64,000 nt of DNA from Alphaproteobacteria bacterium (lineage in GTDB: Bacteria > Pseudomonadota > Alphaproteobacteria > Micropepsales > Micropepsaceae). The stretch covers positions 1 through 64,000 of the forward strand of contig JAGWJY010000011.1 of the NCBI GenBank assembly GCA_028865545.1. The letters run 5' to 3'. Positions within the stretch are counted from its first letter, which is position 1, and each line of letters begins with the position of its first letter. Positions 1 to 64,000 of this stretch are shown here, piece by piece. The translations under genes were made by a program, and so were the position numbers. The notes beneath the pieces were generated by a model. It did not search any database and was not told the DNA's origin. It saw nothing but the letters and a program-made list of their open reading frames with translations.

Positions 1-126
1 TTCGTCCGCGGCCTGGCGAAAGTGAAGAGCGGCGACAGGAGCGGCGGCGAGGCCGACATCGCCGCGGCCAAAAAGCTCGAGCCGCTGATCGCCGACACCT
101 ATGCCGGCTGGGGCGTGAAACCGTAA
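1..126 (+). CDS. C-terminal end of a TPR-like protein (partial, 5' end outside window)
   Basis: Only the last 41 codons are present, in frame from base 1 to a TAA at 124-126. The pattern RGLAKVKSGD, then a D-I-A-A-A-K-K-L-E-P helix and a terminal GWGVKP, resembles the last repeat of bacterial tetratricopeptide proteins, in which a glycine-aspartate turn is followed by an alanine-rich helix ending in Leu-x-Pro. The reading frame is open to the window edge. The function cannot be told from this piece. It is not a recognisable phage tail gene, so the tail gene that follows is not directly preceded by the usual GTA tail genes. Confidence 0.6.
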   Translation, partial: FVRGLAKVKSGDRSGGEADIAAAKKLEPLIADTYAGWGVKP

Positions 127-156
127 CGACGTAGCCCGGGAGATACAGGCTCCAAT

Positions 157-285
157 TTTCCTCCCCCGTTTACGGGGGAGGTGGCGAGGCCGTATGGCCG
201 AGCCAGAGGGGGCAGACGCCGCGTCGCCCCCTCCGCTTCGCGCACGAACATTCGCTCAGCACCTCCCCGTAAACGGGAGAGGAAA
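157..285. repeat. Palindromic intergenic repeat (MITE/REP-like) with 26-27 bp inverted ends
   Basis: The left arm (157-183) contains CTCCCCCGTTTACGGGGGAG. The right arm (260-285) is its near-perfect reverse complement, with core CCTCCCCGTAAACGGGAGAG. Between them, 204-233 holds a second G-rich/C-rich complementary pair (GAGGGGGC ... GCCCCCTC), so the whole 129-base unit can fold as a long hairpin. Similar 'cctccccgtttacggggagg' elements are, as I recall, dispersed in many alphaproteobacterial genomes. I did not notice a second copy in this window. The right end supplies the purine-rich ribosome binding site of the following tail gene. Confidence 0.75.
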
Positions 286-294
286 GGATTTGTC

Positions 295-3200
295 ATGGCT
301 TCTCTTGTTCTCGGCGCCGTTGGCTCGGCGCTCGGGCCGTCGCTGTTCGGCGGTGGCTTTCTCGGACTGACCGGCGCGCAGCTCGGCGGCGCGCTCGGCG
401 CCTATGCCGGAATGCAGATCGACGCGGCGCTGATGCCGCCGGTCAAGCGCAGCGGCCCGCGCCTCGGCGACATTGCCATCCAGTCCTCCAGCGAAGGCGC
501 GCCCATCCCGCGCGTCTATGGCCGCATGCGCGTCGCCGGTCAGCTCATCTGGGCCAGCCGCTTCCAGGAAGCCACGAGCACGACGACGACCGGCGGCAAG
601 GGCGCCGCGTCGCCGGGCGTGCAGGAAACCGATTATCTCTATTCCATCTCCTTCGCGGTCGGTCTGTGCACCGGGCCCGTCACCCGCATCGGCCGCATCT
701 GGGCCGACGGTACGCTGCTCGATCCCGCCGCTTATACGATGCGCGTCTATCGCGGCGAGGAAACCCAAGCCGCCGACCCGCTGATCGCGGAGATCGACGG
801 CGAGACGCCCGCCTATCGCGGCCTCTGTTACGTCGTCTTCGAAGACATGCCGCTGGTGGCGTTCGGCAACCGCATCCCGCAGCTGCAGTTCGAAGTGATC
901 CGCGCGATCTCGTCCGACCGTCCCGCGGCGCTGGAGAACAGATTGTCCGGCGTGGCGCTGATCCCCGGCGCCGGAGAGTTCGTCTATGCGCCCGAGCCGG
1001 TCACGCAGGACGACGGCCTGGGCACGACTTCACCCGAGAACGCGCATGCTGCGTCCGGCGAAACCGATCTGGTCACCTCGCTCGACGAGTTGCAGAGTCT
1101 GGCGCCCAATCTCGGTGCGGTGTCGCTGGTGGTGGGCTGGTTCGGCGACGATCTGCGCGCGGGGAATATCGCGATCAAGCCCGGCGTCGAGACCGCCTAC
1201 AAGAATACTTATCCCGAAACCTGGCGCGTCGCCGGTCTCGCCCGCGCCGAGGCGCATGTGGTGAGCCGGATCGACGGCCGGCCCGCTTATGGCGGCACGC
1301 CGTCCGACGACAGCGTCACCGCCGCCATCGCCAATCTGAAGGCGCGTGGCCTGCGCGTGCTGTTCAATCCCTTCCTTTTCCTCGATGTGCCGCCGGACAA
1401 CGCCTTGCCGAACCCGTATTCGGATAACGCCGCCACGCTTGGCCAATCTGTTTATCCCTGGCGCGGACGCATCGGCGTCAGTCCCGCCGCCGGCTTCGCG
1501 GGCAGCGCCGATCAAACCGCTTCCGCCGCGGCGCAGGTGAACGCCTTCTTCAACAGCGCATGGGGCTATCGCCGCATGATCCTGCACTACGCGCAGCTCT
1601 GCGCCGATGCGGGCGGTGTCGACGCTTTCCTGATCGGTTCGGAATTGCGCGGCCTCACCCGCGCCCGCAGCGACGCCGCCACCTATCCCGCCGTCGCGGC
1701 GCTGCAGGCGCTGGCGGCCGAGGTGCGCGCGATCCTTCCGCAGGCGAAGATCGGCTACGCCGCCGACTGGTCGGAATACAACGTTCACCAGACCGGCGAT
1801 GGCGCGCTGTGCTTCCATCTCGATCCGCTGTGGTCCGATCCCAATATCGATTTCATCGGCATCGACAATTATCTGCCGCTCGCCGATTGGCGCGACGGCT
1901 CCGATCATCGCGATGCGGCCATCGCGTCCTCCATCCATGATCCCGCTTATCTCGCATCCAACATCCGTGGCGGCGAGGATTACGACTGGTATTACGCCGA
2001 CGCCGCCGCGCGCGACGCCCAGACCCGCACGCCGATCACCGACGGTTTGGGAAAGCCCTGGGTATGGCGCGCCAAGGATATCTGGAATTGGTGGTCGAAC
2101 CCGCATTACGACCGCCCCGACGGTACGGAGAACGCCGCGCCCACGTCCTGGGTGCCGCAATCCAAGCCGATCTGGTTCACCGAGCTCGGCTGTCCGGCGG
2201 TGGAGAAGGGCGCCAATCAGCCCAACGTCTTCTTCGATCCCAAATCGAGCGAGAGTTTCCTGCCTTATTATTCCAACGGCGCGCGCGACGATCTCATCCA
2301 GCGCCGTTTCCTCGAAGCCCATCTGAACTTCTGGAACGAGGCCGCGAACAATCCGCTCTCCGGCCTCTATGCCGGGCGCATGGTCGACACCGCCAACACA
2401 TATATATGGTGCTGGGACGCGCGGCCTTATCCCGCCTTCCCGGCGCGCACGGATGTCTGGGGCGACGCCGCCAACTGGCGCACCGGCCATTGGCTGAACG
2501 GGCGGCTGGGCGCGGTGCAGCTCCCCGATCTGGTCGGCGCGCTCTGCGGCGACGTGAACTTCGCCGCCTATGACGCCGCCGCCCTCAACGGCCAGGTCAC
2601 CGGCTATGCCGTCACCGACACGATGAGCGTGCGCGATGCGCTGGCGCCGCTCGCCGCCGCCTATTTCTTCGACGGCGTCGAAAGCGAAGGCGTGATCAAA
2701 TTCGTGCCGCGCGGCGCCGCCGGCAGCCGCGCCATTTCGCAAGACGATCTGGTGCTGCCCGAGGGCGAGCCGTCCTTCGGCTTCACCCTGACGCGCGCCC
2801 AGGAAAGCGACCTGCCGCTGGCCTCGCGGATTTCCTATATCGACGCCGAAGCCGATTACCGCAGCGCGGTCGCGGAAGCGCGCCGCCTGGTCGCCGCCTG
2901 CGACCGCATCGCCACCTCGTCGCTGCCGCTGGTGCTGGATCAGGGCGAGGCCATCGGCATCGGCGCGCGCCTGTTGCAGGACGCCTGGGTGATGCGCGAG
3001 CAGGCGCGCTTCGCCTTGCCGCCGTCGCAACTCGCCCTCGATCCCACCGATGTGGTCGACCTCGATGCCGGCGGCCGCAGCCATCGCTTGCGCCTCACCG
3101 GCATCGACGACGCCGGTGCGCGGCAGGTGGAAGCCGTCGCCACCGATTCCTCGCTTTACGACACCATCGCCGGGCCGCAGCGCGCCGTCTCCGCCATACA

Positions 3201-4158
3201 GACAGTGTCGCAGCCGGGCCGCGCGCTGGTGGACTTCCTCGATGTGCCGCTGTTGCGCGACGATCAGAATCCCGACGCGCCGCTGGTTGCCGCTTATGCC
3301 GATCCTTGGCCCGGTGCGGTGGAGATTCTGAAAAGCCCGACGGAGTCCAACTTCGCGCTCGACAGCGAAGTCACGCGTCCTGCGTCCCTTGGCATGACGG
3401 TGCAGGATTTCTATTCCGGCCCGCTGTGGCGCTGGGATCGCGGCAACACGCTGTGCGTGAAGTTGATCTCCGGCACGCTGTCCTCCACCGACGACGTCTC
3501 CGTCTTCGCCGGCGCCAATGCGCTGGCGATCCGCAACGCCGACGGCGAATGGGAGATCGTCCAGTTCGCCAAGGCGGAGCTGATCGCCCCCGGTGAATGG
3601 CGGCTGAGCAAACTGCTGCGCGGCCAGGCGGGCAGCGAAAGCGCCAGGCGCGATCCCGTCGCCGCCGGTGCGCGCGTGGTCGTCTTGAACAAGGCGCTCG
3701 CCCAGCTCTCGCTCGACCAGGCGCAGTCGCGTCTGCCGTTCCATTACCTGTGGGGTCCGCGCGGCAAGCCGATCTGCGATCCGTCCTATCAGGGTGCCGA
3801 ACTGCGCTTCGCTGCGCTCGGCCGCCGTCCGCTGTCGCCCGTGCATCTGCGCGCCGCGAAGCAAAGCAACGGCGACATTGCCCTCTCCTGGATCCGCCGC
3901 ACGCGCATTGGCGGCGATTCCTGGGATCAGATCGAGGTGCCGCTCGGCGAGGACGCGGAATCCTACGAGCTCGACATCCTTTCCGGCGCCACGGTGAAGC
4001 GCACACTCGCCGCCGCCGCGCCTGCCGTCACCTACAGCGCCGCAATGCAGACAGCCGATTTCGGCGCGCCGCTCGCCGCCACGCTCCACGTCAAAGCCTT
4101 CCAGCTCTCGTCCGCGTTCGGCCGCGGCACCGCCGCCGACGCCACACTTTATTTGTGA
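295..4158 (+). CDS. GTA/phage tail-tip host-specificity protein (megatron type, TIM-barrel domain)
   Basis: This 1287-residue protein matches gene-transfer-agent ORFg15 ('megatron') proteins in length and layout. It has a Gly/Ala-rich hydrophobic N-terminus, then a conserved IPRVYGRMRVAGQLIWASRF segment at about 75-95 typical of these proteins. A glycoside-hydrolase-like TIM barrel follows (roughly 400-720; FLIGSELRGLTR, IDFIGIDNYLPL, KPIWFTELGCPA), then phage-tail_3-type and C-terminal beta-rich regions. Such proteins form the baseplate hub or tail tip that contacts the host surface. I start at ATG 295 because the frame upstream lies inside the palindromic repeat and a GGGAGAGGAAAGG purine run sits just before it. 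Six bases separate it from the DUF2793 gene. The usual upstream GTA genes g12-g14 are not next to it here. Confidence 0.9.
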   Translation: MASLVLGAVGSALGPSLFGGGFLGLTGAQLGGALGAYAGMQIDAALMPPVKRSGPRLGDIAIQSSSEGAPIPRVYGRMRVAGQLIWASRFQEATSTTTTGGKGAASPGVQETDYLYSISFAVGLCTGPVTRIGRIWADGTLLDPAAYTMRVYRGEETQAADPLIAEIDGETPAYRGLCYVVFEDMPLVAFGNRIPQLQFEVIRAISSDRPAALENRLSGVALIPGAGEFVYAPEPVTQDDGLGTTSPENAHAASGETDLVTSLDELQSLAPNLGAVSLVVGWFGDDLRAGNIAIKPGVETAYKNTYPETWRVAGLARAEAHVVSRIDGRPAYGGTPSDDSVTAAIANLKARGLRVLFNPFLFLDVPPDNALPNPYSDNAATLGQSVYPWRGRIGVSPAAGFAGSADQTASAAAQVNAFFNSAWGYRRMILHYAQLCADAGGVDAFLIGSELRGLTRARSDAATYPAVAALQALAAEVRAILPQAKIGYAADWSEYNVHQTGDGALCFHLDPLWSDPNIDFIGIDNYLPLADWRDGSDHRDAAIASSIHDPAYLASNIRGGEDYDWYYADAAARDAQTRTPITDGLGKPWVWRAKDIWNWWSNPHYDRPDGTENAAPTSWVPQSKPIWFTELGCPAVEKGANQPNVFFDPKSSESFLPYYSNGARDDLIQRRFLEAHLNFWNEAANNPLSGLYAGRMVDTANTYIWCWDARPYPAFPARTDVWGDAANWRTGHWLNGRLGAVQLPDLVGALCGDVNFAAYDAAALNGQVTGYAVTDTMSVRDALAPLAAAYFFDGVESEGVIKFVPRGAAGSRAISQDDLVLPEGEPSFGFTLTRAQESDLPLASRISYIDAEADYRSAVAEARRLVAACDRIATSSLPLVLDQGEAIGIGARLLQDAWVMREQARFALPPSQLALDPTDVVDLDAGGRSHRLRLTGIDDAGARQVEAVATDSSLYDTIAGPQRAVSAIQTVSQPGRALVDFLDVPLLRDDQNPDAPLVAAYADPWPGAVEILKSPTESNFALDSEVTRPASLGMTVQDFYSGPLWRWDRGNTLCVKLISGTLSSTDDVSVFAGANALAIRNADGEWEIVQFAKAELIAPGEWRLSKLLRGQAGSESARRDPVAAGARVVVLNKALAQLSLDQAQSRLPFHYLWGPRGKPICDPSYQGAELRFAALGRRPLSPVHLRAAKQSNGDIALSWIRRTRIGGDSWDQIEVPLGEDAESYELDILSGATVKRTLAAAAPAVTYSAAMQTADFGAPLAATLHVKAFQLSSAFGRGTAADATLYL

Positions 4159-4164
4159 GGTCCC

Positions 4165-4866
4165 ATGAACACGTCCAATCTTGCACTGCCTTATCTCGCC
4201 GCCGCCCAGGCGCAGAAGCACGTCACCGTCAACGAAGCGTTCGATCTTCTCGACAGCGTCGTGCAGCTCGCGGTCGAAAGCCGCGCGCTGACCGCACCGC
4301 CCGCGTCCCCCGCCGACGGCGCCTGTTACATCCCGGCCTCCGGCGCCGGCGGCGCCTGGACGGCCTGGGATTTCAACCTTGCGGTCTGGCGCGACGGCGC
4401 CTGGTCGAAGCTGGTTCCGAAAGACGGTTGGAAAGCCTGGATCAAGGACGAACGCCTCGGCGTCGTCTTTCAGGACGGCGTCTGGCGCGACGGCATCGCA
4501 CTGACGCCGCATGGCGGGCGCATCACCTTGCGCGCCAAGGAAGAGGAGCTGACGCTTGCGGGCAGCTATACGGAAACCGCCGACGCCGCTTTTCTTCCCA
4601 GCCGCGCCATCGTGCTTGCCGTCGCCGCCCGCACCACGCAGCAGATCGCCGGCGCCGCGTCCTATGACGTCGGCATCGCGGGCGAACAGAGCAAGTTCGG
4701 CGGTTCGCTCGGCATCGCCGCGGGCTCGGTCAATATCGGCGTCGTCGGCCCCACCGCGACGTACGCCAACGCCAGGGTGCGCGTAACCGCCAATGGCGGC
4801 AGCTTCACCGCCGGCAAGGTGCGCCTGATCGCCTATTTCCTCGAAATCACGGCGCCGACCTCATGA
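4165..4866 (+). CDS. DUF2793 domain protein, phage/GTA tail-associated
   Basis: The 233-residue product opens with TSNLALPYLAAAQAQKHVTV, the hallmark start of DUF2793 proteins, which occur next to tail genes of alphaproteobacterial prophages and GTAs. Repeated short W-x-D-G-x-W units (VWRDGAWSKL, VFQDGVWRDG) follow. The C-terminal part, from about residue 125, is a beta-rich region with Gly/Ala-rich strands, as in tail fibre or adhesin heads. The family has no proven biochemical function; a structural or receptor-binding role at the tail tip is an inference from context. It lies 6 bases after the megatron gene, and its stop overlaps the start of the peptidase gene, so the genes are translationally coupled. 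Confidence 0.85.
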   Translation: MNTSNLALPYLAAAQAQKHVTVNEAFDLLDSVVQLAVESRALTAPPASPADGACYIPASGAGGAWTAWDFNLAVWRDGAWSKLVPKDGWKAWIKDERLGVVFQDGVWRDGIALTPHGGRITLRAKEEELTLAGSYTETADAAFLPSRAIVLAVAARTTQQIAGAASYDVGIAGEQSKFGGSLGIAAGSVNIGVVGPTATYANARVRVTANGGSFTAGKVRLIAYFLEITAPTS

Positions 4867-5342
4867 GCGCGCAACGCAACACGCTGTGGGATGTGGCCCG
4901 CTGGCCGCATTTCACGTCGCGCGAGATCGCCTGTCCTTGCTGCGGCGAAGTCGTCCTCTGGCCCGAAGCCCTCGACGCGCTGGAAGCTTTGCGCACCGCG
5001 ATGCTCGCGCCGCTCAGGATCAATTCCGGCCATCGCTGTGCGCTTCACAACGCCCGCGTCGGCGGCGCGCCGCTGTCCCTGCACAAGAGGCTCGCCTTCG
5101 ACATCGCGCTCGCCGGTCACGATCCGGCGCGTCTCGCCATGATGGCGCGCGCCGCCGGCTTCACCGGTTTCGGCTTCGGACAGACGTTTTTGCATCTCGA
5201 TACGCGGGCGCGTCCCGCGCACTGGTTCTATGGACAAAGGAGTGAGGAACTATGGACATCGGCACTATCATCGGCACGGGCGCCTCGGCGCTTGGCGGCG
5301 GACTCTTCGGCCTTCTCGGCAATATCGGCACCAAGGTCATAG
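4863..5342 (+). CDS. Peptidase M15A-type cell-wall hydrolase (putative endolysin)
   Basis: This 159-residue protein fits the M15A D,D-carboxypeptidase/L-alanyl-D-glutamate peptidase family found as phage endolysins. Visible motifs are FTSREIACPCCG near the N-terminus, INSGHRC at 53-59, SLHKRLAFDI with likely zinc ligands His74 and Asp80, and FLHLDTR with the third ligand His111. It has no signal peptide, so export would depend on a holin, which the next gene may supply. The start ATG overlaps the DUF2793 stop (ATGA). The last 30 or so codons overlap the next gene by 91 bases in another frame; these residues (Ser/Ala/Arg-rich) look non-conserved. Confidence 0.85.
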   Translation: MSAQRNTLWDVARWPHFTSREIACPCCGEVVLWPEALDALEALRTAMLAPLRINSGHRCALHNARVGGAPLSLHKRLAFDIALAGHDPARLAMMARAAGFTGFGFGQTFLHLDTRARPAHWFYGQRSEELWTSALSSARAPRRLAADSSAFSAISAPRS

Positions 5343-5731
5343 GTCTGTTCGAAGCCAAACAGGCTTTCGCGCAGAAGAAGGAAGAATGGAGCCACGAGGA
5401 ACGCCTGCTCGACATGCAAATGAAGGCGCACGCCGCCGAGACCGAACAGGAACTCGCCGTCACCGCGTCTTCCGGCTCGTGGAGCGGTCTCGGCGAAAGC
5501 CTGAAGGCGGAAACCGCCATCGGCACCACCTATCCCTGGGTCAATGCGGTGCGCGCCCTGGTGCGTCCGGCGCTGACGCTCGGCCTTGCCTCGTTCCTCT
5601 GCGCCGCCTTCTTCGCCATGCCGGCCGGCGACATCGACCGCGCCTATGTCGCGGACTCGCTGGTCTTCGCCGCGGTGACGGCGGTGGTCTGGTGGTTCGG
5701 CGATCGCGCTCCGGCCAGGCGGAACCGATAA
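5252..5731 (+). CDS. Holin-like membrane protein (3-TM GTA/phage holin type)
   Basis: The 159-residue product has a Gly-rich hydrophobic N-terminal segment (about 4-33), a charged helical or coiled middle (34-85) and two clear membrane segments near the C-terminus (about 105-122 and 133-149), ending in VVWWFGDRAPARR. This plan, with a hydrophobic end, a coil, paired C-terminal helices and a basic tail, matches the GTA_holin_3TM family. Together with the preceding M15 peptidase it would form a lysis pair. An AAGGAGTGAGG ribosome site precedes ATG 5252. The identification rests on topology and context more than on strong motifs. Confidence 0.65.
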   Translation: MDIGTIIGTGASALGGGLFGLLGNIGTKVIGLFEAKQAFAQKKEEWSHEERLLDMQMKAHAAETEQELAVTASSGSWSGLGESLKAETAIGTTYPWVNAVRALVRPALTLGLASFLCAAFFAMPAGDIDRAYVADSLVFAAVTAVVWWFGDRAPARRNR

Positions 5732-5737
5732 ATGGGC

Positions 5738-6406
5738 CTAGTCCTGTTGCTCCGTCGCGGCATAGGCGTGGACGGTGGTCTGTCCGGCCTTGACCACGAA
5801 TGCCATCGGCACGTCATAGGCGTGGCCGCATCCCCGCACCGTCCAGGTTTCCCACCAGGTGGAAGTCGGTGCGCCGGGCGGCGGCTTGAGCTGCGGGGCC
5901 TCCGGCAGACCGAACCCCCCGAAGCTTGCGCTCGACGGCTCGAATTTCGTGCAGTCTCCCGCGGCGGCGGCGGCGCGATAGGCGGACGGCAGGGCGGCGT
6001 GTTGCACCACGAGCCCGGCCCCGGTGAAACCCGACAGGCCGTATTCGTATTGCAGGCCGCCGCCATATTTGACCGTGAAGAACACGTTGAGAGGGATGTT
6101 TTGGCCGCAGGCGCGGGTCATGATCTGCACCTGCCACTGCCCGGCGGTCGGATCGCCCTGGAATATGATCGGGTCGGTGATGCTGTACCGCATCGTCGAC
6201 ATCTGGGAAGCGCCGCGGCAATCGTTGAGCCGCGCCGGGGGGACGTTCTGCAACGCATCGCCGAGCATGAACCTGTACTGCTGGGTGTGCAGATAGGTCT
6301 GAAACGCCGGATCGTTGGCGTCGGTTGTTTGCGCTGCGGCAGCCACAGGCAGGAAAAGCCACGCCGCGGCGACGAACAAAATTCCAGTCCAGCGATTTGC
6401 CCTCAT
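5738..6406 (-). CDS. Secreted protein of unknown function
   Basis: I choose ATG 6406 because it begins a clear signal peptide (MRANRWTGILFVAAAWLFLP followed by VAAAAQ, cleavage near residue 25). The mature protein of about 197 residues has four or more cysteines (for example NDCRG, RACGQ, GDCTK, RGCGH) that could form disulfides, and a proline-rich segment LKPPPGAP near 163. I recognise no family. It converges on the holin-like gene with a gap of 6 bases, so it marks the right edge of the phage-derived module. It is probably a periplasmic protein. Confidence 0.7.
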   Translation of the reverse strand: MRANRWTGILFVAAAWLFLPVAAAAQTTDANDPAFQTYLHTQQYRFMLGDALQNVPPARLNDCRGASQMSTMRYSITDPIIFQGDPTAGQWQVQIMTRACGQNIPLNVFFTVKYGGGLQYEYGLSGFTGAGLVVQHAALPSAYRAAAAAGDCTKFEPSSASFGGFGLPEAPQLKPPPGAPTSTWWETWTVRGCGHAYDVPMAFVVKAGQTTVHAYAATEQQD

Positions 6407-6506
6407 GGGCGCCGTCCCGTTGCAAAATCCCCCCGCGACATTGGCATATTCGCGCCCTTTGCGGTAGGCGGCAGGCCAGGGCCACTGTGCTTTACAGGGC
6501 GGCGCG

Positions 6507-7223
6507 ATGCCGCCCATGGTCATGATCCAACTGCTGTGGAACGCACCCATGCACGTCGCTGAAGCCATCGCCTCGCGCCGCTCGATCCGCGCCTTCACGG
6601 CCGAGCCGGTCGCGCGCAGGATCGTGGAAGACATCCTCAGCCGCGCCGCCCGCGCGCCGTCGGGCGGCAATCTCCAGCCCTGGCGGATTTATGCGCTGCT
6701 CGGCGAAGCGCGCGACGAACTGGTGCGCCGCGTGGCGGAAGCGCGCAGCCAACATCCGATGGGCGAGCCGCCGGAATATCACGTCTATCCGCCGCGCCTC
6801 GCCGAGCCCTGGCGCACGCGGCGCTTCCGTGTCGGCGAAGCGATGTATGCGCTGCTCGGCATCCCGCGCGAGGACAAGCGGGCGCGTCTCGAGCATTTCG
6901 CGCGCAATTGGGAATTCTTCGGTGCGCCGGTCGGCCTCATCGTCACCATCGACCGGGGCATGCAGCCGGGACAATGGGCCGATGTCGGGATGTTCCTGCA
7001 GAATGTGATGCTGCTGGCGCGCGAGCACGGGCTGCACAGCTGCGCGCAGGAAGCCTGGGCGGTGTGGCATGGACTTCTGCGCGATTATCTCTCGATCCCG
7101 GAAAGCGAGATGGTGTTCTGCGGTCTGGCGCTGGGTCACGCCGACGACACCGCGCCGGTCAATACGCTGGTGTCGGAGCGTGCGCCGCTCGCGGATTTCG
7201 CGGTCTTCTGTGAACATCCTTGA
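6507..7223 (+). CDS. Nitroreductase family protein (FMN-dependent oxidoreductase)
   Basis: The 238-residue protein has the nitroreductase fold signature: an AIASRRSIRAF start motif, APSGGNLQPWR for FMN phosphate binding near 50-60, and GMFLQNVMLLAREHGLHSC in the second half, which packs at the dimer interface. It is a full-length member of the NfnB/NADH-nitroreductase superfamily and would use NAD(P)H to reduce nitro, quinone or flavin-like substrates; the substrate is unknown. The start is uncertain: ATG 6507 has an AGGGCGGCG run upstream, while ATG 6549 (MHVAEAIASRR) would fit the family length just as well. Confidence 0.88.
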   Translation: MPPMVMIQLLWNAPMHVAEAIASRRSIRAFTAEPVARRIVEDILSRAARAPSGGNLQPWRIYALLGEARDELVRRVAEARSQHPMGEPPEYHVYPPRLAEPWRTRRFRVGEAMYALLGIPREDKRARLEHFARNWEFFGAPVGLIVTIDRGMQPGQWADVGMFLQNVMLLAREHGLHSCAQEAWAVWHGLLRDYLSIPESEMVFCGLALGHADDTAPVNTLVSERAPLADFAVFCEHP

Positions 7224-7227
7224 ACGC

Positions 7228-7263
7228 CGAAAGCCCGCACCGGGATGCCGGCGCGGGCTTTCG
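7228..7263. terminator. Hairpin terminator between convergent genes
   Basis: CGAAAGCCCGC (7228-7238) pairs perfectly with GCGGGCTTTCG (7253-7263), an 11 bp stem with a 14-base loop that starts 5 bases after the nitroreductase stop. Because A-rich and T-rich tracts lie within the stem itself, it could terminate both the nitroreductase and the converging gene at 7325-7717. The T-tract is short. Confidence 0.6.
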
Positions 7264-7324
7264 CTTGATCATCGCGAGGTCCTACAGGGAGGGGCGTACT
7301 GCGGACCGCGCGACTCAAGTTCGC

Positions 7325-7717
7325 TTAGAACCGAAGCACACCGATGAAACCGCCGGTGTAGGGATTCACCTCGACGAACACGACATGGCCGAAGCGATCG
7401 TAGCTGCGCACCACATAGCGTCCGTTGACCCAGTAGGGCGCGCCGTCCCAGCGGTAATAGTGATGGGCCCGCAGGTTGCGATAGACGATGCCGGTGTCGA
7501 CATAGCCGTGATAGCCGTCCCGCCAGTAGCGGTCGTGACGGACGTCGCGGCGGTCGTCGCGGCGATCCATGCGACGATCCATACGTTGATCGACGCGGAC
7601 GTCGTGGCGGACCATCGTGTCGTGATGGTTGCCGGGATCGGCCATGGCCATGCCGGCGCCGGTGCTGGTCAGAATGGCCGCCGCAGCGGCTGTCAGAAGA
7701 AGCTTCTGGATGTTCAT
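7325..7717 (-). CDS. Small secreted Arg/Asp/His-rich protein
   Basis: The 130-residue protein begins with a signal peptide (MNIQKLLLTAAAAAILTSTG, AxA-type cleavage after AMA near 26). A low-complexity region of repeated D-R-R-M/D-R-R-D units with many His and Asp follows (about 30-65). The compact C-terminus contains YYRWDGAPYWVNGRYVVRS and an RFGHVVFVEVNPYTGGFIGV segment that resembles a PepSY-like or RcnB-like beta pair. I prefer ATG 7717 over the ATG four codons upstream because GGAGA precedes it at a good distance. A periplasmic metal-binding role is possible from the His/Asp content but is not shown. Confidence 0.75.
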   Translation of the reverse strand: MNIQKLLLTAAAAAILTSTGAGMAMADPGNHHDTMVRHDVRVDQRMDRRMDRRDDRRDVRHDRYWRDGYHGYVDTGIVYRNLRAHHYYRWDGAPYWVNGRYVVRSYDRFGHVVFVEVNPYTGGFIGVLRF

Positions 7718-7870
7718 TGTCGTCTCCATTCGGGCTCTTGGCCCTTGCTGCGGTTGGCGGTTAACCGACGCTCCGCCGTTCCAATGTGTGCGACATTAGA
7801 ACGGCCAGCCTGAATGCGTTCTGGACAAGGCGTTCATGGCAGGTTCATGTGCCCGGAGGTACGTAAGGCT

Positions 7871-8332
7871 ATGCGCGCGCACATTGTTTCCGGTCTTTTG
7901 CTGCTGCTGGCGCTCGCGCCCCCGGTGCATGCCGAGGACGAGAGTGGCCGCAGCACGCCCTCGCTGGACCGCGTTCTGCCGGAGATTCGCCGTCACACGC
8001 CCGGGACCTTCTACGACGCCGAGGGACCGTTCGCCGGTCCCGGCGGCCAGCAGGTCTACCGCATCAAATGGATGACGCCGGACGGGCGGATCATCTGGTT
8101 CGATGCCGATGCCCGCACCGGGCGCATCCTGACGCCGATGCAAGGCGGCCAGCCCGGCGGCAACCGGCCGGGCGGCAACCGCTTCGACGGTGGTTCCGAT
8201 CGCTTCGGAAATTGGCCGTCGCCGGGCTATGATCGCGACGATCATCGCGGCCGCGACCGCGACGGCGGGACATGGCGTCGCGACGAGGGCGGCAACCGCG
8301 GCGACCGGGATGGTCGCGGCGGTCACAACTGA
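7871..8332 (+). CDS. Secreted PepSY-like protein, first gene of a two-component operon
   Basis: A signal peptide (MRAHIVSGLLLLLALAPPVH, cleavage near AxA at about 21) precedes a PepSY-like stretch. Leu-x-x-x-L-P-E-I-R (about 31-40) is followed by VYRIKWMTPDGRIIWFDADA and RTGRIL, the usual beta-strand pair of PepSY domains. The C-terminal 60 residues are a Gly/Asp/Arg-rich low-complexity tail. PepSY proteins are often encoded beside two-component systems and can inhibit proteases or modulate sensors. The stop is 15 bases before the response regulator, so it is likely co-transcribed. ATG 7871 is chosen because it starts the signal peptide and TAAGG precedes it. Confidence 0.8.
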   Translation: MRAHIVSGLLLLLALAPPVHAEDESGRSTPSLDRVLPEIRRHTPGTFYDAEGPFAGPGGQQVYRIKWMTPDGRIIWFDADARTGRILTPMQGGQPGGNRPGGNRFDGGSDRFGNWPSPGYDRDDHRGRDRDGGTWRRDEGGNRGDRDGRGGHN

Positions 8333-8347
8333 GAGTCGGAAAACGAG

Positions 8348-9031
8348 ATGCGCATCCTTCTTGTGGAAGACGATCATGATCTCCAGCGCCTCCTGAAGAA
8401 GGCGCTCGGCGACGCAGGCTATGTGGTGGATGCCGCCAGCGACGGCGAGGAAGGCCACTTCCTCGGCGACACCGAACCCTATGACGCGGTGATCCTCGAT
8501 CTCGGTCTGCCGAAGATGGACGGCGTGCGGGTGCTGCAGCAATGGCGCAAATCGGGCAAGACCATGCCGGTGCTGATCCTCACGGCGCGCGACCGCTGGA
8601 GCGACAAGGTGGCCGGCTTCGATGCGGGCGCCGACGACTATCTCGCCAAGCCCTTCTACACCGAAGAACTGCTGGCCCGCGTGCGCGCGCTGTTGCGCCG
8701 CGCCGCCGGCTTTGCCACCTCCGAGATCGAAGTCGGGCCGCTGCACATCGACACCCGCGCCTCGCGCGTCACCCTCGACGGCAATCCGGTGAAGCTGACC
8801 AGTCTGGAATACCGCCTGCTCGCCTATCTGGCGCATCACAAAGGGCGGGTGGTGTCGCGCACCGAACTGGTGGAACATCTCTACGATCAGGATTTCGACC
8901 GCGATTCGAATACCATCGAAGTCTTCGTCGGCCGGCTGCGCAAGAAGCTGGAGGCCGATCTCATCCAAACGGTGCGTGGCCTTGGCTATTGCCTTGACGA
9001 TCCGACAGCTCCTCGCAAAAACAGCGCCTAG
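8348..9031 (+). CDS. OmpR/PhoP-family response regulator
   Basis: The 227-residue protein has a receiver domain (1-115) with acidic pocket Glu7-Asp8-Asp9, phospho-acceptor Asp51 (ILDLGLPKMDG) and Lys101 (AKPF). A winged-helix DNA-binding domain follows (about 125-218), with LTSLEYRLL and VFVGRLRKKL followed by IQTVRGLGY. It is a DNA-binding transcription factor activated by the overlapping histidine kinase gene. The kinase start lies within its last codons (56-base overlap if GTG 8976 is used), which indicates tight coupling. The PepSY-RR-HK order resembles PhoP/PhoQ-like modules, but the target genes are unknown. Confidence 0.93.
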   Translation: MRILLVEDDHDLQRLLKKALGDAGYVVDAASDGEEGHFLGDTEPYDAVILDLGLPKMDGVRVLQQWRKSGKTMPVLILTARDRWSDKVAGFDAGADDYLAKPFYTEELLARVRALLRRAAGFATSEIEVGPLHIDTRASRVTLDGNPVKLTSLEYRLLAYLAHHKGRVVSRTELVEHLYDQDFDRDSNTIEVFVGRLRKKLEADLIQTVRGLGYCLDDPTAPRKNSA

Positions 9032-10394
9032 ATTCGATTCCCTCGCCGCACGCCTGATCCTGGCGGCCGCGGTGTGGACGGCGATCGGTCTGGCGGCGGG
9101 CGGTTTCGTGCTGTCGAACGCCTTCACCTCGGCGGAGCACGACAATTTCGACACTTCGCTGCAGGTCGATCTCGACGGCATGATCGCCGCCGCCGAGCCC
9201 GATCCCAACGGCGCGGTGTCGCTGCAGGAGCGTTTCCTCAACCGCCGCTTTGCCCGCGTTTACTCCGGTCTGTACTGGCAGATCGTGCCGGCCAAGAAAG
9301 GGGCGCCGGTGCAGATTTCCCATTCGCTGTTCGATACGCCGATCCATCTTCAGGAGTCGTCCGAGAGCCACGGGCTGATCTGGGGCTATGCCACCGGACC
9401 CGACAATCAGCGCCTGCGCGTGCTGGGGAGGCGCGTCTCCTTTCCCATCTCGGCCACGGCGCGGGTCGACGACAGCACGACCTACACGTTCATGGTGGGC
9501 GGCGATCTGTCGATCGTCGATCACGAGATTTCGGAATTCAACGGCACGCTGATCTGGTCCTTCGTGGTGCTGGTGTTTGGGCTGCTGCTGGCCATCTTCA
9601 TTCAGGTGCGCGTCGGGCTGATGCCGTTGCGGCGCCTGCGCGATGCCCTGGCGCGTATCCGGGATGGCTCGGCGCGGCGGCTGGAAGGAAAATACCCGGC
9701 CGAGATCGCGCCGCTCGCCACCGAACTCAACAGCCTGATCGAACATTCCGCCGAAGTGGTGGGCCGCGCCCGCACGCACGTTTCCAACCTCGCGCATTAT
9801 TTGAAGACCCCGCTGACGGTGCTCGCCAGCGAAGCCGAGGCGAATCCAAGTCCGCTCGGCGACGCGGTGAAGCGCCAGGTCGACGTCATGCGCCGTCAGG
9901 TCGATCACTATCTGGTGCGCGCGCGCGCCGCCGGGGCGCTCGACGTGCTGGGCAACAGCACCCAGGTAGGTCCCGTGCTGGAAGATCTGTCGCGCGTGCT
10001 TCAGCGCATCCATGAGCGGCGCGGCATCACGGTCGAGGTCGATTGCCCGCTCTCGCTGGCCTTTCGCGGCGATCGTCAGGACATCGAGGAGATGGCGGGC
10101 AATCTGATGGACAATGCCTGCAAATGGGCCCGCGCCACTGTCGCCGTGACGGCACGGAAGAGGCCGGATGGGCAACTCGAAATCGATGTGGAAGACGACG
10201 GTCCGGGATTGGCGCCGGAAGACCGTCCGCGGGTGCTGGAACGCGGTGAGAGGCTGGACGAAAGCGTGCCCGGCTCGGGGCTGGGACTGTCCATCGTGCG
10301 CGATATCGCCAAGCTCTACGGCGGCGGGCTGGAACTAGGGGAAAGCCGTCAGGGCGGATTGCGCGCCATTCTGATTTTGCCGGCAATTGGTTGA
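8976..10394 (+). CDS. Sensor histidine kinase (PhoQ-like, partner of the upstream regulator)
   Basis: This inner-membrane sensor of about 472 residues has TM1 at about 26-48, a periplasmic sensor region (49-190), TM2 at 191-213 and a HAMP-like linker. The phospho-acceptor motif NLAHYLKTPL has His274, with Lys replacing the usual Arg, as in PhoQ. The ATPase domain shows an N box NLMDNACKWA, G1 DDGPG and G2 GSGLGLSIV. The start is uncertain: GTG 8976 is the longest option, and TTG 8994 inside the regulator's last codons would remove six residues. It should phosphorylate the regulator at 8348-9031; the signal is unknown. Confidence 0.92.
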   Translation: MALAIALTIRQLLAKTAPRFDSLAARLILAAAVWTAIGLAAGGFVLSNAFTSAEHDNFDTSLQVDLDGMIAAAEPDPNGAVSLQERFLNRRFARVYSGLYWQIVPAKKGAPVQISHSLFDTPIHLQESSESHGLIWGYATGPDNQRLRVLGRRVSFPISATARVDDSTTYTFMVGGDLSIVDHEISEFNGTLIWSFVVLVFGLLLAIFIQVRVGLMPLRRLRDALARIRDGSARRLEGKYPAEIAPLATELNSLIEHSAEVVGRARTHVSNLAHYLKTPLTVLASEAEANPSPLGDAVKRQVDVMRRQVDHYLVRARAAGALDVLGNSTQVGPVLEDLSRVLQRIHERRGITVEVDCPLSLAFRGDRQDIEEMAGNLMDNACKWARATVAVTARKRPDGQLEIDVEDDGPGLAPEDRPRVLERGERLDESVPGSGLGLSIVRDIAKLYGGGLELGESRQGGLRAILILPAIG

Positions 10395-10484
10395 TTCAAA
10401 TGCGTAATTCTCGGCAACAGGCCGTTAAGAATAAATCGCTAATGTTTTCGGCGGATACCGTTTCCTTGGTCGCGCGGAACCTTG

Positions 10485-11882
10485 ATGCTGACATCTGAAA
10501 AAGCCGGACTTCTGCACGCTTTTCTCGGCAGCCTGCCGGCGAATGTCGCCGCGCGTCTTGCCAAGGCGGTCGAGGTCGACAGGCTGACCGAACGCGCCGG
10601 ACTGCCGCACGACGCGATCCTCGATGGTCTGCGTCCCGTGTTGCGCCGCGTTGAGGCGAGCGAGCGCACGCCGACGCCGCTTCGCCTGTTCTGCATGCCT
10701 TTCGAGGATCTGCTGATCAGTGGCGTGCGTCATGAAAAGCAGAAAGGGCGCATCGCGCGCGCCAGCGTTCCTCAGGTATGGAACTGGCTCGGCCAGACGC
10801 TGCTTCCCGACGAACTCCGCGCTTATCGCGAAGGTATCAAATCGCTCGTGCTGGCCTACAAGCTGGAAGAAGCGCTGGAATGCGCCAGCAAATTCTGGCC
10901 GATCGCCGGCGACGCGCTGCGCCAGGCCATCGCCAAGGACCGCAAGGGCGCCCGTCTGGCGCTTAACGGCGATCTCTTTCTCGGCGACGCGGAAGATATC
11001 GCGCTGCTGTTGTGCGCCGGCCCGACCATGGTCGAGATCCGGCAGATACTGCCCAAGCCGGTGCCCGTCCTGACGGATGAACTTCTCTGGAGCCTGCGCC
11101 GCATCTACGACCGCGTCAGCGAAAGCGTGCTTGATGCGGCGCCCTATGTGGCCGTGGTTGCCATGGCCCGCCTGGCCAAGCCCTGGGAGGCCTTGAAGCT
11201 CGCGCTGCTGATCACGCACCGCACGCAGGACACGCTGATTTCCTCGACCGACATGGGGCTGGCCGGAGACATCCTCTTTTCGCGGATGGAGGATTGTCGC
11301 ACTGCCATTCATGCGGCCCGCCATCCGATTTTCGATGTGCCGTCGCTGGTTCAGAATCTGACCTGCTTCACCGACATCTCCAGTGCGATCGTCAAGGAAG
11401 TGGAAATCCTGCGCAGCGGCAAATGGGGCCAACGGCTGCTCGCCGACCGCGCCGCGGTCGGTGCCGTCATGGATGGCTTCATGGAGCGGGCGCCGAAGGA
11501 AATCGCCGCCGCCCTGCCGACGCAGAAAAGCGGGTTTACCGGCGGAACGCGCATAGCAGACTTCTCCCGGGTCGCCGATCCGGACCGGGTCGACCGCGCG
11601 CTGCGCTATGCCGGTTTGATGGACGGTTGCCGCAGACTTGCGGCGGCGGCGTCGTTCGGCGCCAAGCTGCAGGACGCAATGGACGAAGCGACGCAGAATT
11701 TGCGCAGCTACAGCGAAGACCTGGTGAAGGAACTGCGCACCGTCGCGGGTCCGCGCCGCGAAAACGCCGAGCGGCAGTTCGAGCTCGCCATCGAGCTCAC
11801 CAGATTGCTGTTCAGCCCGGAAGATGCGGAGTATCTGCGCCGTCGCGGCAAGGCCGCGACGTCTTCGGCGGTTGCGGCGTAA
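10485..11882 (+). CDS. Large cytoplasmic protein of unknown function
   Basis: The 465-residue protein has no signal peptide or membrane segment and is predicted to be largely alpha-helical. It has a basic, polar N-terminal third with the segment LRLFCMPFEDLLI near 71-83. The helical C-terminus (about 380-450) is rich in Arg/Glu and may form a coiled coil. I recognise no named domain. It stands alone between the two-component operon and the CoA-transferase genes and ends 15 bases before the convergent CoA-transferase stop. ATG 10485 is used; the TTG just upstream adds one codon. Confidence 0.7.
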   Translation: MLTSEKAGLLHAFLGSLPANVAARLAKAVEVDRLTERAGLPHDAILDGLRPVLRRVEASERTPTPLRLFCMPFEDLLISGVRHEKQKGRIARASVPQVWNWLGQTLLPDELRAYREGIKSLVLAYKLEEALECASKFWPIAGDALRQAIAKDRKGARLALNGDLFLGDAEDIALLLCAGPTMVEIRQILPKPVPVLTDELLWSLRRIYDRVSESVLDAAPYVAVVAMARLAKPWEALKLALLITHRTQDTLISSTDMGLAGDILFSRMEDCRTAIHAARHPIFDVPSLVQNLTCFTDISSAIVKEVEILRSGKWGQRLLADRAAVGAVMDGFMERAPKEIAAALPTQKSGFTGGTRIADFSRVADPDRVDRALRYAGLMDGCRRLAAAASFGAKLQDAMDEATQNLRSYSEDLVKELRTVAGPRRENAERQFELAIELTRLLFSPEDAEYLRRRGKAATSSAVAA

Positions 11883-11897
11883 GCCAGAAACGTCAAA

Positions 11898-13082
11898 TCA
11901 CACAGCGCCTTCCTGCTTCAACGCCGCGATCTCCGCCGGCGAATAACCCAGTTCGCGCAGAACCGCGTCGGTGTGTTCGCCCAGCAGAGGCGGTCGCAGG
12001 CGTACGTCGCCCGGCGTCTCGGAAAGTTTGACCGGCGTCGCCGCCACCGTTGCCCGTTCGATTCCCGGGAACGCAATCGTCTGAAAGAAGTCGCAGGCCT
12101 TCACATGGGCATCGTCGAGTGCTTCACGCATCGAATTGACCGGCCCCGCCGGCACGCGCGCCGCTTCGAAGGCGGCCACGGCTTCGGCGCGCGTCTTGGT
12201 GGCGATCCAGGCGCCCAGCCTTTCGCTGATCAGCGCACTGTGATCCCCCCGCGTCTTGTCGCTGGCGAAACGCGGGTCGTCGATCCACGCTTCTGCGCCG
12301 ATCAGTTTGGCGACGCGGCGGAAAAGCGGATCGCCGTTCACGGCGACGACGATCCAGCCGTCGCGGGCACGGTAAAGGTCGGACGGCGCCGCGGTCTGGC
12401 TTCGGTTGTGCGTCGGCCGGCGTGAAAGCTTCAGCGCCTCCTCCTCGATCAGCATGGAGCTGAAGAAGGTGAGTGCGGTGCGCAGCAGCGCGCCTTCGAC
12501 CAGCTGGCCGCGCCCCGTCGTTTGGCGCGCGGCGAGCGCGGCGCCGACGCCCAGCGCCAGCAGCGATGCGGTCCCGAAATCGACCCAGGGCGCCGCCGAG
12601 CGCACCGGCTTGCCGTCCTCTCCGGAGAACCAGGCCACGCCGGACATCGCCTGGGCCACGCCGTCGAAGCCGACGCGGCCGGCATAGGGCCCGTCCAGCC
12701 CGAAAGCGGTCGCCACCGCGAGGATGGCGCGCGGATTGATGCGGCTGACGGTGTCGTAGTCGAGGCCCATCGCGGTCAGCGTCTCGCCGGGCAGATTGGC
12801 GACCACCACGTCGGCGGAGGCGATCAGCCTACGGACGACCTCGCGGCCGGCGTCGCACATCGGATCGAGGGTGAGGCTTTTCTTGTTCCGGTTCATCTGC
12901 AGGAAAAGCGCGCCTTCGCGGGCGTCCTCGCCGAGGGGAATCAGCGTACGATCCTCGCGCCCGTCGCGTTTTTCGACGCGAATCACGTCGGCGCCCAGAT
13001 CGCCCAGCAATGCGGCGCAGAAGGGCCCGGCGATATAACGCCCAAAATCGACCACACGGATGCCATCATAAGGTCCGGCCAT
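11898..13082 (-). CDS. CaiB/BaiF family class III CoA-transferase
   Basis: The 394-residue protein has the length and motifs of formyl-CoA:oxalate CoA-transferase relatives. These include an N-terminal IRVVDFGRYIAGPFCAALLG, LGADVIRVEKRDGRED, then FLQMNRNKKSLTLD and the GFDGVAQAMSGVAWFSG region. The Asp in APWVDFGTAS occupies the position expected for the catalytic aspartate that carries the CoA-thioester intermediate. It would move CoA between carboxylic acids; the acids are unknown. ATG 13082 is chosen because MAGPYDG is the normal start of the domain. It is divergent from the second CoA-transferase, with 73 bases between the starts, so the pair probably shares a control region. Confidence 0.9.
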   Translation of the reverse strand: MAGPYDGIRVVDFGRYIAGPFCAALLGDLGADVIRVEKRDGREDRTLIPLGEDAREGALFLQMNRNKKSLTLDPMCDAGREVVRRLIASADVVVANLPGETLTAMGLDYDTVSRINPRAILAVATAFGLDGPYAGRVGFDGVAQAMSGVAWFSGEDGKPVRSAAPWVDFGTASLLALGVGAALAARQTTGRGQLVEGALLRTALTFFSSMLIEEEALKLSRRPTHNRSQTAAPSDLYRARDGWIVVAVNGDPLFRRVAKLIGAEAWIDDPRFASDKTRGDHSALISERLGAWIATKTRAEAVAAFEAARVPAGPVNSMREALDDAHVKACDFFQTIAFPGIERATVAATPVKLSETPGDVRLRPPLLGEHTDAVLRELGYSPAEIAALKQEGAV

Positions 13083-13155
13083 AAGCGCATTCCCTTCATG
13101 GATTCTTGCGGTGGTGGGCGCACGAGAATATACCATCGGTACGCCGGAGATTTGC

Positions 13156-14607
13156 ATGAAGCCTCAGGCTGCGTTCGAGTACCTCAACAGGATTGCAGGC
13201 GTTGCACCCCTGGGCTTGCCTGTGTTCGAAGGCGCGGAAGCGATCGTCCCCACACCGTTTCGAGTGGCTACCGCGGCGGCAGCTTCCCTTGGATTCGGCG
13301 CCGCCGTGGCGGGCGAGATTTGGCGTTTTCGCGGCGGGGACCGGCAAACCATCGCCGTCGATCTGAAGGCCGCGGCATCGTCGCTCGTCTCCGCATCGTT
13401 GATCCGCCGCAACGGCCAGCCGCTGCCCGATCCGCAAGACGGCAATCCCACCATTGGTTTCTATCAAAGCGCCGACGGGCGCTGGCTGCATTTGCACGGC
13501 GGCTTTGTGCATCTGGCACGGCGCACGCTTGACCTGCTGAACGCGGAGAACGACGAGAAGTCGGTGCTGGATGGCGTCTCCAAATGGAGCGGTCTGGCGC
13601 TGGAAGATGCGATGGCTTTCATGCAGCTCTGCGGCGCCGTGGTGCGCACCGAAGAGGAGTGGCGCTTGAGCGTCCAGGGCCGCGTCACCGGTCCGCCGAT
13701 CATGCTCAAGAAGATCGGCGAGGCGCCGCCGCTGCGTCTGCCGCCAAGCCGCGCGCCGCTCGCCGGCATCCGTGTGCTCGACCTGACGCGTGTGCTGGCC
13801 GGCCCCACGGCTTCGCGGATTTTGGCGTCGCATGGCGCCGACGTGCTCAACATCCGTGCGGAGCGCATGCCCACCATCGCCGCCTACGATTTGGACACCG
13901 GGGCCGGCAAGCGCGCGGCATTTCTCGATCTCGCCAAGCCGGCGGACGCGGAGACGTTGCGGCGTCTGGTGCGCGGCGCGCAGATCTTCGTGGATTCCTA
14001 TCGGCCCGGTGCGCTGGCGCGGCTCGGCTTTTCGCCGGCGGCGCTGGCCCATATCGCGCCCGGCATGACCTATGTTGCGGTATCGGCGTATGGCGCGGAA
14101 GGCCCCTGGGCGGGACGGCGCGGCTGGGAGCAACTGGCTCAGTCCGCCACCGGCATTGCCGTGGAGCAGGGGGCTTTCATGGCCGCGCGCCGCAAGAGCC
14201 GCCGCGAGACTCTCCCCGAACTGATTCCCGCCGCCGTGCTGGACTACGCCACGGGCTATCTCGCTGCAGCCGGTGCCATGGCGGCGTTGCTGCGGCGGAT
14301 TCGAGAGGGCGGCAGCTGGCTGGTGCAGGTGTCTCTGGCCTCGACGGCGGTGTGGCTGCAGTCGCTGGGCAAGATTGACGCGGCTTCGGTGCCGATGGGT
14401 TGGGAGCCGCGCGACGGACTCGACCAATATCTCACTTCGTGCGAAACGAAGGACGGTTGGCTCGAATTGCTCGGGCCGGTCGTCCGGATGTCGAAGACGC
14501 CGCCGCTGATGGCGCCGCCGCCGATGCCGGGTTATGCGGAAGCGCCGTCCTGGGGCTCCGCGCACGGGGAAACGAATGCCGCCGAAGTCCAATCCGCTCA
14601 AGCTTAA
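13156..14607 (+). CDS. CaiB/BaiF-family CoA-transferase, two-part form
   Basis: The 483-residue product carries a CoA-transferase N-terminal-domain motif in its middle: PLAGIRVLDLTRVLAGPTAS at about 201, with LASHGADVLNIRAERMP and the SYRPGALARLGFSP region after it. The first 190 residues resemble the C-terminal half of the same family (DPQDGNPTIGFYQSADGRWL near 92). The order looks swapped relative to the neighbour, as in other approximately 480-residue members. Start ATG 13156 follows GGAGA. The stop overlaps the next small gene by 32 bases. Substrate unknown; an active role is likely but not certain given the unusual organisation. Confidence 0.82.
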   Translation: MKPQAAFEYLNRIAGVAPLGLPVFEGAEAIVPTPFRVATAAAASLGFGAAVAGEIWRFRGGDRQTIAVDLKAAASSLVSASLIRRNGQPLPDPQDGNPTIGFYQSADGRWLHLHGGFVHLARRTLDLLNAENDEKSVLDGVSKWSGLALEDAMAFMQLCGAVVRTEEEWRLSVQGRVTGPPIMLKKIGEAPPLRLPPSRAPLAGIRVLDLTRVLAGPTASRILASHGADVLNIRAERMPTIAAYDLDTGAGKRAAFLDLAKPADAETLRRLVRGAQIFVDSYRPGALARLGFSPAALAHIAPGMTYVAVSAYGAEGPWAGRRGWEQLAQSATGIAVEQGAFMAARRKSRRETLPELIPAAVLDYATGYLAAAGAMAALLRRIREGGSWLVQVSLASTAVWLQSLGKIDAASVPMGWEPRDGLDQYLTSCETKDGWLELLGPVVRMSKTPPLMAPPPMPGYAEAPSWGSAHGETNAAEVQSAQA

Positions 14608-14917
14608 CCCGCTACAACTGCGTACGCTCACTTTGCTTCAGGGACTGGCGAGTCTGCCCGACTCCGCCGTGCGCCAGGCCAATGGCGAGGTCACCGTCAC
14701 CCGCTTTCCGCAGGCCCATGGCGATCACTTCCATCTGGGCAACGCCGTCGTCGCCGCCAAGGATGCGACCGGGCTGTACAACGAGGCCGTGTGGAACGCG
14801 CTCGCCCGGAAAAATCTGGCGCGCGCCGAGTGGCCGCACCGGATCACGCTGACGCTTGACGGCTTGGCCTACGACACCGGCCTGGCGCAGGAAATCTTTC
14901 ACGCCTCGGGCCACTGA
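14576..14917 (+). CDS. Conserved small protein of unknown function
   Basis: The 113-residue protein starts with MPPKSNPLKLNPLQLRTLTL and contains a run FPQAHGDHFHLGNAVV with three histidines at about 49-55, which could bind a metal. ATG 14576 follows GGGGAAACG and lies inside the end of the upstream CoA-transferase gene (32-base overlap, other frame), so the genes are likely coupled. I recognise no named family. No signal peptide is visible. The terminating hairpin overlaps the stop codon. Confidence 0.7.
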   Translation: MPPKSNPLKLNPLQLRTLTLLQGLASLPDSAVRQANGEVTVTRFPQAHGDHFHLGNAVVAAKDATGLYNEAVWNALARKNLARAEWPHRITLTLDGLAYDTGLAQEIFHASGH

Positions 14918-14936
14918 GATCCGTTCGGCTCTCAGT
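14913..14936. terminator. Hairpin spanning the stop codons of two convergent genes
   Basis: ACTGAGA (14913-14919) pairs with TCTCAGT (14930-14936), with an inner CCG/CGG pair, making a compact hairpin. Each outer arm contains a stop codon: TGA of the plus-strand gene at 14915-14917 and the minus-strand stop of the lipoprotein gene at 14932-14934. A T-tract is lacking, so it may act as a bidirectional end or processing signal. Confidence 0.45.
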
Positions 14937-15519
14937 CGACCTTTTTCAGCGTGATGAAGACCTTGAAGAGTTTGGCGGCCTCCGGCGTTGCCATGAAGGC
15001 GTCGAGCGTCTTGGCGTCGGCCGTGATCTTCACGTCGCCGAAATTGCCCGGCTCGATCGACCCCGCGATCCGGCCCGCCTTGATCGCTTCCTTCACCTTG
15101 TCTTCGTCGAGCAGGTAAAGCGTCAGGCGGCGGCCGTTTGCGATGGTGTACAGCAGCGGGATATTTGCGCCCTTCAGAGAATCCTCCGTGGGCGTGCCGT
15201 TGTCGGTGGTTTCGACCGCGTTCATCAGGCGATTCTCGCCGAGTTTGGCGGTGCGCAGTGTGAAGCTCATCCAGCCTGCATCGTCCTTGTTTCCCTCGGC
15301 GGAAACCAGAATCGCCGTGACGGCGCCGTTCTTGTCCGCCAGGAAATGGAAATAGGTGTCTGTTTTTTGGTCCTCTGCGTGGCCCTTCCAGGTACCAAAA
15401 AGGGCGCTATCGCTGGGAAATTCGGTTGTGGTTCCGACGGGTGTCTCGCTGGTGACCGGCAGGCAACCGGCCAGCAGCAGGCCGCAGGCCAGGGCTGCGG
15501 CGGCATATAGGCATTTCAT
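14932..15519 (-). CDS. Lipoprotein of unknown function
   Basis: A lipoprotein signal is clear: MKCLYAAAALACGLLLAGC, with lipobox LLAGC and the acylated Cys at 19. The remaining 176 residues show an FGTWKGHAED segment near 42 and beta-rich text (YFHFLADKNGAVTAILVSAE) typical of small periplasmic calycin-like domains. A Lys/Glu-rich C-terminus ends in LKKVD. The protein should be anchored to a membrane in the periplasm. No function can be assigned. It is a single-gene unit converging on the small gene at 14576. Confidence 0.8.
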   Translation of the reverse strand: MKCLYAAAALACGLLLAGCLPVTSETPVGTTTEFPSDSALFGTWKGHAEDQKTDTYFHFLADKNGAVTAILVSAEGNKDDAGWMSFTLRTAKLGENRLMNAVETTDNGTPTEDSLKGANIPLLYTIANGRRLTLYLLDEDKVKEAIKAGRIAGSIEPGNFGDVKITADAKTLDAFMATPEAAKLFKVFITLKKVD

Positions 15520-15618
15520 CGTATTTCCCCCAAAACGCCTTACGGCCAGAATGGGCTACGCCGTCACGCTGTACGTGCGGGACGGGGCCATTATAGTCCT
15601 TTGCAGGGTACGAATGTG

Positions 15619-16056
15619 ATGAATGCAAGAAAACGCCGCCGACTGTACTTTGCCCTCGCGCTTCTGGCGGGCGGTGCGAGTGCGGCCGGGCTCGTTGTTG
15701 CCGCGCTGCAGGACAATGTCCTCTATTTCTACAGCCCCAGCGACGTGTTCGCCAAACATGTCGAGCCTGGCGTGTCGTTCCGTATCGGCGGGCTGGTCGA
15801 AAAAAACAGCGTTCACAAGGGCCAAGGCACGGAAATCCACTTCATCGTCACCGATGGAAGCAAGCAGGTGCCGGTAGAATATGACGGCGTTCTGCCCGCC
15901 TTGTTCCGTGAAGGTCAGGGCGTCGTGGCATCAGGCAGCCTGACCCCGACCGGGACCTTCGATGCGCAGCAGGTGCTCGCCAAGCACGACGCCAAATACA
16001 TGCCGCCCGAAGTGGTCGATGCCTTGAAGCGTAGCGGGCACTGGACCGGATCCTAG
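15619..16056 (+). CDS. ccmE: Cytochrome c maturation heme chaperone CcmE
   Basis: The 145-residue protein has an N-terminal signal anchor after a basic start (MNARKRRRLYFALALLAGGA). It has the CcmE OB-fold sequence FYSPSDVF and RIGGLVEKNSV, and the C-terminal LAKHDAKYMPPEV with His123, the covalent heme ligand, and Tyr127. CcmE carries heme in the periplasm to the CcmF/CcmH ligase. In many alphaproteobacteria ccmE (cycJ) lies in cycHJKL, just before degP. Here ccmF and ccmH are missing from that slot and degP follows after 227 bases. ATG 15619 is used; an upstream GTG option would only add six residues. Confidence 0.95.
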   Translation: MNARKRRRLYFALALLAGGASAAGLVVAALQDNVLYFYSPSDVFAKHVEPGVSFRIGGLVEKNSVHKGQGTEIHFIVTDGSKQVPVEYDGVLPALFREGQGVVASGSLTPTGTFDAQQVLAKHDAKYMPPEVVDALKRSGHWTGS

Positions 16057-16283
16057 TTTCGTCTTGACTCTCCGGCCTGACGTTGTCATGTGCGCTCAGA
16101 GCGCATAGGGCGCGAAAAAAAATCGTCAAAAACATCGCTATTGATTCGTCGTGTCGGCGCGAGGCGCCTTAGCGGCGAAGTATTTCAAGTATTTAATGTT
16201 GCAGATAGGATTAGGCAATAATCTAGGCGTACAGAGAGCCTCGGGTCTCGGGTGACACGCCAGGCGGACGGAGAAGCAGCACG

Positions 16284-17849
16284 ATGCAGACGGAGAAAAT
16301 CGTGAATTTCATCAAGCGGAACAGTCGTGCAGTAGCCGTAGGGACGGCCGCTGCCGTCATTCTTGTCAGCTTCGGCGCGTTTGCCCTGCTGCCTCACAGT
16401 TCGCCGCAGCAGGCCCAAACCGAACAGGTGCGTTACGCCTCCGCGGACCCGGTCGGCGATAAGACGCCCGCGCCGCGCATGCTCGAAAACGGTTCGCCGT
16501 TCAGTTTCGCGGATCTCGTGGAACGTGTCAGCCCTGCCGTGGTCAGCGTCACGGCGGACGAAACCCAGACCGTCAGCCAGCAGATGGATATGCCGGACAA
16601 TCTGCCGGATCCGTTCAAACAGTTCTTCAAGCAGTTCAACCAGGGGCAGCCGCAGGTGCAAAAGGCGGTGTCGATGGGCTCCGGCTTCATCATCGACAAG
16701 TCGGGCCTGATCGTGACCAACAACCACGTCATCGCCAATGCGAAGAAGATCAAGGTGAAGCTGCCCGACGGGCGGAGCTTTGACGCCAAGCTGGTCGGCA
16801 CCGATCCCGCCACGGACGTCGCCTTGCTCAAGATCAAATCGGACAAGCCTTTGCCGACGGTCGAATTCGGCAATGACCGCCAGTTGCGTGTCGGCGACTG
16901 GGTGATCGCGGTCGGCAATCCGTTCGGATTGTCCAACACCGTGACCGCAGGCATCGTTTCGTCGATTGGCCGCGATCTAGGCGGCAACGCGCAGCCTTAT
17001 ACCGATTTCATCCAGATCGACGCGCCGATCAACCGTGGCAACTCGGGCGGACCGACGTTCGATTTGAGCGGGCAGGTCGTCGGCATGAACTCGATGATCT
17101 ATTCGCCGTCGGGCGGCAGCGTCGGCATCGGCTTTGCCATCCCGGCCTCCACGATCCGTCAGGTTGTGGCGCAGCTTCAGGCGCACGGCCGCGTGACGCG
17201 CGGTTGGCTCGGCGTACAGATCCAGAGCGTTACGCCGGACATGGCTGCCTCGCTCGGAATGTCCCAGCCCAAGGGCGCCATTGTCGCCAGCATCGTGCCT
17301 GGCAGCCCGGCGGCCAAGGCAGGCTTCGAGCAGGGCGATGTGGTCACGGCGATCAACGGCAAGCAGGTAGAGGATTCGCAAGACCTGACGCGCCGCGTCG
17401 CGGAACTCACGGCCGGCAAGAAGGCAGGTTTCTCGGTCCTTCGCGACGGCGGGAGCAAGACGCTTGATGTCACCATCGGCCAGCGCAAAGAGGATCAAGT
17501 CGCGTCCAACGACGACGGCGGCACGCCTGCGGGTACGCCTGCTGCGACCGGCCAGGCGATGGGGCTCGGCTTGACGGCGGTGACGCCGGACGTCAAGCGC
17601 ACCTACAACCTCGATGACAGCGTCCAGGGTGTGCTCGTTACCAAGGTGGATCCCGATAGCGATGCGGCTGACAAAGGCCTTCAACCCGGCGACGTCCTGC
17701 TCAAAGTCGGCAATAAGTCCGTGCGTACCCCGCAGGAAGTCGAGAAGAGCGTCGCTGAGGCGCATTCTGCCGGACGCAAGACCGTGCTCTTATTGGTCTC
17801 CAGTGACGGCACATCTCATTTCGTGGCCGTAGACATAGGTAAGACCTGA
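16284..17849 (+). CDS. degP: Do-family periplasmic serine protease (DegP/HtrA)
   Basis: The 521-residue protein has an N-terminal membrane/signal segment (about 17-36), a trypsin-like domain with catalytic His148 (TNNHVI), Asp178 (ATDVALLKI) and Ser254 (RGNSGGPTF), then two PDZ domains (about 290-390 and 415-510). It degrades and refolds misfolded envelope proteins. GGAGAAGCAG precedes ATG 16284. A 227-base intergenic region upstream of it may hold its promoter. It is followed by the feuP-like regulator, 129 bases away, as in the classic degP-feuP-feuQ-glnE order. Confidence 0.95.
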   Translation: MQTEKIVNFIKRNSRAVAVGTAAAVILVSFGAFALLPHSSPQQAQTEQVRYASADPVGDKTPAPRMLENGSPFSFADLVERVSPAVVSVTADETQTVSQQMDMPDNLPDPFKQFFKQFNQGQPQVQKAVSMGSGFIIDKSGLIVTNNHVIANAKKIKVKLPDGRSFDAKLVGTDPATDVALLKIKSDKPLPTVEFGNDRQLRVGDWVIAVGNPFGLSNTVTAGIVSSIGRDLGGNAQPYTDFIQIDAPINRGNSGGPTFDLSGQVVGMNSMIYSPSGGSVGIGFAIPASTIRQVVAQLQAHGRVTRGWLGVQIQSVTPDMAASLGMSQPKGAIVASIVPGSPAAKAGFEQGDVVTAINGKQVEDSQDLTRRVAELTAGKKAGFSVLRDGGSKTLDVTIGQRKEDQVASNDDGGTPAGTPAATGQAMGLGLTAVTPDVKRTYNLDDSVQGVLVTKVDPDSDAADKGLQPGDVLLKVGNKSVRTPQEVEKSVAEAHSAGRKTVLLLVSSDGTSHFVAVDIGKT

Positions 17850-17978
17850 GTTTTCGCGTACCGGATGTCGTCTTCGCGAGAGCGGGACGGTATCCGGCCC
17901 CGTGCTGGCGGCGGCGGCCCCCATCCCCCCGTTGCCGCCGCCGGCGCGGGCCCATTCACCGACAACTTGGAGGCGGCC

Positions 17979-18653
17979 ATGCGCATTCTCGTCGTGGAAG
18001 ACGATCTGGAAGCGCAACGTTATCTGGTCAACGGCCTCAAAGAGGCAGGCCACGTCGTTGACGATGCTGCTGACGGGGATACGGGCTTGGCTCTCGCCTT
18101 GTCGCGACCCTACGACGTTGCAATCATCGACCGCATGTTGCCCAAGATGGACGGCCTCAACGTCGTGGCCGAGATGCGTGAGCACGGCAACAACATGCCG
18201 ATCCTCTTTCTCAGCGCGTTGTCCGAGGTCGACGACCGGGTCAAAGGTCTGAAGGCTGGCGGCGACGATTATCTCACCAAGCCCTATGCCTTCGTCGAAT
18301 TGCTGGCCCGCATCGATGCGCTGATGCGCCGGCGGTCTCCTTCGGCGGTAAAGACCAAGCTTTCGGTTGGCGATCTGGAGCTTGACCTTCTGACGCGCAC
18401 GGCGACGCGTGCCGGGCAGGCGATTGATCTGCAGCCGCGCGAATTTCGTCTGCTGGAATACCTGATGCGCCATGCCGGACAGGTCGTCACCCGTACGATG
18501 TTGCTCGAGAGCGTGTGGGAATATCATTTCGATCCGCAAACCAACGTGATCGATGTGCATATTTCGCGATTGCGGGCGAAGATTGACAAGGGCTTCGACG
18601 TGCTGCTGCTGCAAACCATCCGCGGCGCGGGCTACATGATCCGTGCGCGGTAG
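17979..18653 (+). CDS. feuP: OmpR-family response regulator, FeuP type
   Basis: The 224-residue protein has receiver residues Glu7, Asp8, Asp9, phospho-acceptor Asp51 (IIDRMLPKMDG) and Lys101 (LTKPYAF), plus a winged-helix domain with LQPREFRLLEYLMRHAGQVV and QTIRGAGYMIRAR. The LSALSEVDDRVKGLKAGGDD segment closely resembles rhizobial FeuP. It sits between degP and a histidine kinase gene and before glnE, the conserved place of feuP. ATG 17979 follows TTGGAGGCGGCC; longer upstream starts are rejected because that part is Pro/Gly-rich. In Rhizobium and Sinorhizobium FeuPQ controls cyclic-glucan export and related traits; the targets here are unknown. Confidence 0.9.
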   Translation: MRILVVEDDLEAQRYLVNGLKEAGHVVDDAADGDTGLALALSRPYDVAIIDRMLPKMDGLNVVAEMREHGNNMPILFLSALSEVDDRVKGLKAGGDDYLTKPYAFVELLARIDALMRRRSPSAVKTKLSVGDLELDLLTRTATRAGQAIDLQPREFRLLEYLMRHAGQVVTRTMLLESVWEYHFDPQTNVIDVHISRLRAKIDKGFDVLLLQTIRGAGYMIRAR

Positions 18654-20079
18654 TGTTTTCCGCCACTGGTCGCCAGGCCTTCTGCGTACGCAGGCGTTCC
18701 GCATCGTTCTTATTTACGTCTTCGTCTTTGCCGTATCCGCCACGGTGTTGGTTGGCTTCACCTATTGGAACACCGAACGCTCCCTCGACGCGCAGACGGA
18801 CCAAATCATCGAAGCGGAAGTCACCGGCCTGAGGGAGCAGTATCAGCGATTGGGCCTCATTGCCTTGAGCGATGCCATCAACGGGCGTGTCGCACAGCAT
18901 GGCAGCGGGCTCTATCTGTTGGTGAGTCCGACCGGCAGTGTTCTCGCCGGCAACCTCACGGAATTGCCATCGTCGGCAAAGGTGACCGGTCGGTTCGTCG
19001 AGTTCGACTATCAGCGAAACCAGCAAGGACAGGACGTGACCCGCACCGCCCGCGGGCAAGCGTTCTTTCTGGCAGGCGGTTTCGTGCTGCTCGTTGCGCG
19101 CGATGTCAGCGAGCGTCATCTGACCAGGCAGCTTTTCACTACGACCCTGCCGTGGAGCGTGGGGTTGATGCTTCTCTTCGGCCTCGTGGGCGGAGCGTTG
19201 CTTAGCCGCAACATGCTGACGCGCCTGGACGCGATCAACCGGACCAGCGCGGACATCATCGCCGGCGACTTCTCGCGACGGGTACCGGTCACCAACGCGC
19301 ATGATGAATTCGACGCGCTGGCCGAGAATCTCAACCGCATGCTGGAACGCATCGAACGGTTGATGAAGGGTATGCGCAATGTGGCGGATTCCGTCGCGCA
19401 CGATTTGCGCACGCCGCTCAATCGGTTGCGCAACCGCCTGGAGGAGGCGCAACGGCGGCTTGGACCGCAGGATCCTTACATGGGCGACCTGGAAGCGGCG
19501 ATTGCCGAAACCGACCGTTTGATCGCAACGTTCAATGACCTGTTGCTGATTGCGGAAGCAGACGCCGGCTCGGCACGCGGCAGTAAGGCACGCATCGAGC
19601 TCACGACCGTGGTCGAAGATGTGACGGAACTTTACGCGCCGCTGGCCGAAGAGAAGAATATCTCCCTTGCCGCTGAACCCGCGGGCGTCGTGACGATCGA
19701 AGGCAACCGCAGCCTCATCAGCCAGGCTCTGGCCAATCTTGTCGACAACGCCATCAAATACACGCCAGCAGGAGGGCAAGTGGGAATCGTCGTCGCTGAA
19801 ACGCCGTTGGGGGTCGATTTGACCGTCGCCGACACCGGTCCGGGGATTCCCGAGGAGGAACGTGAACGTGTTCTCGAACGTTTCGTACGCCTCGAATCGA
19901 GCCGCAACTCACCCGGTACGGGCCTCGGCCTCAGCTTGGTGGCTGCCGTCGCCCGCATGCACGACGCACGCCTTTCCCTTGGCGACAACAAGCCGGGCCT
20001 CAAGGCGACAATCTCTTTCCCGCGCCTACCACAGCGCAAGAATCGATCCGAGTTGCGCGAACCGCCCGCGCGCCCCTAG
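18643..20079 (+). CDS. feuQ: Sensor histidine kinase, FeuQ type
   Basis: The 478-residue protein begins at GTG 18643, overlapping the regulator by 11 bases. TM1 is about 20-42 and TM2 about 168-188, with a periplasmic loop of 120 residues between. A HAMP segment follows, then DSVAHDLRTPLN with phospho-acceptor His253. The ATPase domain has ALANLVDNAIKYTP (N box), DTGPG (G1) and GTGLGLSLVAAV (G2). It should phosphorylate the regulator at 17979. Position and partner support the FeuQ name; the signal is not visible in the sequence. Confidence 0.9.
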   Translation: MRGSVFRHWSPGLLRTQAFRIVLIYVFVFAVSATVLVGFTYWNTERSLDAQTDQIIEAEVTGLREQYQRLGLIALSDAINGRVAQHGSGLYLLVSPTGSVLAGNLTELPSSAKVTGRFVEFDYQRNQQGQDVTRTARGQAFFLAGGFVLLVARDVSERHLTRQLFTTTLPWSVGLMLLFGLVGGALLSRNMLTRLDAINRTSADIIAGDFSRRVPVTNAHDEFDALAENLNRMLERIERLMKGMRNVADSVAHDLRTPLNRLRNRLEEAQRRLGPQDPYMGDLEAAIAETDRLIATFNDLLLIAEADAGSARGSKARIELTTVVEDVTELYAPLAEEKNISLAAEPAGVVTIEGNRSLISQALANLVDNAIKYTPAGGQVGIVVAETPLGVDLTVADTGPGIPEEERERVLERFVRLESSRNSPGTGLGLSLVAAVARMHDARLSLGDNKPGLKATISFPRLPQRKNRSELREPPARP

Positions 20080-20143
20080 CGTCTTTCCCACGTGCCAAAA
20101 CGCCCGTTCCGTTGGATTGGGCCTTTCGCGCTAATGTATATCC

Positions 20144-23038
20144 ATGACCGCCTTCGAGTTTTCCGCCGCCACCCTGCCGAAGCCGTTCGATCGCGCCCGC
20201 GTCGAGCGGACCTTCGAGCGTCTTGCGGTCGAGGGGTACCGCCCGGAAGGTCAAGCGCGTGCTCTGCTGGAAGCGGTGTTTGGCAACAGCGCTTTTCTCT
20301 GCCGCTTGGCGTTGCGCGAGCGCGAGACCCTTGAACGCCTATTTGCAGTCGGTCCGCGCCTGGTGCTTGACGAAGCAGGGGACGCGGCGCTGGCCGCCGC
20401 TGGCATACGCAAGGAGAGCGAGATCATGGCCGCCTTGCGCCAAGCCAAGCGCCGCGCCGCGCTGGCCATCGCGCTCGCTGATATTGCCGGTGCCTGGACG
20501 CTGGAAGAGGTCACGGCTGCGCTCACCGGATTTGCCGACGCCTGCGTGAAAAGTGCGCTGCGGTTTGCGCTGAAGGAAGCCGCGCAGAATGCGGAGTTGT
20601 GGCACAAGGACGGCGCGACGCTCGAGGCGTCGACGGGACTGGTCGTCCTGGCGATGGGCAAGCACGGCGCCTTCGAGCTGAATTACTCGAGCGACATTGA
20701 CATCGTTATTTTCTACGAGGCGGAGACGTTTCCCTTCCGCAAGCGTGGTGATGCGCGCGGCGCCGCCGTCGACATCGTGAAGAAGCTGGTCAAGCTGATC
20801 GCCGAAGTCACGGCCGACGGCTATGTCTTCCGTGTCGATCTGCGGTTGCGTCCCGACGCCGGAGCGACCCAGATCGCCATCTCGACGGAAGCGGCCGAAG
20901 CCTATTACGAGGAGATGGGGCAGAACTGGGAACGTGCCGCGTTGATCAAGGCGCGCGCTTGTGCCGGCGATCCCGCTGCCGGGGCGCGATTCCTGGCTGC
21001 CATCGCGCCTTTTATCTGGCGGCGCAATCTCGACTTTGCCGCCATTGAGGACATCCATTCCATCAAGCGGCAGATTCACGCCCATGCCGGTCATGGTGCA
21101 ATCGCAGCGGCCGGGCACAACGTCAAGCTCGGACGCGGCGGTATCCGCGAAATTGAGTTCTTCGTGCAGACCCAGCAGCTGATTTTAGGCGGACGCGACC
21201 CTTCGCTGCGCATACCGGCAACGATTGCCGCGCTCGAAGCACTGCGTGCCCGCGGTCATGTCGGCACAGAGGCTGCGCGCGCGCTGGCGCAGTCTTACCG
21301 CTTTCTGCGGACCCTCGAGCACCGTCTGCAGATGATGGAGGACGAGCAGACCCATACGGTCCCCAAGACACAGCAGGGCGTGGCGCACACGGCATGCTTC
21401 ATGGGGTTTGCCGATGGCGCCGCCTTCGCTCTGGCACTGCTCGACGAACTCGAAACGGTGCAAGGCTATTACGCACGTCTGTTCGAGCGCGAGGCGCCGC
21501 TGGCCGCCGAAGGCGGCAGCCTCGTCTTCGCCGGCGTCGAAGACGATCCGGAAACGCTGGAAACGCTGACGCGCATGGGGTTCCGCGATCCTGCACACGT
21601 CTCGGGCGCGATCCGCGGTTGGCATCATGGCCGCATTCGCGCCACGCGCAGCGCCCGTGCGCGCGAGTTGCTGACCAAGCTTGTGCCCTCCTTGCTGTCG
21701 GCGTTGGCGGCGACCGCCGCTCCCGACGCCGCCTTTACGCAATTCGACCGCTTCCTCAGCAATCTGCCCGCAGGTGTGCAGCTTTTCTCGCTGCTGCTTG
21801 CCCGTTCCGAACTGTTGCGTCTGATCGCGGAGGTCATGGGGTCCGCACCGCGACTGGCGGATCATCTCGGCCGTTCGCCAGCCACCTTGGATGTGCTGCT
21901 GGATCCCGACTTCCTGGGCGTGTTGCCGGGGCGGGCCGCGCTCGATCGCGTATTGCAGGATCAATTGGCGCGCGCGAGCGGATATGAACGCAAACTCGAT
22001 GTCGTCCGGCGCTTTGCCAAGGAGCAGGGTTTTCGCGTCGGCGTTCAGGTGATCGAAAGTGTTGCCAAGGCCGATGCGGCAGGGCCTGCCTTCGCGGATA
22101 TCGCCGAAAGTGTCGTCGGTAATCTTCTGCCTTGCGTTGCCGACGAACTCGCGGAGAGCGCTGGCTGGGTGCACGGCGGCGCCTTCGCGGTCATCGCCAT
22201 GGGTAAGCTCGGCGGGCGCGAAATGACGGCCGCGAGCGATCTCGATCTCGTCTTCGTCTACGACGCGCCGGTGGATGTCGAGCAGTCCGACGGCAGCAGA
22301 CCGATGCCGACCAGCCTTTATTACGCGCGGCTGGCGCAGCGGTTCATCGCGGCACTGACCGTGGCGACGGCGGAAGGCGGTCTATACGAAGTCGACATGC
22401 GGCTGCGGCCGACGGGCAACAAAGGGCCTGTCGCGGTGAGCCTGGAATCTTTCGCCCGCTATCACCAGGTGGAGTCTTGGACCTGGGAGCGCATGGCGCT
22501 GACGCGGGCTCGCGTGATTGCCAGCCCGCCCAATTTGATCCCGCAACTGGATGCCGTCGTCGCCGACACGCTGCGCCGGCGGGTGGATTGGGCGAAGTTG
22601 TTCTCCGATGCGCGCGAGATGCGCGAGAAGGTGGCTTCGCAATATCCGGGGAAGAATTCCTGGGATCTGAAATATGCGCCAGGTGGGCTGATGGACATTG
22701 AATTCATCGCCCAAACTCTCGAGTTGCGCCACGCTCACGACAATCCTTCGGTACTCTCGACCAATACGGTCGATGCTCTGAAGCGGCTGTCCAAGGCGGG
22801 CATCCTTGGTGGAAGCGACGCCGACACGTTGATCGCCGCCGCCAATCTCCAACACGCCCTGACCCAGGCGTTGCGCATTGCGCTTGACGGACCGCTCGAT
22901 GCCGACGCGGCCACCCCGGGACTGAAGGCCTTGCTGGTGCGGGCGGGAGAGGTGCGGCAGTTCTCCGACCTGCAAAAGCTGCTCGCCGATCTGCAGGCGC
23001 GGGCGCGCCAGATCTTCGATCGGGTGCTGATTGGATAG
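20144..23038 (+). CDS. glnE: Bifunctional glutamine synthetase adenylyltransferase/deadenylase GlnE
   Basis: The 964-residue protein has the two nucleotidyltransferase domains of GlnE: the deadenylase half with MGKHGAFELNYSSDID at about 169, and the adenylyltransferase half with AMGKLGGREMTAASDLD at about 685. The helical linker and C-terminal helical domain are present (ARQIFDRVL at the end). It switches glutamine synthetase activity by adding or removing AMP on a tyrosine under PII control. It ends the degP-feuP-feuQ-glnE block. A 64-base gap separates it from feuQ. Confidence 0.97.
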   Translation: MTAFEFSAATLPKPFDRARVERTFERLAVEGYRPEGQARALLEAVFGNSAFLCRLALRERETLERLFAVGPRLVLDEAGDAALAAAGIRKESEIMAALRQAKRRAALAIALADIAGAWTLEEVTAALTGFADACVKSALRFALKEAAQNAELWHKDGATLEASTGLVVLAMGKHGAFELNYSSDIDIVIFYEAETFPFRKRGDARGAAVDIVKKLVKLIAEVTADGYVFRVDLRLRPDAGATQIAISTEAAEAYYEEMGQNWERAALIKARACAGDPAAGARFLAAIAPFIWRRNLDFAAIEDIHSIKRQIHAHAGHGAIAAAGHNVKLGRGGIREIEFFVQTQQLILGGRDPSLRIPATIAALEALRARGHVGTEAARALAQSYRFLRTLEHRLQMMEDEQTHTVPKTQQGVAHTACFMGFADGAAFALALLDELETVQGYYARLFEREAPLAAEGGSLVFAGVEDDPETLETLTRMGFRDPAHVSGAIRGWHHGRIRATRSARARELLTKLVPSLLSALAATAAPDAAFTQFDRFLSNLPAGVQLFSLLLARSELLRLIAEVMGSAPRLADHLGRSPATLDVLLDPDFLGVLPGRAALDRVLQDQLARASGYERKLDVVRRFAKEQGFRVGVQVIESVAKADAAGPAFADIAESVVGNLLPCVADELAESAGWVHGGAFAVIAMGKLGGREMTAASDLDLVFVYDAPVDVEQSDGSRPMPTSLYYARLAQRFIAALTVATAEGGLYEVDMRLRPTGNKGPVAVSLESFARYHQVESWTWERMALTRARVIASPPNLIPQLDAVVADTLRRRVDWAKLFSDAREMREKVASQYPGKNSWDLKYAPGGLMDIEFIAQTLELRHAHDNPSVLSTNTVDALKRLSKAGILGGSDADTLIAAANLQHALTQALRIALDGPLDADAATPGLKALLVRAGEVRQFSDLQKLLADLQARARQIFDRVLIG

Positions 23039-23111
23039 GCGAAAAGCGCCAACCGCCCATACCTTGACCGAAGGGCCGCGGCCCAAAGTTGACCACGTCG
23101 CCCAAAGCCGC

Positions 23112-23140
23112 TTGAATCTCGGTCTGGGGTGGGCGATAAC
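23112..23140 (+). promoter_or_regulatory. Sigma-70-type promoter for tRNA-Gly
   Basis: TTGAAT (23112-23117) and GATAAC (23135-23140) are separated by exactly 17 bases and lie 18 bases before the first base of the tRNA at 23159. This is a good match to a -35/-10 pair for the stable-RNA gene. It sits in the 120 bases between glnE and the tRNA. Confidence 0.55.
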
Positions 23141-23158
23141 CCGCCCCCAACTTGGAAC

Positions 23159-23233
23159 GCGGGCGTAGCTCAGGGGTAGAGCATAACCTTGCCAAGGTTA
23201 GGGTCGGGCGTTCGATTCGCCTCGCCCGCTCCA
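23159..23233 (+). tRNA. tRNA-Gly (anticodon GCC)
   Basis: A 75-base cloverleaf with CCA encoded: acceptor arm GCGGGCG (23159-23165) pairs with CGCCCGC (23223-23229), discriminator T, then CCA 23231-23233. The D arm contains AGCTCAGGGGTAGAGC. The anticodon stem TAACC/GGTTA encloses the loop TTGCCAA with anticodon GCC, and the T arm has GTTCGATTC. It decodes GGC/GGU glycine codons. It stands between glnE and the long spacer before the GH3 gene. No integrase lies near it. Confidence 0.95.
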
Positions 23234-23763
23234 AATTGTGTATATGTTTCAGGTAGTTAGGCGATGTCCAAAAAATCGGACGTCGCCTTTTGCCTTTCTA
23301 GGTCTCAGATAGGTCACCGGCGCATGGTGCTGCGCATCGCCCCAGGAAAGGCAGTGTGCCTCGCGCGGCATACGCTCAACGGAAGACGGCATCGCAAGAT
23401 AACTAAGACAAACGAAATTCGTTCCATAACGGTATCGTCACATTTGATATCCGATGTCCAATAGGCATGGCGATCTAAGGAGAAATCGGTTTTCATCGGA
23501 GTGCACCTCGGCGACAGTCATCGCCGTTGTCCGAGACTTAAAGATCGTCGATGGATGGTACTCGATGAGTCTGCGGACGTAATCCAATGTACATTTGGAC
23601 ACTTGTAATATGGATGCGCAGGGTTCCGGTCAGCTGGTCATGCGATTTATCCGAGGTCGGTCCCACAAGATCGACGCTGGCGGCGCTTACGTCTAGCGTT
23701 GGCGAATGATCTCGTGATCCAGAAGACGAATAATCCAATCTAGGGTCGGACAGGGAGAGAACA
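23234..23763. other. 530-base spacer between tRNA-Gly and the GH3 gene
   Basis: No convincing coding sequence is seen; the short open frames on both strands have no recognisable protein. The stretch is less GC-rich than its neighbours, with stretches such as TTCCATAACGG, and probably carries the GH3 control region. The last bases hold the GGGAGAGAAC ribosome site of the GH3 gene. No clear operator or terminator could be identified. Confidence 0.5.
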
Positions 23764-26403
23764 ATGAACTATTCCGGAAAGTGGACTCTGACGGCGATCA
23801 TCACGAGTACGGTCCTTATGACCTGCGGCGCCGGTGCGCAGGATATTAGCAAGCTGCCCTATATGAATCCGAACCTCCCGGCCGAGGTGCGCGCAAGCGA
23901 CCTCGTGCACCGTATGACGCTGCAGGAGAAGGCCTCCCAGCTGGTCAATCACGCGCGCGCAATCCCGCGTCTCGGCGTGCCGGCCTATGACTGGTGGAGC
24001 GAGGCGCTTCACGGCGTTGCGGTGAAGGGGACCACAGAGTTCCCCGAGCCCATCGGTTTGGCCGCCACGTTCGACGTACCCGGCATCCACGAGATGGCCG
24101 AGGACATCGGTATAGAAGGGCGCATCAAGCACGCAGAGGCCGTTCGGGCCGGACATTCGAGCACCTTGGAGGGGCTCGACTTCTGGGCGCCGAACATCAA
24201 CATCTTCCGCGATCCACGCTGGGGACGTGGGCAGGAGACTTATGGCGAGGATCCGTTCCTCACGGCGCAGATGGCCGTCGGCTATGTCACGGGAATGCAG
24301 GGTTCCAACCCGCGTTACTACAGGGCGATCTCCACACCCAAGCACTTTGACGCCTACAGCGGTCCCGAGCCGACGCGCCATTTCGCCGACGTCGACATCA
24401 GCAAACATGATCTGGAAGACACCTATCTTCCGGCGTTCCGCGCCGCCGTGGTGGACGGCCATGCTGGGTCCGTGATGTGCTCGTACAACGCGGTCAATGG
24501 CGAACCGGCTTGCGCCAATCAGTTCCTGCTGCAGCACACGCTGCGCGGCGCTTGGCAGTTCCAGGGCTATGTGGTCTCCGATTGCAGCGCCGTCCGGGAT
24601 ATCTACGAAGGCCACCACTACCGGCCGAGCCAACCGCAGGCCTCCGCGATCTCGCTGGAGCGCGGCATGGACAACGAGTGTATTACGTTTGGGGACGTGA
24701 CCGGAGATGCCGACTACAAGCCGTACGTCGAGGCGGTGCAGCAGGGCTATCTTTCGGAGCGCGCGATCGACACCGCGCTCATCCGCCTGTTCACGGCGCG
24801 CATCAAGCTGGGCATGTTCGACCCGCCCTCGATGGTCCCCTATGACCGGATCGATCCTGCCGAACTCAACAGCCCCGCGCACCGTAAGCTGGCGCTGCGT
24901 CTGGCCGAAGAATCGATGGTGCTGCTCAAGAACAACGGCGTGCTGCCACTCAAGCACGTGAAGCGCATCGCGGTCGTCGGTCCGCTCGCCGACCAGACCG
25001 CGGTGCTGCTCGGGAACTACAACGGCATTCCCACCCACACGGTGACCGTGCTGGAAGGATTGAAGGCCGAGTTTCCGAATGCGGAGATCACCTACGTTCC
25101 CGGAACCCAGTTCCTTGCAAACGAGGGCGATCCGGTACCGGCCTCGGTGCTCACCGCGCCGGACGGCAAGGCGGGCCTCCTTGCGGAATACGGCATCGGT
25201 TTCGGCATGGACGAGAAGTCCACACCGATCACGTCACGCGTAGAGCCAACCGTGGATCTCGATGCCAAAAACCTTCCGGCAGCGGTGCGAGGGAAATTGC
25301 CGCTCTCCGTGCATTGGAGTGGCGTTCTCCATCCGACCGAAACCGGCGATTACCTCCTCGGTGTCAAGTCGAATGGCTTCGCGCGCGTCACGCTCGACGA
25401 TAACGCGGTCATGATGACCTACGGCGGCGACACGGATATGGGCCGCATCCATCTGGAGAAGGGCAAACCGGTCAAGCTGGACGTGACCTATGGATACAGG
25501 ACTGGCAACAAGCCCGAAGTGCAGCTTCTTTGGGCCCCCGTGAACAGCGCGCCCGATCCGGCTGCGGTTGCTGCGGCAAATAACGCCGACGTCGTCATTG
25601 CTGTGGCCGGCATTACCAGCCGCCTCGAGGGCGAGGAGATGCCCGTCAGCCAGCCCGGGTTCCAGGGTGGCGATCGTACGAACCTCAAGATGCCGGAGCC
25701 GGAAGAGGCGCTGTTGCGGGCGGTGGCCGCTACCGGAAAGCCTCTCGTTGTGGTGCTGATGAACGGCAGTGCACTCGCTGTGAACTGGGAGAAAGAGCAC
25801 GCCGATGCCATCCTTGAATCATGGTATTCCGGTGAAGAAGGCGGAGCAGCCATCGCCGAAACCCTAAGCGGCAGGAACAATCCGGCCGGGCGCCTGCCCG
25901 TCACGTTCTACAAGGACGCCCACCAGCTGCCGAACTTCGCGGATTATTCGATGAAGGGTCGCACCTACCGCTACTTTGCGGGCAATCCACTTTGGCCTTT
26001 CGGGTACGGCCTGAGCTATACGACCTTTAAATACAGCGATCTGACTCTGCCACAGGCATCCATCAACGCCGGCGATCCCATGAGCGCATCGGTCAGGGTG
26101 ACCAACACGGGCGAGCTCGCCGGCGACGAAGTCGTCCAACTTTACCTGAAGTTTCCCGATGTCCCCGGTGCACCGATCCGTGCTCTGCGCGGATTCCAGC
26201 GCATTCATCTGGCGCCAGGCGCGAGCCGGGACGTCAAATTCGACCTGGATCGCCGCGACCTCAGCATGGTCACCGAGGCCGGCGACATCATTGTCGCCCA
26301 GGGAAATTACACGGTGTCGGTCGGCGGAGGTCAGCCCGAACCCGGCGTGCCGACGGTCAGCGGCGACTTCGCGGTGAAAGGTCAGATCATGCTGCCAAAA
26401 TGA
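23764..26403 (+). CDS. Secreted family 3 glycoside hydrolase with inserted PA14 domain (beta-xylosidase/beta-glucosidase type)
   Basis: The 879-residue protein starts with a signal peptide (about 1-25). The first GH3 barrel domain has SEALHGVAV near 79-87, DPRWGRGQETYGEDP at about 150 and KHF at 193-195, plus the nucleophile Asp273 in VVSDCSAV. The second domain has EESMVLLKNNGVLPL. A PA14-like beta insert (about 465-600; LLAEYGIGFGMDEKS, WSGVLHPTETGDYLLGV) splits the second domain, and a fibronectin-III-like tail follows (YGLSYTTF). This layout matches the beta-xylosidase or broad beta-glucosidase branch of GH3. It would release sugars from plant oligosaccharides in the periplasm or outside. 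Its exact specificity cannot be told. Confidence 0.92.
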   Translation: MNYSGKWTLTAIITSTVLMTCGAGAQDISKLPYMNPNLPAEVRASDLVHRMTLQEKASQLVNHARAIPRLGVPAYDWWSEALHGVAVKGTTEFPEPIGLAATFDVPGIHEMAEDIGIEGRIKHAEAVRAGHSSTLEGLDFWAPNINIFRDPRWGRGQETYGEDPFLTAQMAVGYVTGMQGSNPRYYRAISTPKHFDAYSGPEPTRHFADVDISKHDLEDTYLPAFRAAVVDGHAGSVMCSYNAVNGEPACANQFLLQHTLRGAWQFQGYVVSDCSAVRDIYEGHHYRPSQPQASAISLERGMDNECITFGDVTGDADYKPYVEAVQQGYLSERAIDTALIRLFTARIKLGMFDPPSMVPYDRIDPAELNSPAHRKLALRLAEESMVLLKNNGVLPLKHVKRIAVVGPLADQTAVLLGNYNGIPTHTVTVLEGLKAEFPNAEITYVPGTQFLANEGDPVPASVLTAPDGKAGLLAEYGIGFGMDEKSTPITSRVEPTVDLDAKNLPAAVRGKLPLSVHWSGVLHPTETGDYLLGVKSNGFARVTLDDNAVMMTYGGDTDMGRIHLEKGKPVKLDVTYGYRTGNKPEVQLLWAPVNSAPDPAAVAAANNADVVIAVAGITSRLEGEEMPVSQPGFQGGDRTNLKMPEPEEALLRAVAATGKPLVVVLMNGSALAVNWEKEHADAILESWYSGEEGGAAIAETLSGRNNPAGRLPVTFYKDAHQLPNFADYSMKGRTYRYFAGNPLWPFGYGLSYTTFKYSDLTLPQASINAGDPMSASVRVTNTGELAGDEVVQLYLKFPDVPGAPIRALRGFQRIHLAPGASRDVKFDLDRRDLSMVTEAGDIIVAQGNYTVSVGGGQPEPGVPTVSGDFAVKGQIMLPK

Positions 26404-26482
26404 CCACGCCGCAGTAATGCCGCCGGCTTCCGCTGATGAAAGTCTGCGGAATCGTGACACAAGTCCGATCAACAATGGAATG

Positions 26483-26833
26483 CTAGCCGTGCCTGTTGTG
26501 TCCGGCGAGCCAGCCGATCAACGCGCCCGGGATTAGCATTACCAACCCGATCTCCCAGAACGGTTTCAGATCGAACTCGAACTTCGCCGAATCGCCGAAA
26601 TTGATCGAAGGGGTCGCGCCCAGCCACATGCCGGCCACCTGACAGACGAGGAAGAACACACCGAGCACCGCCAGAAACCATCCGGCCATTCTGGCGACGC
26701 CGCCCGCCTTGCCGGTCGCAAGCCGCAACGCCAACGCCAACACCGCGATCACCAACAGGGCGCCACCTACGTATACGAGCGGCATCATCAGCGGCATCAT
26801 TTTGATCATCAGGTCCAGCATGGTCTGCTTCAC
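26483..26833 (-). CDS. Small integral membrane protein, last gene of the FadL operon
   Basis: The 116-residue protein has three or four hydrophobic helices (about 8-33, 43-66 and 88-110) with Met-rich N-terminus KQTMLDLMIKMMPLMMPLV. GTG 26833 is preferred because GGGAGG lies at the right distance; ATG 26821 is an alternative. It shows no known family. It is the last of four minus-strand genes and starts 22 bases after the small DUF2147-like gene, so the two are likely co-transcribed. Role unknown, membrane-located. Confidence 0.7.
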   Translation of the reverse strand: MKQTMLDLMIKMMPLMMPLVYVGGALLVIAVLALALRLATGKAGGVARMAGWFLAVLGVFFLVCQVAGMWLGATPSINFGDSAKFEFDLKPFWEIGLVMLIPGALIGWLAGHNRHG

Positions 26834-26855
26834 GATATGCCTCCCGATCGCCGCA

Positions 26856-27239
26856 CTATTTCTGCCGGATAAAGTCGCCGGTGGCGCAGACGCCCGCATC
26901 GGTGCAGCCGTTCATGTGCCAGACATCGCCCTCAATCGTCATCTTGGTGTTATAGGTTTCGCCTGAAGCCGGGTGGCCGATCTTGCCGACAAAGCTGCCG
27001 TCCGGCTTTCCCTCGAGCTTCGAGCGGATCATCTCCATGCCGACGTTCTTCGGGCCGGCGATCACAATCGCACACAGACCTGCGCCCGACGGATTGGTTG
27101 TGCAGTCCTTGACCTGAACCGTGAAATCGGTCCACTTCCACGTACCGACCATTGCTTTCAGATCGGCGGCGTTTGCTGGCGCAGCGCCGGCGATCGCGGC
27201 AACAATGACGGCACCGGCAAACAATCTTCCCCAATGCAT
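26856..27239 (-). CDS. Small secreted protein, DUF2147-like
   Basis: After a signal peptide (MHWGRLFAGAVIVAAIAGAA, cleavage after ANAA near 26), about 100 residues resemble a compact DUF2147-like calycin fold. MVGTWKWTDFTVQV comes first, then FVGKIGHPASGETYNTKMTI, then GDVWHMNGC and a final FIRQK. Cysteines (KDCT, LCA, GC, VC) may make disulfides. ATG 27239 opens the signal peptide, which is why the longer forms are rejected. It lies in the same unit as the FadL gene, downstream of a strong hairpin. Function unknown, periplasmic. Confidence 0.72.
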   Translation of the reverse strand: MHWGRLFAGAVIVAAIAGAAPANAADLKAMVGTWKWTDFTVQVKDCTTNPSGAGLCAIVIAGPKNVGMEMIRSKLEGKPDGSFVGKIGHPASGETYNTKMTIEGDVWHMNGCTDAGVCATGDFIRQK

Positions 27240-27271
27240 GTGAATTCCCCCTTCCATGTTGGATGAGATGA

Positions 27272-27299
27272 TTGGAGAGAGGCGAACGCCTCTCTCCAA
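27272..27299. other. Perfect 13 bp stem hairpin between the FadL and DUF2147-like genes
   Basis: TTGGAGAGAGGCG and CGCCTCTCTCCAA flank only two bases (AA), so on either strand a very stable stem of about 12-13 bp forms (practical loop of four). It lies 11 bases after the FadL stop (minus strand). No U-tract follows on the minus strand, so it is more likely a 3' stabiliser or attenuator that sets the ratio of FadL to the genes after it than a full terminator. Confidence 0.6.
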
Positions 27300-27310
27300 G
27301 TCCGCGGATA

Positions 27311-28600
27311 TCAGAACTGGTAGCGATAGCCGATCGTAAAATCCATCTGGCTCATGGACAGACTTATCGTGCGGTTCGGATTTGCGCCGAACGGCGTGAC
27401 TTCGATACCGCTGACCGAATGTTCCGGCACGTAGAGCGCCGCAAAGTCAATCGTCGAATGCTCGGTGAGCTTGTGAGAGAAGCCCGCAGAGAAGTGATCG
27501 GTCACCACACCCGGCGCCATGATGTTGATCGTCACGTCGTCCGCATCGATCGGGTTGTTGTTATGCGCGTAGCCGGCCCTGAGTGTGAATTCGGTCGTCA
27601 GCTTCCATGCAACGCCGGCCGAAATCACGTCCACGTCGTGCCAGCCGAAGCCCGGGCCGTCGTCGGAACCGAAGAAGTCCGGATTGGTCATCGGATTGGA
27701 AACCGACTCCACGCCGCCGTAGAAAATATGCTTGTAATCGACCATCAGTGTGACATCGGGCGTCGCATCGAACGCCACGCCAGCGGTCACGGTGGCCGGA
27801 ATGTCAAAGGCGCCGCCGCCGGCAAACAGTCCCTTGTACTTCGAAAACTTAGTCATCCACATCGGCGTCGAGCCGCTGACGGCCAGGCGCAGATTCGGCG
27901 TCACGCTCCAGATCGCACCGGCCTTGATGCCGCCGCCATAGGAGTAGGAGATGCCGTTGTCGCTGAGATTGGCGGGGTCCGACGACAGTCCGTACATCCC
28001 AAACAAGCCGAGGCCGTTCGCGCTGAACATCTGAAGCACGAAAGTCGGCGCAACGCCCAGCGAGAGACTGCCGAACTTGAAGGCATAGCCGGCAGAAATG
28101 AACATCTGATTCAGGTTCACGCCGGTTTTGCCGCCGCAGAACACGCCCGAATATCCTGACGGACAGCTCGCGTTCGCCGCGGCCGGATAATCGGTGTTCA
28201 TACCGCCATTGCCATACATCGCGATGCCCCATGACGAGTTCGCATCGATCGGATGACTGTAGGCAACGCCCGGAACCAGGAAGTAGTTGTTCCTGCTCTC
28301 CACCGTTCCAGACGTCATCCCGCCCGGTGCAACGAAGCCCGGACCCGTGGCCGTGTATTTGCGCCACGGCGAAAACAGAGACACACCGACCTCGAGCTCT
28401 TCGCTCACCGAGACAAGTCCGGCCGGGTTCAACGCCAGCGTCATGGCATCTTCCGGATTGGCTATGCCGGTGCCGGCGAGCGCCTTTTGCGGGGCGCTGT
28501 AGCCGGGCATGAAATAACCTTCGGTTGCCTGCGCCGGAACGGCCAGCAACCCGCACGCAAATACCGCCGTCGTTGCCGCCAGCATCGCAGTTATTCTCAT
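27311..28600 (-). CDS. FadL/OmpP1/TodX-type outer membrane channel
   Basis: The 429-residue precursor has a signal peptide ending in QA-T (about 24), then the FadL-family hatch opening TEGYFMPGYSAPQKALAGTG and PEDAMTLALNPAGL. Alternating beta strands end in the C-terminal aromatic motif (MDFTIGYRYQF, final Phe), as in outer membrane barrels. Such channels take up hydrophobic compounds: fatty acids, aromatics, and possibly sulfur species. ATG 28600 follows AAGGGGAAACAA and is preferred to ATG 28615 five codons upstream. It is the second gene of a minus-strand unit that starts near 28926, next to the predicted persulfide-responsive operators. I infer, but cannot show, that it serves uptake linked to the Hdr genes. 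Confidence 0.85.
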   Translation of the reverse strand: MRITAMLAATTAVFACGLLAVPAQATEGYFMPGYSAPQKALAGTGIANPEDAMTLALNPAGLVSVSEELEVGVSLFSPWRKYTATGPGFVAPGGMTSGTVESRNNYFLVPGVAYSHPIDANSSWGIAMYGNGGMNTDYPAAANASCPSGYSGVFCGGKTGVNLNQMFISAGYAFKFGSLSLGVAPTFVLQMFSANGLGLFGMYGLSSDPANLSDNGISYSYGGGIKAGAIWSVTPNLRLAVSGSTPMWMTKFSKYKGLFAGGGAFDIPATVTAGVAFDATPDVTLMVDYKHIFYGGVESVSNPMTNPDFFGSDDGPGFGWHDVDVISAGVAWKLTTEFTLRAGYAHNNNPIDADDVTINIMAPGVVTDHFSAGFSHKLTEHSTIDFAALYVPEHSVSGIEVTPFGANPNRTISLSMSQMDFTIGYRYQF

Positions 28601-28611
28601 TTGTTTCCCCT

Positions 28612-28926
28612 TCATGGTTCTTTTCCTTGTGTCCGGTGAACGAGCATCCGCTCTCTCAAGCGGCTGTCTTCCATGCCCGCCGAATTGCCCTTGGCCAGGC
28701 CCTGGGCGATGTCCGTGATAGAAAGCAGCACCTCCGCAAAGCCGTTCGGCGTGGTGCGGAAGCGCGACAGAAACGAGAGACTGCAAGCGAAAATCATCGC
28801 GACTACCGCCGCCGCGACGACATCGATCGCGGCGGGAGCGACACTCTTGGCAAGCGTAACGTCGATCATCAGCCTGAAGATCAGGAGACTGGCGAAAGGC
28901 AGGATGACTCCGTGTCTCCGTTTCAT
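28612..28926 (-). CDS. Small membrane protein at the head of the FadL operon
   Basis: The 104-residue open frame starts at ATG 28926 (MKRRHGVILPFASLLIFRLM) and contains two hydrophobic helices (about 6-24 and 33-54), then a soluble tail with ITDIAQGLAKGNSAGM. It ends 11 bases before the FadL start. It is directly downstream of the ATTC/GAAT repeats at 28965-28998. No family is recognised and the ribosome site is weak; it may be a real small membrane protein or a leader frame. Confidence 0.5.
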   Translation of the reverse strand: MKRRHGVILPFASLLIFRLMIDVTLAKSVAPAAIDVVAAAVVAMIFACSLSFLSRFRTTPNGFAEVLLSITDIAQGLAKGNSAGMEDSRLRERMLVHRTQGKEP

Positions 28927-28964
28927 CGCGCCATCGGCCCCGAGGCCGTGCCATGTATTCGGAC

Positions 28965-28981
28965 ATTCGGTTATCGCGAAT
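28965..28981. promoter_or_regulatory. Inverted repeat ATTC-N9-GAAT, putative operator site A (FadL unit)
   Basis: ATTC at 28965-28968 and GAAT at 28978-28981 are spaced by nine bases. It is followed immediately by a second copy. I recall that SqrR/BigR-type regulators bind inverted repeats of the ATTC...GAAT kind, usually with about eight bases between half-sites. It lies about 40 bases upstream of the small membrane gene's ATG (28926), as expected of an operator over a leftward promoter. Confidence 0.5.
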
Positions 28982-28998
28982 ATTCGAATAATATGAAT
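28982..28998. promoter_or_regulatory. Inverted repeat ATTC-N9-GAAT, putative operator site B (FadL unit)
   Basis: ATTC at 28982-28985 and GAAT at 28995-28998, directly after site A with a 17-base period. The centre also contains TATTCGAATA, a perfect palindrome. The tandem arrangement could give cooperative binding by the ArsR regulator at 29527. Confidence 0.5.
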
Positions 28999-29526
28999 GT
29001 ACCCTGCTCTGTTTAGGGTCCGCCTGAACGTTCCGCTAGGGAGCGTTTTGTCGCGCATTTCTCGGTCCGCGCTTTTTGCCGGGAAAAGTCAGCGCTATTG
29101 CGACATCTAGGCGACAAGTGGCGTATATACGTAATGCGAGATCGCACCTTAATCTCAATACGTCGGTTGGCTCGGAATGTTCGCAAGGCGTTCAGGAATC
29201 CGGTCGTGGCGGATGTTCGGCGGATATCCGCCCACTTCCGCGAAGTCGTCAGCGGCGACCGTGCCGCATGGTCGCCGCGTCTGGCGCCTAGTCGACGCAA
29301 GCCGCTTTTGCGGCAACGAGGAACAGCGGAAACACGACCGGTGTTCTCGGATCTGGCCTTCAGACGTCGCCGTTCTGTGCGCAAAATTCCGTATGCGGCA
29401 TCACATCCGCGCCCGGTACTGGTGATACTTCTGATACATTCTGGCCCGCAGGGTCAAACTTCGCTAATGACGGAGCTCGACTTGGTTACAGCGCGAACGG
29501 ATGTTTGAGGGCGGGAGCACAAGATA

Positions 29527-29979
29527 ATGGCGCCGAGAATTGAGCACGCGGATCTCGCAGTACTGGAGCGCAACGCCGAGCGCGCCTCTGCCCTTCTGCG
29601 CATCATCGGAAGCAAATGGCGGCTGCTCGTTGTCTGCCAGCTCGTCACCGGTGAAAAGACCGTCGGTGAGCTTGAGCGTGTCACAGGACTCCGCCAATCG
29701 GCTCTTTCGCAGCACCTGATGGTGTTGCGCCACCGGGAATTGGTGAACACCCGCCGCGTCGCCCAGAGCATCTACTATTCGCTGAACAGCGCCGTCGTCA
29801 CGGACCTGCTTCTAACGCTTCACAAGCATTATTGCGGAGAGACCGAGGACGTGCGTTCGGCTTCAAGCCGGCGGCCTTTGAAGAAGTCCTTGGCTGAGAC
29901 AAAGCACCGCGAATCCGGGCGAAAGCACGCTGGCAAACTGGTTCGTCTGATTCCAAAGGCTTCGAGCGCAAAAAGATAG
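29527..29979 (+). CDS. ArsR/SmtB-family regulator of SqrR/BigR (persulfide-sensing) type
   Basis: The 150-residue protein has a winged-helix core: LLRIIGSKWRLLVVCQLV, VGELERVTGLRQSALSQHL (recognition helix) and NTRRVAQSIYYSLNS (wing). Cys37 (LLVVC) and Cys103 (HKHYC) are 66 residues apart. This is the spacing of the cysteine pair (Cys41/Cys107) that senses persulfides in Rhodobacter SqrR. Unlike metal-sensing ArsR proteins, no CxC site is seen. A Lys/Arg-rich tail (104-150) is an oddity. It lies between the leftward FadL unit and the rightward tusA-hdr unit, so it likely represses both until sulfane sulfur accumulates. GGGAGCACAAGATA precedes ATG 29527. Confidence 0.85.
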   Translation: MAPRIEHADLAVLERNAERASALLRIIGSKWRLLVVCQLVTGEKTVGELERVTGLRQSALSQHLMVLRHRELVNTRRVAQSIYYSLNSAVVTDLLLTLHKHYCGETEDVRSASSRRPLKKSLAETKHRESGRKHAGKLVRLIPKASSAKR

Positions 29980-30364
29980 CCGAATTTCCCGACGCACCTG
30001 TGCGGGCGTTTGAGGTCCGGACGACGGGATGCGGGAAGCAGCAGCAAGCATTCTTGCGTCCGCCGCACTGTTCGAGCAATCAACGCATCGCTTAAGACCG
30101 CTACCGACAAAATCGTTAGCGTGCATCTGCTCGCTGAGCTGCTGAGAACTTTGTGCAGATTTAGCTGCGAGCGGAACTCAAACAAACTTGCTGCGCTTAT
30201 CGCATCTGCTGAGAAGACGCATGCGACGAAGTGTAATGGGTCGGTTCCACATTTTGAGGTGTATATATTCGAGTGTTTGAATATTAACCCGCATCAAATC
30301 ATCGGCGTCGACTGACGCGCTCATGCGAAGTCTCAGCCAAGCCGGGTTTGCAGGGATGAGAGAC
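29980..30364. other. 385-base spacer and promoter region of the tusA-hdr unit
   Basis: It contains no recognisable protein frame. It ends with the perfect inverted repeat at 30265-30284 and the purine-rich GGGATGAGAGAC ribosome site of tusA. A TTGAGG (30255-30260) and TTGAAT 17 bases later could be the promoter core that the operator covers, but this is only a weak match. Confidence 0.5.
30265..30284. promoter_or_regulatory. Perfect inverted repeat ATATTC-N8-GAATAT, putative SqrR-type operator of tusA-hdr
   Basis: ATATTC (30265-30270) and GAATAT (30279-30284) are exact inverse complements around an eight-base spacer, giving the ATTC-N8-GAAT pattern I recall for SqrR/BigR operators. It lies about 80 bases upstream of the tusA ATG, over the likely promoter. 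The nearby regulator gene at 29527 encodes a matching SqrR-type protein, which supports the assignment. Confidence 0.65.
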
Positions 30365-30616
30365 ATGACAATCGATTTGAAATCGGTCACGCCAGCTAAG
30401 ACCGTCGACGCCCGGGGAACCGCGTGTCCCGGCCCGCTGCTCGAAGCCAAACGCGCGATGGCCGCGGTCCCTCTGAACGGGATCCTGGAAGTCTGGTCGT
30501 CCGACGAAGGGTCCACCGAGGACATTCCGCTGTGGTCCAAGAAGATCGGGCACGAGTACCTCGGCAACGTCGAGGAGCCCGGTTATTGGCGGGTGTTTGT
30601 CAAACGGGGCAAGTGA
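30365..30616 (+). CDS. tusA: TusA-family sulfur carrier protein
   Basis: The 83-residue protein has the TusA signature ARGTACPGPLLEAKRAM with active Cys21 in CPGP, then LNGILEVWSSDEGSTEDIPL and WRVFVKR. TusA proteins carry a persulfide on this cysteine and pass it to other enzymes. ATG 30365 is chosen for the GGGATGAGAGAC spacing. The stop overlaps the MvhD-like start by one base (TGATG), so translation is coupled. Placed before Hdr genes, it is expected to deliver sulfane sulfur to the Hdr complex, as TusA does in sulfur oxidisers with sHdr genes. Confidence 0.92.
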   Translation: MTIDLKSVTPAKTVDARGTACPGPLLEAKRAMAAVPLNGILEVWSSDEGSTEDIPLWSKKIGHEYLGNVEEPGYWRVFVKRGK

Positions 30617-31020
30617 TGGCTGCCGACGGCACAGCGCCGCGCGAACCGCGCATTCTGGTGTTCTCGACCAACCCGATCTCAGATCCTGGGATCGACTTGG
30701 CGGGCAGCGCGCATCTCAACTATTCGCCAGGGGTGACCGTGATCTCCGTTCCCTGCTCGTCGGGCGTCAGACCGGACTGGCTGGTGCATGCGGTCGAGAA
30801 AGGGTTCGACGGCGTATTCGTCGCGGCCGACGGCGGTGATTGCGCCTTGGTGCCCGATTGCACCGCCAAGACCGCAGCAGCGGTGGAGCGCGCCCAGAAG
30901 GCGCTCACCGACCACGGCCAGGACCCCCGCAGACTCAAGATGGGAGCGATCTGCTCGGTTTGTGCGGAACCATTCGTCAGTCACATGAAGCAGTTCGCCG
31001 ACACCTTACGCAAACTATGA
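30616..31020 (+). CDS. MvhD/FlpD-like electron-transfer protein (diverged)
   Basis: The 134-residue protein aligns with the [2Fe-2S] MvhD/FlpD family over VPCSSGVRPDWLVHAVEKGF, FDGVFVAADGGDC and the C-terminal LKMGAICSVCAEPF. The family normally has two N-terminal cysteines in an NWCSY-like stretch; here that part reads STNPISDPGIDLAGS and has none. Remaining cysteines are 47, 76, 82, 113 and 116. MvhD passes electrons between a hydrogenase (or another dehydrogenase) and HdrA. With no hydrogenase genes near, it may instead connect HdrA to other carriers, or be a structural remnant. It is 7 bases before the HdrA start. Confidence 0.75.
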   Translation: MAADGTAPREPRILVFSTNPISDPGIDLAGSAHLNYSPGVTVISVPCSSGVRPDWLVHAVEKGFDGVFVAADGGDCALVPDCTAKTAAAVERAQKALTDHGQDPRRLKMGAICSVCAEPFVSHMKQFADTLRKL

Positions 31021-31027
31021 GGATGAC

Positions 31028-33730
31028 GTGGATTACGATGCACTCATCGTAGGAGCTGGCGCAGCGGGCATGCAGTCCGCCCTGACACTCGGCGACATGG
31101 GCTTCCGTGTGTTGCTTGTGGAAAAGGAGCCGAGCATCGGCGGCAGAATGATCCTGCTGAGCAAGGTCTTTCCCACTCTGGACTGCGCGAGCTGTATTTC
31201 GACGCCCAAGATGGCGGCCACCTCGCATCATCCCAACATCACGTTGATGACTTCTTCCGAGGTGGATGAGATTCAACGCAGCCCGGACGGAGGCTTCATC
31301 GCGCGCGTGCGCAAAAACCCGACCTTTGTCGATCCGGCGGCCTGCACCGGCTGCGGCGATTGCGAGCGCGAATGTACCGTGTCGGTGCCCGACCGCTTCA
31401 ACTTCGACCTGGTCGCTTCCCGCGCGATCCACATCGCGTTTCCCCAGGCAGTGCCGAAGAAGGCGACGATCGAAAGCGCCGGCAGTTCGCCGTGCTCCTT
31501 CAACTGTCCGGGCGGCGTCCAGGCACACGGTTATGTTTCGCTGGTGCGCGCCGGCCGGTATGAAGAAGCGTTCCGCCTGCATATGGAAGACGCGCCGCTG
31601 CCGGGTGTGCTGAGCCGTGCCTGCTACGCGCCTTGCGAGGATCAGTGCACACGTGGAGAGGTCGAGGGCAAAATCGGAATCCGCGCCATCAAGCGCTTCA
31701 TGGTCGATTACTATTACGACCGGCATCCCGAGCCGGAATACGGCGTACCGGCCGACCGCAACGGCAAGCGAGTCGCCATTGTCGGCTCGGGGCCGGCTGG
31801 CCTATCCGCGGCTTATTTCCTGGCCCGACGCGGATACGCGGTGACGATCTTCGAAGCCGCGCCCGAGGTGGGCGGCATGCTGCGCTACGGTATTCCGCCT
31901 TATCGCCTGCCGCGAACGGTGCTTGAGCGCGATCTGAAGAACATCACGGCGCTCGGCGTCGAAATCATGACCGGCAGTCCTATCACCGGCGTCGCCGGTC
32001 TGAAGGCGCAAGGGTTCGATGCGGTGTTCGTCGCGGTCGGAACCATGAATGCCCAGCGGCTCGACGTCCCGGGCGTCGATCTCGAAGGCGTCACCGATCC
32101 GATGAGCTTCCTCAAGGCGGCGAATACGGACGCAATCGACCTCGGCGGAAAACGCGTGGCGATCTTTGGCGGCGGCAATGTCGCCATGGATTCGGCGCGC
32201 ATGGCGCTGCGCTGCGGCGCACAGGAAGTGGCGATCTACTACCGGCGCGGCCGCAGCGAAATGCCTGCGCACGATTGGGAGGTGCAGGCGGCGCTGGAAG
32301 AGGGCGTCGTGCTGCGCGAACTGACAAACCCGACGCGCTTCGTCGGGCAGAACGGCAAGCTGAAGGCCGTCGAGGTGCAGGCGACCAGGCTCGGCGCCCC
32401 CGACGCCAGCGGCCGCCGCCGGCCCGAACCCGTTATCGGATCGGAACACCAGCATGAGGCGGATTTGGCGATCCTGGCGATCGGTCTGCGCCCGAGCACC
32501 GATCCTTTCGCCAACGAGCTGAAATGCCGTCGCGATGAAACCCTGGTGGCCGATCCCGAAACGCTGGCGACCTCGATTGAAGGTGTGTTTGCCGGTGGTG
32601 ATGCCGTAACCGGTCCTTCGATGATCATCGCGGCCATCGGCCAGGGAAAGCGCGCTGCATTCCACATAGACCGCCAACTGCGCGGGGTGTCCGAGCCGGC
32701 CGTGTTCGACGCGCGGCTGCCCGCGGTCGAACATGACAAGGTCATGGAACGCGGCGAGGTTAGCGCGCGCGCTCCGGCGAAGATGCTGGAACTGACGGCG
32801 CAGGAACGGGCCCGCTCGACCGCGGAAATCGAGATGACGCTCAGCGAGGAAGAATCCCGCGCTGAGGCCGGGCGCTGCATGGACTGCGGGATTTGTTCGC
32901 AATGCCGTCAGTGCGTCGCCACCTGTCCGGCGGACGCGATCCGCTTCGACATGAGGGCCGAGGAGACGACCGTGAAGGTCCGCTCGGCGCTGCTGGCCAC
33001 CGGGTTCAAGTTCTTCGATCCCGGGCGCAAGCCTCTCTACGGATATGATCGCTACGCCAACGTGATCACCTCGATGCAGATGGACCGTCTGCTGGCGCCC
33101 ACGCGTCCGTATAATTCGCTGCTGCGTCCCTCCGACGGCAAGGCGCCAAGCAGCATCGCCTACGTCATGTGCACGGGTTCGCGCGACTGCACGGTCGACA
33201 ACCGCCTCTGTTCGCGCGTCTGCTGCATGTACTCGATCAAGCAGGCGCAGCTCATCACCGGCGCGCTGCCGCTGGCCGACGTGACCATCTACTACATCGA
33301 CATCCGCGCCTTCGGGAAGGGTTACGAGGAGTTCTATAAGCAGGCCGAAGGCATGGGCATCCACTTCGTCAAGGGGCGCGTCGCCAAGATCGAGGAGACG
33401 GACGACAGCGATCTGCTGCTGAAATACGACGACATCGTCGGCGGCACGGGACAGCAGGTGGCACGGCATGATCTCGTGGTGTTGTCGATCGGGCTCACCG
33501 CCAATCCCGCGGCTTTCGGAATCGTAAAGGGCGCCGATGTGGAGGCCGACGCGTTCAACTATGTCCGCGAGATCGACGAGGACCTCGAACCCGGATGCAC
33601 GACGCAAAAGGGCGTGTTTGTCGCCGGAACGGCTGCCGGGATACGCGACATCCCCGACACCATCGTGCATGCGAGCGCGGCCGCGTCGCAGGTGGCCGCA
33701 TACCTGCGCACTGTTAAGGAGGTCCGATGA
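31028..33730 (+). CDS. HdrA-like flavoprotein with inserted GltD/NfnB-type NAD(P)H module
   Basis: The 900-residue protein starts at GTG 31028 after GAGGATGAC. Order: HdrA FAD site GAGAAG (9-14) and the family cysteine motif LDCASCIST (51-59), then a 4Fe-4S motif C106, C109, C112, C116. The insert resembles the small subunit of glutamate synthase: CSFNCPGGVQAHGY at 156, SRACYAPCEDQCTRG at 197, GSGPAG at 253 and GGGNVA at 381. It ends in a cysteine cluster (617, 620, 623, 626, 629, 633), followed by the HdrA core (MCTGSRD, CSRVCCMYSIKQAQL). HdrA bifurcates or transfers electrons. The insert should let this subunit exchange electrons with NADH or NADPH directly. It overlaps the next HdrA gene by 4 bases. 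Confidence 0.88.
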   Translation: MDYDALIVGAGAAGMQSALTLGDMGFRVLLVEKEPSIGGRMILLSKVFPTLDCASCISTPKMAATSHHPNITLMTSSEVDEIQRSPDGGFIARVRKNPTFVDPAACTGCGDCERECTVSVPDRFNFDLVASRAIHIAFPQAVPKKATIESAGSSPCSFNCPGGVQAHGYVSLVRAGRYEEAFRLHMEDAPLPGVLSRACYAPCEDQCTRGEVEGKIGIRAIKRFMVDYYYDRHPEPEYGVPADRNGKRVAIVGSGPAGLSAAYFLARRGYAVTIFEAAPEVGGMLRYGIPPYRLPRTVLERDLKNITALGVEIMTGSPITGVAGLKAQGFDAVFVAVGTMNAQRLDVPGVDLEGVTDPMSFLKAANTDAIDLGGKRVAIFGGGNVAMDSARMALRCGAQEVAIYYRRGRSEMPAHDWEVQAALEEGVVLRELTNPTRFVGQNGKLKAVEVQATRLGAPDASGRRRPEPVIGSEHQHEADLAILAIGLRPSTDPFANELKCRRDETLVADPETLATSIEGVFAGGDAVTGPSMIIAAIGQGKRAAFHIDRQLRGVSEPAVFDARLPAVEHDKVMERGEVSARAPAKMLELTAQERARSTAEIEMTLSEEESRAEAGRCMDCGICSQCRQCVATCPADAIRFDMRAEETTVKVRSALLATGFKFFDPGRKPLYGYDRYANVITSMQMDRLLAPTRPYNSLLRPSDGKAPSSIAYVMCTGSRDCTVDNRLCSRVCCMYSIKQAQLITGALPLADVTIYYIDIRAFGKGYEEFYKQAEGMGIHFVKGRVAKIEETDDSDLLLKYDDIVGGTGQQVARHDLVVLSIGLTANPAAFGIVKGADVEADAFNYVREIDEDLEPGCTTQKGVFVAGTAAGIRDIPDTIVHASAAASQVAAYLRTVKEVR

Positions 33731-35442
33731 GCGCTCAACGACTCGGCGTGTTCATCTGCCATTGCGGAGGCAACATCTCCGACTACGTCGACGTGGAGAA
33801 GGTGCGCGCCGCGACCGAAGCGTTGCCCGGCTGCACGGTGGCAAAGACCTTCATGTTCGCATGCTCGGACGCCGCGCAGCAGGAGATGATGGAGGAAATC
33901 CGCAAGGAAAAGCTCGACGGCATGGTCATCGCGTCCTGCTCGCCGAAGCTGCATCTCGAGACCTTCCGCGCCATGGCGAAGCGTGCCGGGCTGAACCCGC
34001 ATATGTACTCCCACGTGAACGTCCGCGAGCAGTGCTCCTGGGCCCATCGGCACGATGTGGGCAAGGCGAGCGAAAAGGCCACGCGCCTGGTACGGGCCGG
34101 CGCCGCCCGCGCGGCATTGGGCAGACCACTTGAGAACATCCGGGTCGAGACCGTACCGGCCGTTCTGGTCGTCGGTGCCGGCGTGACGGGCCTGCGGGCC
34201 GCGATTGCTCTTTCCGACCAGGGCTTGTCGGTGCATCTGGTGGAGCGTGAGGCGGAAGTCGGCGGGCGGGTGCGTACGCTGGGCAAACTCTTTCCGTCGG
34301 GCCGGCCCGGTGGCGAACTTGTTGCCAGCTTGCGCGAACGTCTGGCCGGCCGCGAGAACGTCGTCGTCTATACCAACGCTGAACTGGTCGAGAAGAGTGG
34401 CAGCGCCGGCCGCTTCGAGGTCAAGGTGCGCTCGGGCGAGAACACCTTTTCGCTCAAGGTGGGCGCGATTGTCGCCGCCACCGGCTTCGCGCCTTATGCG
34501 CCGCAGCCGGGCGAATTCGGTCATGGGCTGCCGACCGTGGTCACGCTGCCTGAGTTCAACGAAATGCTGACGGCGTCGCGCGGAAACCTACGCGTCAACG
34601 GCCGCGACGTGCACACGATCGCCTACATATATTGTGTCGGTAGCCGCCAGCCCGAGGGCAACACCTATTGCTCGCGCTATTGCTGCACGGCCGGCGTGCA
34701 CGCGGCCATACAGGCGCAAGAGATCGATCCGGCGATCAATCAGTTCCATTTGTTCCGCGACATGCGGACTTACGGAAAGAACGAGCTTCTCTACGAGGAG
34801 GCACGGCACAAAGGGTCGGTGTTCATCCGGTACGGTGAAAGCGAACCGCCGGAAGTGGAACAGGAAGGCGAAGGCTTGGTCGTGCGCGTTCGCGACGAGC
34901 TTTCGGGCGGCGACACCATCGAGATTCCGGCTGATCTGGTGGTGCTGGTTACCGGCATGGTGGCCGGCTCCAACGAGCGGCTCCAGAACCTGCTCAAACT
35001 GCCGACGGGCCCGGGTGGGTTCTTCAACGAAATCCATCTCAAGCTGCGGCCGGTGGAGACAGTGGTGGACGGCGTGTTCATTGCCGGCGCGGCGCAAGCA
35101 CCGAAAAACTTGGCGGAAAGCGTCGCCTCCTCGCTGGCGGCAACGGCGCAATGCTCGGCCATGCTGCTGAAGGGTTACCTCGACCGGGCGCCGCTGGTTG
35201 CGAAAGTCGATGCCGATGCCTGCACGTGGTGCGAAGTGTGCACCGAGGCATGTCCCTATGACGGCACCATCATGAAGGTCGAACACGAGGGCAAAGAGGT
35301 CGCCGAAGTGCGGGCTGAATTGTGCAAGGGCTGCGGCGCATGCGCCTCGGTCTGTCCGTCGGCGGCAATCGACGTCGAAGGATACACCAATGCCCAGGTG
35401 ACGGCGATGATCGACGCTCTCGCCGCGGAGGTGACGACATGA
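33727..35442 (+). CDS. hdrA: HdrA-family subunit (second copy), with two C-terminal 4Fe-4S motifs
   Basis: The 571-residue protein has the HdrA start RLGVFICHCGGNISDYVDVE (Cys11, Cys13), FAD-binding VLVVGAGVTGLRAA near 147, YCVGSRQPEGNTYCSRYCCT and the DMRTYGKNE segment. The C-terminus has two 4Fe-4S sets: C499, C502, C505, C509 and C533, C536, C539, C543. The length is close to canonical HdrA. ATG 33727 overlaps the stop of the upstream HdrA, and the downstream small gene overlaps this stop (ATGA). A second HdrA in the same unit suggests a heteromeric HdrA pair. Confidence 0.9.
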   Translation: MSAQRLGVFICHCGGNISDYVDVEKVRAATEALPGCTVAKTFMFACSDAAQQEMMEEIRKEKLDGMVIASCSPKLHLETFRAMAKRAGLNPHMYSHVNVREQCSWAHRHDVGKASEKATRLVRAGAARAALGRPLENIRVETVPAVLVVGAGVTGLRAAIALSDQGLSVHLVEREAEVGGRVRTLGKLFPSGRPGGELVASLRERLAGRENVVVYTNAELVEKSGSAGRFEVKVRSGENTFSLKVGAIVAATGFAPYAPQPGEFGHGLPTVVTLPEFNEMLTASRGNLRVNGRDVHTIAYIYCVGSRQPEGNTYCSRYCCTAGVHAAIQAQEIDPAINQFHLFRDMRTYGKNELLYEEARHKGSVFIRYGESEPPEVEQEGEGLVVRVRDELSGGDTIEIPADLVVLVTGMVAGSNERLQNLLKLPTGPGGFFNEIHLKLRPVETVVDGVFIAGAAQAPKNLAESVASSLAATAQCSAMLLKGYLDRAPLVAKVDADACTWCEVCTEACPYDGTIMKVEHEGKEVAEVRAELCKGCGACASVCPSAAIDVEGYTNAQVTAMIDALAAEVTT

Positions 35443-35702
35443 ACGACGCTGCACCCCGCGATTTCGCCGAAGTTCTGCGCGACGAATGGATTATGAAGGA
35501 TCGCATTGCCGCCGCGTTGATCGATGGCCCCAAGACGATCCCTGAAATCGCGGAGGCGCTCGGCGCGCCAAGCCGGGAAGTCACCCAGTGGGTGATGGCG
35601 ATGCGGCGCTTCGGCAAGCTCGAAGAGATGCCCAAGCCCAAAGCGGACGATTACTTCCAATATAAGCTCACGGAAGGACAAAAGGATGGTGTCGCGCGTT
35701 AA
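35439..35702 (+). CDS. Winged-helix-type small protein of the Hdr unit
   Basis: The 87-residue protein reads as a compact helix-turn-helix domain: KDRIAAALIDGPKTIPEIAE and APSREVTQWVMAMRRFGKLE, the usual order helix, turn, recognition helix and wing. It is fused in no way to the other Hdr proteins; its ATG overlaps the HdrA stop and its end overlaps the hdrC start by 17 bases. Similar small helix-turn-helix proteins may occur in other Hdr loci; I am not certain. A role as a DNA-binding regulator or a structural adapter is possible; no cysteines are present, so no redox centre. Confidence 0.7.
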   Translation: MNDAAPRDFAEVLRDEWIMKDRIAAALIDGPKTIPEIAEALGAPSREVTQWVMAMRRFGKLEEMPKPKADDYFQYKLTEGQKDGVAR

Positions 35703-36015
35703 TCCCGGGCTCCGCCGCGAGATTGCCAAGCTCGGCACCGATGAGCTTGGCAACAGCGAGTTCAACGCCGAAGCGTGCTTCAACTGCGGTACGTGCACGG
35801 CGCTCTGTCCGCTGGGCTACCAGATTCTTCCCCGCAAACTGTTCCACGAAGTCAGGCTCGGGCTTGAAGACAAGATCCGCGCCAGCATCCCGCAGATCTT
35901 CTCCTGCCTCTTGTGTCGCATGTGCGAAGAGAACTGTCCGCAGGGGGTCAAGATCACGGAAAACATGCGCATCCTCCGTCACATGATCAACCGGCAAGAA
36001 TTTGGCCTGAAGTAG
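35686..36015 (+). CDS. hdrC: HdrC-like iron-sulfur subunit
   Basis: The 109-residue protein has two CX2CX2CX3CP motifs: C31, C34, C37, C41 (CFNCGTCTALCP) and C74, C77, C80, C84 (CLLCRMCEENCP). This is the HdrC pattern for two 4Fe-4S clusters that bridge HdrA and HdrB. Start ATG 35686 follows GGAAGGACAAAAGG, 17 bases inside the preceding gene. It fits the C-subunit slot directly before HdrB. HdrC proteins occur only in complexes with HdrB, supporting the assignment. Confidence 0.92.
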   Translation: MVSRVNPGLRREIAKLGTDELGNSEFNAEACFNCGTCTALCPLGYQILPRKLFHEVRLGLEDKIRASIPQIFSCLLCRMCEENCPQGVKITENMRILRHMINRQEFGLK

Positions 36016-36024
36016 GAAGATCGT

Positions 36025-37038
36025 ATGCCGCTACCGATTGCACCCATTCTGGGAATTTTCGCCGATAACGTACGAAAACGCGGCAGTGTTCTGCCGTTGT
36101 CGAAACGAACGGCGACGGGTTGGGCCCGCGGGCTCAATCTGCCGCGCGGCGGTGAGACGGTTCTCTACACCGGGCACATGTATCAAATGGTGCCCGCCAT
36201 CGACGCCATGTCGGCGCAGCTGGCCTTGCTCGAGAACTCGTTCCTGACCCGGTTCTTCGGCATTGGCCGGTTTATGAACAAGTTCGTCAGCCTGTCCTTC
36301 TTCATGGGCCTTACCGCCTCGTCGAAAAAAATGCGCCATTCCGATCAGGTGTTGCGCGACATCGTCGAGCTGTTGCGCGGCGCGGGGGTCGAATTCGGCT
36401 ACCTGTATGAAGACGAGTTCTACGCCGGCGCTCTGCTTTATGATGATGGGCTGGATGACGCCTTCGGCGAACACGCTCGCCGCGTGACGGCGCATCTGAA
36501 GAAGCTGGGAGTGCGGCGCCTGATCACCGTGGACCCGCACACCACCAAGATGTTCCGTCAGGCGTACCCGCATTTCGTCAAAGACTTCGATATCGAGGTC
36601 AAGAACTACCTGGAAGTGCTGGCTGAAGCGCATCCCGAGGCCGTGGAAGCGGTCAACGGCGAAGTCGTGGTTCACGATTCCTGTGTCTATGCGCGCTACG
36701 AGGATATTTGCGAGCAACCCCGCGAACTGTTGCGGGCGGCGGGACTGTCCGTGCGGGAACCCAAGCAGTCCAGGAAGGCGACGCATTGCTGCGGCGGACC
36801 GTTGGAGTCGCTATTCCCGGCCGAGGCGCATCGCATTTCCGGAAACCGCGTGGATCAACTCGAAGCCGAGGGGAAGAACGTGGTCACCATGTGCCCGTTC
36901 TGCTGGGTGAACCTCAGCAAGGCCGCCGGCAACAGGCTCGTCATCAACGATATCGCGAGCACCCTGGCCGCCGTCCGCCGGCAAGTCTCGACGCGGAAAC
37001 CGGCGCCGATCGCTACGCAAGCCATGGCAGCGGAATAG
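36025..37038 (+). CDS. hdrB: HdrB-like subunit with one CCG cluster site
   Basis: The 337-residue protein has the HdrB/CCG domain. Its C-terminal half has Cys220, Cys255-Cys256, Cys290, Cys293, an exact CX34CCX33CXXC noncubane cluster motif, plus Cys229. The N-terminal half keeps the fold outline (VLYTGHMYQMVP, LITVDPHTTKMF) but has no cysteine before residue 220, so the first site is absent. HdrB carries the site where disulfide or persulfide chemistry happens. With a single usable site it should bind only one noncubane cluster. GGAAG precedes ATG 36025, 9 bases after the HdrC stop. Confidence 0.88.
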   Translation: MPLPIAPILGIFADNVRKRGSVLPLSKRTATGWARGLNLPRGGETVLYTGHMYQMVPAIDAMSAQLALLENSFLTRFFGIGRFMNKFVSLSFFMGLTASSKKMRHSDQVLRDIVELLRGAGVEFGYLYEDEFYAGALLYDDGLDDAFGEHARRVTAHLKKLGVRRLITVDPHTTKMFRQAYPHFVKDFDIEVKNYLEVLAEAHPEAVEAVNGEVVVHDSCVYARYEDICEQPRELLRAAGLSVREPKQSRKATHCCGGPLESLFPAEAHRISGNRVDQLEAEGKNVVTMCPFCWVNLSKAAGNRLVINDIASTLAAVRRQVSTRKPAPIATQAMAAE

Positions 37039-37075
37039 GGTTCAACTCGGTCAATGTCATTTTGGGGATAAGACG

Positions 37076-37600
37076 ATGGATAAGACGGAAAATCCCGAAC
37101 AGGAAGCGGCAACACAGACACCGGCTCCGGTAAACGACGGCAAGACCATCCTGGTTTTTTCCGATGATATGGACAAGGCGTTTGCCGCGTTCGTCATCGC
37201 CAATGGGGCTGCCCTGATGGACTGCCCGACGACGATGTTTTTCGCTTTCTGGGGCCTGAACGTCTTGCGCAAGCCGGCAAGCTCGAAAGGGAAGGACCTG
37301 CTGGCCAAGATGTTCGGGGCCATGATGCCCAAGGGCGCGAACAAGCTCAAGCTGTCGAAGATGCACATGATGGGCATGGGCAGCGCCATGATGAAATACG
37401 TCATGAAGCGGAAGAACGTTCAATCCCTGCCGCAAATGATCGCCACCGCACGGGATCAGGGTGTGCGAATGATCGCCTGCGGGATGTCCATGGACGTCAT
37501 GGGGATCAGGAAGGACGAGTTTATCGACGGCGTCGAAGTGGGCGGTGTCGTCACCTTCCTCGACGCCGCGGAGAAGTCTAACGTAACCTTGGTCTTCTGA
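37076..37600 (+). CDS. DsrE2-type (DrsE_2 family) sulfur-transfer protein
   Basis: The 174-residue protein matches DsrE2/DrsE_2 with KTILVFSDDMDKAFAAFVIA, TMFFAFWGLNVLRK and the MIACGMSMDVMGI active region. Cys135 is the likely persulfide-carrying residue; Cys50 is a second candidate. DsrE2 proteins exchange persulfide with TusA. It lies 37 bases downstream of HdrB and closes the unit, so TusA and DsrE2 bracket the Hdr genes. Members of the subfamily are often membrane-associated; the Met-rich stretch MFGAMMPKGANK and onward is compatible with that but no strong membrane helix is visible. Confidence 0.88.
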   Translation: MDKTENPEQEAATQTPAPVNDGKTILVFSDDMDKAFAAFVIANGAALMDCPTTMFFAFWGLNVLRKPASSKGKDLLAKMFGAMMPKGANKLKLSKMHMMGMGSAMMKYVMKRKNVQSLPQMIATARDQGVRMIACGMSMDVMGIRKDEFIDGVEVGGVVTFLDAAEKSNVTLVF

Positions 37601-37944
37601 GGGGTGCTGTTTTCAGTCCGAAAGGACAGGACCTCCATACTTGGCGATAAAATCCGTTGTAGAAGCTGACACTTGATGTGCCTTCATCTGCGTTCAAGTC
37701 CGCCAGGGCTGCCAACATCCGCACTGGTTTATCCAAGCGATGCCGCCACCCAGCGCGAAAGAGAAGAAGGTCGCCGCAACGCCTTACCGAACTGGGTGTA
37801 GGAGCGAGCGAACGGCCTGTCGTGCAGGGCCTCGAGGTCCCTTTGCGCCGTAGTTCGACTCCACCCATTTGGGACCATTAAGGCGCGAAGATTGTTTCCG
37901 CGATCATTGCGCAAAATCTCGCTGTGGCCGTGTCGGCCCTGTGC
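37601..37944. other. 344-base gap after the Hdr unit
   Basis: Short open frames on both strands lack any recognisable domain. A small GTCC-GAAA-GGAC hairpin lies at 37616-37627, just after the DsrE2 stop. The rest could be a decayed gene, but nothing can be named. The convergent aspartic protease gene ends at 37945. Confidence 0.4.
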
Positions 37945-38862
37945 TCAGTGCGCGGTCGCCGGTGTCAGGTAGAGATAACGCTCGCTGTAGACGATATAGA
38001 GATGGTAGTGCCGCAGAATGGTCATGCCGAGAATTAGTGGCGGCCCACCGCTCGACCTCCGCGACAGGCGGTTTGGGACAAGCGGCAGATAAGGGTTGTT
38101 TACGGTTACCCCGCCAATGGAAAGCGATTTGAAGGGGTAGCGAACACTGCCTTGTTCGCTGTCGGGCTCGTTCAAGGGACGAAGTTCGGCGGAGTTCTGG
38201 CCCAAACCAAATATCCTCTCGGCCGCCTCTAGGCTCATTTCCGAGCGCGTTGCGCCCGTGTCGAGATACGCCGTCATGCTTCTGCCGTCGACTTGCACCG
38301 GAACGATGATGTGATGCTGCGCGTCCAGCTGGACCGGCACTTGGGTGACGGCCCCCGTGGCCGAAAACAACGTCTGACCGTCGCAGTGGTTCGGGGAGAA
38401 AAGATTGAATCTGGCGCGTGCAAAGTCGAGCTCGACATCAAATCTGGACAGAATATCCGGCGCCAATGTTCCGGAAAGCTCGGCCGGAATGCGGGCATCA
38501 GGCATCACCAAAAAGCCGCCGGTGTCGACTGTAATCGAGCCGATCTGTACTTCGCCAATCCTGACGAAACGGTTGAGCTGATAGCCCCCATACATCGCCA
38601 TGCGCGGTATCTGAATCCGCTCGCGGTACAGTCCGAGCGATGCAACTGTGTTTTCCGTCAACATCGAAAAAGTCCCGCCGGTATCCACCAGCAGCTTCAA
38701 TCTCTTCCCTGCGACGTTGGCCGGCACGTAGACACCGCCATGCCAGTCCGTTCCCAACTCGAATGATGCCTTGAGGTCAGCTCGGCAAAGTGATGTCGCC
38801 TGCGCAGGCAACGCCAACCACAGAAAGCACACGACCCATGAAAATAACGGCGGTTTGTACAT
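37945..38862 (-). CDS. Secreted retropepsin-like aspartic protease with two DTG motifs
   Basis: The 305-residue protein has a signal peptide (MYKPPLFSWVVCFLWLALPA, cleavage near QAT). It then shows two aspartic-protease half domains: KLLVDTGGTFS with Asp60 and TAYLDTGATRS with Asp201. Each Asp sits in D-T-G-G/A-T and each half contains the IGxVTV-like strand (VRIGEVQIGSITV, LSIGGVTV). A tandem pair in one chain would let the protein fold as a pepsin-like bilobal enzyme rather than needing a dimer. It is downstream of the TPR gene, 25 bases away, so the two probably form an operon. Substrate unknown; action is probably periplasmic. Confidence 0.8.
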   Translation of the reverse strand: MYKPPLFSWVVCFLWLALPAQATSLCRADLKASFELGTDWHGGVYVPANVAGKRLKLLVDTGGTFSMLTENTVASLGLYRERIQIPRMAMYGGYQLNRFVRIGEVQIGSITVDTGGFLVMPDARIPAELSGTLAPDILSRFDVELDFARARFNLFSPNHCDGQTLFSATGAVTQVPVQLDAQHHIIVPVQVDGRSMTAYLDTGATRSEMSLEAAERIFGLGQNSAELRPLNEPDSEQGSVRYPFKSLSIGGVTVNNPYLPLVPNRLSRRSSGGPPLILGMTILRHYHLYIVYSERYLYLTPATAH

Positions 38863-38887
38863 TTTCTTTTTCCGCGCGCATGATCCG

Positions 38888-39727
38888 CTAAGGCGATCGC
38901 CTGAGTTCCTCTTCGGCTGCTACATAGGCGATGAAATTGCGTGGGCATTCCGCCACAGCCGTCTTGAGGAGCGATACCGCAGTAGAAAAGTTGCCACGGC
39001 TGAGTTGCCACTCACCGACGTAGAAGTCCGCTTCACACCTTTGGTTATTCGCGTTTCGGATACTGCTGGCGTTCGTCGTCGCGCGGTACACGTCCTCTGG
39101 ATCGGCTGTGCCGCGATATAGCGCGAGCAACGGCGCCGGCCACGAGGAACCGTTTAACTCCGAAATGCGTTGGGCAAACTCTAGTTGATTGAAGTTTCCC
39201 GCGCGCCTGCCGAGAAGACCTACCCAGAGCACAATGTAGGGATCTTTCGGATCGAATTTTGCCGCTTCGGCTATATCAGCTGCGGCTTGGCGGAAGCGGC
39301 CCATGGACCACTGTTGGCGAGCGCGGCTGAAGTAGAAGGATGCGGTGGGTTTTATGCCGATCGCAGTGCTGATATCGGCCAGGGCCGCTATTGGTCGGTT
39401 CAGGCATACGTTCGCATCTGACCGCAGAACATAAGCGTCGAGATAATAGGGGTTGAGTCTGATCGCCTCAGTCAGGTCCATTGCCGCCGTTGAGCACTGG
39501 TCTGTATTCATGTCGGCGCGTGCACGGCCGAGATAGGCCACTGGAAGATAAGCGCGCGCCAAGTCGGTGGCGATGATTGCATCGGTGAAAGCGGCAATCG
39601 CTGTTTCGCTGTCGCCACGGTTATTTGCGTCTATGCCGCGGCTGAAATCGTCATAGCCGCTGGCAAATGTCGAACCTGCGCCGGCGACGAATGCGAAAAA
39701 TAGCGCGGCAGAAAGTTCCTTGTACAT
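38888..39727 (-). CDS. Secreted TPR-repeat protein
   Basis: The 279-residue protein starts at ATG 39727 with a signal peptide (MYKELSAALFFAFVAGAGST). TPR-like helical pairs follow: YDDFSRGIDANNRGDSETAI at 25, ADMNTDQCSTAAMDLTEAIR, and ALADISTAIGIKPTASFYF. The tandem helices end near residue 270 at YVAAEEELRRSP. Four cysteines in the middle and C-terminal part suggest disulfides. It lies immediately upstream of the aspartic protease and could hold or direct it, but no direct evidence exists. A role like the NlpI family of periplasmic scaffolds is possible. Confidence 0.75.
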   Translation of the reverse strand: MYKELSAALFFAFVAGAGSTFASGYDDFSRGIDANNRGDSETAIAAFTDAIIATDLARAYLPVAYLGRARADMNTDQCSTAAMDLTEAIRLNPYYLDAYVLRSDANVCLNRPIAALADISTAIGIKPTASFYFSRARQQWSMGRFRQAAADIAEAAKFDPKDPYIVLWVGLLGRRAGNFNQLEFAQRISELNGSSWPAPLLALYRGTADPEDVYRATTNASSIRNANNQRCEADFYVGEWQLSRGNFSTAVSLLKTAVAECPRNFIAYVAAEEELRRSP

Positions 39728-40460
39728 GGCTTTTTTCTTCTTCCCCGTGCAGCAGGCCTGCATTATCGGGGTGGACGATGACAAGGTAAGAATGAACTGC
39801 TGCAACAGCAATCTGGGCGCGACACTTAGACTTCGCTGAGGAACGGTGGTGTCTTATCATCGTCCCGGGAAATTGCGGAAATAGGCTGCCCGGCCGTACT
39901 TATGGAGGTACTCTTTGCAGCAATGCGGCAACGTCACGCAGTTCGCTGTCTCTCGTCAACGCATTTTTGTGGCGCGCAGGAGTGGGTGATCGATTGATTG
40001 TATCATCCCGATTCTGTGGTGCCTTATGGTACCGTCACGCATTTTTCCGCTTTGTAAATGGAAACAACGCCGGTGGCCGAATGGACAATCTTCATACCAA
40101 CGTTTCTTGCGGCGTCGCTGCGTACTAGCCGTGCGCGGGAGATCGCCTACTTTAAGACGTTTTTTTAGCGATCTACACAATTTGGTGTTCGTCGGTTGCG
40201 TGATTGGGATTGTCGCGCGGCTGCTTCATTTTGGCCAGGCGTGGAGAGGTGTACACGTTGCCGGCCTTGCCTCTCGCCGGCATCGCGGTTTGCACGGCGA
40301 TAAGGCAGTTAGGATATCGTTCACCTTGTTCGTTGCTGAGCAGAGGTCGCCTTGCGTCCTGCACAAATTATCTAAAATGAAAGCCAAATCCGAGTTTTTG
40401 ATCTAAGCGAACGTCAAAATCCCATCCTTACCCTGTGTACGCATTCAGCGAGTGCGGACA
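39728..40460. other. 730-base gap, mostly lower GC, no convincing gene
   Basis: Open frames of about 75-126 codons exist on both strands but none has recognisable motifs, and they overlap each other. The stretch is visibly less GC-rich than the neighbours, with runs such as AAGACGTTTTTTTAGCG. It may hold promoters for the genes on each side or a decayed insert. No inverted terminal repeats or transposase motif could be seen. Confidence 0.45.
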
Positions 40461-41150
40461 ATGGGCGGGTTTCGAAGCGCTTGGGCTCTAGCAGTCTCTC
40501 TGCTGCTGGCGGCGTGCCAAAGCCCGAACGCGGCGGTCAGCGCGTTGCCTAACGGGGCGATTGTCGCGCCCGTTCTGTCCTCAAGTTTGGTCTCGGACTT
40601 GATCCCAGCAAGCACAGTGATGTCCGCGGGAAGCAAGGCAACGCCGCCGTCCGGCTTTGTCGCATTTTGCAGACGCGATCCGGATCAATGTGGAAACGTG
40701 AAGGGTGGTGCCTCCGTCGTAGTCCTCAACGCAGCGGTCTGGCACACGTTATGGCAGGTCAATACGGCCTGGAACACAGCGGTCAAACCAGAAGAGGATG
40801 CCGCTCATTATGGTCGCGTCGACTATTGGACCATTCCGACGGATGGCTATGGAGATTGCGAAGATTATGCCTTAGCCAAACGCAAGTCCCTCGCAGATCT
40901 TGGATTGCCGTTGGGTGCTCTACGCATCGCGCTTGCGCGTACGGAGGACGGCACTGCCCATGCGGTTTTGGACGTCGTAACCGACCGAGGGGATTATGTC
41001 CTGGATAATCTCGCTTCCGTTGTCTTGCCATGGACCGCGACGCACTACGCCTGGATTGCGCGCCAGGTGCCCGGCAAAACCCAATGGGCCTTCATCGGAT
41101 CGGTACGATCCGATGACCAGATGACCGCGACCGCCGAGATCGAACCGTAA
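40461..41150 (+). CDS. Transglutaminase-like cysteine peptidase (BTLCP), lipoprotein
   Basis: The 229-residue protein opens with a lipoprotein signal: MGGFRSAWALAVSLLLAAC, lipobox LAAC and Cys19. The BTLCP family core (DUF920) shows Cys133 in YGDCEDYALAKR, His167 in AHAVLDV and Asp182 in YVLDN, the catalytic triad of bacterial transglutaminase-like proteins. LapG-type proteases of this group cleave surface adhesins under LapD control, but no lapD or type I secretion gene lies near here. It stands alone between the gap and an SDR gene. The start is uncertain: GTG 40452 is 9 bases upstream. Confidence 0.82.
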   Translation: MGGFRSAWALAVSLLLAACQSPNAAVSALPNGAIVAPVLSSSLVSDLIPASTVMSAGSKATPPSGFVAFCRRDPDQCGNVKGGASVVVLNAAVWHTLWQVNTAWNTAVKPEEDAAHYGRVDYWTIPTDGYGDCEDYALAKRKSLADLGLPLGALRIALARTEDGTAHAVLDVVTDRGDYVLDNLASVVLPWTATHYAWIARQVPGKTQWAFIGSVRSDDQMTATAEIEP

Positions 41151-41326
41151 GCCACGGCACATTTGTAAGCGCACATGCATCGCTTTTGGCTGCCCTGCCA
41201 GTCACTTCCCAGAGGTTATTGATTTCATTAGAGTTATTCCGTCGACTGTGCTGGCCGGCTGTTGTCCGTGCGGGCGTCGGGTTTGGGAAATGCATTCGTA
41301 GGCGCGCAAATAAGGCAACTGGTTTC

Positions 41327-42094
41327 ATGATTGGACTCCCGACCACCCCGTCGTTTCGTCTGGACGGTCGCCGTGCACTCGTCACAGGCGCCGGACGCGG
41401 CATAGGCTTGGCGGCGTCAGCCGCCTTGGCGCAGGCGGGCGCAGCCGTCACGCTTTGTGCTCGCTCAACCGCGGAGATCGAAGCGGGCGCCTCCGCTATT
41501 CGTGATGCCGGCGGAAAGGCGGATACACTGACTTTGGACGTGAGCGATGTAACAGCAGCGCGTGACGCGCTGGCGGCGCAAGAGCCTTTTGACATCCTCG
41601 TCAATAACGCAGGAACCAACCGGATCAGATCGTTCACCGAGGTAACGCTGGAGGACTATGAGGTGGTCTTCGGCCTCAATGTAAAGGGCGCATTTTTCGT
41701 CGCGCAGGCCGTTGCGGCACGCATGGTCGGCACGGGTACGCGGGGCTCCATCATCAATATGTCTTCGCAGATGGGCCAGGTAGGCGGCTCTAACCGGTCG
41801 CTTTACTGTGCATCGAAATGGGCGGTGGAAGGCATGAGCAAAGCCATGGCTCTGGACCTGGCGCCGCACGGCATTCGCGTCAACACGATATGCCCGACGT
41901 TCATCGTGACCCCGTTAACGAAGCCGATCCTCGCGGACGACGCCTTTCGTGCTCATGTTATGAGCATGATCAAATTAGGGCGCCTTGGTCAGGTCGAAGA
42001 TCTGATGGGCGCCATCGTGTTTCTGGCGTCGGATGCCTCTGCGCTGATGACGGGCAGCGCTCTCGTGGTCGATGGCGGCTGGACGGCGAGCTAA
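41327..42094 (+). CDS. Short-chain dehydrogenase/reductase (SDR)
   Basis: The 255-residue protein has the SDR pattern: VTGAGRGIG cofactor motif near 22-30, ILVNNAGTN at about 92, catalytic Ser in INMSSQMGQ and Tyr-x-x-x-Lys in LYCASKWAVEG. The C-terminal ALVVDGGWTAS is typical of classical SDRs. It would oxidise or reduce a small hydroxy or keto substrate with NAD(P). ATG 41327 is chosen because the domain begins there; the upstream open region is not protein-like. The substrate cannot be predicted. Confidence 0.9.
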   Translation: MIGLPTTPSFRLDGRRALVTGAGRGIGLAASAALAQAGAAVTLCARSTAEIEAGASAIRDAGGKADTLTLDVSDVTAARDALAAQEPFDILVNNAGTNRIRSFTEVTLEDYEVVFGLNVKGAFFVAQAVAARMVGTGTRGSIINMSSQMGQVGGSNRSLYCASKWAVEGMSKAMALDLAPHGIRVNTICPTFIVTPLTKPILADDAFRAHVMSMIKLGRLGQVEDLMGAIVFLASDASALMTGSALVVDGGWTAS

Positions 42095-42171
42095 GTTGCC
42101 TCTTGGCCTTAAGGTCCTATTAGCCTTTGTGTCGGACATTGGTGTGGAAAGACGATTTAGGTTCCGCGCCT

Positions 42172-42417
42172 ATGGCCCGCGCTGCGTCGTTTGTCCCAAG
42201 CTCTGAAAGCGACGTTTTGGCCGACGGCGGGTCGGCAGACGATCGTGCTATGGACCGGATTATGGCTGATTTGGCGCTGGCGTTCGATCTCGACATAGAC
42301 CTCGCGAATGCTGAAGAGGAAGAGGCGAAATGGCCGATGGGCCGTACGCTTGCCTTTGTGGTTTTGACCAGCGCCGCGCTGTGGGCACTCATCGCGGGGT
42401 TCATCTTCCTCATTTGA
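42172..42417 (+). CDS. Small single-pass membrane protein of unknown function
   Basis: The 81-residue open frame has an acidic N-terminal half (SESDVLADGGSADDRAMDRI, then FDLDIDLANAEEEE) and a single C-terminal hydrophobic helix (about 60-80: TLAFVVLTSAALWALIAGFI). This acidic-then-helix plan suggests a C-tail-anchored small protein. It sits 77 bases after the SDR gene. No family is recognised, and the start at ATG 42172 is inferred from the reading frame rather than a strong ribosome site. Confidence 0.55.
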   Translation: MARAASFVPSSESDVLADGGSADDRAMDRIMADLALAFDLDIDLANAEEEEAKWPMGRTLAFVVLTSAALWALIAGFIFLI

Positions 42418-42428
42418 TGAGCATTTAA

Positions 42429-42457
42429 GCTGCACCTCAATTCTGGAGGGTTGCAGC
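42429..42457. terminator. Weak hairpin between convergent genes
   Basis: GCTGCA (42429-42434) pairs with TGCAGC (42452-42457). An inner CCTC/GGAGG pairing with a small bulge extends the stem. It lies between the small membrane gene and the convergent SDR stop at 42524 and may be the terminator, though no long T-tract follows. Confidence 0.35.
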
Positions 42458-42523
42458 ACTTTGCCGAAAATATCGTCAGGCGAGTGACACGTGGCGTAGC
42501 ATTCCTCGATCCGACAGGTCCGG

Positions 42524-43312
42524 TCAGCCGCCGTGACGGAAATCCGGATAAAGAAGCATACCACCATCGACTGCGACGGTAAGGCCCGTCATGTAGCCTG
42601 CTAGGTCGCTGCATAGGAAGGCGATCACATGGCCGATTTCGTCGGGTTCGCCGACGCGATTCATTGGAATCTTCGCGTCCAGATCCGAAAGCCCCTTTGG
42701 ATCTTGCCACACATTGGCGTTGATTGGCGTTTTGATCGCGCCTGGGGCGACGGCAATGACGCGGATGCCTTGCCCTGCAACTTCTTGCGCTAATGTTTTG
42801 TTGAACATGCTCAACCCTGCTTTGGCGCTGGTGTAAGCGGAGTACCCCGCCCAAGGGATGAATTCGTGAACCGACGTTGTGTTGATGATGACGCCACGGC
42901 CCTGTTTGCTCATTCGGGCCACCGCCTCGCGCGAACAATAGAATGGTCCGAACAGATCGACCTCGAGCACCCTGCGCCAGGCCGCGGGATCGCTTTGTGC
43001 ACACATAGCACGGGGACCATCCATGCCGGCGTTGTTCACCAGAATGTCGATGCCGTCGAATTCGCTGTCCATCCACGCGAAGAGCGCTGTCACGTCACCC
43101 TGATCCGCGACGTCGGCGAGTCGAACGATGGATGCTTTGACGCCGAACGATTTCGCCGTGGCCGCAACACCTTCGGCATTCTGAGGCCCATCGCGGTACG
43201 CAATCGCGATATCCGCGCCGGCTTGCGCCAGCGATTTCGCCGTTGCCGCGCCAAGGCCTGAATCGCCGCCAGTGATGAGCGCTTTGCGTCCTTTCAGGTC
43301 GATCGGAATCAT
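42524..43312 (-). CDS. SDR, glucose 1-dehydrogenase-like, of the GH15 operon
   Basis: The 262-residue protein has GRKALITGGDSGLGAATAKS for cofactor binding, ILVNNAGMDGP, Ser in INTTSVHEF, and Tyr-x-x-x-Lys in YSAYTSAKAGLS, with VAVDGGMLLYPDF at the end. It resembles the glucose 1-dehydrogenase branch of SDRs. The start ATG 43312 overlaps the stop of the GH15 gene (ATGA), so it is translated with it; the neighbour would release glucose, which fits a sugar dehydrogenase. Substrate is inferred, not shown. Confidence 0.87.
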   Translation of the reverse strand: MIPIDLKGRKALITGGDSGLGAATAKSLAQAGADIAIAYRDGPQNAEGVAATAKSFGVKASIVRLADVADQGDVTALFAWMDSEFDGIDILVNNAGMDGPRAMCAQSDPAAWRRVLEVDLFGPFYCSREAVARMSKQGRGVIINTTSVHEFIPWAGYSAYTSAKAGLSMFNKTLAQEVAGQGIRVIAVAPGAIKTPINANVWQDPKGLSDLDAKIPMNRVGEPDEIGHVIAFLCSDLAGYMTGLTVAVDGGMLLYPDFRHGG

Positions 43313-45657
43313 GCGTCGTCCTTTCTTTGGTTGACTACAGATACTTCATAATCTTGGCCCTCCCACCCCTTCGTCTCGAGCCAGAAGAACGTGAACTGAA
43401 CGGTCGCGCCTGCTGCGAGCTGTGCAACCGGAAGGTCGACGACATGTAAGCCCAAACCCGTGTCTCGCGTGTCGGCGTCTCGAATCTCGTTCCAGCCGTT
43501 GACGCCCCAATGGACCCGGGCCGGCGCCTTGAGCGCGATGCAGAGCGTGTTGCCCGAGCGCATGTTGCGTGGACGCAGCTTCGACAGCCATATATCGTAA
43601 TCGATCTTGGGTCGCTGGCCGCCGTAGCGGGCCCATGTGGCGGCTGGTCGATCTACCGCATGCCCAAGTGCTTGGCTGTAGCAAAGCTTGACGAATTCGC
43701 TATGAGCCCAGACGAGGGGCATGGCGGATCCGCTTGGCTTTCCTGGCACCAAATCATATTTGTCGATAGAATTGCTGTCCCAGATCTGCTCCGGGATCAG
43801 TCCCATCGGGCTGCTCATAGCCATCATAGCTTTGAGGTAAGGCAAAACGTCCTCGCCAGCCGCGAGTGCGTAATGTCCACGCTCTCCGGTCAAGAGGGGC
43901 CAACCCCGCCCGCGTCCGGCCCCGTCGAAGGCGCTGCCGTCGTCATGTTCGCCGTAACCGTCATCGTCGTAGCGATGCCAGACTGGTCCGCTGGGCGTAT
44001 CCACTTTCAGCAGACGATCGATGATTTTCACGCTATCGAGAATTTTTGGATCGTCCGCACGCCGTAACCCGTATCGCACGAGTTGCAAAAAATCGGTGGC
44101 GATCTGCGAATTAGCGGGTAAATTCGGGTCACGAGCCAAGTTCTTGATCTGTACAATTTCAGACAAAGTGTGATCGCGCGTTAGCGCATCGAGAGGTGAC
44201 GTGCGTATGTAATACCCGCTTACACCGCTGTCGCGCGCAAGAGGCGTATCTTGGACAAACGTCCATTGTTCCAACTGTGCGTTCCAATAGTCCGCCAAGC
44301 GCAATGCGAACCTCTGTGCTTCCGTGTCGAGGAAAGCGCTGGCTTCGACCAGCGCAGCAATAGCAATGGCGAGCGTGAATGTATTGACGCCGGCGTCCTC
44401 TTCCCACCGGTCCTGCCCCGTTGCTGGGCCTTCACAGGCAATGAAACGCACAGCGCGCGAGATCATGTCACTGACCGCAATCCCATCCAGAGCGTTCCGC
44501 TCCTTCAGAGTGGACGCCAGGAGAATAGGGAATGCTGCCTCGTCGAGTTGGATGCCGGACCAGAACGCGGATCCGCCCAACCATTGATTCTGGAACCAAT
44601 GACCATCCTGTTGTTGCGTCGCGATGAGATAGCGCAGGACGTCGCGCGCGTCGTCATATGACTCCATCGCAATCAGTGCGCCCGCGGTCTCCACCAAGTC
44701 CCGCGGCCATACCAGATGATAGCCGCCACGACTTTCGCTGCTGTCTCCCCATGGTATGGACAGACTTGCCACGGCCGCACCGCAATAGGTTCGATCCTGG
44801 TGGACCTTCAGCACAGTAGAGGAAAAAGTAAGCATTCGATCCACGTCCTCTCCTAACTCCGGATGCGTGATTTTCGACAGCCAACCTTCCCAGCTTCGGC
44901 ACTGGGCATCCCATACTTGTGAAAAATCCTCCATGAGGCTCGACACAGATAACGTGGCCGCAGCGACTTGGCTGGTGGCGAAGCCCAGCGCCAGTGTGGC
45001 CTGGGCGGGAAGCTCGCCCATCATGGCGACTGTCCCGGGGCCGGCGTTGTCGTACTCCCACGTCATGCGCCCATGACGGTTGAAATCTTGCCAACCATCG
45101 CTGGACGCAACGCAACCAACTGAACAACGTCGCCACACATCGGCGCCGTCCGCGCCAACGGCCGACAGAGCGAGCCCAAATGGGCCCTGTTCCGCCGCCA
45201 GAATGACGCGGCCATTGTGCATTGCGACGGCCGCAGTGTTGCTTTCTGCGTCTCCGCCGAGGCGTGGTGCCAGGAGCGCGTAAGGCCGCAGACTTTCATC
45301 GCCGTCCAGATGATAGCGCAACAGGAGAACGTCGCGCCGCTGTGACGGACAAAGGCGCAAGGTAAAGGTGAAGCTCGGGTGGTGATGTACGATCTCGACT
45401 GCGGGCACGCCCGGATTGGGCAGAGTGACGGTATAGCTGCCCAGACGACGCAGCTCGACCCAGAACCCGCAATCATCGGCTATGATAAAGCCCAAATCTT
45501 TGATTTGAGGAATATCGATCCGTGGGTAATAGACTTCCGTGACGATTCCCTGAGCGACCGTGAACCATAACCGAGACGAACCAAGGCTTGCGCCCACCAT
45601 GTCCTTCCGGGCAGGTGCCCAGGTCGGGCGCGCAGACACAGCAGATGGTGCTTTCAT
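43309..45657 (-). CDS. Glycoside hydrolase family 15 (glucoamylase/glucodextranase-like)
   Basis: The 782-residue protein has an N-terminal beta-sandwich domain (about 1-265) and an alpha/alpha barrel. GH15 motifs are GGYHLVWPRDLVE at 311-323, WEEDAGVNTF at 418 and LIPEQIWD near the end of the barrel. The catalytic glutamates of GH15 lie in WEE and PEQ. A C-terminal domain follows (VHWGVNGWNEIRD). No signal peptide is visible, so it may act in the cytoplasm on alpha-glucans or trehalose-like sugars. It begins at ATG 45657, downstream of the aquaporin gene, and overlaps the SDR start by 4 bases. Confidence 0.88.
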   Translation of the reverse strand: MKAPSAVSARPTWAPARKDMVGASLGSSRLWFTVAQGIVTEVYYPRIDIPQIKDLGFIIADDCGFWVELRRLGSYTVTLPNPGVPAVEIVHHHPSFTFTLRLCPSQRRDVLLLRYHLDGDESLRPYALLAPRLGGDAESNTAAVAMHNGRVILAAEQGPFGLALSAVGADGADVWRRCSVGCVASSDGWQDFNRHGRMTWEYDNAGPGTVAMMGELPAQATLALGFATSQVAAATLSVSSLMEDFSQVWDAQCRSWEGWLSKITHPELGEDVDRMLTFSSTVLKVHQDRTYCGAAVASLSIPWGDSSESRGGYHLVWPRDLVETAGALIAMESYDDARDVLRYLIATQQQDGHWFQNQWLGGSAFWSGIQLDEAAFPILLASTLKERNALDGIAVSDMISRAVRFIACEGPATGQDRWEEDAGVNTFTLAIAIAALVEASAFLDTEAQRFALRLADYWNAQLEQWTFVQDTPLARDSGVSGYYIRTSPLDALTRDHTLSEIVQIKNLARDPNLPANSQIATDFLQLVRYGLRRADDPKILDSVKIIDRLLKVDTPSGPVWHRYDDDGYGEHDDGSAFDGAGRGRGWPLLTGERGHYALAAGEDVLPYLKAMMAMSSPMGLIPEQIWDSNSIDKYDLVPGKPSGSAMPLVWAHSEFVKLCYSQALGHAVDRPAATWARYGGQRPKIDYDIWLSKLRPRNMRSGNTLCIALKAPARVHWGVNGWNEIRDADTRDTGLGLHVVDLPVAQLAAGATVQFTFFWLETKGWEGQDYEVSVVNQRKDDA

Positions 45658-45680
45658 AGGTTCCACCGAACTCCTTCTGC

Positions 45681-46454
45681 TCAAATATGAAATACGCCGT
45701 AACGATCGTGATCGAAGTGATGAATTTTCGCGACGTCTATCCGCGGCCAACGCCAGCCAAGCCATTGATGAGCGGCGACCGCCAGCAGTGTTCCCATCAG
45801 CGGGCCGAGCCAATAAACCCACCAGTCTTGCCACTGGCCGGAGATAACGGCCGGACCGAGACTGCGAGCCGGATTGGTGCTGGTGCCGGAGACACCAGCC
45901 TCAAGCCACACCATGATCGCGTAAAGGGGCGGAAAGAGGGCGGGTGTGAAGGACTTCAGAGAACGATGCCGGAGAAAGAAGAATAGTCCAAAAATGAGAG
46001 CGAAGGTGGTGACCGCTTCACCAAGCAATGCCCGCCCCGCGCCATATGCGTTGCCGGGCACGGTTGTCCCATAGCCCACGCTTCGGCCCATCACGCCCCA
46101 AGCCAGCAGCGGTAACGCTCCAAGTACCGCACCCACGAGTTGAGCCACGACATAGCCTGCAGCGTGACCAGGTTTCAGCCGACCCATCAGCCAGAACCCA
46201 AGCGTGACGACCGGGTTAATGTGGGCGCCGCTCTCCTTGCCGAGCGGTGAAAGCGCGATCAACGCTCCAGTCGTGCCAAAGAAAAAACCGGTAACGAGGC
46301 GCTGCAAAGCTTCGTCGGACAACAGCCGGGCCACCGGGCTGCCTTGACCGAAATCGAGAATGACGATCGACAACCCAACGGAAACAAGGAGCGCCGTTCC
46401 AACCAGCTCTGCGCCAAACAGTTTCCACGGGAATGGCCGTTCAATAAAATTCAT
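45681..46454 (-). CDS. MIP-family aquaporin or glycerol channel
   Basis: The 257-residue protein has six membrane segments and two pore half-helices. The first signature is HINPVVTLG (NPV instead of NPA, 80-82), the second TSTNPARSLGP (NPA, 194-196). Such a first-motif change is known in some bacterial channels and may alter selectivity. It is the first gene of the operon with the GH15 and SDR genes, 23 bases ahead of the GH15 start. ATG 46454 is used; the TTG start just upstream adds a single codon. Confidence 0.85.
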   Translation of the reverse strand: MNFIERPFPWKLFGAELVGTALLVSVGLSIVILDFGQGSPVARLLSDEALQRLVTGFFFGTTGALIALSPLGKESGAHINPVVTLGFWLMGRLKPGHAAGYVVAQLVGAVLGALPLLAWGVMGRSVGYGTTVPGNAYGAGRALLGEAVTTFALIFGLFFFLRHRSLKSFTPALFPPLYAIMVWLEAGVSGTSTNPARSLGPAVISGQWQDWWVYWLGPLMGTLLAVAAHQWLGWRWPRIDVAKIHHFDHDRYGVFHI

Positions 46455-46654
46455 CAAAATTCATCGTTGCCAATTCGATTGCCTGCCTCTGCGATAGCCT
46501 ACGGCCGTGTCATTTCCCCCTTGCCGCATTAGCGCACAGTTACTGTTCCCCATGCCAGCGCGCACAAATTAAACTGCCGCAACATTGCCGATGGTGGGCG
46601 CAGATCAGAAACGAAGAAGTATAGCCAGGACGTTCGGTGTTTGGTGGTGCTAAC

Positions 46655-46975
46655 TCACCGCGGCATCTTGAGAAAATCGCGAATGGCCCGGGCGGCTTGC
46701 ACGGCATCTTCCTTGGCGTATCCGCCGATCGAGAAATCTCTCCCGAACCTTAATTCGAGCATGGGGTAATATGTTTTGCGGCGACCTTTGCGCTTCACGG
46801 TGACGCCCGTGACCTCCGAAAGCGCAATTTGCTTGTGATGATACGGAACAATCAGCGCAAGGCGAGTAATCGCCGCTAGGTCGCTTTCACGGTCTAGCGT
46901 GCAAATACCGATGCTCAACCCGGTGCTACCAAGCCGTAAACGCAGCTTTTGTGCCGAACACTCGATGACTTTCAT
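46655..46975 (-). CDS. Small protein of unknown function
   Basis: The 106-residue protein starts with MKVIECSAQKLRLRLGS and has a beta-rich middle (GICTLDRESDLAAITRLALI) with VTVKRKGRRKTYYPMLELRF and a final helix (DAVQAARAIRDFLKMPR), which resembles a small PH-like domain. ATG 46975 is used because the frame upstream is low-complexity. It is a lone gene. I recognise no family, so no function is given. Confidence 0.65.
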   Translation of the reverse strand: MKVIECSAQKLRLRLGSTGLSIGICTLDRESDLAAITRLALIVPYHHKQIALSEVTGVTVKRKGRRKTYYPMLELRFGRDFSIGGYAKEDAVQAARAIRDFLKMPR

Positions 46976-47560
46976 CGTCCTCGCCTCTGGAGAAGGAGAT
47001 CTCCCAGGGCGTTTCCTCCGGCGAACCACATAAGACGTCATATAGGCGCCAATTTCAACGCCTGCGTGACGGCTCTCCCTGGTCTGTCGCCAGTGGTATC
47101 GCCCCGGCGCCTGCAAACCCGCGGTCGGGCCTGCCTGCCGGGATTCGGATTTCCCCCTTGGCGACTGCCAATGGTGGCAACGGCGGGCAGACCGAAATCA
47201 AAACCGCAATCGTTGAGATTGCGGCCGTGCTGCAAAGGCAAAGCGGTTCGAGAACGACTTCAGGCCCTCCGACCGGAATGCCGGACCTCAGATCGCGGAC
47301 CAAATCCCCACGCTATCGCCGACGTGACCTGCACGATCCACATTCGGCGTTCATACAAAAGTAAAAATCGTTTCAACTTTCGAAACATTCGCTGGCCGAG
47401 CGGCCAGAAGTTCGCGATGGCGACAGGGGAAGCGCCGCGCGCGGCATCCAAGAATTCCGCGAAAGGATATAGATCCTGATCGTTTACCTGCCTGATTAAC
47501 CACTAATTTCCGCCAAGAGGCATATGGTATCGCCACGACTCTCAGATCAAAAGGCCTTGA
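46976..47560. other. 585-base spacer before the MASE1 kinase gene
   Basis: Several short open frames exist on both strands, none with recognisable motifs. The region shows no strong hairpin, repeat or operator. It probably contains the promoter of the kinase gene at 47561. Confidence 0.4.
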
Positions 47561-49288
47561 ATGTCCGCGACGCAGACGATGGCGCGCCCGAACAGTCCTA
47601 GTGGCAAGGTGCGACTCTCTTTCATAACGGATTTTGTGAAGGGTCCGCTGATTTGGCTCATCATATTTGCCGCCGCACTCGCTCTTGCCAGCTGGGGATC
47701 AATAAGAATTACCCAGCATTCAGGTCGGATCGCAGCGATTTGGCTTACGAACGGCGTTGTTCTAACCGCGCTCTTCAAAAGCTCGACGCGTCGATGGGTG
47801 CCCATCGCGCTCGTTGCCGTCATTGCCAACGTGGTTGCCGATTCTCTCAGCGGCGACAACCTTGCAGCTGCATGTGCGCTCTCGCTCGCAAACCTAGTCG
47901 AAGTGCTCATCGTTGCCGTACCGATGCGCCGGTACAAGCTTGATGCGAACATCCGTGATTTGCGTTCACTAGTGACGTTTATGGCACTTGCCCTCGGCCC
48001 GGCCACCCTGGCGTCAGCTGCGCTGGCGGCCAGCTACCTGGCGGTGGCCCAAGGTGCTTCCTTCGTGACGTCTGCGATCAGTTGGTACGCGGCGGATGCG
48101 TTTGGTCTGATTTTGGTTGCGCCAGCCGCGATGCTGGTAAGGCGAGCGGATTTATCAGCAATATTCAAACCCGACAAATTTTTGACGACAGTGGCAAGCT
48201 TAGGCGTGTTAGCACTGGTTTTTGCTTCGATGGTCGCTTGGCCGGCGTTACCGCTGGGCTTTCTGCTTTTCCCCTGCATATTGTTGTTTGCATTTCAGCG
48301 AAGTTACGCAGGCGTAGTAGTTGCATTGACGCTCATCGCAATGGTTATGCTTTCAAACCTTCTCCTGAACCATGGCTTTCTATCCACCAGCCGTGTTTCG
48401 CTCCGTGAAAAAATCTTCTTTCTCCAATTTTTTGTTATCATGCTGACGGCAACTATGCTCATCGTGACGGCCATTCTCTATGAAAAGAAGAGAGTCGAAA
48501 GGCGTCTGAGGGAGGTAACAAAATCAGCGATAGAAGCGCGCAGAGAAGCTCATCATGCACGCCTTGAAGCGGATAGGGCGAACCAGACAAAGTCGCAGTT
48601 TCTGGCTAATATGAGCCATGAGCTCCGGACGCCGCTAAATGCGGTTCTTGGTTTTGCCGATATCATACGTGGCGGATTGGTGGCAACAAAGTGTACGGGA
48701 AAATGTCCCGAACATGCGGAGTACATCTATAGCGCAGGTAGCCACCTTCTTGATCTGGTGAACGATGTCTTGGACGCTTCGAAGATTGAGGCAGGAAAGT
48801 ATGATCTTTATCTGGAGCGCACCGACCTTGCGACCGCGGTGCGTGACGCCGTCTCGCTGATCGAGCAGCGAGCCGCAGATGGTGGGGTGTCCCTGGAGGT
48901 CGTGGAACCTGGAAGACCGCTTCGTCTCCTCTTGGATCAGAGATCTGTAAAGCAGATCGTGCTGAACCTGTTGTCAAATGCTGTGAAATTTACGCCCCCG
49001 GGAGGAACTATTACCGTCACGGTCCATGAGGAAAATGAACGTGTGGCATTGATTGTAGCAGATAGCGGCATAGGCATTCCTGCAAGCGAATTACCACGGC
49101 TCGGAAAGCCATTCGAGCGGGTACGCAACCACGCTACCCATGCACAGCCTGGCACGGGCCTTGGCCTTGCGCTTGTACGTTCACTCGCGGAGTTGCACGG
49201 CGGGAGCATGAAAATCGAGAGCGTAGAGTCAGTTGGCACAACCGTAAGCGTCTACTTTCCGGTAAGCGTGGATAGTGTCGCCGCTTAG
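47561..49288 (+). CDS. Orphan sensor histidine kinase with MASE1 membrane domain
   Basis: The 575-residue protein has an N-terminal MASE1-like sensor with eight or so membrane helices (about 27-308; AAIWLTNGVVLTALF is typical). A short coil (309-340) leads to the dimerisation domain with FLANMSHELRTPLN, phospho-acceptor His353. The ATPase domain has NLLSNAVKFTPPGG (N box), DSGIGIP (G1) and GTGLGLALVRSL (G2). No response regulator gene lies beside it, so its partner is elsewhere. AAGGCCTTGA precedes ATG 47561. The signal is unknown. Confidence 0.9.
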   Translation: MSATQTMARPNSPSGKVRLSFITDFVKGPLIWLIIFAAALALASWGSIRITQHSGRIAAIWLTNGVVLTALFKSSTRRWVPIALVAVIANVVADSLSGDNLAAACALSLANLVEVLIVAVPMRRYKLDANIRDLRSLVTFMALALGPATLASAALAASYLAVAQGASFVTSAISWYAADAFGLILVAPAAMLVRRADLSAIFKPDKFLTTVASLGVLALVFASMVAWPALPLGFLLFPCILLFAFQRSYAGVVVALTLIAMVMLSNLLLNHGFLSTSRVSLREKIFFLQFFVIMLTATMLIVTAILYEKKRVERRLREVTKSAIEARREAHHARLEADRANQTKSQFLANMSHELRTPLNAVLGFADIIRGGLVATKCTGKCPEHAEYIYSAGSHLLDLVNDVLDASKIEAGKYDLYLERTDLATAVRDAVSLIEQRAADGGVSLEVVEPGRPLRLLLDQRSVKQIVLNLLSNAVKFTPPGGTITVTVHEENERVALIVADSGIGIPASELPRLGKPFERVRNHATHAQPGTGLGLALVRSLAELHGGSMKIESVESVGTTVSVYFPVSVDSVAA

Positions 49289-49369
49289 AAACGAAAGCTC
49301 GGCGCAGAGCGCCTGGATAGGTCAAACCAGCAGGCAGCGCTGCATTGTTAAGTGAAGCAGCGCGGTGGG

Positions 49370-50665
49370 CTACCCGACCATGTTGACGATACGAAACATT
49401 TCATCTTGCAGCATGCGAGCGTGCTGCCTGGCATCGAAGTCCCGCTCGATACGCTTACGGGCGGCTATGCCGTGACGTTGTCGCATGTCTGGGTCGAAAA
49501 AGTAGTCCAGACACGCGCCGGCCAACGTTTCAACATCGGGAGGCCTCCCGCGCGCCAAACGGCCCTCGACGCCGTCGTCAATCATCTCGGCGATTCCGCC
49601 CATAGCAAACGCTACAACAGGCTTCGACATCGCCATCGACTCCATGACGGCGCGTGGCAAGGGATCCTCGTAGACGCTTGGGACGATGGAGACGTCGAAG
49701 TCGGCCACATAGGGTCTAACGTCGGGGCGGAAGCCGATGAACTGGACCTGGTCTGTCAGGTTTAGCTCCCGCACAAGCATACGACATTCTTCGAGGTGAT
49801 CCGGTCGCATGTCCTGTGGGGTGTCCCCTAGAATGACAAAGCGGCATCGCGTACGGTCCACTGGTTCCAACTTGTCGACGACAATTCGCGCGGCGCGGAT
49901 CAATTCAATAAAGCCCTTCCGCGGTAAGATGCGGCCGTGACTTCCGAAGATCACCATCTTGTCGTCGAGCCCCAACTCTTTGCGCAATACCGGTGCGGTG
50001 GCGTGTGCATCGAACTCATCGATATCGAGTGCTGTTTGGATCGCGCGAACCTTCTCCGAGCAATGCGCGAATTGCGGAGAAGTCGGGCGCGAGACGCATA
50101 TGATCAAGCGGACGTTCCTGCTGGCGGCCAGCGCACGATGCAACGGGCGGACGGACGCAGGAACAGAAGGATAAAGAACATGCCAAATCGCCGGGATGCC
50201 CGTGGCCGCGGCGATCGCGGCGCCGAGAAAACCGGCCGAAGTGCCATTGCAGAATATCAGATCGTAGCGTTCCTTACGGGCGCGGCGCAGCAGCCGAACA
50301 AACCCAGCCGTGCCGATCGCGACGTTTCCGGCGGCGCGAGCCACCTTCAATGGCAGCGGCACATCGAAATCGTTCCGCTCGATCGGGCGCGACAACGGCT
50401 CGTAGATGTTTTCTATCAGGCCGCGCTCGAAGAAAATTTCCTCCGCGGCGCCTGCGTCGGCAAGCCTGCGGCTGACGATGCCCTCGCGGGGAACGAGAAT
50501 CGTTCGGTGCACGAGCGCGGGATCGAGGAACTTTGCGATGTAGAGAATCGTCCGGCCGGGACCGCCATTGCGCGACGTGTCGTTGATGAACAGAACACGA
50601 ATGCGCCTTGCTTGCGCGACTTTATGAGCAGCGGCACTCGTCTTGGATTCTGCAATAATTGACAT
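49370..50665 (-). CDS. GT4-family glycosyltransferase
   Basis: The 431-residue protein has the GT-B fold of glycosyltransferase family 4: N-terminal RIRVLFINDTSRNGGPGRT (acceptor domain with a Gly-rich loop), HGRILPRKGFIELIRAARI in the donor domain, and E-D-P-L-P-R-A-V-M-E-S-M-A-M at 340-353 with the family's conserved glutamates. It would transfer a sugar from a nucleotide-activated donor to a glycan or lipid. It is separated from the next GT4 gene by 19 bases on the same strand, so they likely form a pair. Substrates unknown. Confidence 0.9.
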   Translation of the reverse strand: MSIIAESKTSAAAHKVAQARRIRVLFINDTSRNGGPGRTILYIAKFLDPALVHRTILVPREGIVSRRLADAGAAEEIFFERGLIENIYEPLSRPIERNDFDVPLPLKVARAAGNVAIGTAGFVRLLRRARKERYDLIFCNGTSAGFLGAAIAAATGIPAIWHVLYPSVPASVRPLHRALAASRNVRLIICVSRPTSPQFAHCSEKVRAIQTALDIDEFDAHATAPVLRKELGLDDKMVIFGSHGRILPRKGFIELIRAARIVVDKLEPVDRTRCRFVILGDTPQDMRPDHLEECRMLVRELNLTDQVQFIGFRPDVRPYVADFDVSIVPSVYEDPLPRAVMESMAMSKPVVAFAMGGIAEMIDDGVEGRLARGRPPDVETLAGACLDYFFDPDMRQRHGIAARKRIERDFDARQHARMLQDEMFRIVNMVG

Positions 50666-50684
50666 TATTCATCCATTGGAGCCG

Positions 50685-51824
50685 TTACGGTGCGGCAAGA
50701 GTTGGCGCAATCATAGGGCCTTCAGCGAATTCCCTATATATGGCCGCATAGTTTTTGCACATGGTATCGATGGCAAACTTGCCTTCCACCCAGTTGCGGG
50801 CGTTGATGCCGAATTCCGCGGCCTGTGAGCGACTGGTGCTGGCTGCCTTCATTGCCGCCGCCAATGCGTCGACGGATTGTGCCCTCACTAGCCAACCCGT
50901 CCGACCATCTTGCACGATCTCGGGAATGCCCCCACAGTCGAATGCCACGGCTGGTTTTTGCATGGCTGCCGCCTCTATCACGGAGAGCCCGAGTCCTTCC
51001 TCGCGTGTACAGTTGATAATCGCGTCGCTAGCCGCGACTGCCGGTCGCGGATCGTGCAAATATCCGAGAAAGTTAATCCTGTTTTCAACACCGAGCCCGC
51101 TAGCAAGTTTTTCAAGTTTTTTTCGTTCGCTCCCTTCGCCAACGATGTTCAAGCGAATGTCTGAGGTTCGTGCCGCCGCTTCTATGGCGAGGGCGACGCG
51201 CTTGATGGGCTCCAGACGGGAGACTATTGAGAAGGTAAACGCGTCATTCGACGCTGGCGGTGTCCTATGAAAATAAGTCATATCAACGCCGTTTGGGATA
51301 ATCTGGATTTTTTCCATTGCGTGTGGCGCAACGGCCGCAACGGTTCGAGCGACAAACGCGCTGATTGCTGCAATCCGGTCGGTATGGCGGAGCGCCCAAT
51401 GCCGATATAGAGCACAGGAAGGATCGCGGTAGTGGCGGACGCCATGCTCTGTGCGCACGACCGGTAATTTGTTCTGTAGCCCTGCCCGGGCGGCGAGAAT
51501 GTGTGAACCAAATGTATGAGCGTGAATAATATTCGCACCTTCCTCCAGCAGGACCCGTCGTAACCATAAGGTGTCTGCCGGACCGAAACTACGCCAGAGA
51601 TAGGTGAGAGGATCCTCCCTAACAGGCCCCCTGTCTCGAACGTTTAGTCCCGCGCCTGAAAGAAACGCACGAAGCTTCGGATTGGGTGTCATAAGCGCGA
51701 TGCAATGATCTGCGCCCGAGAGCTCCGGTCGGGACGCGAGATCAACGAGAAAACGCTCGGCACCGCCGACTTGGCCGGCAACGATGACGTGAATGACCTT
51801 TGGGCGACCTGAGTGAGCCTGCAT
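50685..51824 (-). CDS. GT4-family glycosyltransferase
   Basis: The 379-residue protein has the GT4 features HVIVAGQVGGAERFLVDLAS with a Gly-Gly-Ala-Glu loop, IHAHTFGSHILAARAGL, then SIVSRLEPIKRVALAIEAA and EEGLGLSVIEAAAMQKPAVA with the two conserved glutamates. It resembles capsule and exopolysaccharide glycosyltransferases. ATG 51824 is preferred because family members begin a few residues before the HVIVAG strand; TTG 51869 is possible. It is encoded upstream of the neighbouring GT4 gene and would act in the same pathway. Confidence 0.88.
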   Translation of the reverse strand: MQAHSGRPKVIHVIVAGQVGGAERFLVDLASRPELSGADHCIALMTPNPKLRAFLSGAGLNVRDRGPVREDPLTYLWRSFGPADTLWLRRVLLEEGANIIHAHTFGSHILAARAGLQNKLPVVRTEHGVRHYRDPSCALYRHWALRHTDRIAAISAFVARTVAAVAPHAMEKIQIIPNGVDMTYFHRTPPASNDAFTFSIVSRLEPIKRVALAIEAAARTSDIRLNIVGEGSERKKLEKLASGLGVENRINFLGYLHDPRPAVAASDAIINCTREEGLGLSVIEAAAMQKPAVAFDCGGIPEIVQDGRTGWLVRAQSVDALAAAMKAASTSRSQAAEFGINARNWVEGKFAIDTMCKNYAAIYREFAEGPMIAPTLAAP

Positions 51825-52013
51825 GGTGGCGTCTTGATCAACCGGACCTATCGGCGTTACCGTCAACAATAACTTTCTTACGCACGTACTACGAGTGCAG
51901 CGTGTTCTTTTTCTCTTCGTTGGCTAAACTCTCATCGACATGACCATCAAACCACATCGACTACGGATAATTCCTTCGTTGCATTCACCACTCCGCTTAA
52001 GACTGTCGCGATA

Positions 52014-53012
52014 GTGGGCGAGCTCGACACGGTGTGGTCGTCCAAGCTATCTGCGGTGGACGGAGAGGCATACGACAAATTCGTTGCCGCTGCCAGAAGC
52101 GGACACTATAGCCAGACACGATCTTGGGCAAAGGTCGCTACTACGGCGAGACCCTTCGTGGCTCGCTATTTCCTCGCGCGTTTCGGCGACCGCGCGGTCG
52201 GAGCGGCGCTCATCTTGAAGACGCGAGCCGTCAATGCATTGACACTGCCCTTCGCGCAGGTCGAGCGCGGTCCCGTTTGTGACGACTTGGCGGAAATGCC
52301 AAGCGTTCTTGAGGCTCTCCACAAGCAGGCCCGGCGCCACGGAATATTGCGCCTATCGGTCATGCCTTACTGGGCTGGCGAGGCGAAGGCGCAAGCGGAG
52401 AAAATTCTCGCGCAGCATGGTTTCGCAGAAGCTCAATCATTTGGCGGCAGACACGCGCGTACGCTTCATCTGAATCTGTCTTCTCTGAGGGGTGACGAAC
52501 TTTTTGCAGGTAGCGCTCTTTCCCAAGTCCGCCACGAAGTCCGACGTGCGGAGCGTGCAGGTGCAACCGCGCGGCGTGGGCAGAAGCGGGATTTGGACGC
52601 CTTTCGGGAAATGCATGCGCAGCTTTTGCATTTGGAGGGAAAACGGCCGCCCGCCGCGGCGTGGTATGAAGCGCTTGGAGAGTACTTTCTGACACGCGAA
52701 GAACAGGGAACGATGTTCGTCTGTGAGTATGGTGAGAAGATCATTGCCGCGATATTTGTGGCGCGGCATGGTACGCTTGCGACATATGTCATGGGAGCGT
52801 CGCTGGGGCTTGAACTGCGCTTTCCGAAAATGGTTCTGCCTTTGGCAAAAGCGATCGCTTGGGCCAAGAAAAATGGAATAGAAGCATTCGATTTTGGGGG
52901 AATTCCATTGGAAGGTGACATGGACGTAAAGCGGGTGAACATCGCCCAGTTCAAACGCAGTTTTTCGCGCACCGAAGTCAACCTTGTTCATGAGCATGTT
53001 CGCTGGTTCTGA
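52014..53012 (+). CDS. FemAB-like GNAT-fold acyl/aminoacyl transferase
   Basis: The 332-residue protein fits the FemAB/Acetyltransf_6 fold: two GNAT-like halves with WAKVATTARPFVARYFLARF, a hydrophobic LKTRAVNALTLPFAQVERGP, and in the second half FVARHGTLATYVMGAS and FDFGGIPLEGDMDVK near the C-terminus. Members transfer amino acids to lipid II or acyl groups in lipid synthesis; some alphaproteobacterial ceramide synthases (bCerS) belong to this same broad group, as I recall. GTG 52014 is used. It is followed 3 bases later by a deacetylase gene, so the pair is coupled. The substrate is not predictable from sequence. Confidence 0.78.
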   Translation: MGELDTVWSSKLSAVDGEAYDKFVAAARSGHYSQTRSWAKVATTARPFVARYFLARFGDRAVGAALILKTRAVNALTLPFAQVERGPVCDDLAEMPSVLEALHKQARRHGILRLSVMPYWAGEAKAQAEKILAQHGFAEAQSFGGRHARTLHLNLSSLRGDELFAGSALSQVRHEVRRAERAGATARRGQKRDLDAFREMHAQLLHLEGKRPPAAAWYEALGEYFLTREEQGTMFVCEYGEKIIAAIFVARHGTLATYVMGASLGLELRFPKMVLPLAKAIAWAKKNGIEAFDFGGIPLEGDMDVKRVNIAQFKRSFSRTEVNLVHEHVRWF

Positions 53013-53015
53013 CCG

Positions 53016-53960
53016 ATGAACGTCTATCTCTGCGTTTCCATAGACTGCGAATGTGACAAGGGGCCTGGGTGGCGCACTCAAAGGCCTCTTTCGTTTATCG
53101 GTATATCGCAGGGTATCCGGGACCGACTACAACCGCTTTTCCGCCGCTTTCGAGTCAAGCCGACATATCTGCTTTCCCCTGAGGTCATGCGCGATGCGCG
53201 ATCGCTCGACGTTCTCGCCGATCTTCGCGGCGATGCAGAGCTTGGAACCCACCTTCACGGCGAGTTCGCAGAGCCTGGGGCGTTCGAGCCCGATGTGACG
53301 TCCGCTTTCCAATGCCACTATGATCGCGAAACGGAACGACTGAAGCTGCAGTACCTCACAGATCTCTTTCGAGGTTCTTTCGGGTGTTTGCCTCGCTCAT
53401 TTCGTGCTGGCCGGTTTGGAATTGGCAAGCATTCTCTGAGACTGCTGCAGGACCTTGGGTATAGTGTTGATTCAAGTGTCACGCCGCACGTGGATTGGAA
53501 GCGGGCCGGAGCTCCCGAGGCGTCGTTCCGACAAGCCGCCACGCAGCCCTATCAACCTGACGTGGATCATCCCGAACGCGTCGCGTCGTATCCCGGAAAA
53601 CTGCTCGAAGTACCGGTGACCATTCGTCCATCCTCGCTTGCCGGGATACCGCTTATCGGCGGTTTGGCCAAGCCGCGATGGCTGCGGCCCACACGTGGAA
53701 GCATTGATCGGTTGGTTCAGGTCGCACAGGATGAAATCACACATGCCCGATCATCGTATAGCGATCGCGCGATCGTCCTGAATTGCATGTTTCACAATGT
53801 GGAGGTGATTCCGCTGGCGAGCCCGTATGCAAAGAATGAATCTGAGGCGGATGCCATCATAGAGAGGTTGGCAGGGCTGCTAGCGTGGGCGGAGCGGGAA
53901 GGTGTCCTCAGCCTCGGTCTTGGCGACGTGCCAAGTCTCTTTGCCTCCTTGGATTCATAG
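53016..53960 (+). CDS. Polysaccharide deacetylase-like protein (NodB fold)
   Basis: The 314-residue protein has the NodB-like start YLCVSIDCECDKGPGW (Asp10, Cys11-Cys13 sequence) and the metal region AELGTHLHGEFAEP with His79 and His81. The rest has SFRAGRFGIGKHSL and a final catalytic-like SLGLGDVPSL. These features match de-N-acetylases that work on carbohydrate chains, though the histidine spacing differs from the usual HXXXH. It is 3 bases downstream of the FemAB-like gene, probably the same unit, and belongs to a glycan cluster. A lipid or glycan substrate is possible. Confidence 0.72.
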   Translation: MNVYLCVSIDCECDKGPGWRTQRPLSFIGISQGIRDRLQPLFRRFRVKPTYLLSPEVMRDARSLDVLADLRGDAELGTHLHGEFAEPGAFEPDVTSAFQCHYDRETERLKLQYLTDLFRGSFGCLPRSFRAGRFGIGKHSLRLLQDLGYSVDSSVTPHVDWKRAGAPEASFRQAATQPYQPDVDHPERVASYPGKLLEVPVTIRPSSLAGIPLIGGLAKPRWLRPTRGSIDRLVQVAQDEITHARSSYSDRAIVLNCMFHNVEVIPLASPYAKNESEADAIIERLAGLLAWAEREGVLSLGLGDVPSLFASLDS

Positions 53961-54144
53961 GAGTAGCCAACATGAAACAGTCTGTAATCCACAATTCTCA
54001 CCACCGCTTGCGAAGGGTGCAGGCCTGTACACTGAAGGATCCTGCCCTATATCATCCGCGATCAAAGATCGGACAGTTCCCACGAAGCTGGGCTCGGTCC
54101 GGGTTGGCAACATTGATCGTCCTCAAATGAAGTTGTGAAGCGGC

Positions 54145-54861
54145 ATGCTATCCGTACAGCAGCTGGTGAAATCGCTCAGCGGACGCCGGGTCATAGAGGA
54201 CGTGACATTGTCGCTTGAGCGTGGCGAAACAGTAGGCCTGCTGGGTCCCAACGGAGCCGGTAAGACAACTACGTTTCGTATGCTGACCGGCTTGGTCATC
54301 CCGGACTCCGGACGCATTGTGCTTGACGGCATCGACATCACACGCCTGCCATTCTACGAACGCGCCCGTCGCGGGATCAGTTACCTGCCCCAGGAATCCT
54401 TCGTGCCTCGTTCGCTTACTGTCGAAGACAACATTACGATGGTGTTGGAAGTCCGAGAACGGGTCGCAAAGAAGCGAAACGAGATTTTGGAGCACCTACT
54501 TTCGGAATTCCGTCTCGAAGCGGTTCGTAAAATGCGCGTTGGTTTGCTGTCCGGAGGTCAGCGGCGGCGCTGTGAGATCGCGATCACGCTTGCTTGCAAG
54601 CCGGTCTTTGCTCTCCTTGATGAGCCGTTTGCAGGCGTCGATCCGAATACGGTCGAGGAGATCGCAACTCTCATTCGCCACTTGACCGGGCGGGGCATCG
54701 GCGTGCTCATCACTGACCATAATGCGCGTGAATTGTTGCAGCTCGTCGATCGTGCTTATGTCATCGAGAGTGGCCGCGTGCTCGCCCACGGCAGCGCCGA
54801 AGCGATTATCGCCCACGAGGACGTTCGCAGAGTCTATCTGGGCGAGGCGTTCCGGATATGA
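54145..54861 (+). CDS. LptB-like ABC transporter ATP-binding protein
   Basis: The 238-residue protein has Walker A GPNGAGKTT (34-42), Q-loop region YLPQESFVPRSLTVEDN, signature LSGGQRRR (135-142), Walker B FALLDEP (155-161) and H-loop His192. The GITxLPxYERARRGI segment and overall pattern are LptB-like. The signature region SFVPRSLTVED and FRMLTGLV differ from the highly conserved LptB sequence, so this may be a paralogue. It is followed by LptF- and LptG-like genes; ATG overlap with the next gene couples them. It powers export of a lipid from the inner membrane. Confidence 0.86.
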   Translation: MLSVQQLVKSLSGRRVIEDVTLSLERGETVGLLGPNGAGKTTTFRMLTGLVIPDSGRIVLDGIDITRLPFYERARRGISYLPQESFVPRSLTVEDNITMVLEVRERVAKKRNEILEHLLSEFRLEAVRKMRVGLLSGGQRRRCEIAITLACKPVFALLDEPFAGVDPNTVEEIATLIRHLTGRGIGVLITDHNARELLQLVDRAYVIESGRVLAHGSAEAIIAHEDVRRVYLGEAFRI

Positions 54862-56144
54862 CGACCGGCAGCGGAGCATTCAACGTTCGCGGTCACACTC
54901 GAAAAGCCCTGGTCGTACATGGGCCGTTCGGGCACCTTTACGCCCGAGATTTCTGCCTAAGCGTTGCGCTGCAGGTGTTCGCCGTCATGGCCTTGGTCGA
55001 ATCCATTTTCCTGGCCGAGCGCTTCCCCATGGTGTTCCGGGACGTACTCAAGAACAACGCCGATCTGCTCGACACGGCCATGCTATTTGTCCTCAACAGC
55101 ACGCAGATATTCGATTTGGCACTCGCACTTGCGATCCTCATGGCGGTGTACTGGACGACACTCCGGATGCGAGAGAATCGTGAGCTGTTGGTTCTCTTTG
55201 CGGCGGGGACAGGACCGTATCAGATCGCTGCCTTGATCTTGGCTGTCGCGGTTACCGCCCAGATCGGTTCGCTGGTTGTCTCCGGTTTGGTCGACCCGGC
55301 ATCGCGTTACGCTCAGCGCGAGATACTGTTCAACGCGGAGTTTCGTGCGCTCAGAAGCGGGATCAACACCGGGCAATTCTATTTTTTCCCCAATCGGGTT
55401 GCATTCGCCCCTGCTCAGACCAAGGTACGCAACGGCTATACAAGTTCGGATCAGACCCAAAAGCTCTTTGTTTATGAGCAGATCAAAACCGCTACGTTTC
55501 GGGTGATCACAGCCGATCACGCCAGGCTCGACGGACCAGACCGGTACGGCACGATTCTTCTAAAACTGCTCGGCTTTACGTCGCGCACGTTCTCCGTCGC
55601 CCCGCCTGCCGCAAACGTGACGCCTTCGTCGGCGGAAGGCGGTAGGAAGTTATGCGCGGACTGCCGCGGGCAGCGCGGCGGTGTGTCTCAAATGACGGTT
55701 TCGGCACGCGATGTCACTCAGGAAATGACTTTGGATGAGTTGCTGACGTTCCTGCCGCGCGGAAGCAAGCCTGAGGAATTGACGATATTCGAGCAGCTCG
55801 AAGCGAAAGCGGGCACGACGTCCTTGAAACGCCGACAAGAGATGCGCCTGCTCGGAGAGAGGTTCGCCAGGAGCCTTTTGTGCCTGCTTGCACCGCTGAT
55901 GGCGCTTGTGTCCGTTTGCCTGACCTCACGCATCACAAATTATCTCGCATTGCCGCTCGCATGCATGGCCCTCATGGCGCTAAACGTGACGAGCGAATGG
56001 TTGATCAGAGCGATCGTACCTACCAATCCACTCGAAGCTTTGGCCGTGCCGGCGGCCCTGACGGCGGTGTTCGCAGCCTTGTTGCTTGCGGAGGTCATCA
56101 ACAGACAGGGCGAGCTGGTGCGGCCGCAATTGGCGCGCCCATGA
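54858..56144 (+). CDS. LptF-like permease
   Basis: The 428-residue protein has the LptF/LptG layout. Two or three N-terminal membrane helices (about 36-55 and 79-140, with MRENRELLVLFAAGTGPYQ) are followed by a periplasmic jellyroll-like middle (about 160-300) and C-terminal helices with RRQEMRLLGERFARSLLCLL. A pair CADC near residue 264 may form a disulfide in the jellyroll. It overlaps the LptB-like stop by 4 bases and the LptG-like start by 4. It is the membrane partner of that ATPase; the position outside a normal lptA/lptC/lptD context is unusual. Confidence 0.82.
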   Translation: MTTGSGAFNVRGHTRKALVVHGPFGHLYARDFCLSVALQVFAVMALVESIFLAERFPMVFRDVLKNNADLLDTAMLFVLNSTQIFDLALALAILMAVYWTTLRMRENRELLVLFAAGTGPYQIAALILAVAVTAQIGSLVVSGLVDPASRYAQREILFNAEFRALRSGINTGQFYFFPNRVAFAPAQTKVRNGYTSSDQTQKLFVYEQIKTATFRVITADHARLDGPDRYGTILLKLLGFTSRTFSVAPPAANVTPSSAEGGRKLCADCRGQRGGVSQMTVSARDVTQEMTLDELLTFLPRGSKPEELTIFEQLEAKAGTTSLKRRQEMRLLGERFARSLLCLLAPLMALVSVCLTSRITNYLALPLACMALMALNVTSEWLIRAIVPTNPLEALAVPAALTAVFAALLLAEVINRQGELVRPQLARP

Positions 56145-57367
56145 GCGACAATACGCTTTCTGTTCTGGACGAGGTCGAGCGGCGCCCGATCCATTTTTCG
56201 CCCATCGGTCGGCACACCCGATATATGCTGGCGGGATATCTGCGCCACGTGCTCATAGTGACCTCAGTCCTACTGGCGGTCGCGTTGACGATCGACTTGT
56301 GGCCGCAGCTTTATGTTGTCGCCGAGAGCCAGGGGCAGGGCGTGTTGATCGCCATGTGGAGTGTTTTGCGCTTTTCGGCGTTACGCACGCCGGATCTTGT
56401 CGCTCCCTTTCTTCCCTTCGCAACTTTTCTTGGTGTGGTTTGGACGGAAGTCGCGCTCACCAGGTCCGGCGAGCGCATGCTCGTGTTGAACAGCGGCCGT
56501 TCACCAATCCAGTGTTTGGCACCCGTTGTTGTGCTCGGCCTCCTGCTGGGTGCTGTTGAATTCACGATGGACGCGTATTTGGGGCCTGCGGCGATGGCCG
56601 TTCAGATGCACGAGCGGCTTGGTCTGGACGGGCAGCGGTTGGATCGGACACGCAGAGGGGACGATCACTGGATTGTTTCGCCCAACGGTTTACTCAGCAC
56701 GCAGATCGAATATGGGCCGCCTCCGGTTTTGCATAACCTGACCTTCTATAGGCGAGATGCAACAGGACAGTTAATTGAAGTCGACGTGGCGTCCCTCGCG
56801 CGCCAGGTGCCCGGCACAAATCGTTGGCTTATGCGCAATGGCCGTTATTGGGTTTCGCAACGAACAGCCGCAGCCAATGATACTTCGGGCTCGAATTTCG
56901 CGTTGGGCAATCCCGCGGGCGAAACAATGATCCCATTCTCGACCCGGATAGTCTCGCTCGACCTAGATCCTCTTTGGCTCAGCGTTTTCGGGATGGAGGT
57001 ACAATATCTTCCCATGCGCGTGTTGACGACGCTGGCGCAATCCGATCTGGGGGGCTTGCCCAGGGGCCTCTATCGCACGCGTCTTCAAGTGCTCTATGGC
57101 GAAGCTCTGCTTCCCGGCGCTATGGCGCTTTTGGCTGCCTCACTCTCGATGCTTCTTTTGGCCTACGGGACCCCCTCGAAGGCGTTGGTCGTCATCGTTT
57201 TCATCGGCTATGTGGCGCATTTCGGCACCAAGGCGTGCCTGTTGATGGGCGAAAATGGTTACATGCCGCCCGTCATGGCTGGCTGGCTCGTGCCGCTCGC
57301 TCTGTTTGCGACAATTTTCGCGGTCTTTCGCGTCATCGCATGGCAGCGCAGCAGATCTGGCCTCTGA
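56141..57367 (+). CDS. LptG-like permease
   Basis: The 408-residue protein has the LptG layout. It has an N-terminal helix and cytoplasmic coupling region (MLAGYLRHVLIVTSVLLAV), a periplasmic jellyroll with WLMRNGRYWVSQRTAAAND, and C-terminal helices with LPGAMALLAASLSMLLLAYG. It is encoded directly after the LptF-like gene with a 4-base overlap (ATGA). LptB2FG moves lipid from the inner membrane onto the LptC/LptA bridge. No lptC, lptA or lptD gene appears in this window. I start at ATG 56141; the region upstream in frame lies within the LptF gene. Confidence 0.85.
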   Translation: MSDNTLSVLDEVERRPIHFSPIGRHTRYMLAGYLRHVLIVTSVLLAVALTIDLWPQLYVVAESQGQGVLIAMWSVLRFSALRTPDLVAPFLPFATFLGVVWTEVALTRSGERMLVLNSGRSPIQCLAPVVVLGLLLGAVEFTMDAYLGPAAMAVQMHERLGLDGQRLDRTRRGDDHWIVSPNGLLSTQIEYGPPPVLHNLTFYRRDATGQLIEVDVASLARQVPGTNRWLMRNGRYWVSQRTAAANDTSGSNFALGNPAGETMIPFSTRIVSLDLDPLWLSVFGMEVQYLPMRVLTTLAQSDLGGLPRGLYRTRLQVLYGEALLPGAMALLAASLSMLLLAYGTPSKALVVIVFIGYVAHFGTKACLLMGENGYMPPVMAGWLVPLALFATIFAVFRVIAWQRSRSGL

Positions 57368-57399
57368 CGGCTTACTCGAACTAGGCAATTGACGAATAT

Positions 57400-58080
57400 T
57401 CAGTGCGGAACAATGTGGTCGCGCAAAGCCTTGCCGCTAAGTTTGTCGATACCAAAAATATCCATCGCCGTCACGCTCGGCAGAAGGCCACTGTTGTCGA
57501 CCTGGAGATAAACATAGTCCAGTTTTACCCAGCGCTCTCCAATCTTCATCAATGCTTCCGGACGTCCGTGTCCGTCCAGGTCGACGCTGATCGTTCGCTC
57601 TGGCATCGCGGCAACTTTGAATGTCACAGCGCCGTTCGACCCGCCGCGCGCAACCGATTTGACACCATAGGCCATCATACGCTCGATGAAGTTGAGCGGT
57701 TTCTTGTGGCCATCGACATTGTACCAGCGCCAATAAGCAACAACCGGCGTTGTCGAGTCGATGCTTCCATTTGAATCTATGTTCGCCGCATAAATGACAG
57801 TGTTGGAGTTAACGGAGCGCTGAATATAGAAAAGCATATTCGGCTCGTTCGGCACCGGAAATTCTGGTCTCACACTTGGGATGTGATCCAATTCGGTCAC
57901 CTGGCTCACCAATTCGCGTCCATTGGCTTCGACATTTGCTGCGAGCGCCAAGCCAATTACCGCCACAACACCTACAAAAAAGTGACGCAAGGTTTTCGCT
58001 TGCCTCGAACTTGGTTTCGTCCGGCTTCGTATCTCCAAAATATGTCGCGACGGATTAGACGCTCTCACGGGCCATAGCAT
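57400..58080 (-). CDS. DUF4833-domain protein
   Basis: The protein, about 226 residues with the start used here, matches DUF4833: PNMLFYIQRSVNSNTVIYAA, TTPVVAYWRWYNVDG, ERMMAYGVKSVARG and a final AMDIFGIDKLSGKAL. A hydrophobic stretch (HFFVGVVAVIGLALAANVEA) indicates an export signal starting near residue 31, so the mature domain is periplasmic. The true start is uncertain: ATG 58080, GTG 58068 and TTG 57990 are all possible. The upstream GT4 gene overlaps it by 26 bases in the glycan cluster. The biochemical role of DUF4833 is unknown. Confidence 0.7.
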   Translation of the reverse strand: MLWPVRASNPSRHILEIRSRTKPSSRQAKTLRHFFVGVVAVIGLALAANVEANGRELVSQVTELDHIPSVRPEFPVPNEPNMLFYIQRSVNSNTVIYAANIDSNGSIDSTTPVVAYWRWYNVDGHKKPLNFIERMMAYGVKSVARGGSNGAVTFKVAAMPERTISVDLDGHGRPEALMKIGERWVKLDYVYLQVDNSGLLPSVTAMDIFGIDKLSGKALRDHIVPH

Positions 58081-59272
58081 CCAGTTCGCTGTTTGCAGTA
58101 AGTCCTGTTCGCTTTTTCTGAACTGCTTGTTCATACACTGCGAAGAGCCTTTCGAAGTGACCTTCGATATCGCCTATTCGTTGCCGTCCTGCCTCGAGCG
58201 CCGCGATTGAAAGGCTCGTTCGATTTCGCCCCAGCAGATCCAGGATCGCCTGCGCGGCAGAATCCGAGTCGCCCGGTGGGTAGGTTTGGGCATACTCCGG
58301 GGCGGCCAGCTCGCCCGCGCCGCCCGCTTGTGGCACGATCACCGGGGTGCCGCAGCAAAGCGCTTCCGCGACGACGAATCCAAAGGTCTCCGCGCTCGAA
58401 CAATGAAGAAGCGCGTCCGCGCTGGCAATCATACGAGCAAGCATTGCGCGATCATTCACCCAACCTGCAACGTGAACGTGCGGAACTCGTGCAGCCTTGG
58501 TCTGAATACTGCCATGGATAAAGCCGTCGCCGATGAGATAAAGGCCGACCGACCGGGATCGTTGAGCCTTACTCACCGCATCTATTGCGACGGTGACGCG
58601 CTTTTCCGGATGATGGCGCCCGATGTTGACGAGCAGCGCAGCACCGGGATCAAGTCCGCATTTCTCGAGCATTGTTGCGCGCAATGCTGTGTCACGAAGG
58701 CCAGGACCGAACCATGCCGTCTCCACGCCAAACGGTACGACGTGCAGATTGCGCAATCCGTAGTTGGAAAAACGCGCGGCAAGCCATGAACCGGAAACGA
58801 CGCAGCCGTCGAACGACGCATTCAAACGACGTAGATACGACCAATACCAGCCGAAGAGCCGGTCAATTGTGGAAGGCGACATCAGCCCAGCCAGAAGTGT
58901 CTGCGGGTACACGGCGACCGGATCGGCGTGCATGAACAACATCTTCACGGCGGGACCTTGCCATTGCGCGACAATCCACCCGCCACGCCAGGGCGACGAG
59001 CCTTCGACCACATCCGGTGCCTCGTCGTCTAGAATCTTCCAGACGTCCCGTGCGTGCCAGAACATGCGGTAGTTGCGGTCGAACGGCAATTGCGGCGCCT
59101 CGACCCACACCAGCTTGCCGCCCTCCCGCGTCTCAACGAGGTTCCTCGTACCGGGTGCTATTACTGTCAGCGAATGGCGATGTCTCGCCGCCGCCTTGAA
59201 CTTTTGATCGACATAGTTGCGCACGCCGCCACCGGTCGGAGAGTAGAATTCCGAGATGTCGACGATCTTCAC
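58055..59272 (-). CDS. GT4-family glycosyltransferase
   Basis: The 405-residue protein has the GT4 signs: KIVDISEFYSPTGGGVRNYV with the Gly-rich loop, SWLAARFSNYGLRNLHVVPF, LLVNIGRHHPEKRVTVAID in the donor domain, and SSAETFGFVVAEALCCGTPV with both conserved glutamates. It uses GTG 59272, overlapping the stop of the previous GT4 gene by 4 bases (GTGA), so the two are translated together. It probably adds one sugar of the same product as its partner. It overlaps the start of the DUF4833 gene. Confidence 0.9.
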   Translation of the reverse strand: MKIVDISEFYSPTGGGVRNYVDQKFKAAARHRHSLTVIAPGTRNLVETREGGKLVWVEAPQLPFDRNYRMFWHARDVWKILDDEAPDVVEGSSPWRGGWIVAQWQGPAVKMLFMHADPVAVYPQTLLAGLMSPSTIDRLFGWYWSYLRRLNASFDGCVVSGSWLAARFSNYGLRNLHVVPFGVETAWFGPGLRDTALRATMLEKCGLDPGAALLVNIGRHHPEKRVTVAIDAVSKAQRSRSVGLYLIGDGFIHGSIQTKAARVPHVHVAGWVNDRAMLARMIASADALLHCSSAETFGFVVAEALCCGTPVIVPQAGGAGELAAPEYAQTYPPGDSDSAAQAILDLLGRNRTSLSIAALEAGRQRIGDIEGHFERLFAVYEQAVQKKRTGLTANSELDAMARESV

Positions 59273-60528
59273 GATGGCGTATCCGCGAGCAGAGATTTGT
59301 AGTATCCCAGGATACGCGCCATCGCTTCGTCCCAGCTAAAGTCGAGGCTGCGTTCGCGGGCCGCCGCTCCCATCTGTCGTTGCAGTTCCGGATCGCGCAC
59401 CAGCGTCGTGATGTACTCCGCAAATTCTTGCGCGCGTCCAGGCATGGCGAGATAACCAGTTCGCCCCTGTGCAACGAGAGAGCGGCTGCCCGTGGCGTCG
59501 GCGCATACGCATGGAAGTCCGGACGCCATCGCCTCTAGGGTGACATTGCCAAAGGTCTCGGTTTCGCTTGGAAACAGAAAGGCGTCGGAGGATGCATAGG
59601 CTTGGGCAAGTTCTTCTCCCTCAAGAAAGCCCGTGAAGACGGCGCGGGGTAACTGCCGCTCCAGTGCGGCGCGCTCCGGGCCGTCGCCCACAATCACGCT
59701 GCGGTGGGGGACGCCTTGCGCTTCCAGCAGCCGCAGCGTACCGACCAGAGTGTCTAACTGCTTCTCACGCACAAGCCGCGAGACGAAGGCGACAACAAAC
59801 TCGCTGTCGCTGATGCCGTGTTTCCCGCGCCAGACGTCCGATCGGTTGTCGGGATTGAATTGCACCGTGTCGACGCCCCGCGGCCAGAGGCGGAAGTTGT
59901 TTCTGACGCCGTCTGCTAGTAGGGCGTCGATCATGGACTGGGATGGAACGTAAACCTCGCGGCAGGCGCCGTACGATTGGCGCAGATAGTATTTGAGGGG
60001 GGCGCCTAATCCAGCCACGTACCAATAGTGCTTGAGGTAGGTCTCAAAGCGGGTGTGGCACGAGGCAACGACGGGAATTTTCCACTTCCGTGCGATCCGC
60101 AATGCACTGCGGCCCAGCAGATCGGGCGCCAGCGCGATGTGAATGAGATCCGGCTGGAATGCACGGAGTCTTTTCACAGCTTGCCGTGACAAACCGAACG
60201 CTAGGCGATATTCCGGCCGTGGTGGCAAGGGTACGGATGGAACGGCGACGAGAGTGCCATGATGGGCGAAGGCGGGGGCCTTCCCGACGGGTGCGAAGAC
60301 AAGCACCTCTACCCCCTGTTGCTCGAGATACGCAACCAAGCGGTTCAGTGTCAGCGCGACGCCGTCTTTAATGTAGTTATACGAACTGGCAACTAGGGCC
60401 ACGCGAAGCGGGCGATTTTCGTTGCCGCGTGGTGGTTGTCCGGCCAATGTCCGACTACTCGAATCTATAGTGCACGCACGGCCGTTGTCGTGCCCTTCGA
60501 CACGCCTATGTACTTGAACGGAAACCAC
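59269..60528 (-). CDS. GT4-family glycosyltransferase (mannosyltransferase PimB/MgtA-like)
   Basis: The protein of up to 419 residues has LRVALVASSYNYIKDGVALT, HIALAPDLLGRSALRIARKW, CHTRFETYLKHYW and the donor-domain FVSRLVREKQLDTLVGTLR and SETETFGNVTLEAMASGLPC. The pattern is that of lipid-linked mannosyl- or glucosyl-transferases such as PimB/MgtA. The start is uncertain because no ATG is in frame: GTG 60528 is the longest; TTG 60447 (LAGQPPRGNE) would be a shorter alternative. It heads the minus-strand GT pair and is divergent from an SDR gene. Confidence 0.85.
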   Translation of the reverse strand: MVSVQVHRRVEGHDNGRACTIDSSSRTLAGQPPRGNENRPLRVALVASSYNYIKDGVALTLNRLVAYLEQQGVEVLVFAPVGKAPAFAHHGTLVAVPSVPLPPRPEYRLAFGLSRQAVKRLRAFQPDLIHIALAPDLLGRSALRIARKWKIPVVASCHTRFETYLKHYWYVAGLGAPLKYYLRQSYGACREVYVPSQSMIDALLADGVRNNFRLWPRGVDTVQFNPDNRSDVWRGKHGISDSEFVVAFVSRLVREKQLDTLVGTLRLLEAQGVPHRSVIVGDGPERAALERQLPRAVFTGFLEGEELAQAYASSDAFLFPSETETFGNVTLEAMASGLPCVCADATGSRSLVAQGRTGYLAMPGRAQEFAEYITTLVRDPELQRQMGAAARERSLDFSWDEAMARILGYYKSLLADTPS

Positions 60529-60675
60529 AAGCCATCCCTGAGCCGCCCATTATTATGGCCTTTACAAGAGGTCGCGGGCGTGTCCTTGTCAACTTGTTTG
60601 TGCACCTTTCCGTTCTTCGGGAGCACGCATGCGGGGCACCCTCGCGTTGGTCGTTTTTCTGGCATAGCAGAACCA

Positions 60676-61449
60676 ATGACCGCCAAAACCATACTGATCA
60701 CTGGTGCCTCAAGTGGTATCGGGGCCGCGCTCGCCCGCGCCTACGCCGTGCCGGGCAACCGGCTTATGCTGTGGGGACGGAACGAAGAGCGTCTCAATGC
60801 GCTGGCGGAGCAATGCCGCGCACGCGGTGCTGAACTTGAGATTGTGCGCTTCGACCTTGCCGATTTCAGTCAACTGCTCGACAATCTCGGGGCGTCGGAC
60901 ACGCGCAACCCAATTGATCTCGCCATCTTCAACGCCGGACTGGGCGGCAGCCTGCCGCGGGATCGTGTCGCACAAGACGTTCACGCTGCGCAAAGGATGG
61001 TGAACGTGAATTTCACGGCACCCGTCCTCGGGGCAAATCTGCTTGCGGAGCGCATGGCGAAGCGCGGTCAAGGGCGGATTGTTTTTGTCGGTTCGGTCGC
61101 CGCATCCTTTCCGCTACCGATGGCGCCCGTGTATGCCGGAACAAAGGCAGGGCTTGCCTTATTCGCGGAGGCATTCCAATTGCGGCTCGAAAAATACGGC
61201 GTCGATGTGACGTTAGTCTCGCCGGGTTTCGTCGATACGCCGATGAGTCGCAGCCTTAGCGAACCAAGGCCGTTTCTTATTGGCGCTGATGCGGCCGCAG
61301 CAATTATCACTAGAAAAATTGAACGCGGCGCACGGCATATTGTCGTCCCATGGCAGTTCGCCGTCATCCGCGCGCTTGTCAACATGGTACCGGGAGTAAT
61401 TATGCGTACAGTACTCACGCAGCTTTCACGCCTTCCATTCGGGGAATGA
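60676..61449 (+). CDS. SDR-family oxidoreductase of the glycolipid cluster
   Basis: The 257-residue protein starts at ATG 60676 with AKTILITGASSGIGAALARA for NAD(P), then AIFNAGLGG, the catalytic Ser in VGSVAASFPLP, and Tyr-Ala-Gly-Thr-Lys (YAGTKAG) before SPGFVDTPM. The C-terminal amphipathic HIVVPWQFAVIRALVN region could bind membrane. It would reduce or oxidise a lipid or sugar precursor. It lies beside the GT4 pair and upstream of the membrane protein. If this cluster makes a sphingolipid-like product, an SDR of this class would be expected, but this is inference. Confidence 0.88.
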   Translation: MTAKTILITGASSGIGAALARAYAVPGNRLMLWGRNEERLNALAEQCRARGAELEIVRFDLADFSQLLDNLGASDTRNPIDLAIFNAGLGGSLPRDRVAQDVHAAQRMVNVNFTAPVLGANLLAERMAKRGQGRIVFVGSVAASFPLPMAPVYAGTKAGLALFAEAFQLRLEKYGVDVTLVSPGFVDTPMSRSLSEPRPFLIGADAAAAIITRKIERGARHIVVPWQFAVIRALVNMVPGVIMRTVLTQLSRLPFGE

Positions 61450-61529
61450 ATATTGCCCGCCGCAAAACAACCATTGTACAGTAAAGTACCATGTTTTATC
61501 CGGCGGCGGTTTAATCGGAAAAGTTGCGT

Positions 61530-62492
61530 ATGGGGATGTTCACGCAAATCTGGCGCGGTCTCGAAAGAACCGCAGCGGTATTGAATGCCCGCTGGGGCAA
61601 GCCGGCGTTGCACGTGTTCCGCTGGGGCATTCCAATCCTGCTGCTCGCATTTTTGGGTTACAGCCTGACGCAGCTTGGATGGCGCCATGTCTGGGACGCG
61701 AGACCTACCGCCTTCAGCTTCTACTTTGTCCTACTCTTGCCATTCTTCGTTCAACCTGTTGCCGATCTCATCATCTATCGCAATTTGCTCGGCGTTGGCC
61801 GGTCTCTCCCTCTCTCCATATTGCTTCGCAAACGATATATGAACAGCATAATGTTGGATTATTCCGGTGAAGCTTATTTTTTCTTTTGGGCCAGGAAGAA
61901 CCTGGATTTGAAAAAGGGCGTTCTGTTGCACGCGGTAAAGGACACGAATGTTCTTTCTGCGGGTGCCGGTCTGGCGATGGTCTGGCTGATGCTGTTGGCC
62001 TTGGTGGCGAGCGGTGTCATGAAATTGCCGACGTTCTTGCCAGCTAATTTATGGACGCTTGTCATGGTGGGCTCGCTTCCTCTGGTTCTTTGCATTGCTC
62101 TGATCATGGGGGGGCGCAGGGTTACTGTCCTAAGCCGCGGCGACGTCGCTACGACGTTTGCCATACATCTCGTGCGCAGTGTTACAGCTCTTGCACTTGA
62201 ATTTGCGCTCTGGTGGCTTTCGGGCGCTTTACCGTCGGCGACTGTTTGTCTCGAATTCATTGCCCTGCGGCTTCTGATCACGCGGCTACCGCTGGTGCCA
62301 AACAAGGAACTTGTCTTCGTCGGCGTTGGAATTGCCGCGGCAGGGTTGCTGGACGTGTCCGCCCCAAGAGTGGCCGCGGTTCTGGTCATCATGACGACGG
62401 TGAGTTTGCTCCAGGAGTTTGCGCTAGTCGGCTTACCGTGGCTTTTAGAGCAATTCCAAATCCGTCACCGCGTGGATCAGACCGCATCGTGA
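61530..62492 (+). CDS. Membrane protein, LPG_synthase_TM / flippase-like family
   Basis: The 320-residue protein has about eight hydrophobic helices (from HVFRWGIPILLLAFLGYSL to QEFALVGLPWLLEQFQ). Its central region, with LRKRYMNSIMLDYSGEAYFF and SRGDVATTFAIHLVRSVTAL, resembles the lysylphosphatidylglycerol-synthase transmembrane (UPF0104-like) family. Members act in lipid or glycolipid transport and synthesis, but most have no proven role. ATG 61530 is used, with ATG 61536 and TTG 61524 as alternatives. The stop overlaps the following GT39-like gene (GTGA), so the two work together. Confidence 0.72.
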   Translation: MGMFTQIWRGLERTAAVLNARWGKPALHVFRWGIPILLLAFLGYSLTQLGWRHVWDARPTAFSFYFVLLLPFFVQPVADLIIYRNLLGVGRSLPLSILLRKRYMNSIMLDYSGEAYFFFWARKNLDLKKGVLLHAVKDTNVLSAGAGLAMVWLMLLALVASGVMKLPTFLPANLWTLVMVGSLPLVLCIALIMGGRRVTVLSRGDVATTFAIHLVRSVTALALEFALWWLSGALPSATVCLEFIALRLLITRLPLVPNKELVFVGVGIAAAGLLDVSAPRVAAVLVIMTTVSLLQEFALVGLPWLLEQFQIRHRVDQTAS

Positions 62493-64000
62493 GGGGACGA
62501 CACGGCCGATATGACCGGCTGGCGCGGTGGTACCGCTCGCCAATCTTCTGGATTCTCTGTGCCGCGGCCGTGATCCGATTGGCGGGTATCACATGGGGCC
62601 TGCCGGCTTCGGACGGCTGGGATGATGACGGGATCGCTCCACGCAATTTTCTGGTGGGGCTCGTCGAGACTTATGCGGGCGGTTCGTTCTTTACCTATCC
62701 GCCACTTCACATGATCGTCCTTACAATACTTACAGCTCCTGGATGGATTACGGCGCTGTTTAGGGCACATTCGTTCGCCCAACGCGACGTGATCGCCGAG
62801 ATTATCCAAGTTCCTTTCATGACATTCTTCGCGGTAGTGGCGCGTTTGGTCAGCGCCGCCATGTCTGTCGGTACCATATATTTGGTTGGTAAGATGGCCG
62901 AGACGGTGGGCGGCAGACGGGCCGGTTTGTTTGCGGCTGCGGCATGCGCGCTCAATGCGGCGCTGACCTATTACGGTCAAGTCACCAATTTGGACGGCCC
63001 GTATCTGTTTTGGTCCGCACTCTCTCTCTGGGGATGCATGCGTGTGATCGCGGAACACGAACTCCGTCACGTGCGTTGGGCCGCACTGTCCGCCGTCGCG
63101 GCCGTCGCCACCAAAGACCAAGCCTATGCCGTCTTCCTGATAAGTGCGCCGCTCATACTTCTGATCTGGCTTGCTACCGACCCTTGGCCCCGCGCAAACG
63201 CGCGCAGCGTGATGACGACAATCCTCCTTTGGACGGGCATAGCGGCATTTGCGCTGCTTGCGATTGATGGAGCGATCGTCAACCCGGTTGGTTTCGCGAG
63301 ACGTGTCTCGTTTCTTATCGGTCCGGCAAGCAAGGATTACGCTCAATACCAGAACAACTGGATTGGTCGCGCGGTTCTACTGAAAGACATGTGGTCGTAT
63401 TTTCCGCGGTACTATCCGCCCGCTGCGGCATTGCTGGGTGTGTTCGGCGTCCTGCTTCATGCCGTCCGTTTGCGCCGGGATCGCGCACTTTTTGTTGCCG
63501 GGCTGTTGCCTCTGCTCGCGATCGTCTCGTTCACCATCGCTTTCAACTTCGTCGCATTGCGTTCGGAAAGCCGCTTCTTTCTGCCTCAGTCGATACTCCT
63601 CGCTGTCTATATCGGCATCGCGGTCGACAGGTTCGTCTTTGGATTATATCCATCGATGGCCGAGCCGTTGTTCCGGTACGTCGTGCGCGGACTGGTTTTG
63701 GCGATTGCCGTCGCTGCGTTTTATCAATGCGCTGGAATCGACGCAGCATTCTTGGGAGATCCGCGTTATGATGCAGAACGTTGGCTGCGTTCCAATGTCC
63801 ATTCGGGCGACACAATCGAGACCTATGGCCTTAACGCTTATCTGCCACGCTTCCCCAAAGACGCGTATGTGACTCGTCTTGACACGAAAAAACTAACCGC
63901 ACGCAATCCGCTACCGCACGTCACGGAGCTTGACCAACCCTTTGGATCGGTTGCTAAGCGACATCCGCGCTTCATTGTTGTCAGTGGATTCTGGGTTAAG
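62489..64000 (+). CDS. GT39-like membrane glycosyltransferase (partial, 3' end outside window)
   Basis: Starting at GTG 62489 the frame is open without a stop for 504 codons to the window end, so the gene is truncated by the window. The protein resembles family 39 (PMT/ArnT-like) membrane glycosyltransferases: an N-terminal helix, then a loop with acidic WDDDGIAPRNFLVGL and FFTYPPLHMIVLTILTA, then repeated membrane helices (e.g. SFTIAFNFVALRSESRFFLP). These enzymes transfer sugars from polyprenyl-phosphate donors on the periplasmic face. It belongs with the membrane gene upstream. The C-terminus, which would help confirm the family, is missing. Confidence 0.75.
   Translation, partial: MRGRHGRYDRLARWYRSPIFWILCAAAVIRLAGITWGLPASDGWDDDGIAPRNFLVGLVETYAGGSFFTYPPLHMIVLTILTAPGWITALFRAHSFAQRDVIAEIIQVPFMTFFAVVARLVSAAMSVGTIYLVGKMAETVGGRRAGLFAAAACALNAALTYYGQVTNLDGPYLFWSALSLWGCMRVIAEHELRHVRWAALSAVAAVATKDQAYAVFLISAPLILLIWLATDPWPRANARSVMTTILLWTGIAAFALLAIDGAIVNPVGFARRVSFLIGPASKDYAQYQNNWIGRAVLLKDMWSYFPRYYPPAAALLGVFGVLLHAVRLRRDRALFVAGLLPLLAIVSFTIAFNFVALRSESRFFLPQSILLAVYIGIAVDRFVFGLYPSMAEPLFRYVVRGLVLAIAVAAFYQCAGIDAAFLGDPRYDAERWLRSNVHSGDTIETYGLNAYLPRFPKDAYVTRLDTKKLTARNPLPHVTELDQPFGSVAKRHPRFIVVSGFWVK

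Follow-up and report, generated by a model that had tools for sequence, protein, structure and literature searches.

A perfect ATATTC-N8-GAATAT inverted repeat lies at 30265–30284 of the 64,000-nucleotide stretch of DNA analyzed here (the window). It is very probably the operator of the ArsR-type regulator encoded at 29527–29979, which would repress the following tusA-hdr operon until sulfane sulfur accumulates. Evidence for this comes from the sequence of the repeat and its single occurrence in the genome, from conservation of its arms within a diverged intergenic region, and from its linkage to a regulator of the SqrR/BigR/HlyU type that carries two conserved cysteines.

Sequence and conservation of the putative operator

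The 20-mer (ATATTCGAGTGTTTGAATAT) has two exact 6-bp arms around an 8-bp spacer, ATATTC-GAGTGTTT-GAATAT, and its T/T flanks add no further pairing. The arsR stop (29979) precedes it by 285 bp and the tusA ATG (30365) follows 80 bp after its end, in agreement with an earlier note on this DNA that had described an exact repeat about 80 bases before the unit and a regulator about 300 bases away. That note had also named ATTC-N8-GAAT as the operator pattern of SqrR/BigR; the pattern is real, being the SqrR site deduced in Rhodobacter capsulatus according to PMC9774250, and the repeat has both half-sites and the same 8-bp spacing upstream of its presumed target. No sigma-70-like promoter was recognized around 30265–30284.

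The 385-bp gap between arsR and tusA was shuffled 2000 times with its dinucleotides preserved. None of the shuffled sequences contained the 20-mer and 0.8% contained the core ATTC-N8-GAAT; 11% had a perfect 6-8-6 repeat, and 63% had some 6-bp repeat with a spacer of 3–12. The whole window holds 26 perfect 6-8-6 repeats and two core matches (0.97 expected), the second of which (49076) lies inside a histidine-kinase-like ORF. A genome scan for the core, proposed in the earlier note, returned 24 matches without enrichment; at least 15 fall within codon-biased ORFs, one is in a tRNA gene, and the full ATAT flanks are absent from all the other matches scanned. The core was therefore rejected as a genome-wide regulon finder, while the complete 20-mer is single copy in the genome. 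Exact arms and core are thus weak evidence by themselves.

It is comparison with relatives that makes the site convincing. The same-genus genome G062 has the same order arsR-tusA-flpD-hdrA, with identities to the window of 84–86% (arsR), 80% (tusA), 62% (flpD), and 62% (hdrA). Identity between the arsR-tusA gaps of G062 and the window is 54%, yet 12 of 12 arm bases are kept, along with five of the eight spacer bases, and the only one of 383 possible 6-8-6 placements in the gap to be fully conserved is the repeat itself. The distance to tusA is 90 bp in G062. A search of 96 family genomes for the 20-mer gave 22 sites, four of which lie around arsR in the three genomes whose ortholog is at least 77% identical; in that much DNA, ~0.0003 would be expected from the background rate with total genome length rounded. 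These sites are not independent, since those in sister genomes are inherited, and the conservation is shallow because the pair of arsR and site is present in only three close genomes. G041, with an arsR ortholog of 69% identity, has no good copy of the site nearby, and its cluster runs off the contig end. Cross-phylum tusA-flpD-hdr loci with an ArsR nearby by tblastn contained the core in no case, and the locus closest by FlpD has neither an ArsR match nor the motif. Two ArsR homologs from a class-wide sample (46–52% identity) have unrelated gene surroundings.

The regulator, its paralog, and alternative readings

The regulator gene (29527–29979, + strand) encodes a 150-aa ArsR-type winged-helix protein with a match to Pfam HTH_5 (PF01022). 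Its best PDB relatives are HlyU, YgaV, BigR, SqrR, and NolR at ~1e-14 or better, with metal sensors at 1e-7 or worse. Cysteines C37 and C103 are invariant across orthologs and a paralog; via the paralog, they line up with the cysteines of SqrR in the second and last helices. The recognition helix (RQSALSQ) is close to that of SqrR (RQAAVSQ), and the gene adjoins sulfur-metabolism genes (tusA, hdr, and dsrE2 downstream), as is established for ArsR regulators of sulfane sulfur (PMC10451225, PMC12423496). Judged by its sequence, the protein belongs to the SqrR/BigR/HlyU group and has the two sensor cysteines. Against the NCBIfam BigR equivalog (NF040642), it scores 74.3 bits, below the cut-off of 155. 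A decayed second arsR copy lies upstream of the live gene at 29086–29412, with counterparts in G040 and G062 (tblastn E values of 4e-6 in the window, 9e-10 in G040, and 8e-5 in G062), which suggests an old tandem duplication.

The genome encodes another ArsR of this group on contig C100, where its gene is flanked by those for an sqr-type oxidoreductase and a rhodanese; the protein is 40% identical to the ArsR at 29527–29979. Upstream of this gene, at approximately 1442–1463 of that locus, is a perfect TATATAC-N8-GTATATA repeat (TATATACG-N6-CGTATATA) that is conserved in G040 and G059. ATATAC-N8-GTATAT and ATATTC-N8-GAATAT share their geometry and differ by one base per half-site, and the recognition helix of the C100 paralog reads RDSTVSQ. 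We hypothesize that the helix difference between the paralogs causes the half-site difference. A separate palindrome (ATTCCGTGTACGGAAT) was observed on contig C6 at 155–170 of its locus, upstream of a DegP/HtrA-like protease gene; this 16-mer is also present in G040 and G041.

That the repeat is a functionless chance match is very unlikely. Perfect arms are common enough in the gap shuffles and in the window, and the core shows no genome-wide enrichment, but such a match would hardly keep every arm base in a diverged gap or recur as a 20-mer beside arsR in each of the three genomes that have a close ortholog. Chance does not explain the repeat, because the 20-mer is both unique in the genome and conserved at this locus in relatives, and the conservation largely refutes that reading. 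It is extremely unlikely that the repeat works at the RNA level, forming a hairpin between arsR and tusA that acts as attenuator or terminator. The repeat can pair as RNA, but the leader folds no better than its shuffles (z -0.05), neither a T-run nor a terminator call is present, Rfam gave no match, and a second copy in relatives precedes a divergent operon rather than lying in a leader between arsR and tusA. The hairpin or terminator was rejected on the fold score, the T-run and terminator searches, and Rfam.

The repeat could instead be a real operator for a different regulator, such as the C100 paralog or another dimeric factor. In favor of this, the genome has another ArsR of the group, and overlapping binding is known for the paralogs sHdrR and SoxR in Hyphomicrobium (PMC12423496). 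It is nonetheless unlikely, because the paralog has its own conserved repeat with the different half-site ATATAC, and the 20-mer tracks the presence of the neighboring arsR ortholog. An operator for the neighboring ArsR is the reading that we favor, and the SqrR/BigR-type operator put forward in the earlier note is supported by conservation together with the regulator; exact arms and proximity, on which it had been based, would not have sufficed by themselves.

The presumed target operon and a putative second site before the FadL operon

The presumed target operon begins with a tusA sulfur carrier gene (30365–30616; PF01206, 1.3e-21) and continues on the + strand with a flpD/mvhD-like iron-sulfur subunit (30616–31020; PF02662, 7.8e-27), an HdrA-like flavoprotein with a glutamate-synthase-type (NfnB-like) insertion (31028–33730; NCBIfam HdrA2, PRK12771), a second HdrA-like protein (33727–35442; NCBIfam HdrA2, 461 bits), an 88-aa protein (35436–35702), an HdrC-like protein (35686–36015; TIGR03290, 4.4e-15), an HdrB-like CCG-domain protein (36025–37038; PF02754, 3.7e-12), and finally a DsrE2-like sulfur carrier (37076–37600; PF13686, 9.9e-57, with NF047629 under its cut-off). 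The 88-aa protein has no family match and is kept in the cluster across phyla, as seen by tblastn at many loci; the run tusA-flpD-hdrA-hdrA-88aa-hdrC-hdrB-dsrE2 is found in many phyla. It has a different gene order from the sHdr-LbpA cluster (hdrC1B1A-hyp-hdrC2B2 with lbpA beside a regulator) and lacks lbpA. No convincing dsrA was found in the genome; G041 differs. On contig C74 of G041 (9870–12775), the 69% arsR ortholog is the last gene of a run that is cut by the contig end and otherwise comprises hdrC-like, hdrB-like, unknown, and GcvH-like (LbpA-like) genes.

On the other side of arsR, a divergent operon encodes a small membrane protein (28612–28926, - strand), placed by synteny with G062 and G040 and matching no Pfam family, followed by a FadL/TodX-type outer-membrane transport protein (27311–28543, - strand; PF03349, 3.6e-19) that we presume to be co-regulated. 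In G062 and G040, the further 20-mer sites at the arsR locus belong to an identical extended palindrome with 9-bp arms (ATATTCGAATGTTCGAATAT) that lies 41–43 bp before this operon. Window positions 28963–29000 align with it as a degenerate second putative operator, overlooked in the earlier note, which had described only the tusA-side repeat. Here ACATTC-N9-GAATAT overlaps ATATTC-N9-GAATGT, so that half-sites are kept at N9 spacing with one mismatch each. The FadL orthologs of G040 and G062 are 81% identical and occupy the same locus. In G041, dsrE2-like and tusA-like genes are immediately followed by two FadL relatives, an arrangement that supports a putative sulfur role of FadL in the genus; a literature search for a FadL-sulfur link found nothing.

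Other elements were observed in this region. Beyond fadL (26483–27299, - strand), a DUF2147-like protein is encoded together with a small membrane protein, and this pair recurs beside the arsR ortholog in G041 and beside the fadL operon in G062. Between the FadL-side site and arsR, the window shares with G040 and G062 an unchanged 26-bp block (29031–29056; TTCCGCTAGGGAGCGTTTTGTCGCGC), which was not found elsewhere in the 96 family genomes at up to three mismatches. As + strand RNA it forms part of a 9-bp hairpin.

Comparison with known regulators and the proposed switch

Release of the repressor by sulfane sulfur has been reported for SqrR, SoxR, and sHdrR (PMC10451225, PMC12423496). The regulator described here resembles SqrR of R. 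capsulatus in ArsR subfamily, cysteine positions, and recognition helix, and the half-site and spacing agree with the deduced SqrR site. It differs in its target, a TusA-FlpD-HdrA-type operon, and in the extension of the half-site to ATATTC; the SqrR structure is also outranked by HlyU, YgaV, and BigR in sequence score. sHdrR and SoxR of Hyphomicrobium denitrificans are likewise two-cysteine repressors of an alphaproteobacterium linked to sulfur-oxidation genes, and their bound fragments hold inverted or direct repeats, for which our literature search found no letter-level motif. They control the shdr-lbpA and sox clusters, from which the operon here differs in gene order, in its FlpD subunit, and in lacking lbpA, and sHdrR-like regulators form no coherent clade (PMC12423496). 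YgaV of Escherichia coli belongs to the same ArsR group and has a footprint with motifs similar to ATTC-N8-GAAT (PMC9774250), but it controls ygaVP and respiratory genes, and the katG region that it binds lacks the motif. BigR of Xylella and Acinetobacter shares the fold and cysteines and is the best NCBIfam match, but the score stays below the equivalog cut-off.

By analogy with these systems, we propose that an ArsR dimer would occupy both ATATTC half-sites with its recognition helices and, while bound, keep the tusA-flpD-hdrA-hdrA-hdrC-hdrB-dsrE2 operon off. Build-up of sulfane sulfur (persulfide or polysulfide) would create a sulfur bridge between C37 and C103, upon which the bridged dimer would let go and the operon would be transcribed. 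The same ArsR probably also acts at the second site before the divergent FadL operon. More tentatively, and at somewhat less than even odds, a single SqrR-type repressor with sites on both sides of its gene might switch the cytoplasmic TusA-FlpD-HdrA sulfur-transfer system and the divergent FadL/TodX outer-membrane channel operon together, joining the processing of sulfur to its uptake through the outer membrane, with the paralogs in the genus kept apart by ATATTC versus ATATAC half-sites matched by recognition-helix changes. This type of switch is already known; the target set and the probable co-regulation of FadL are its unusual part.

The little-studied Hdr-type sulfur operon gains a testable candidate operator. 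A conserved unit of regulator, operator, and hdr genes is useful because two-cysteine regulators rarely adjoin shdr genes (PMC12423496). Through the second site, a FadL-type channel would be tied in a concrete way to sulfur metabolism, and comparing the two paralogs and their respective half-sites would be a natural way to test operator discrimination in the SqrR/BigR/HlyU group.
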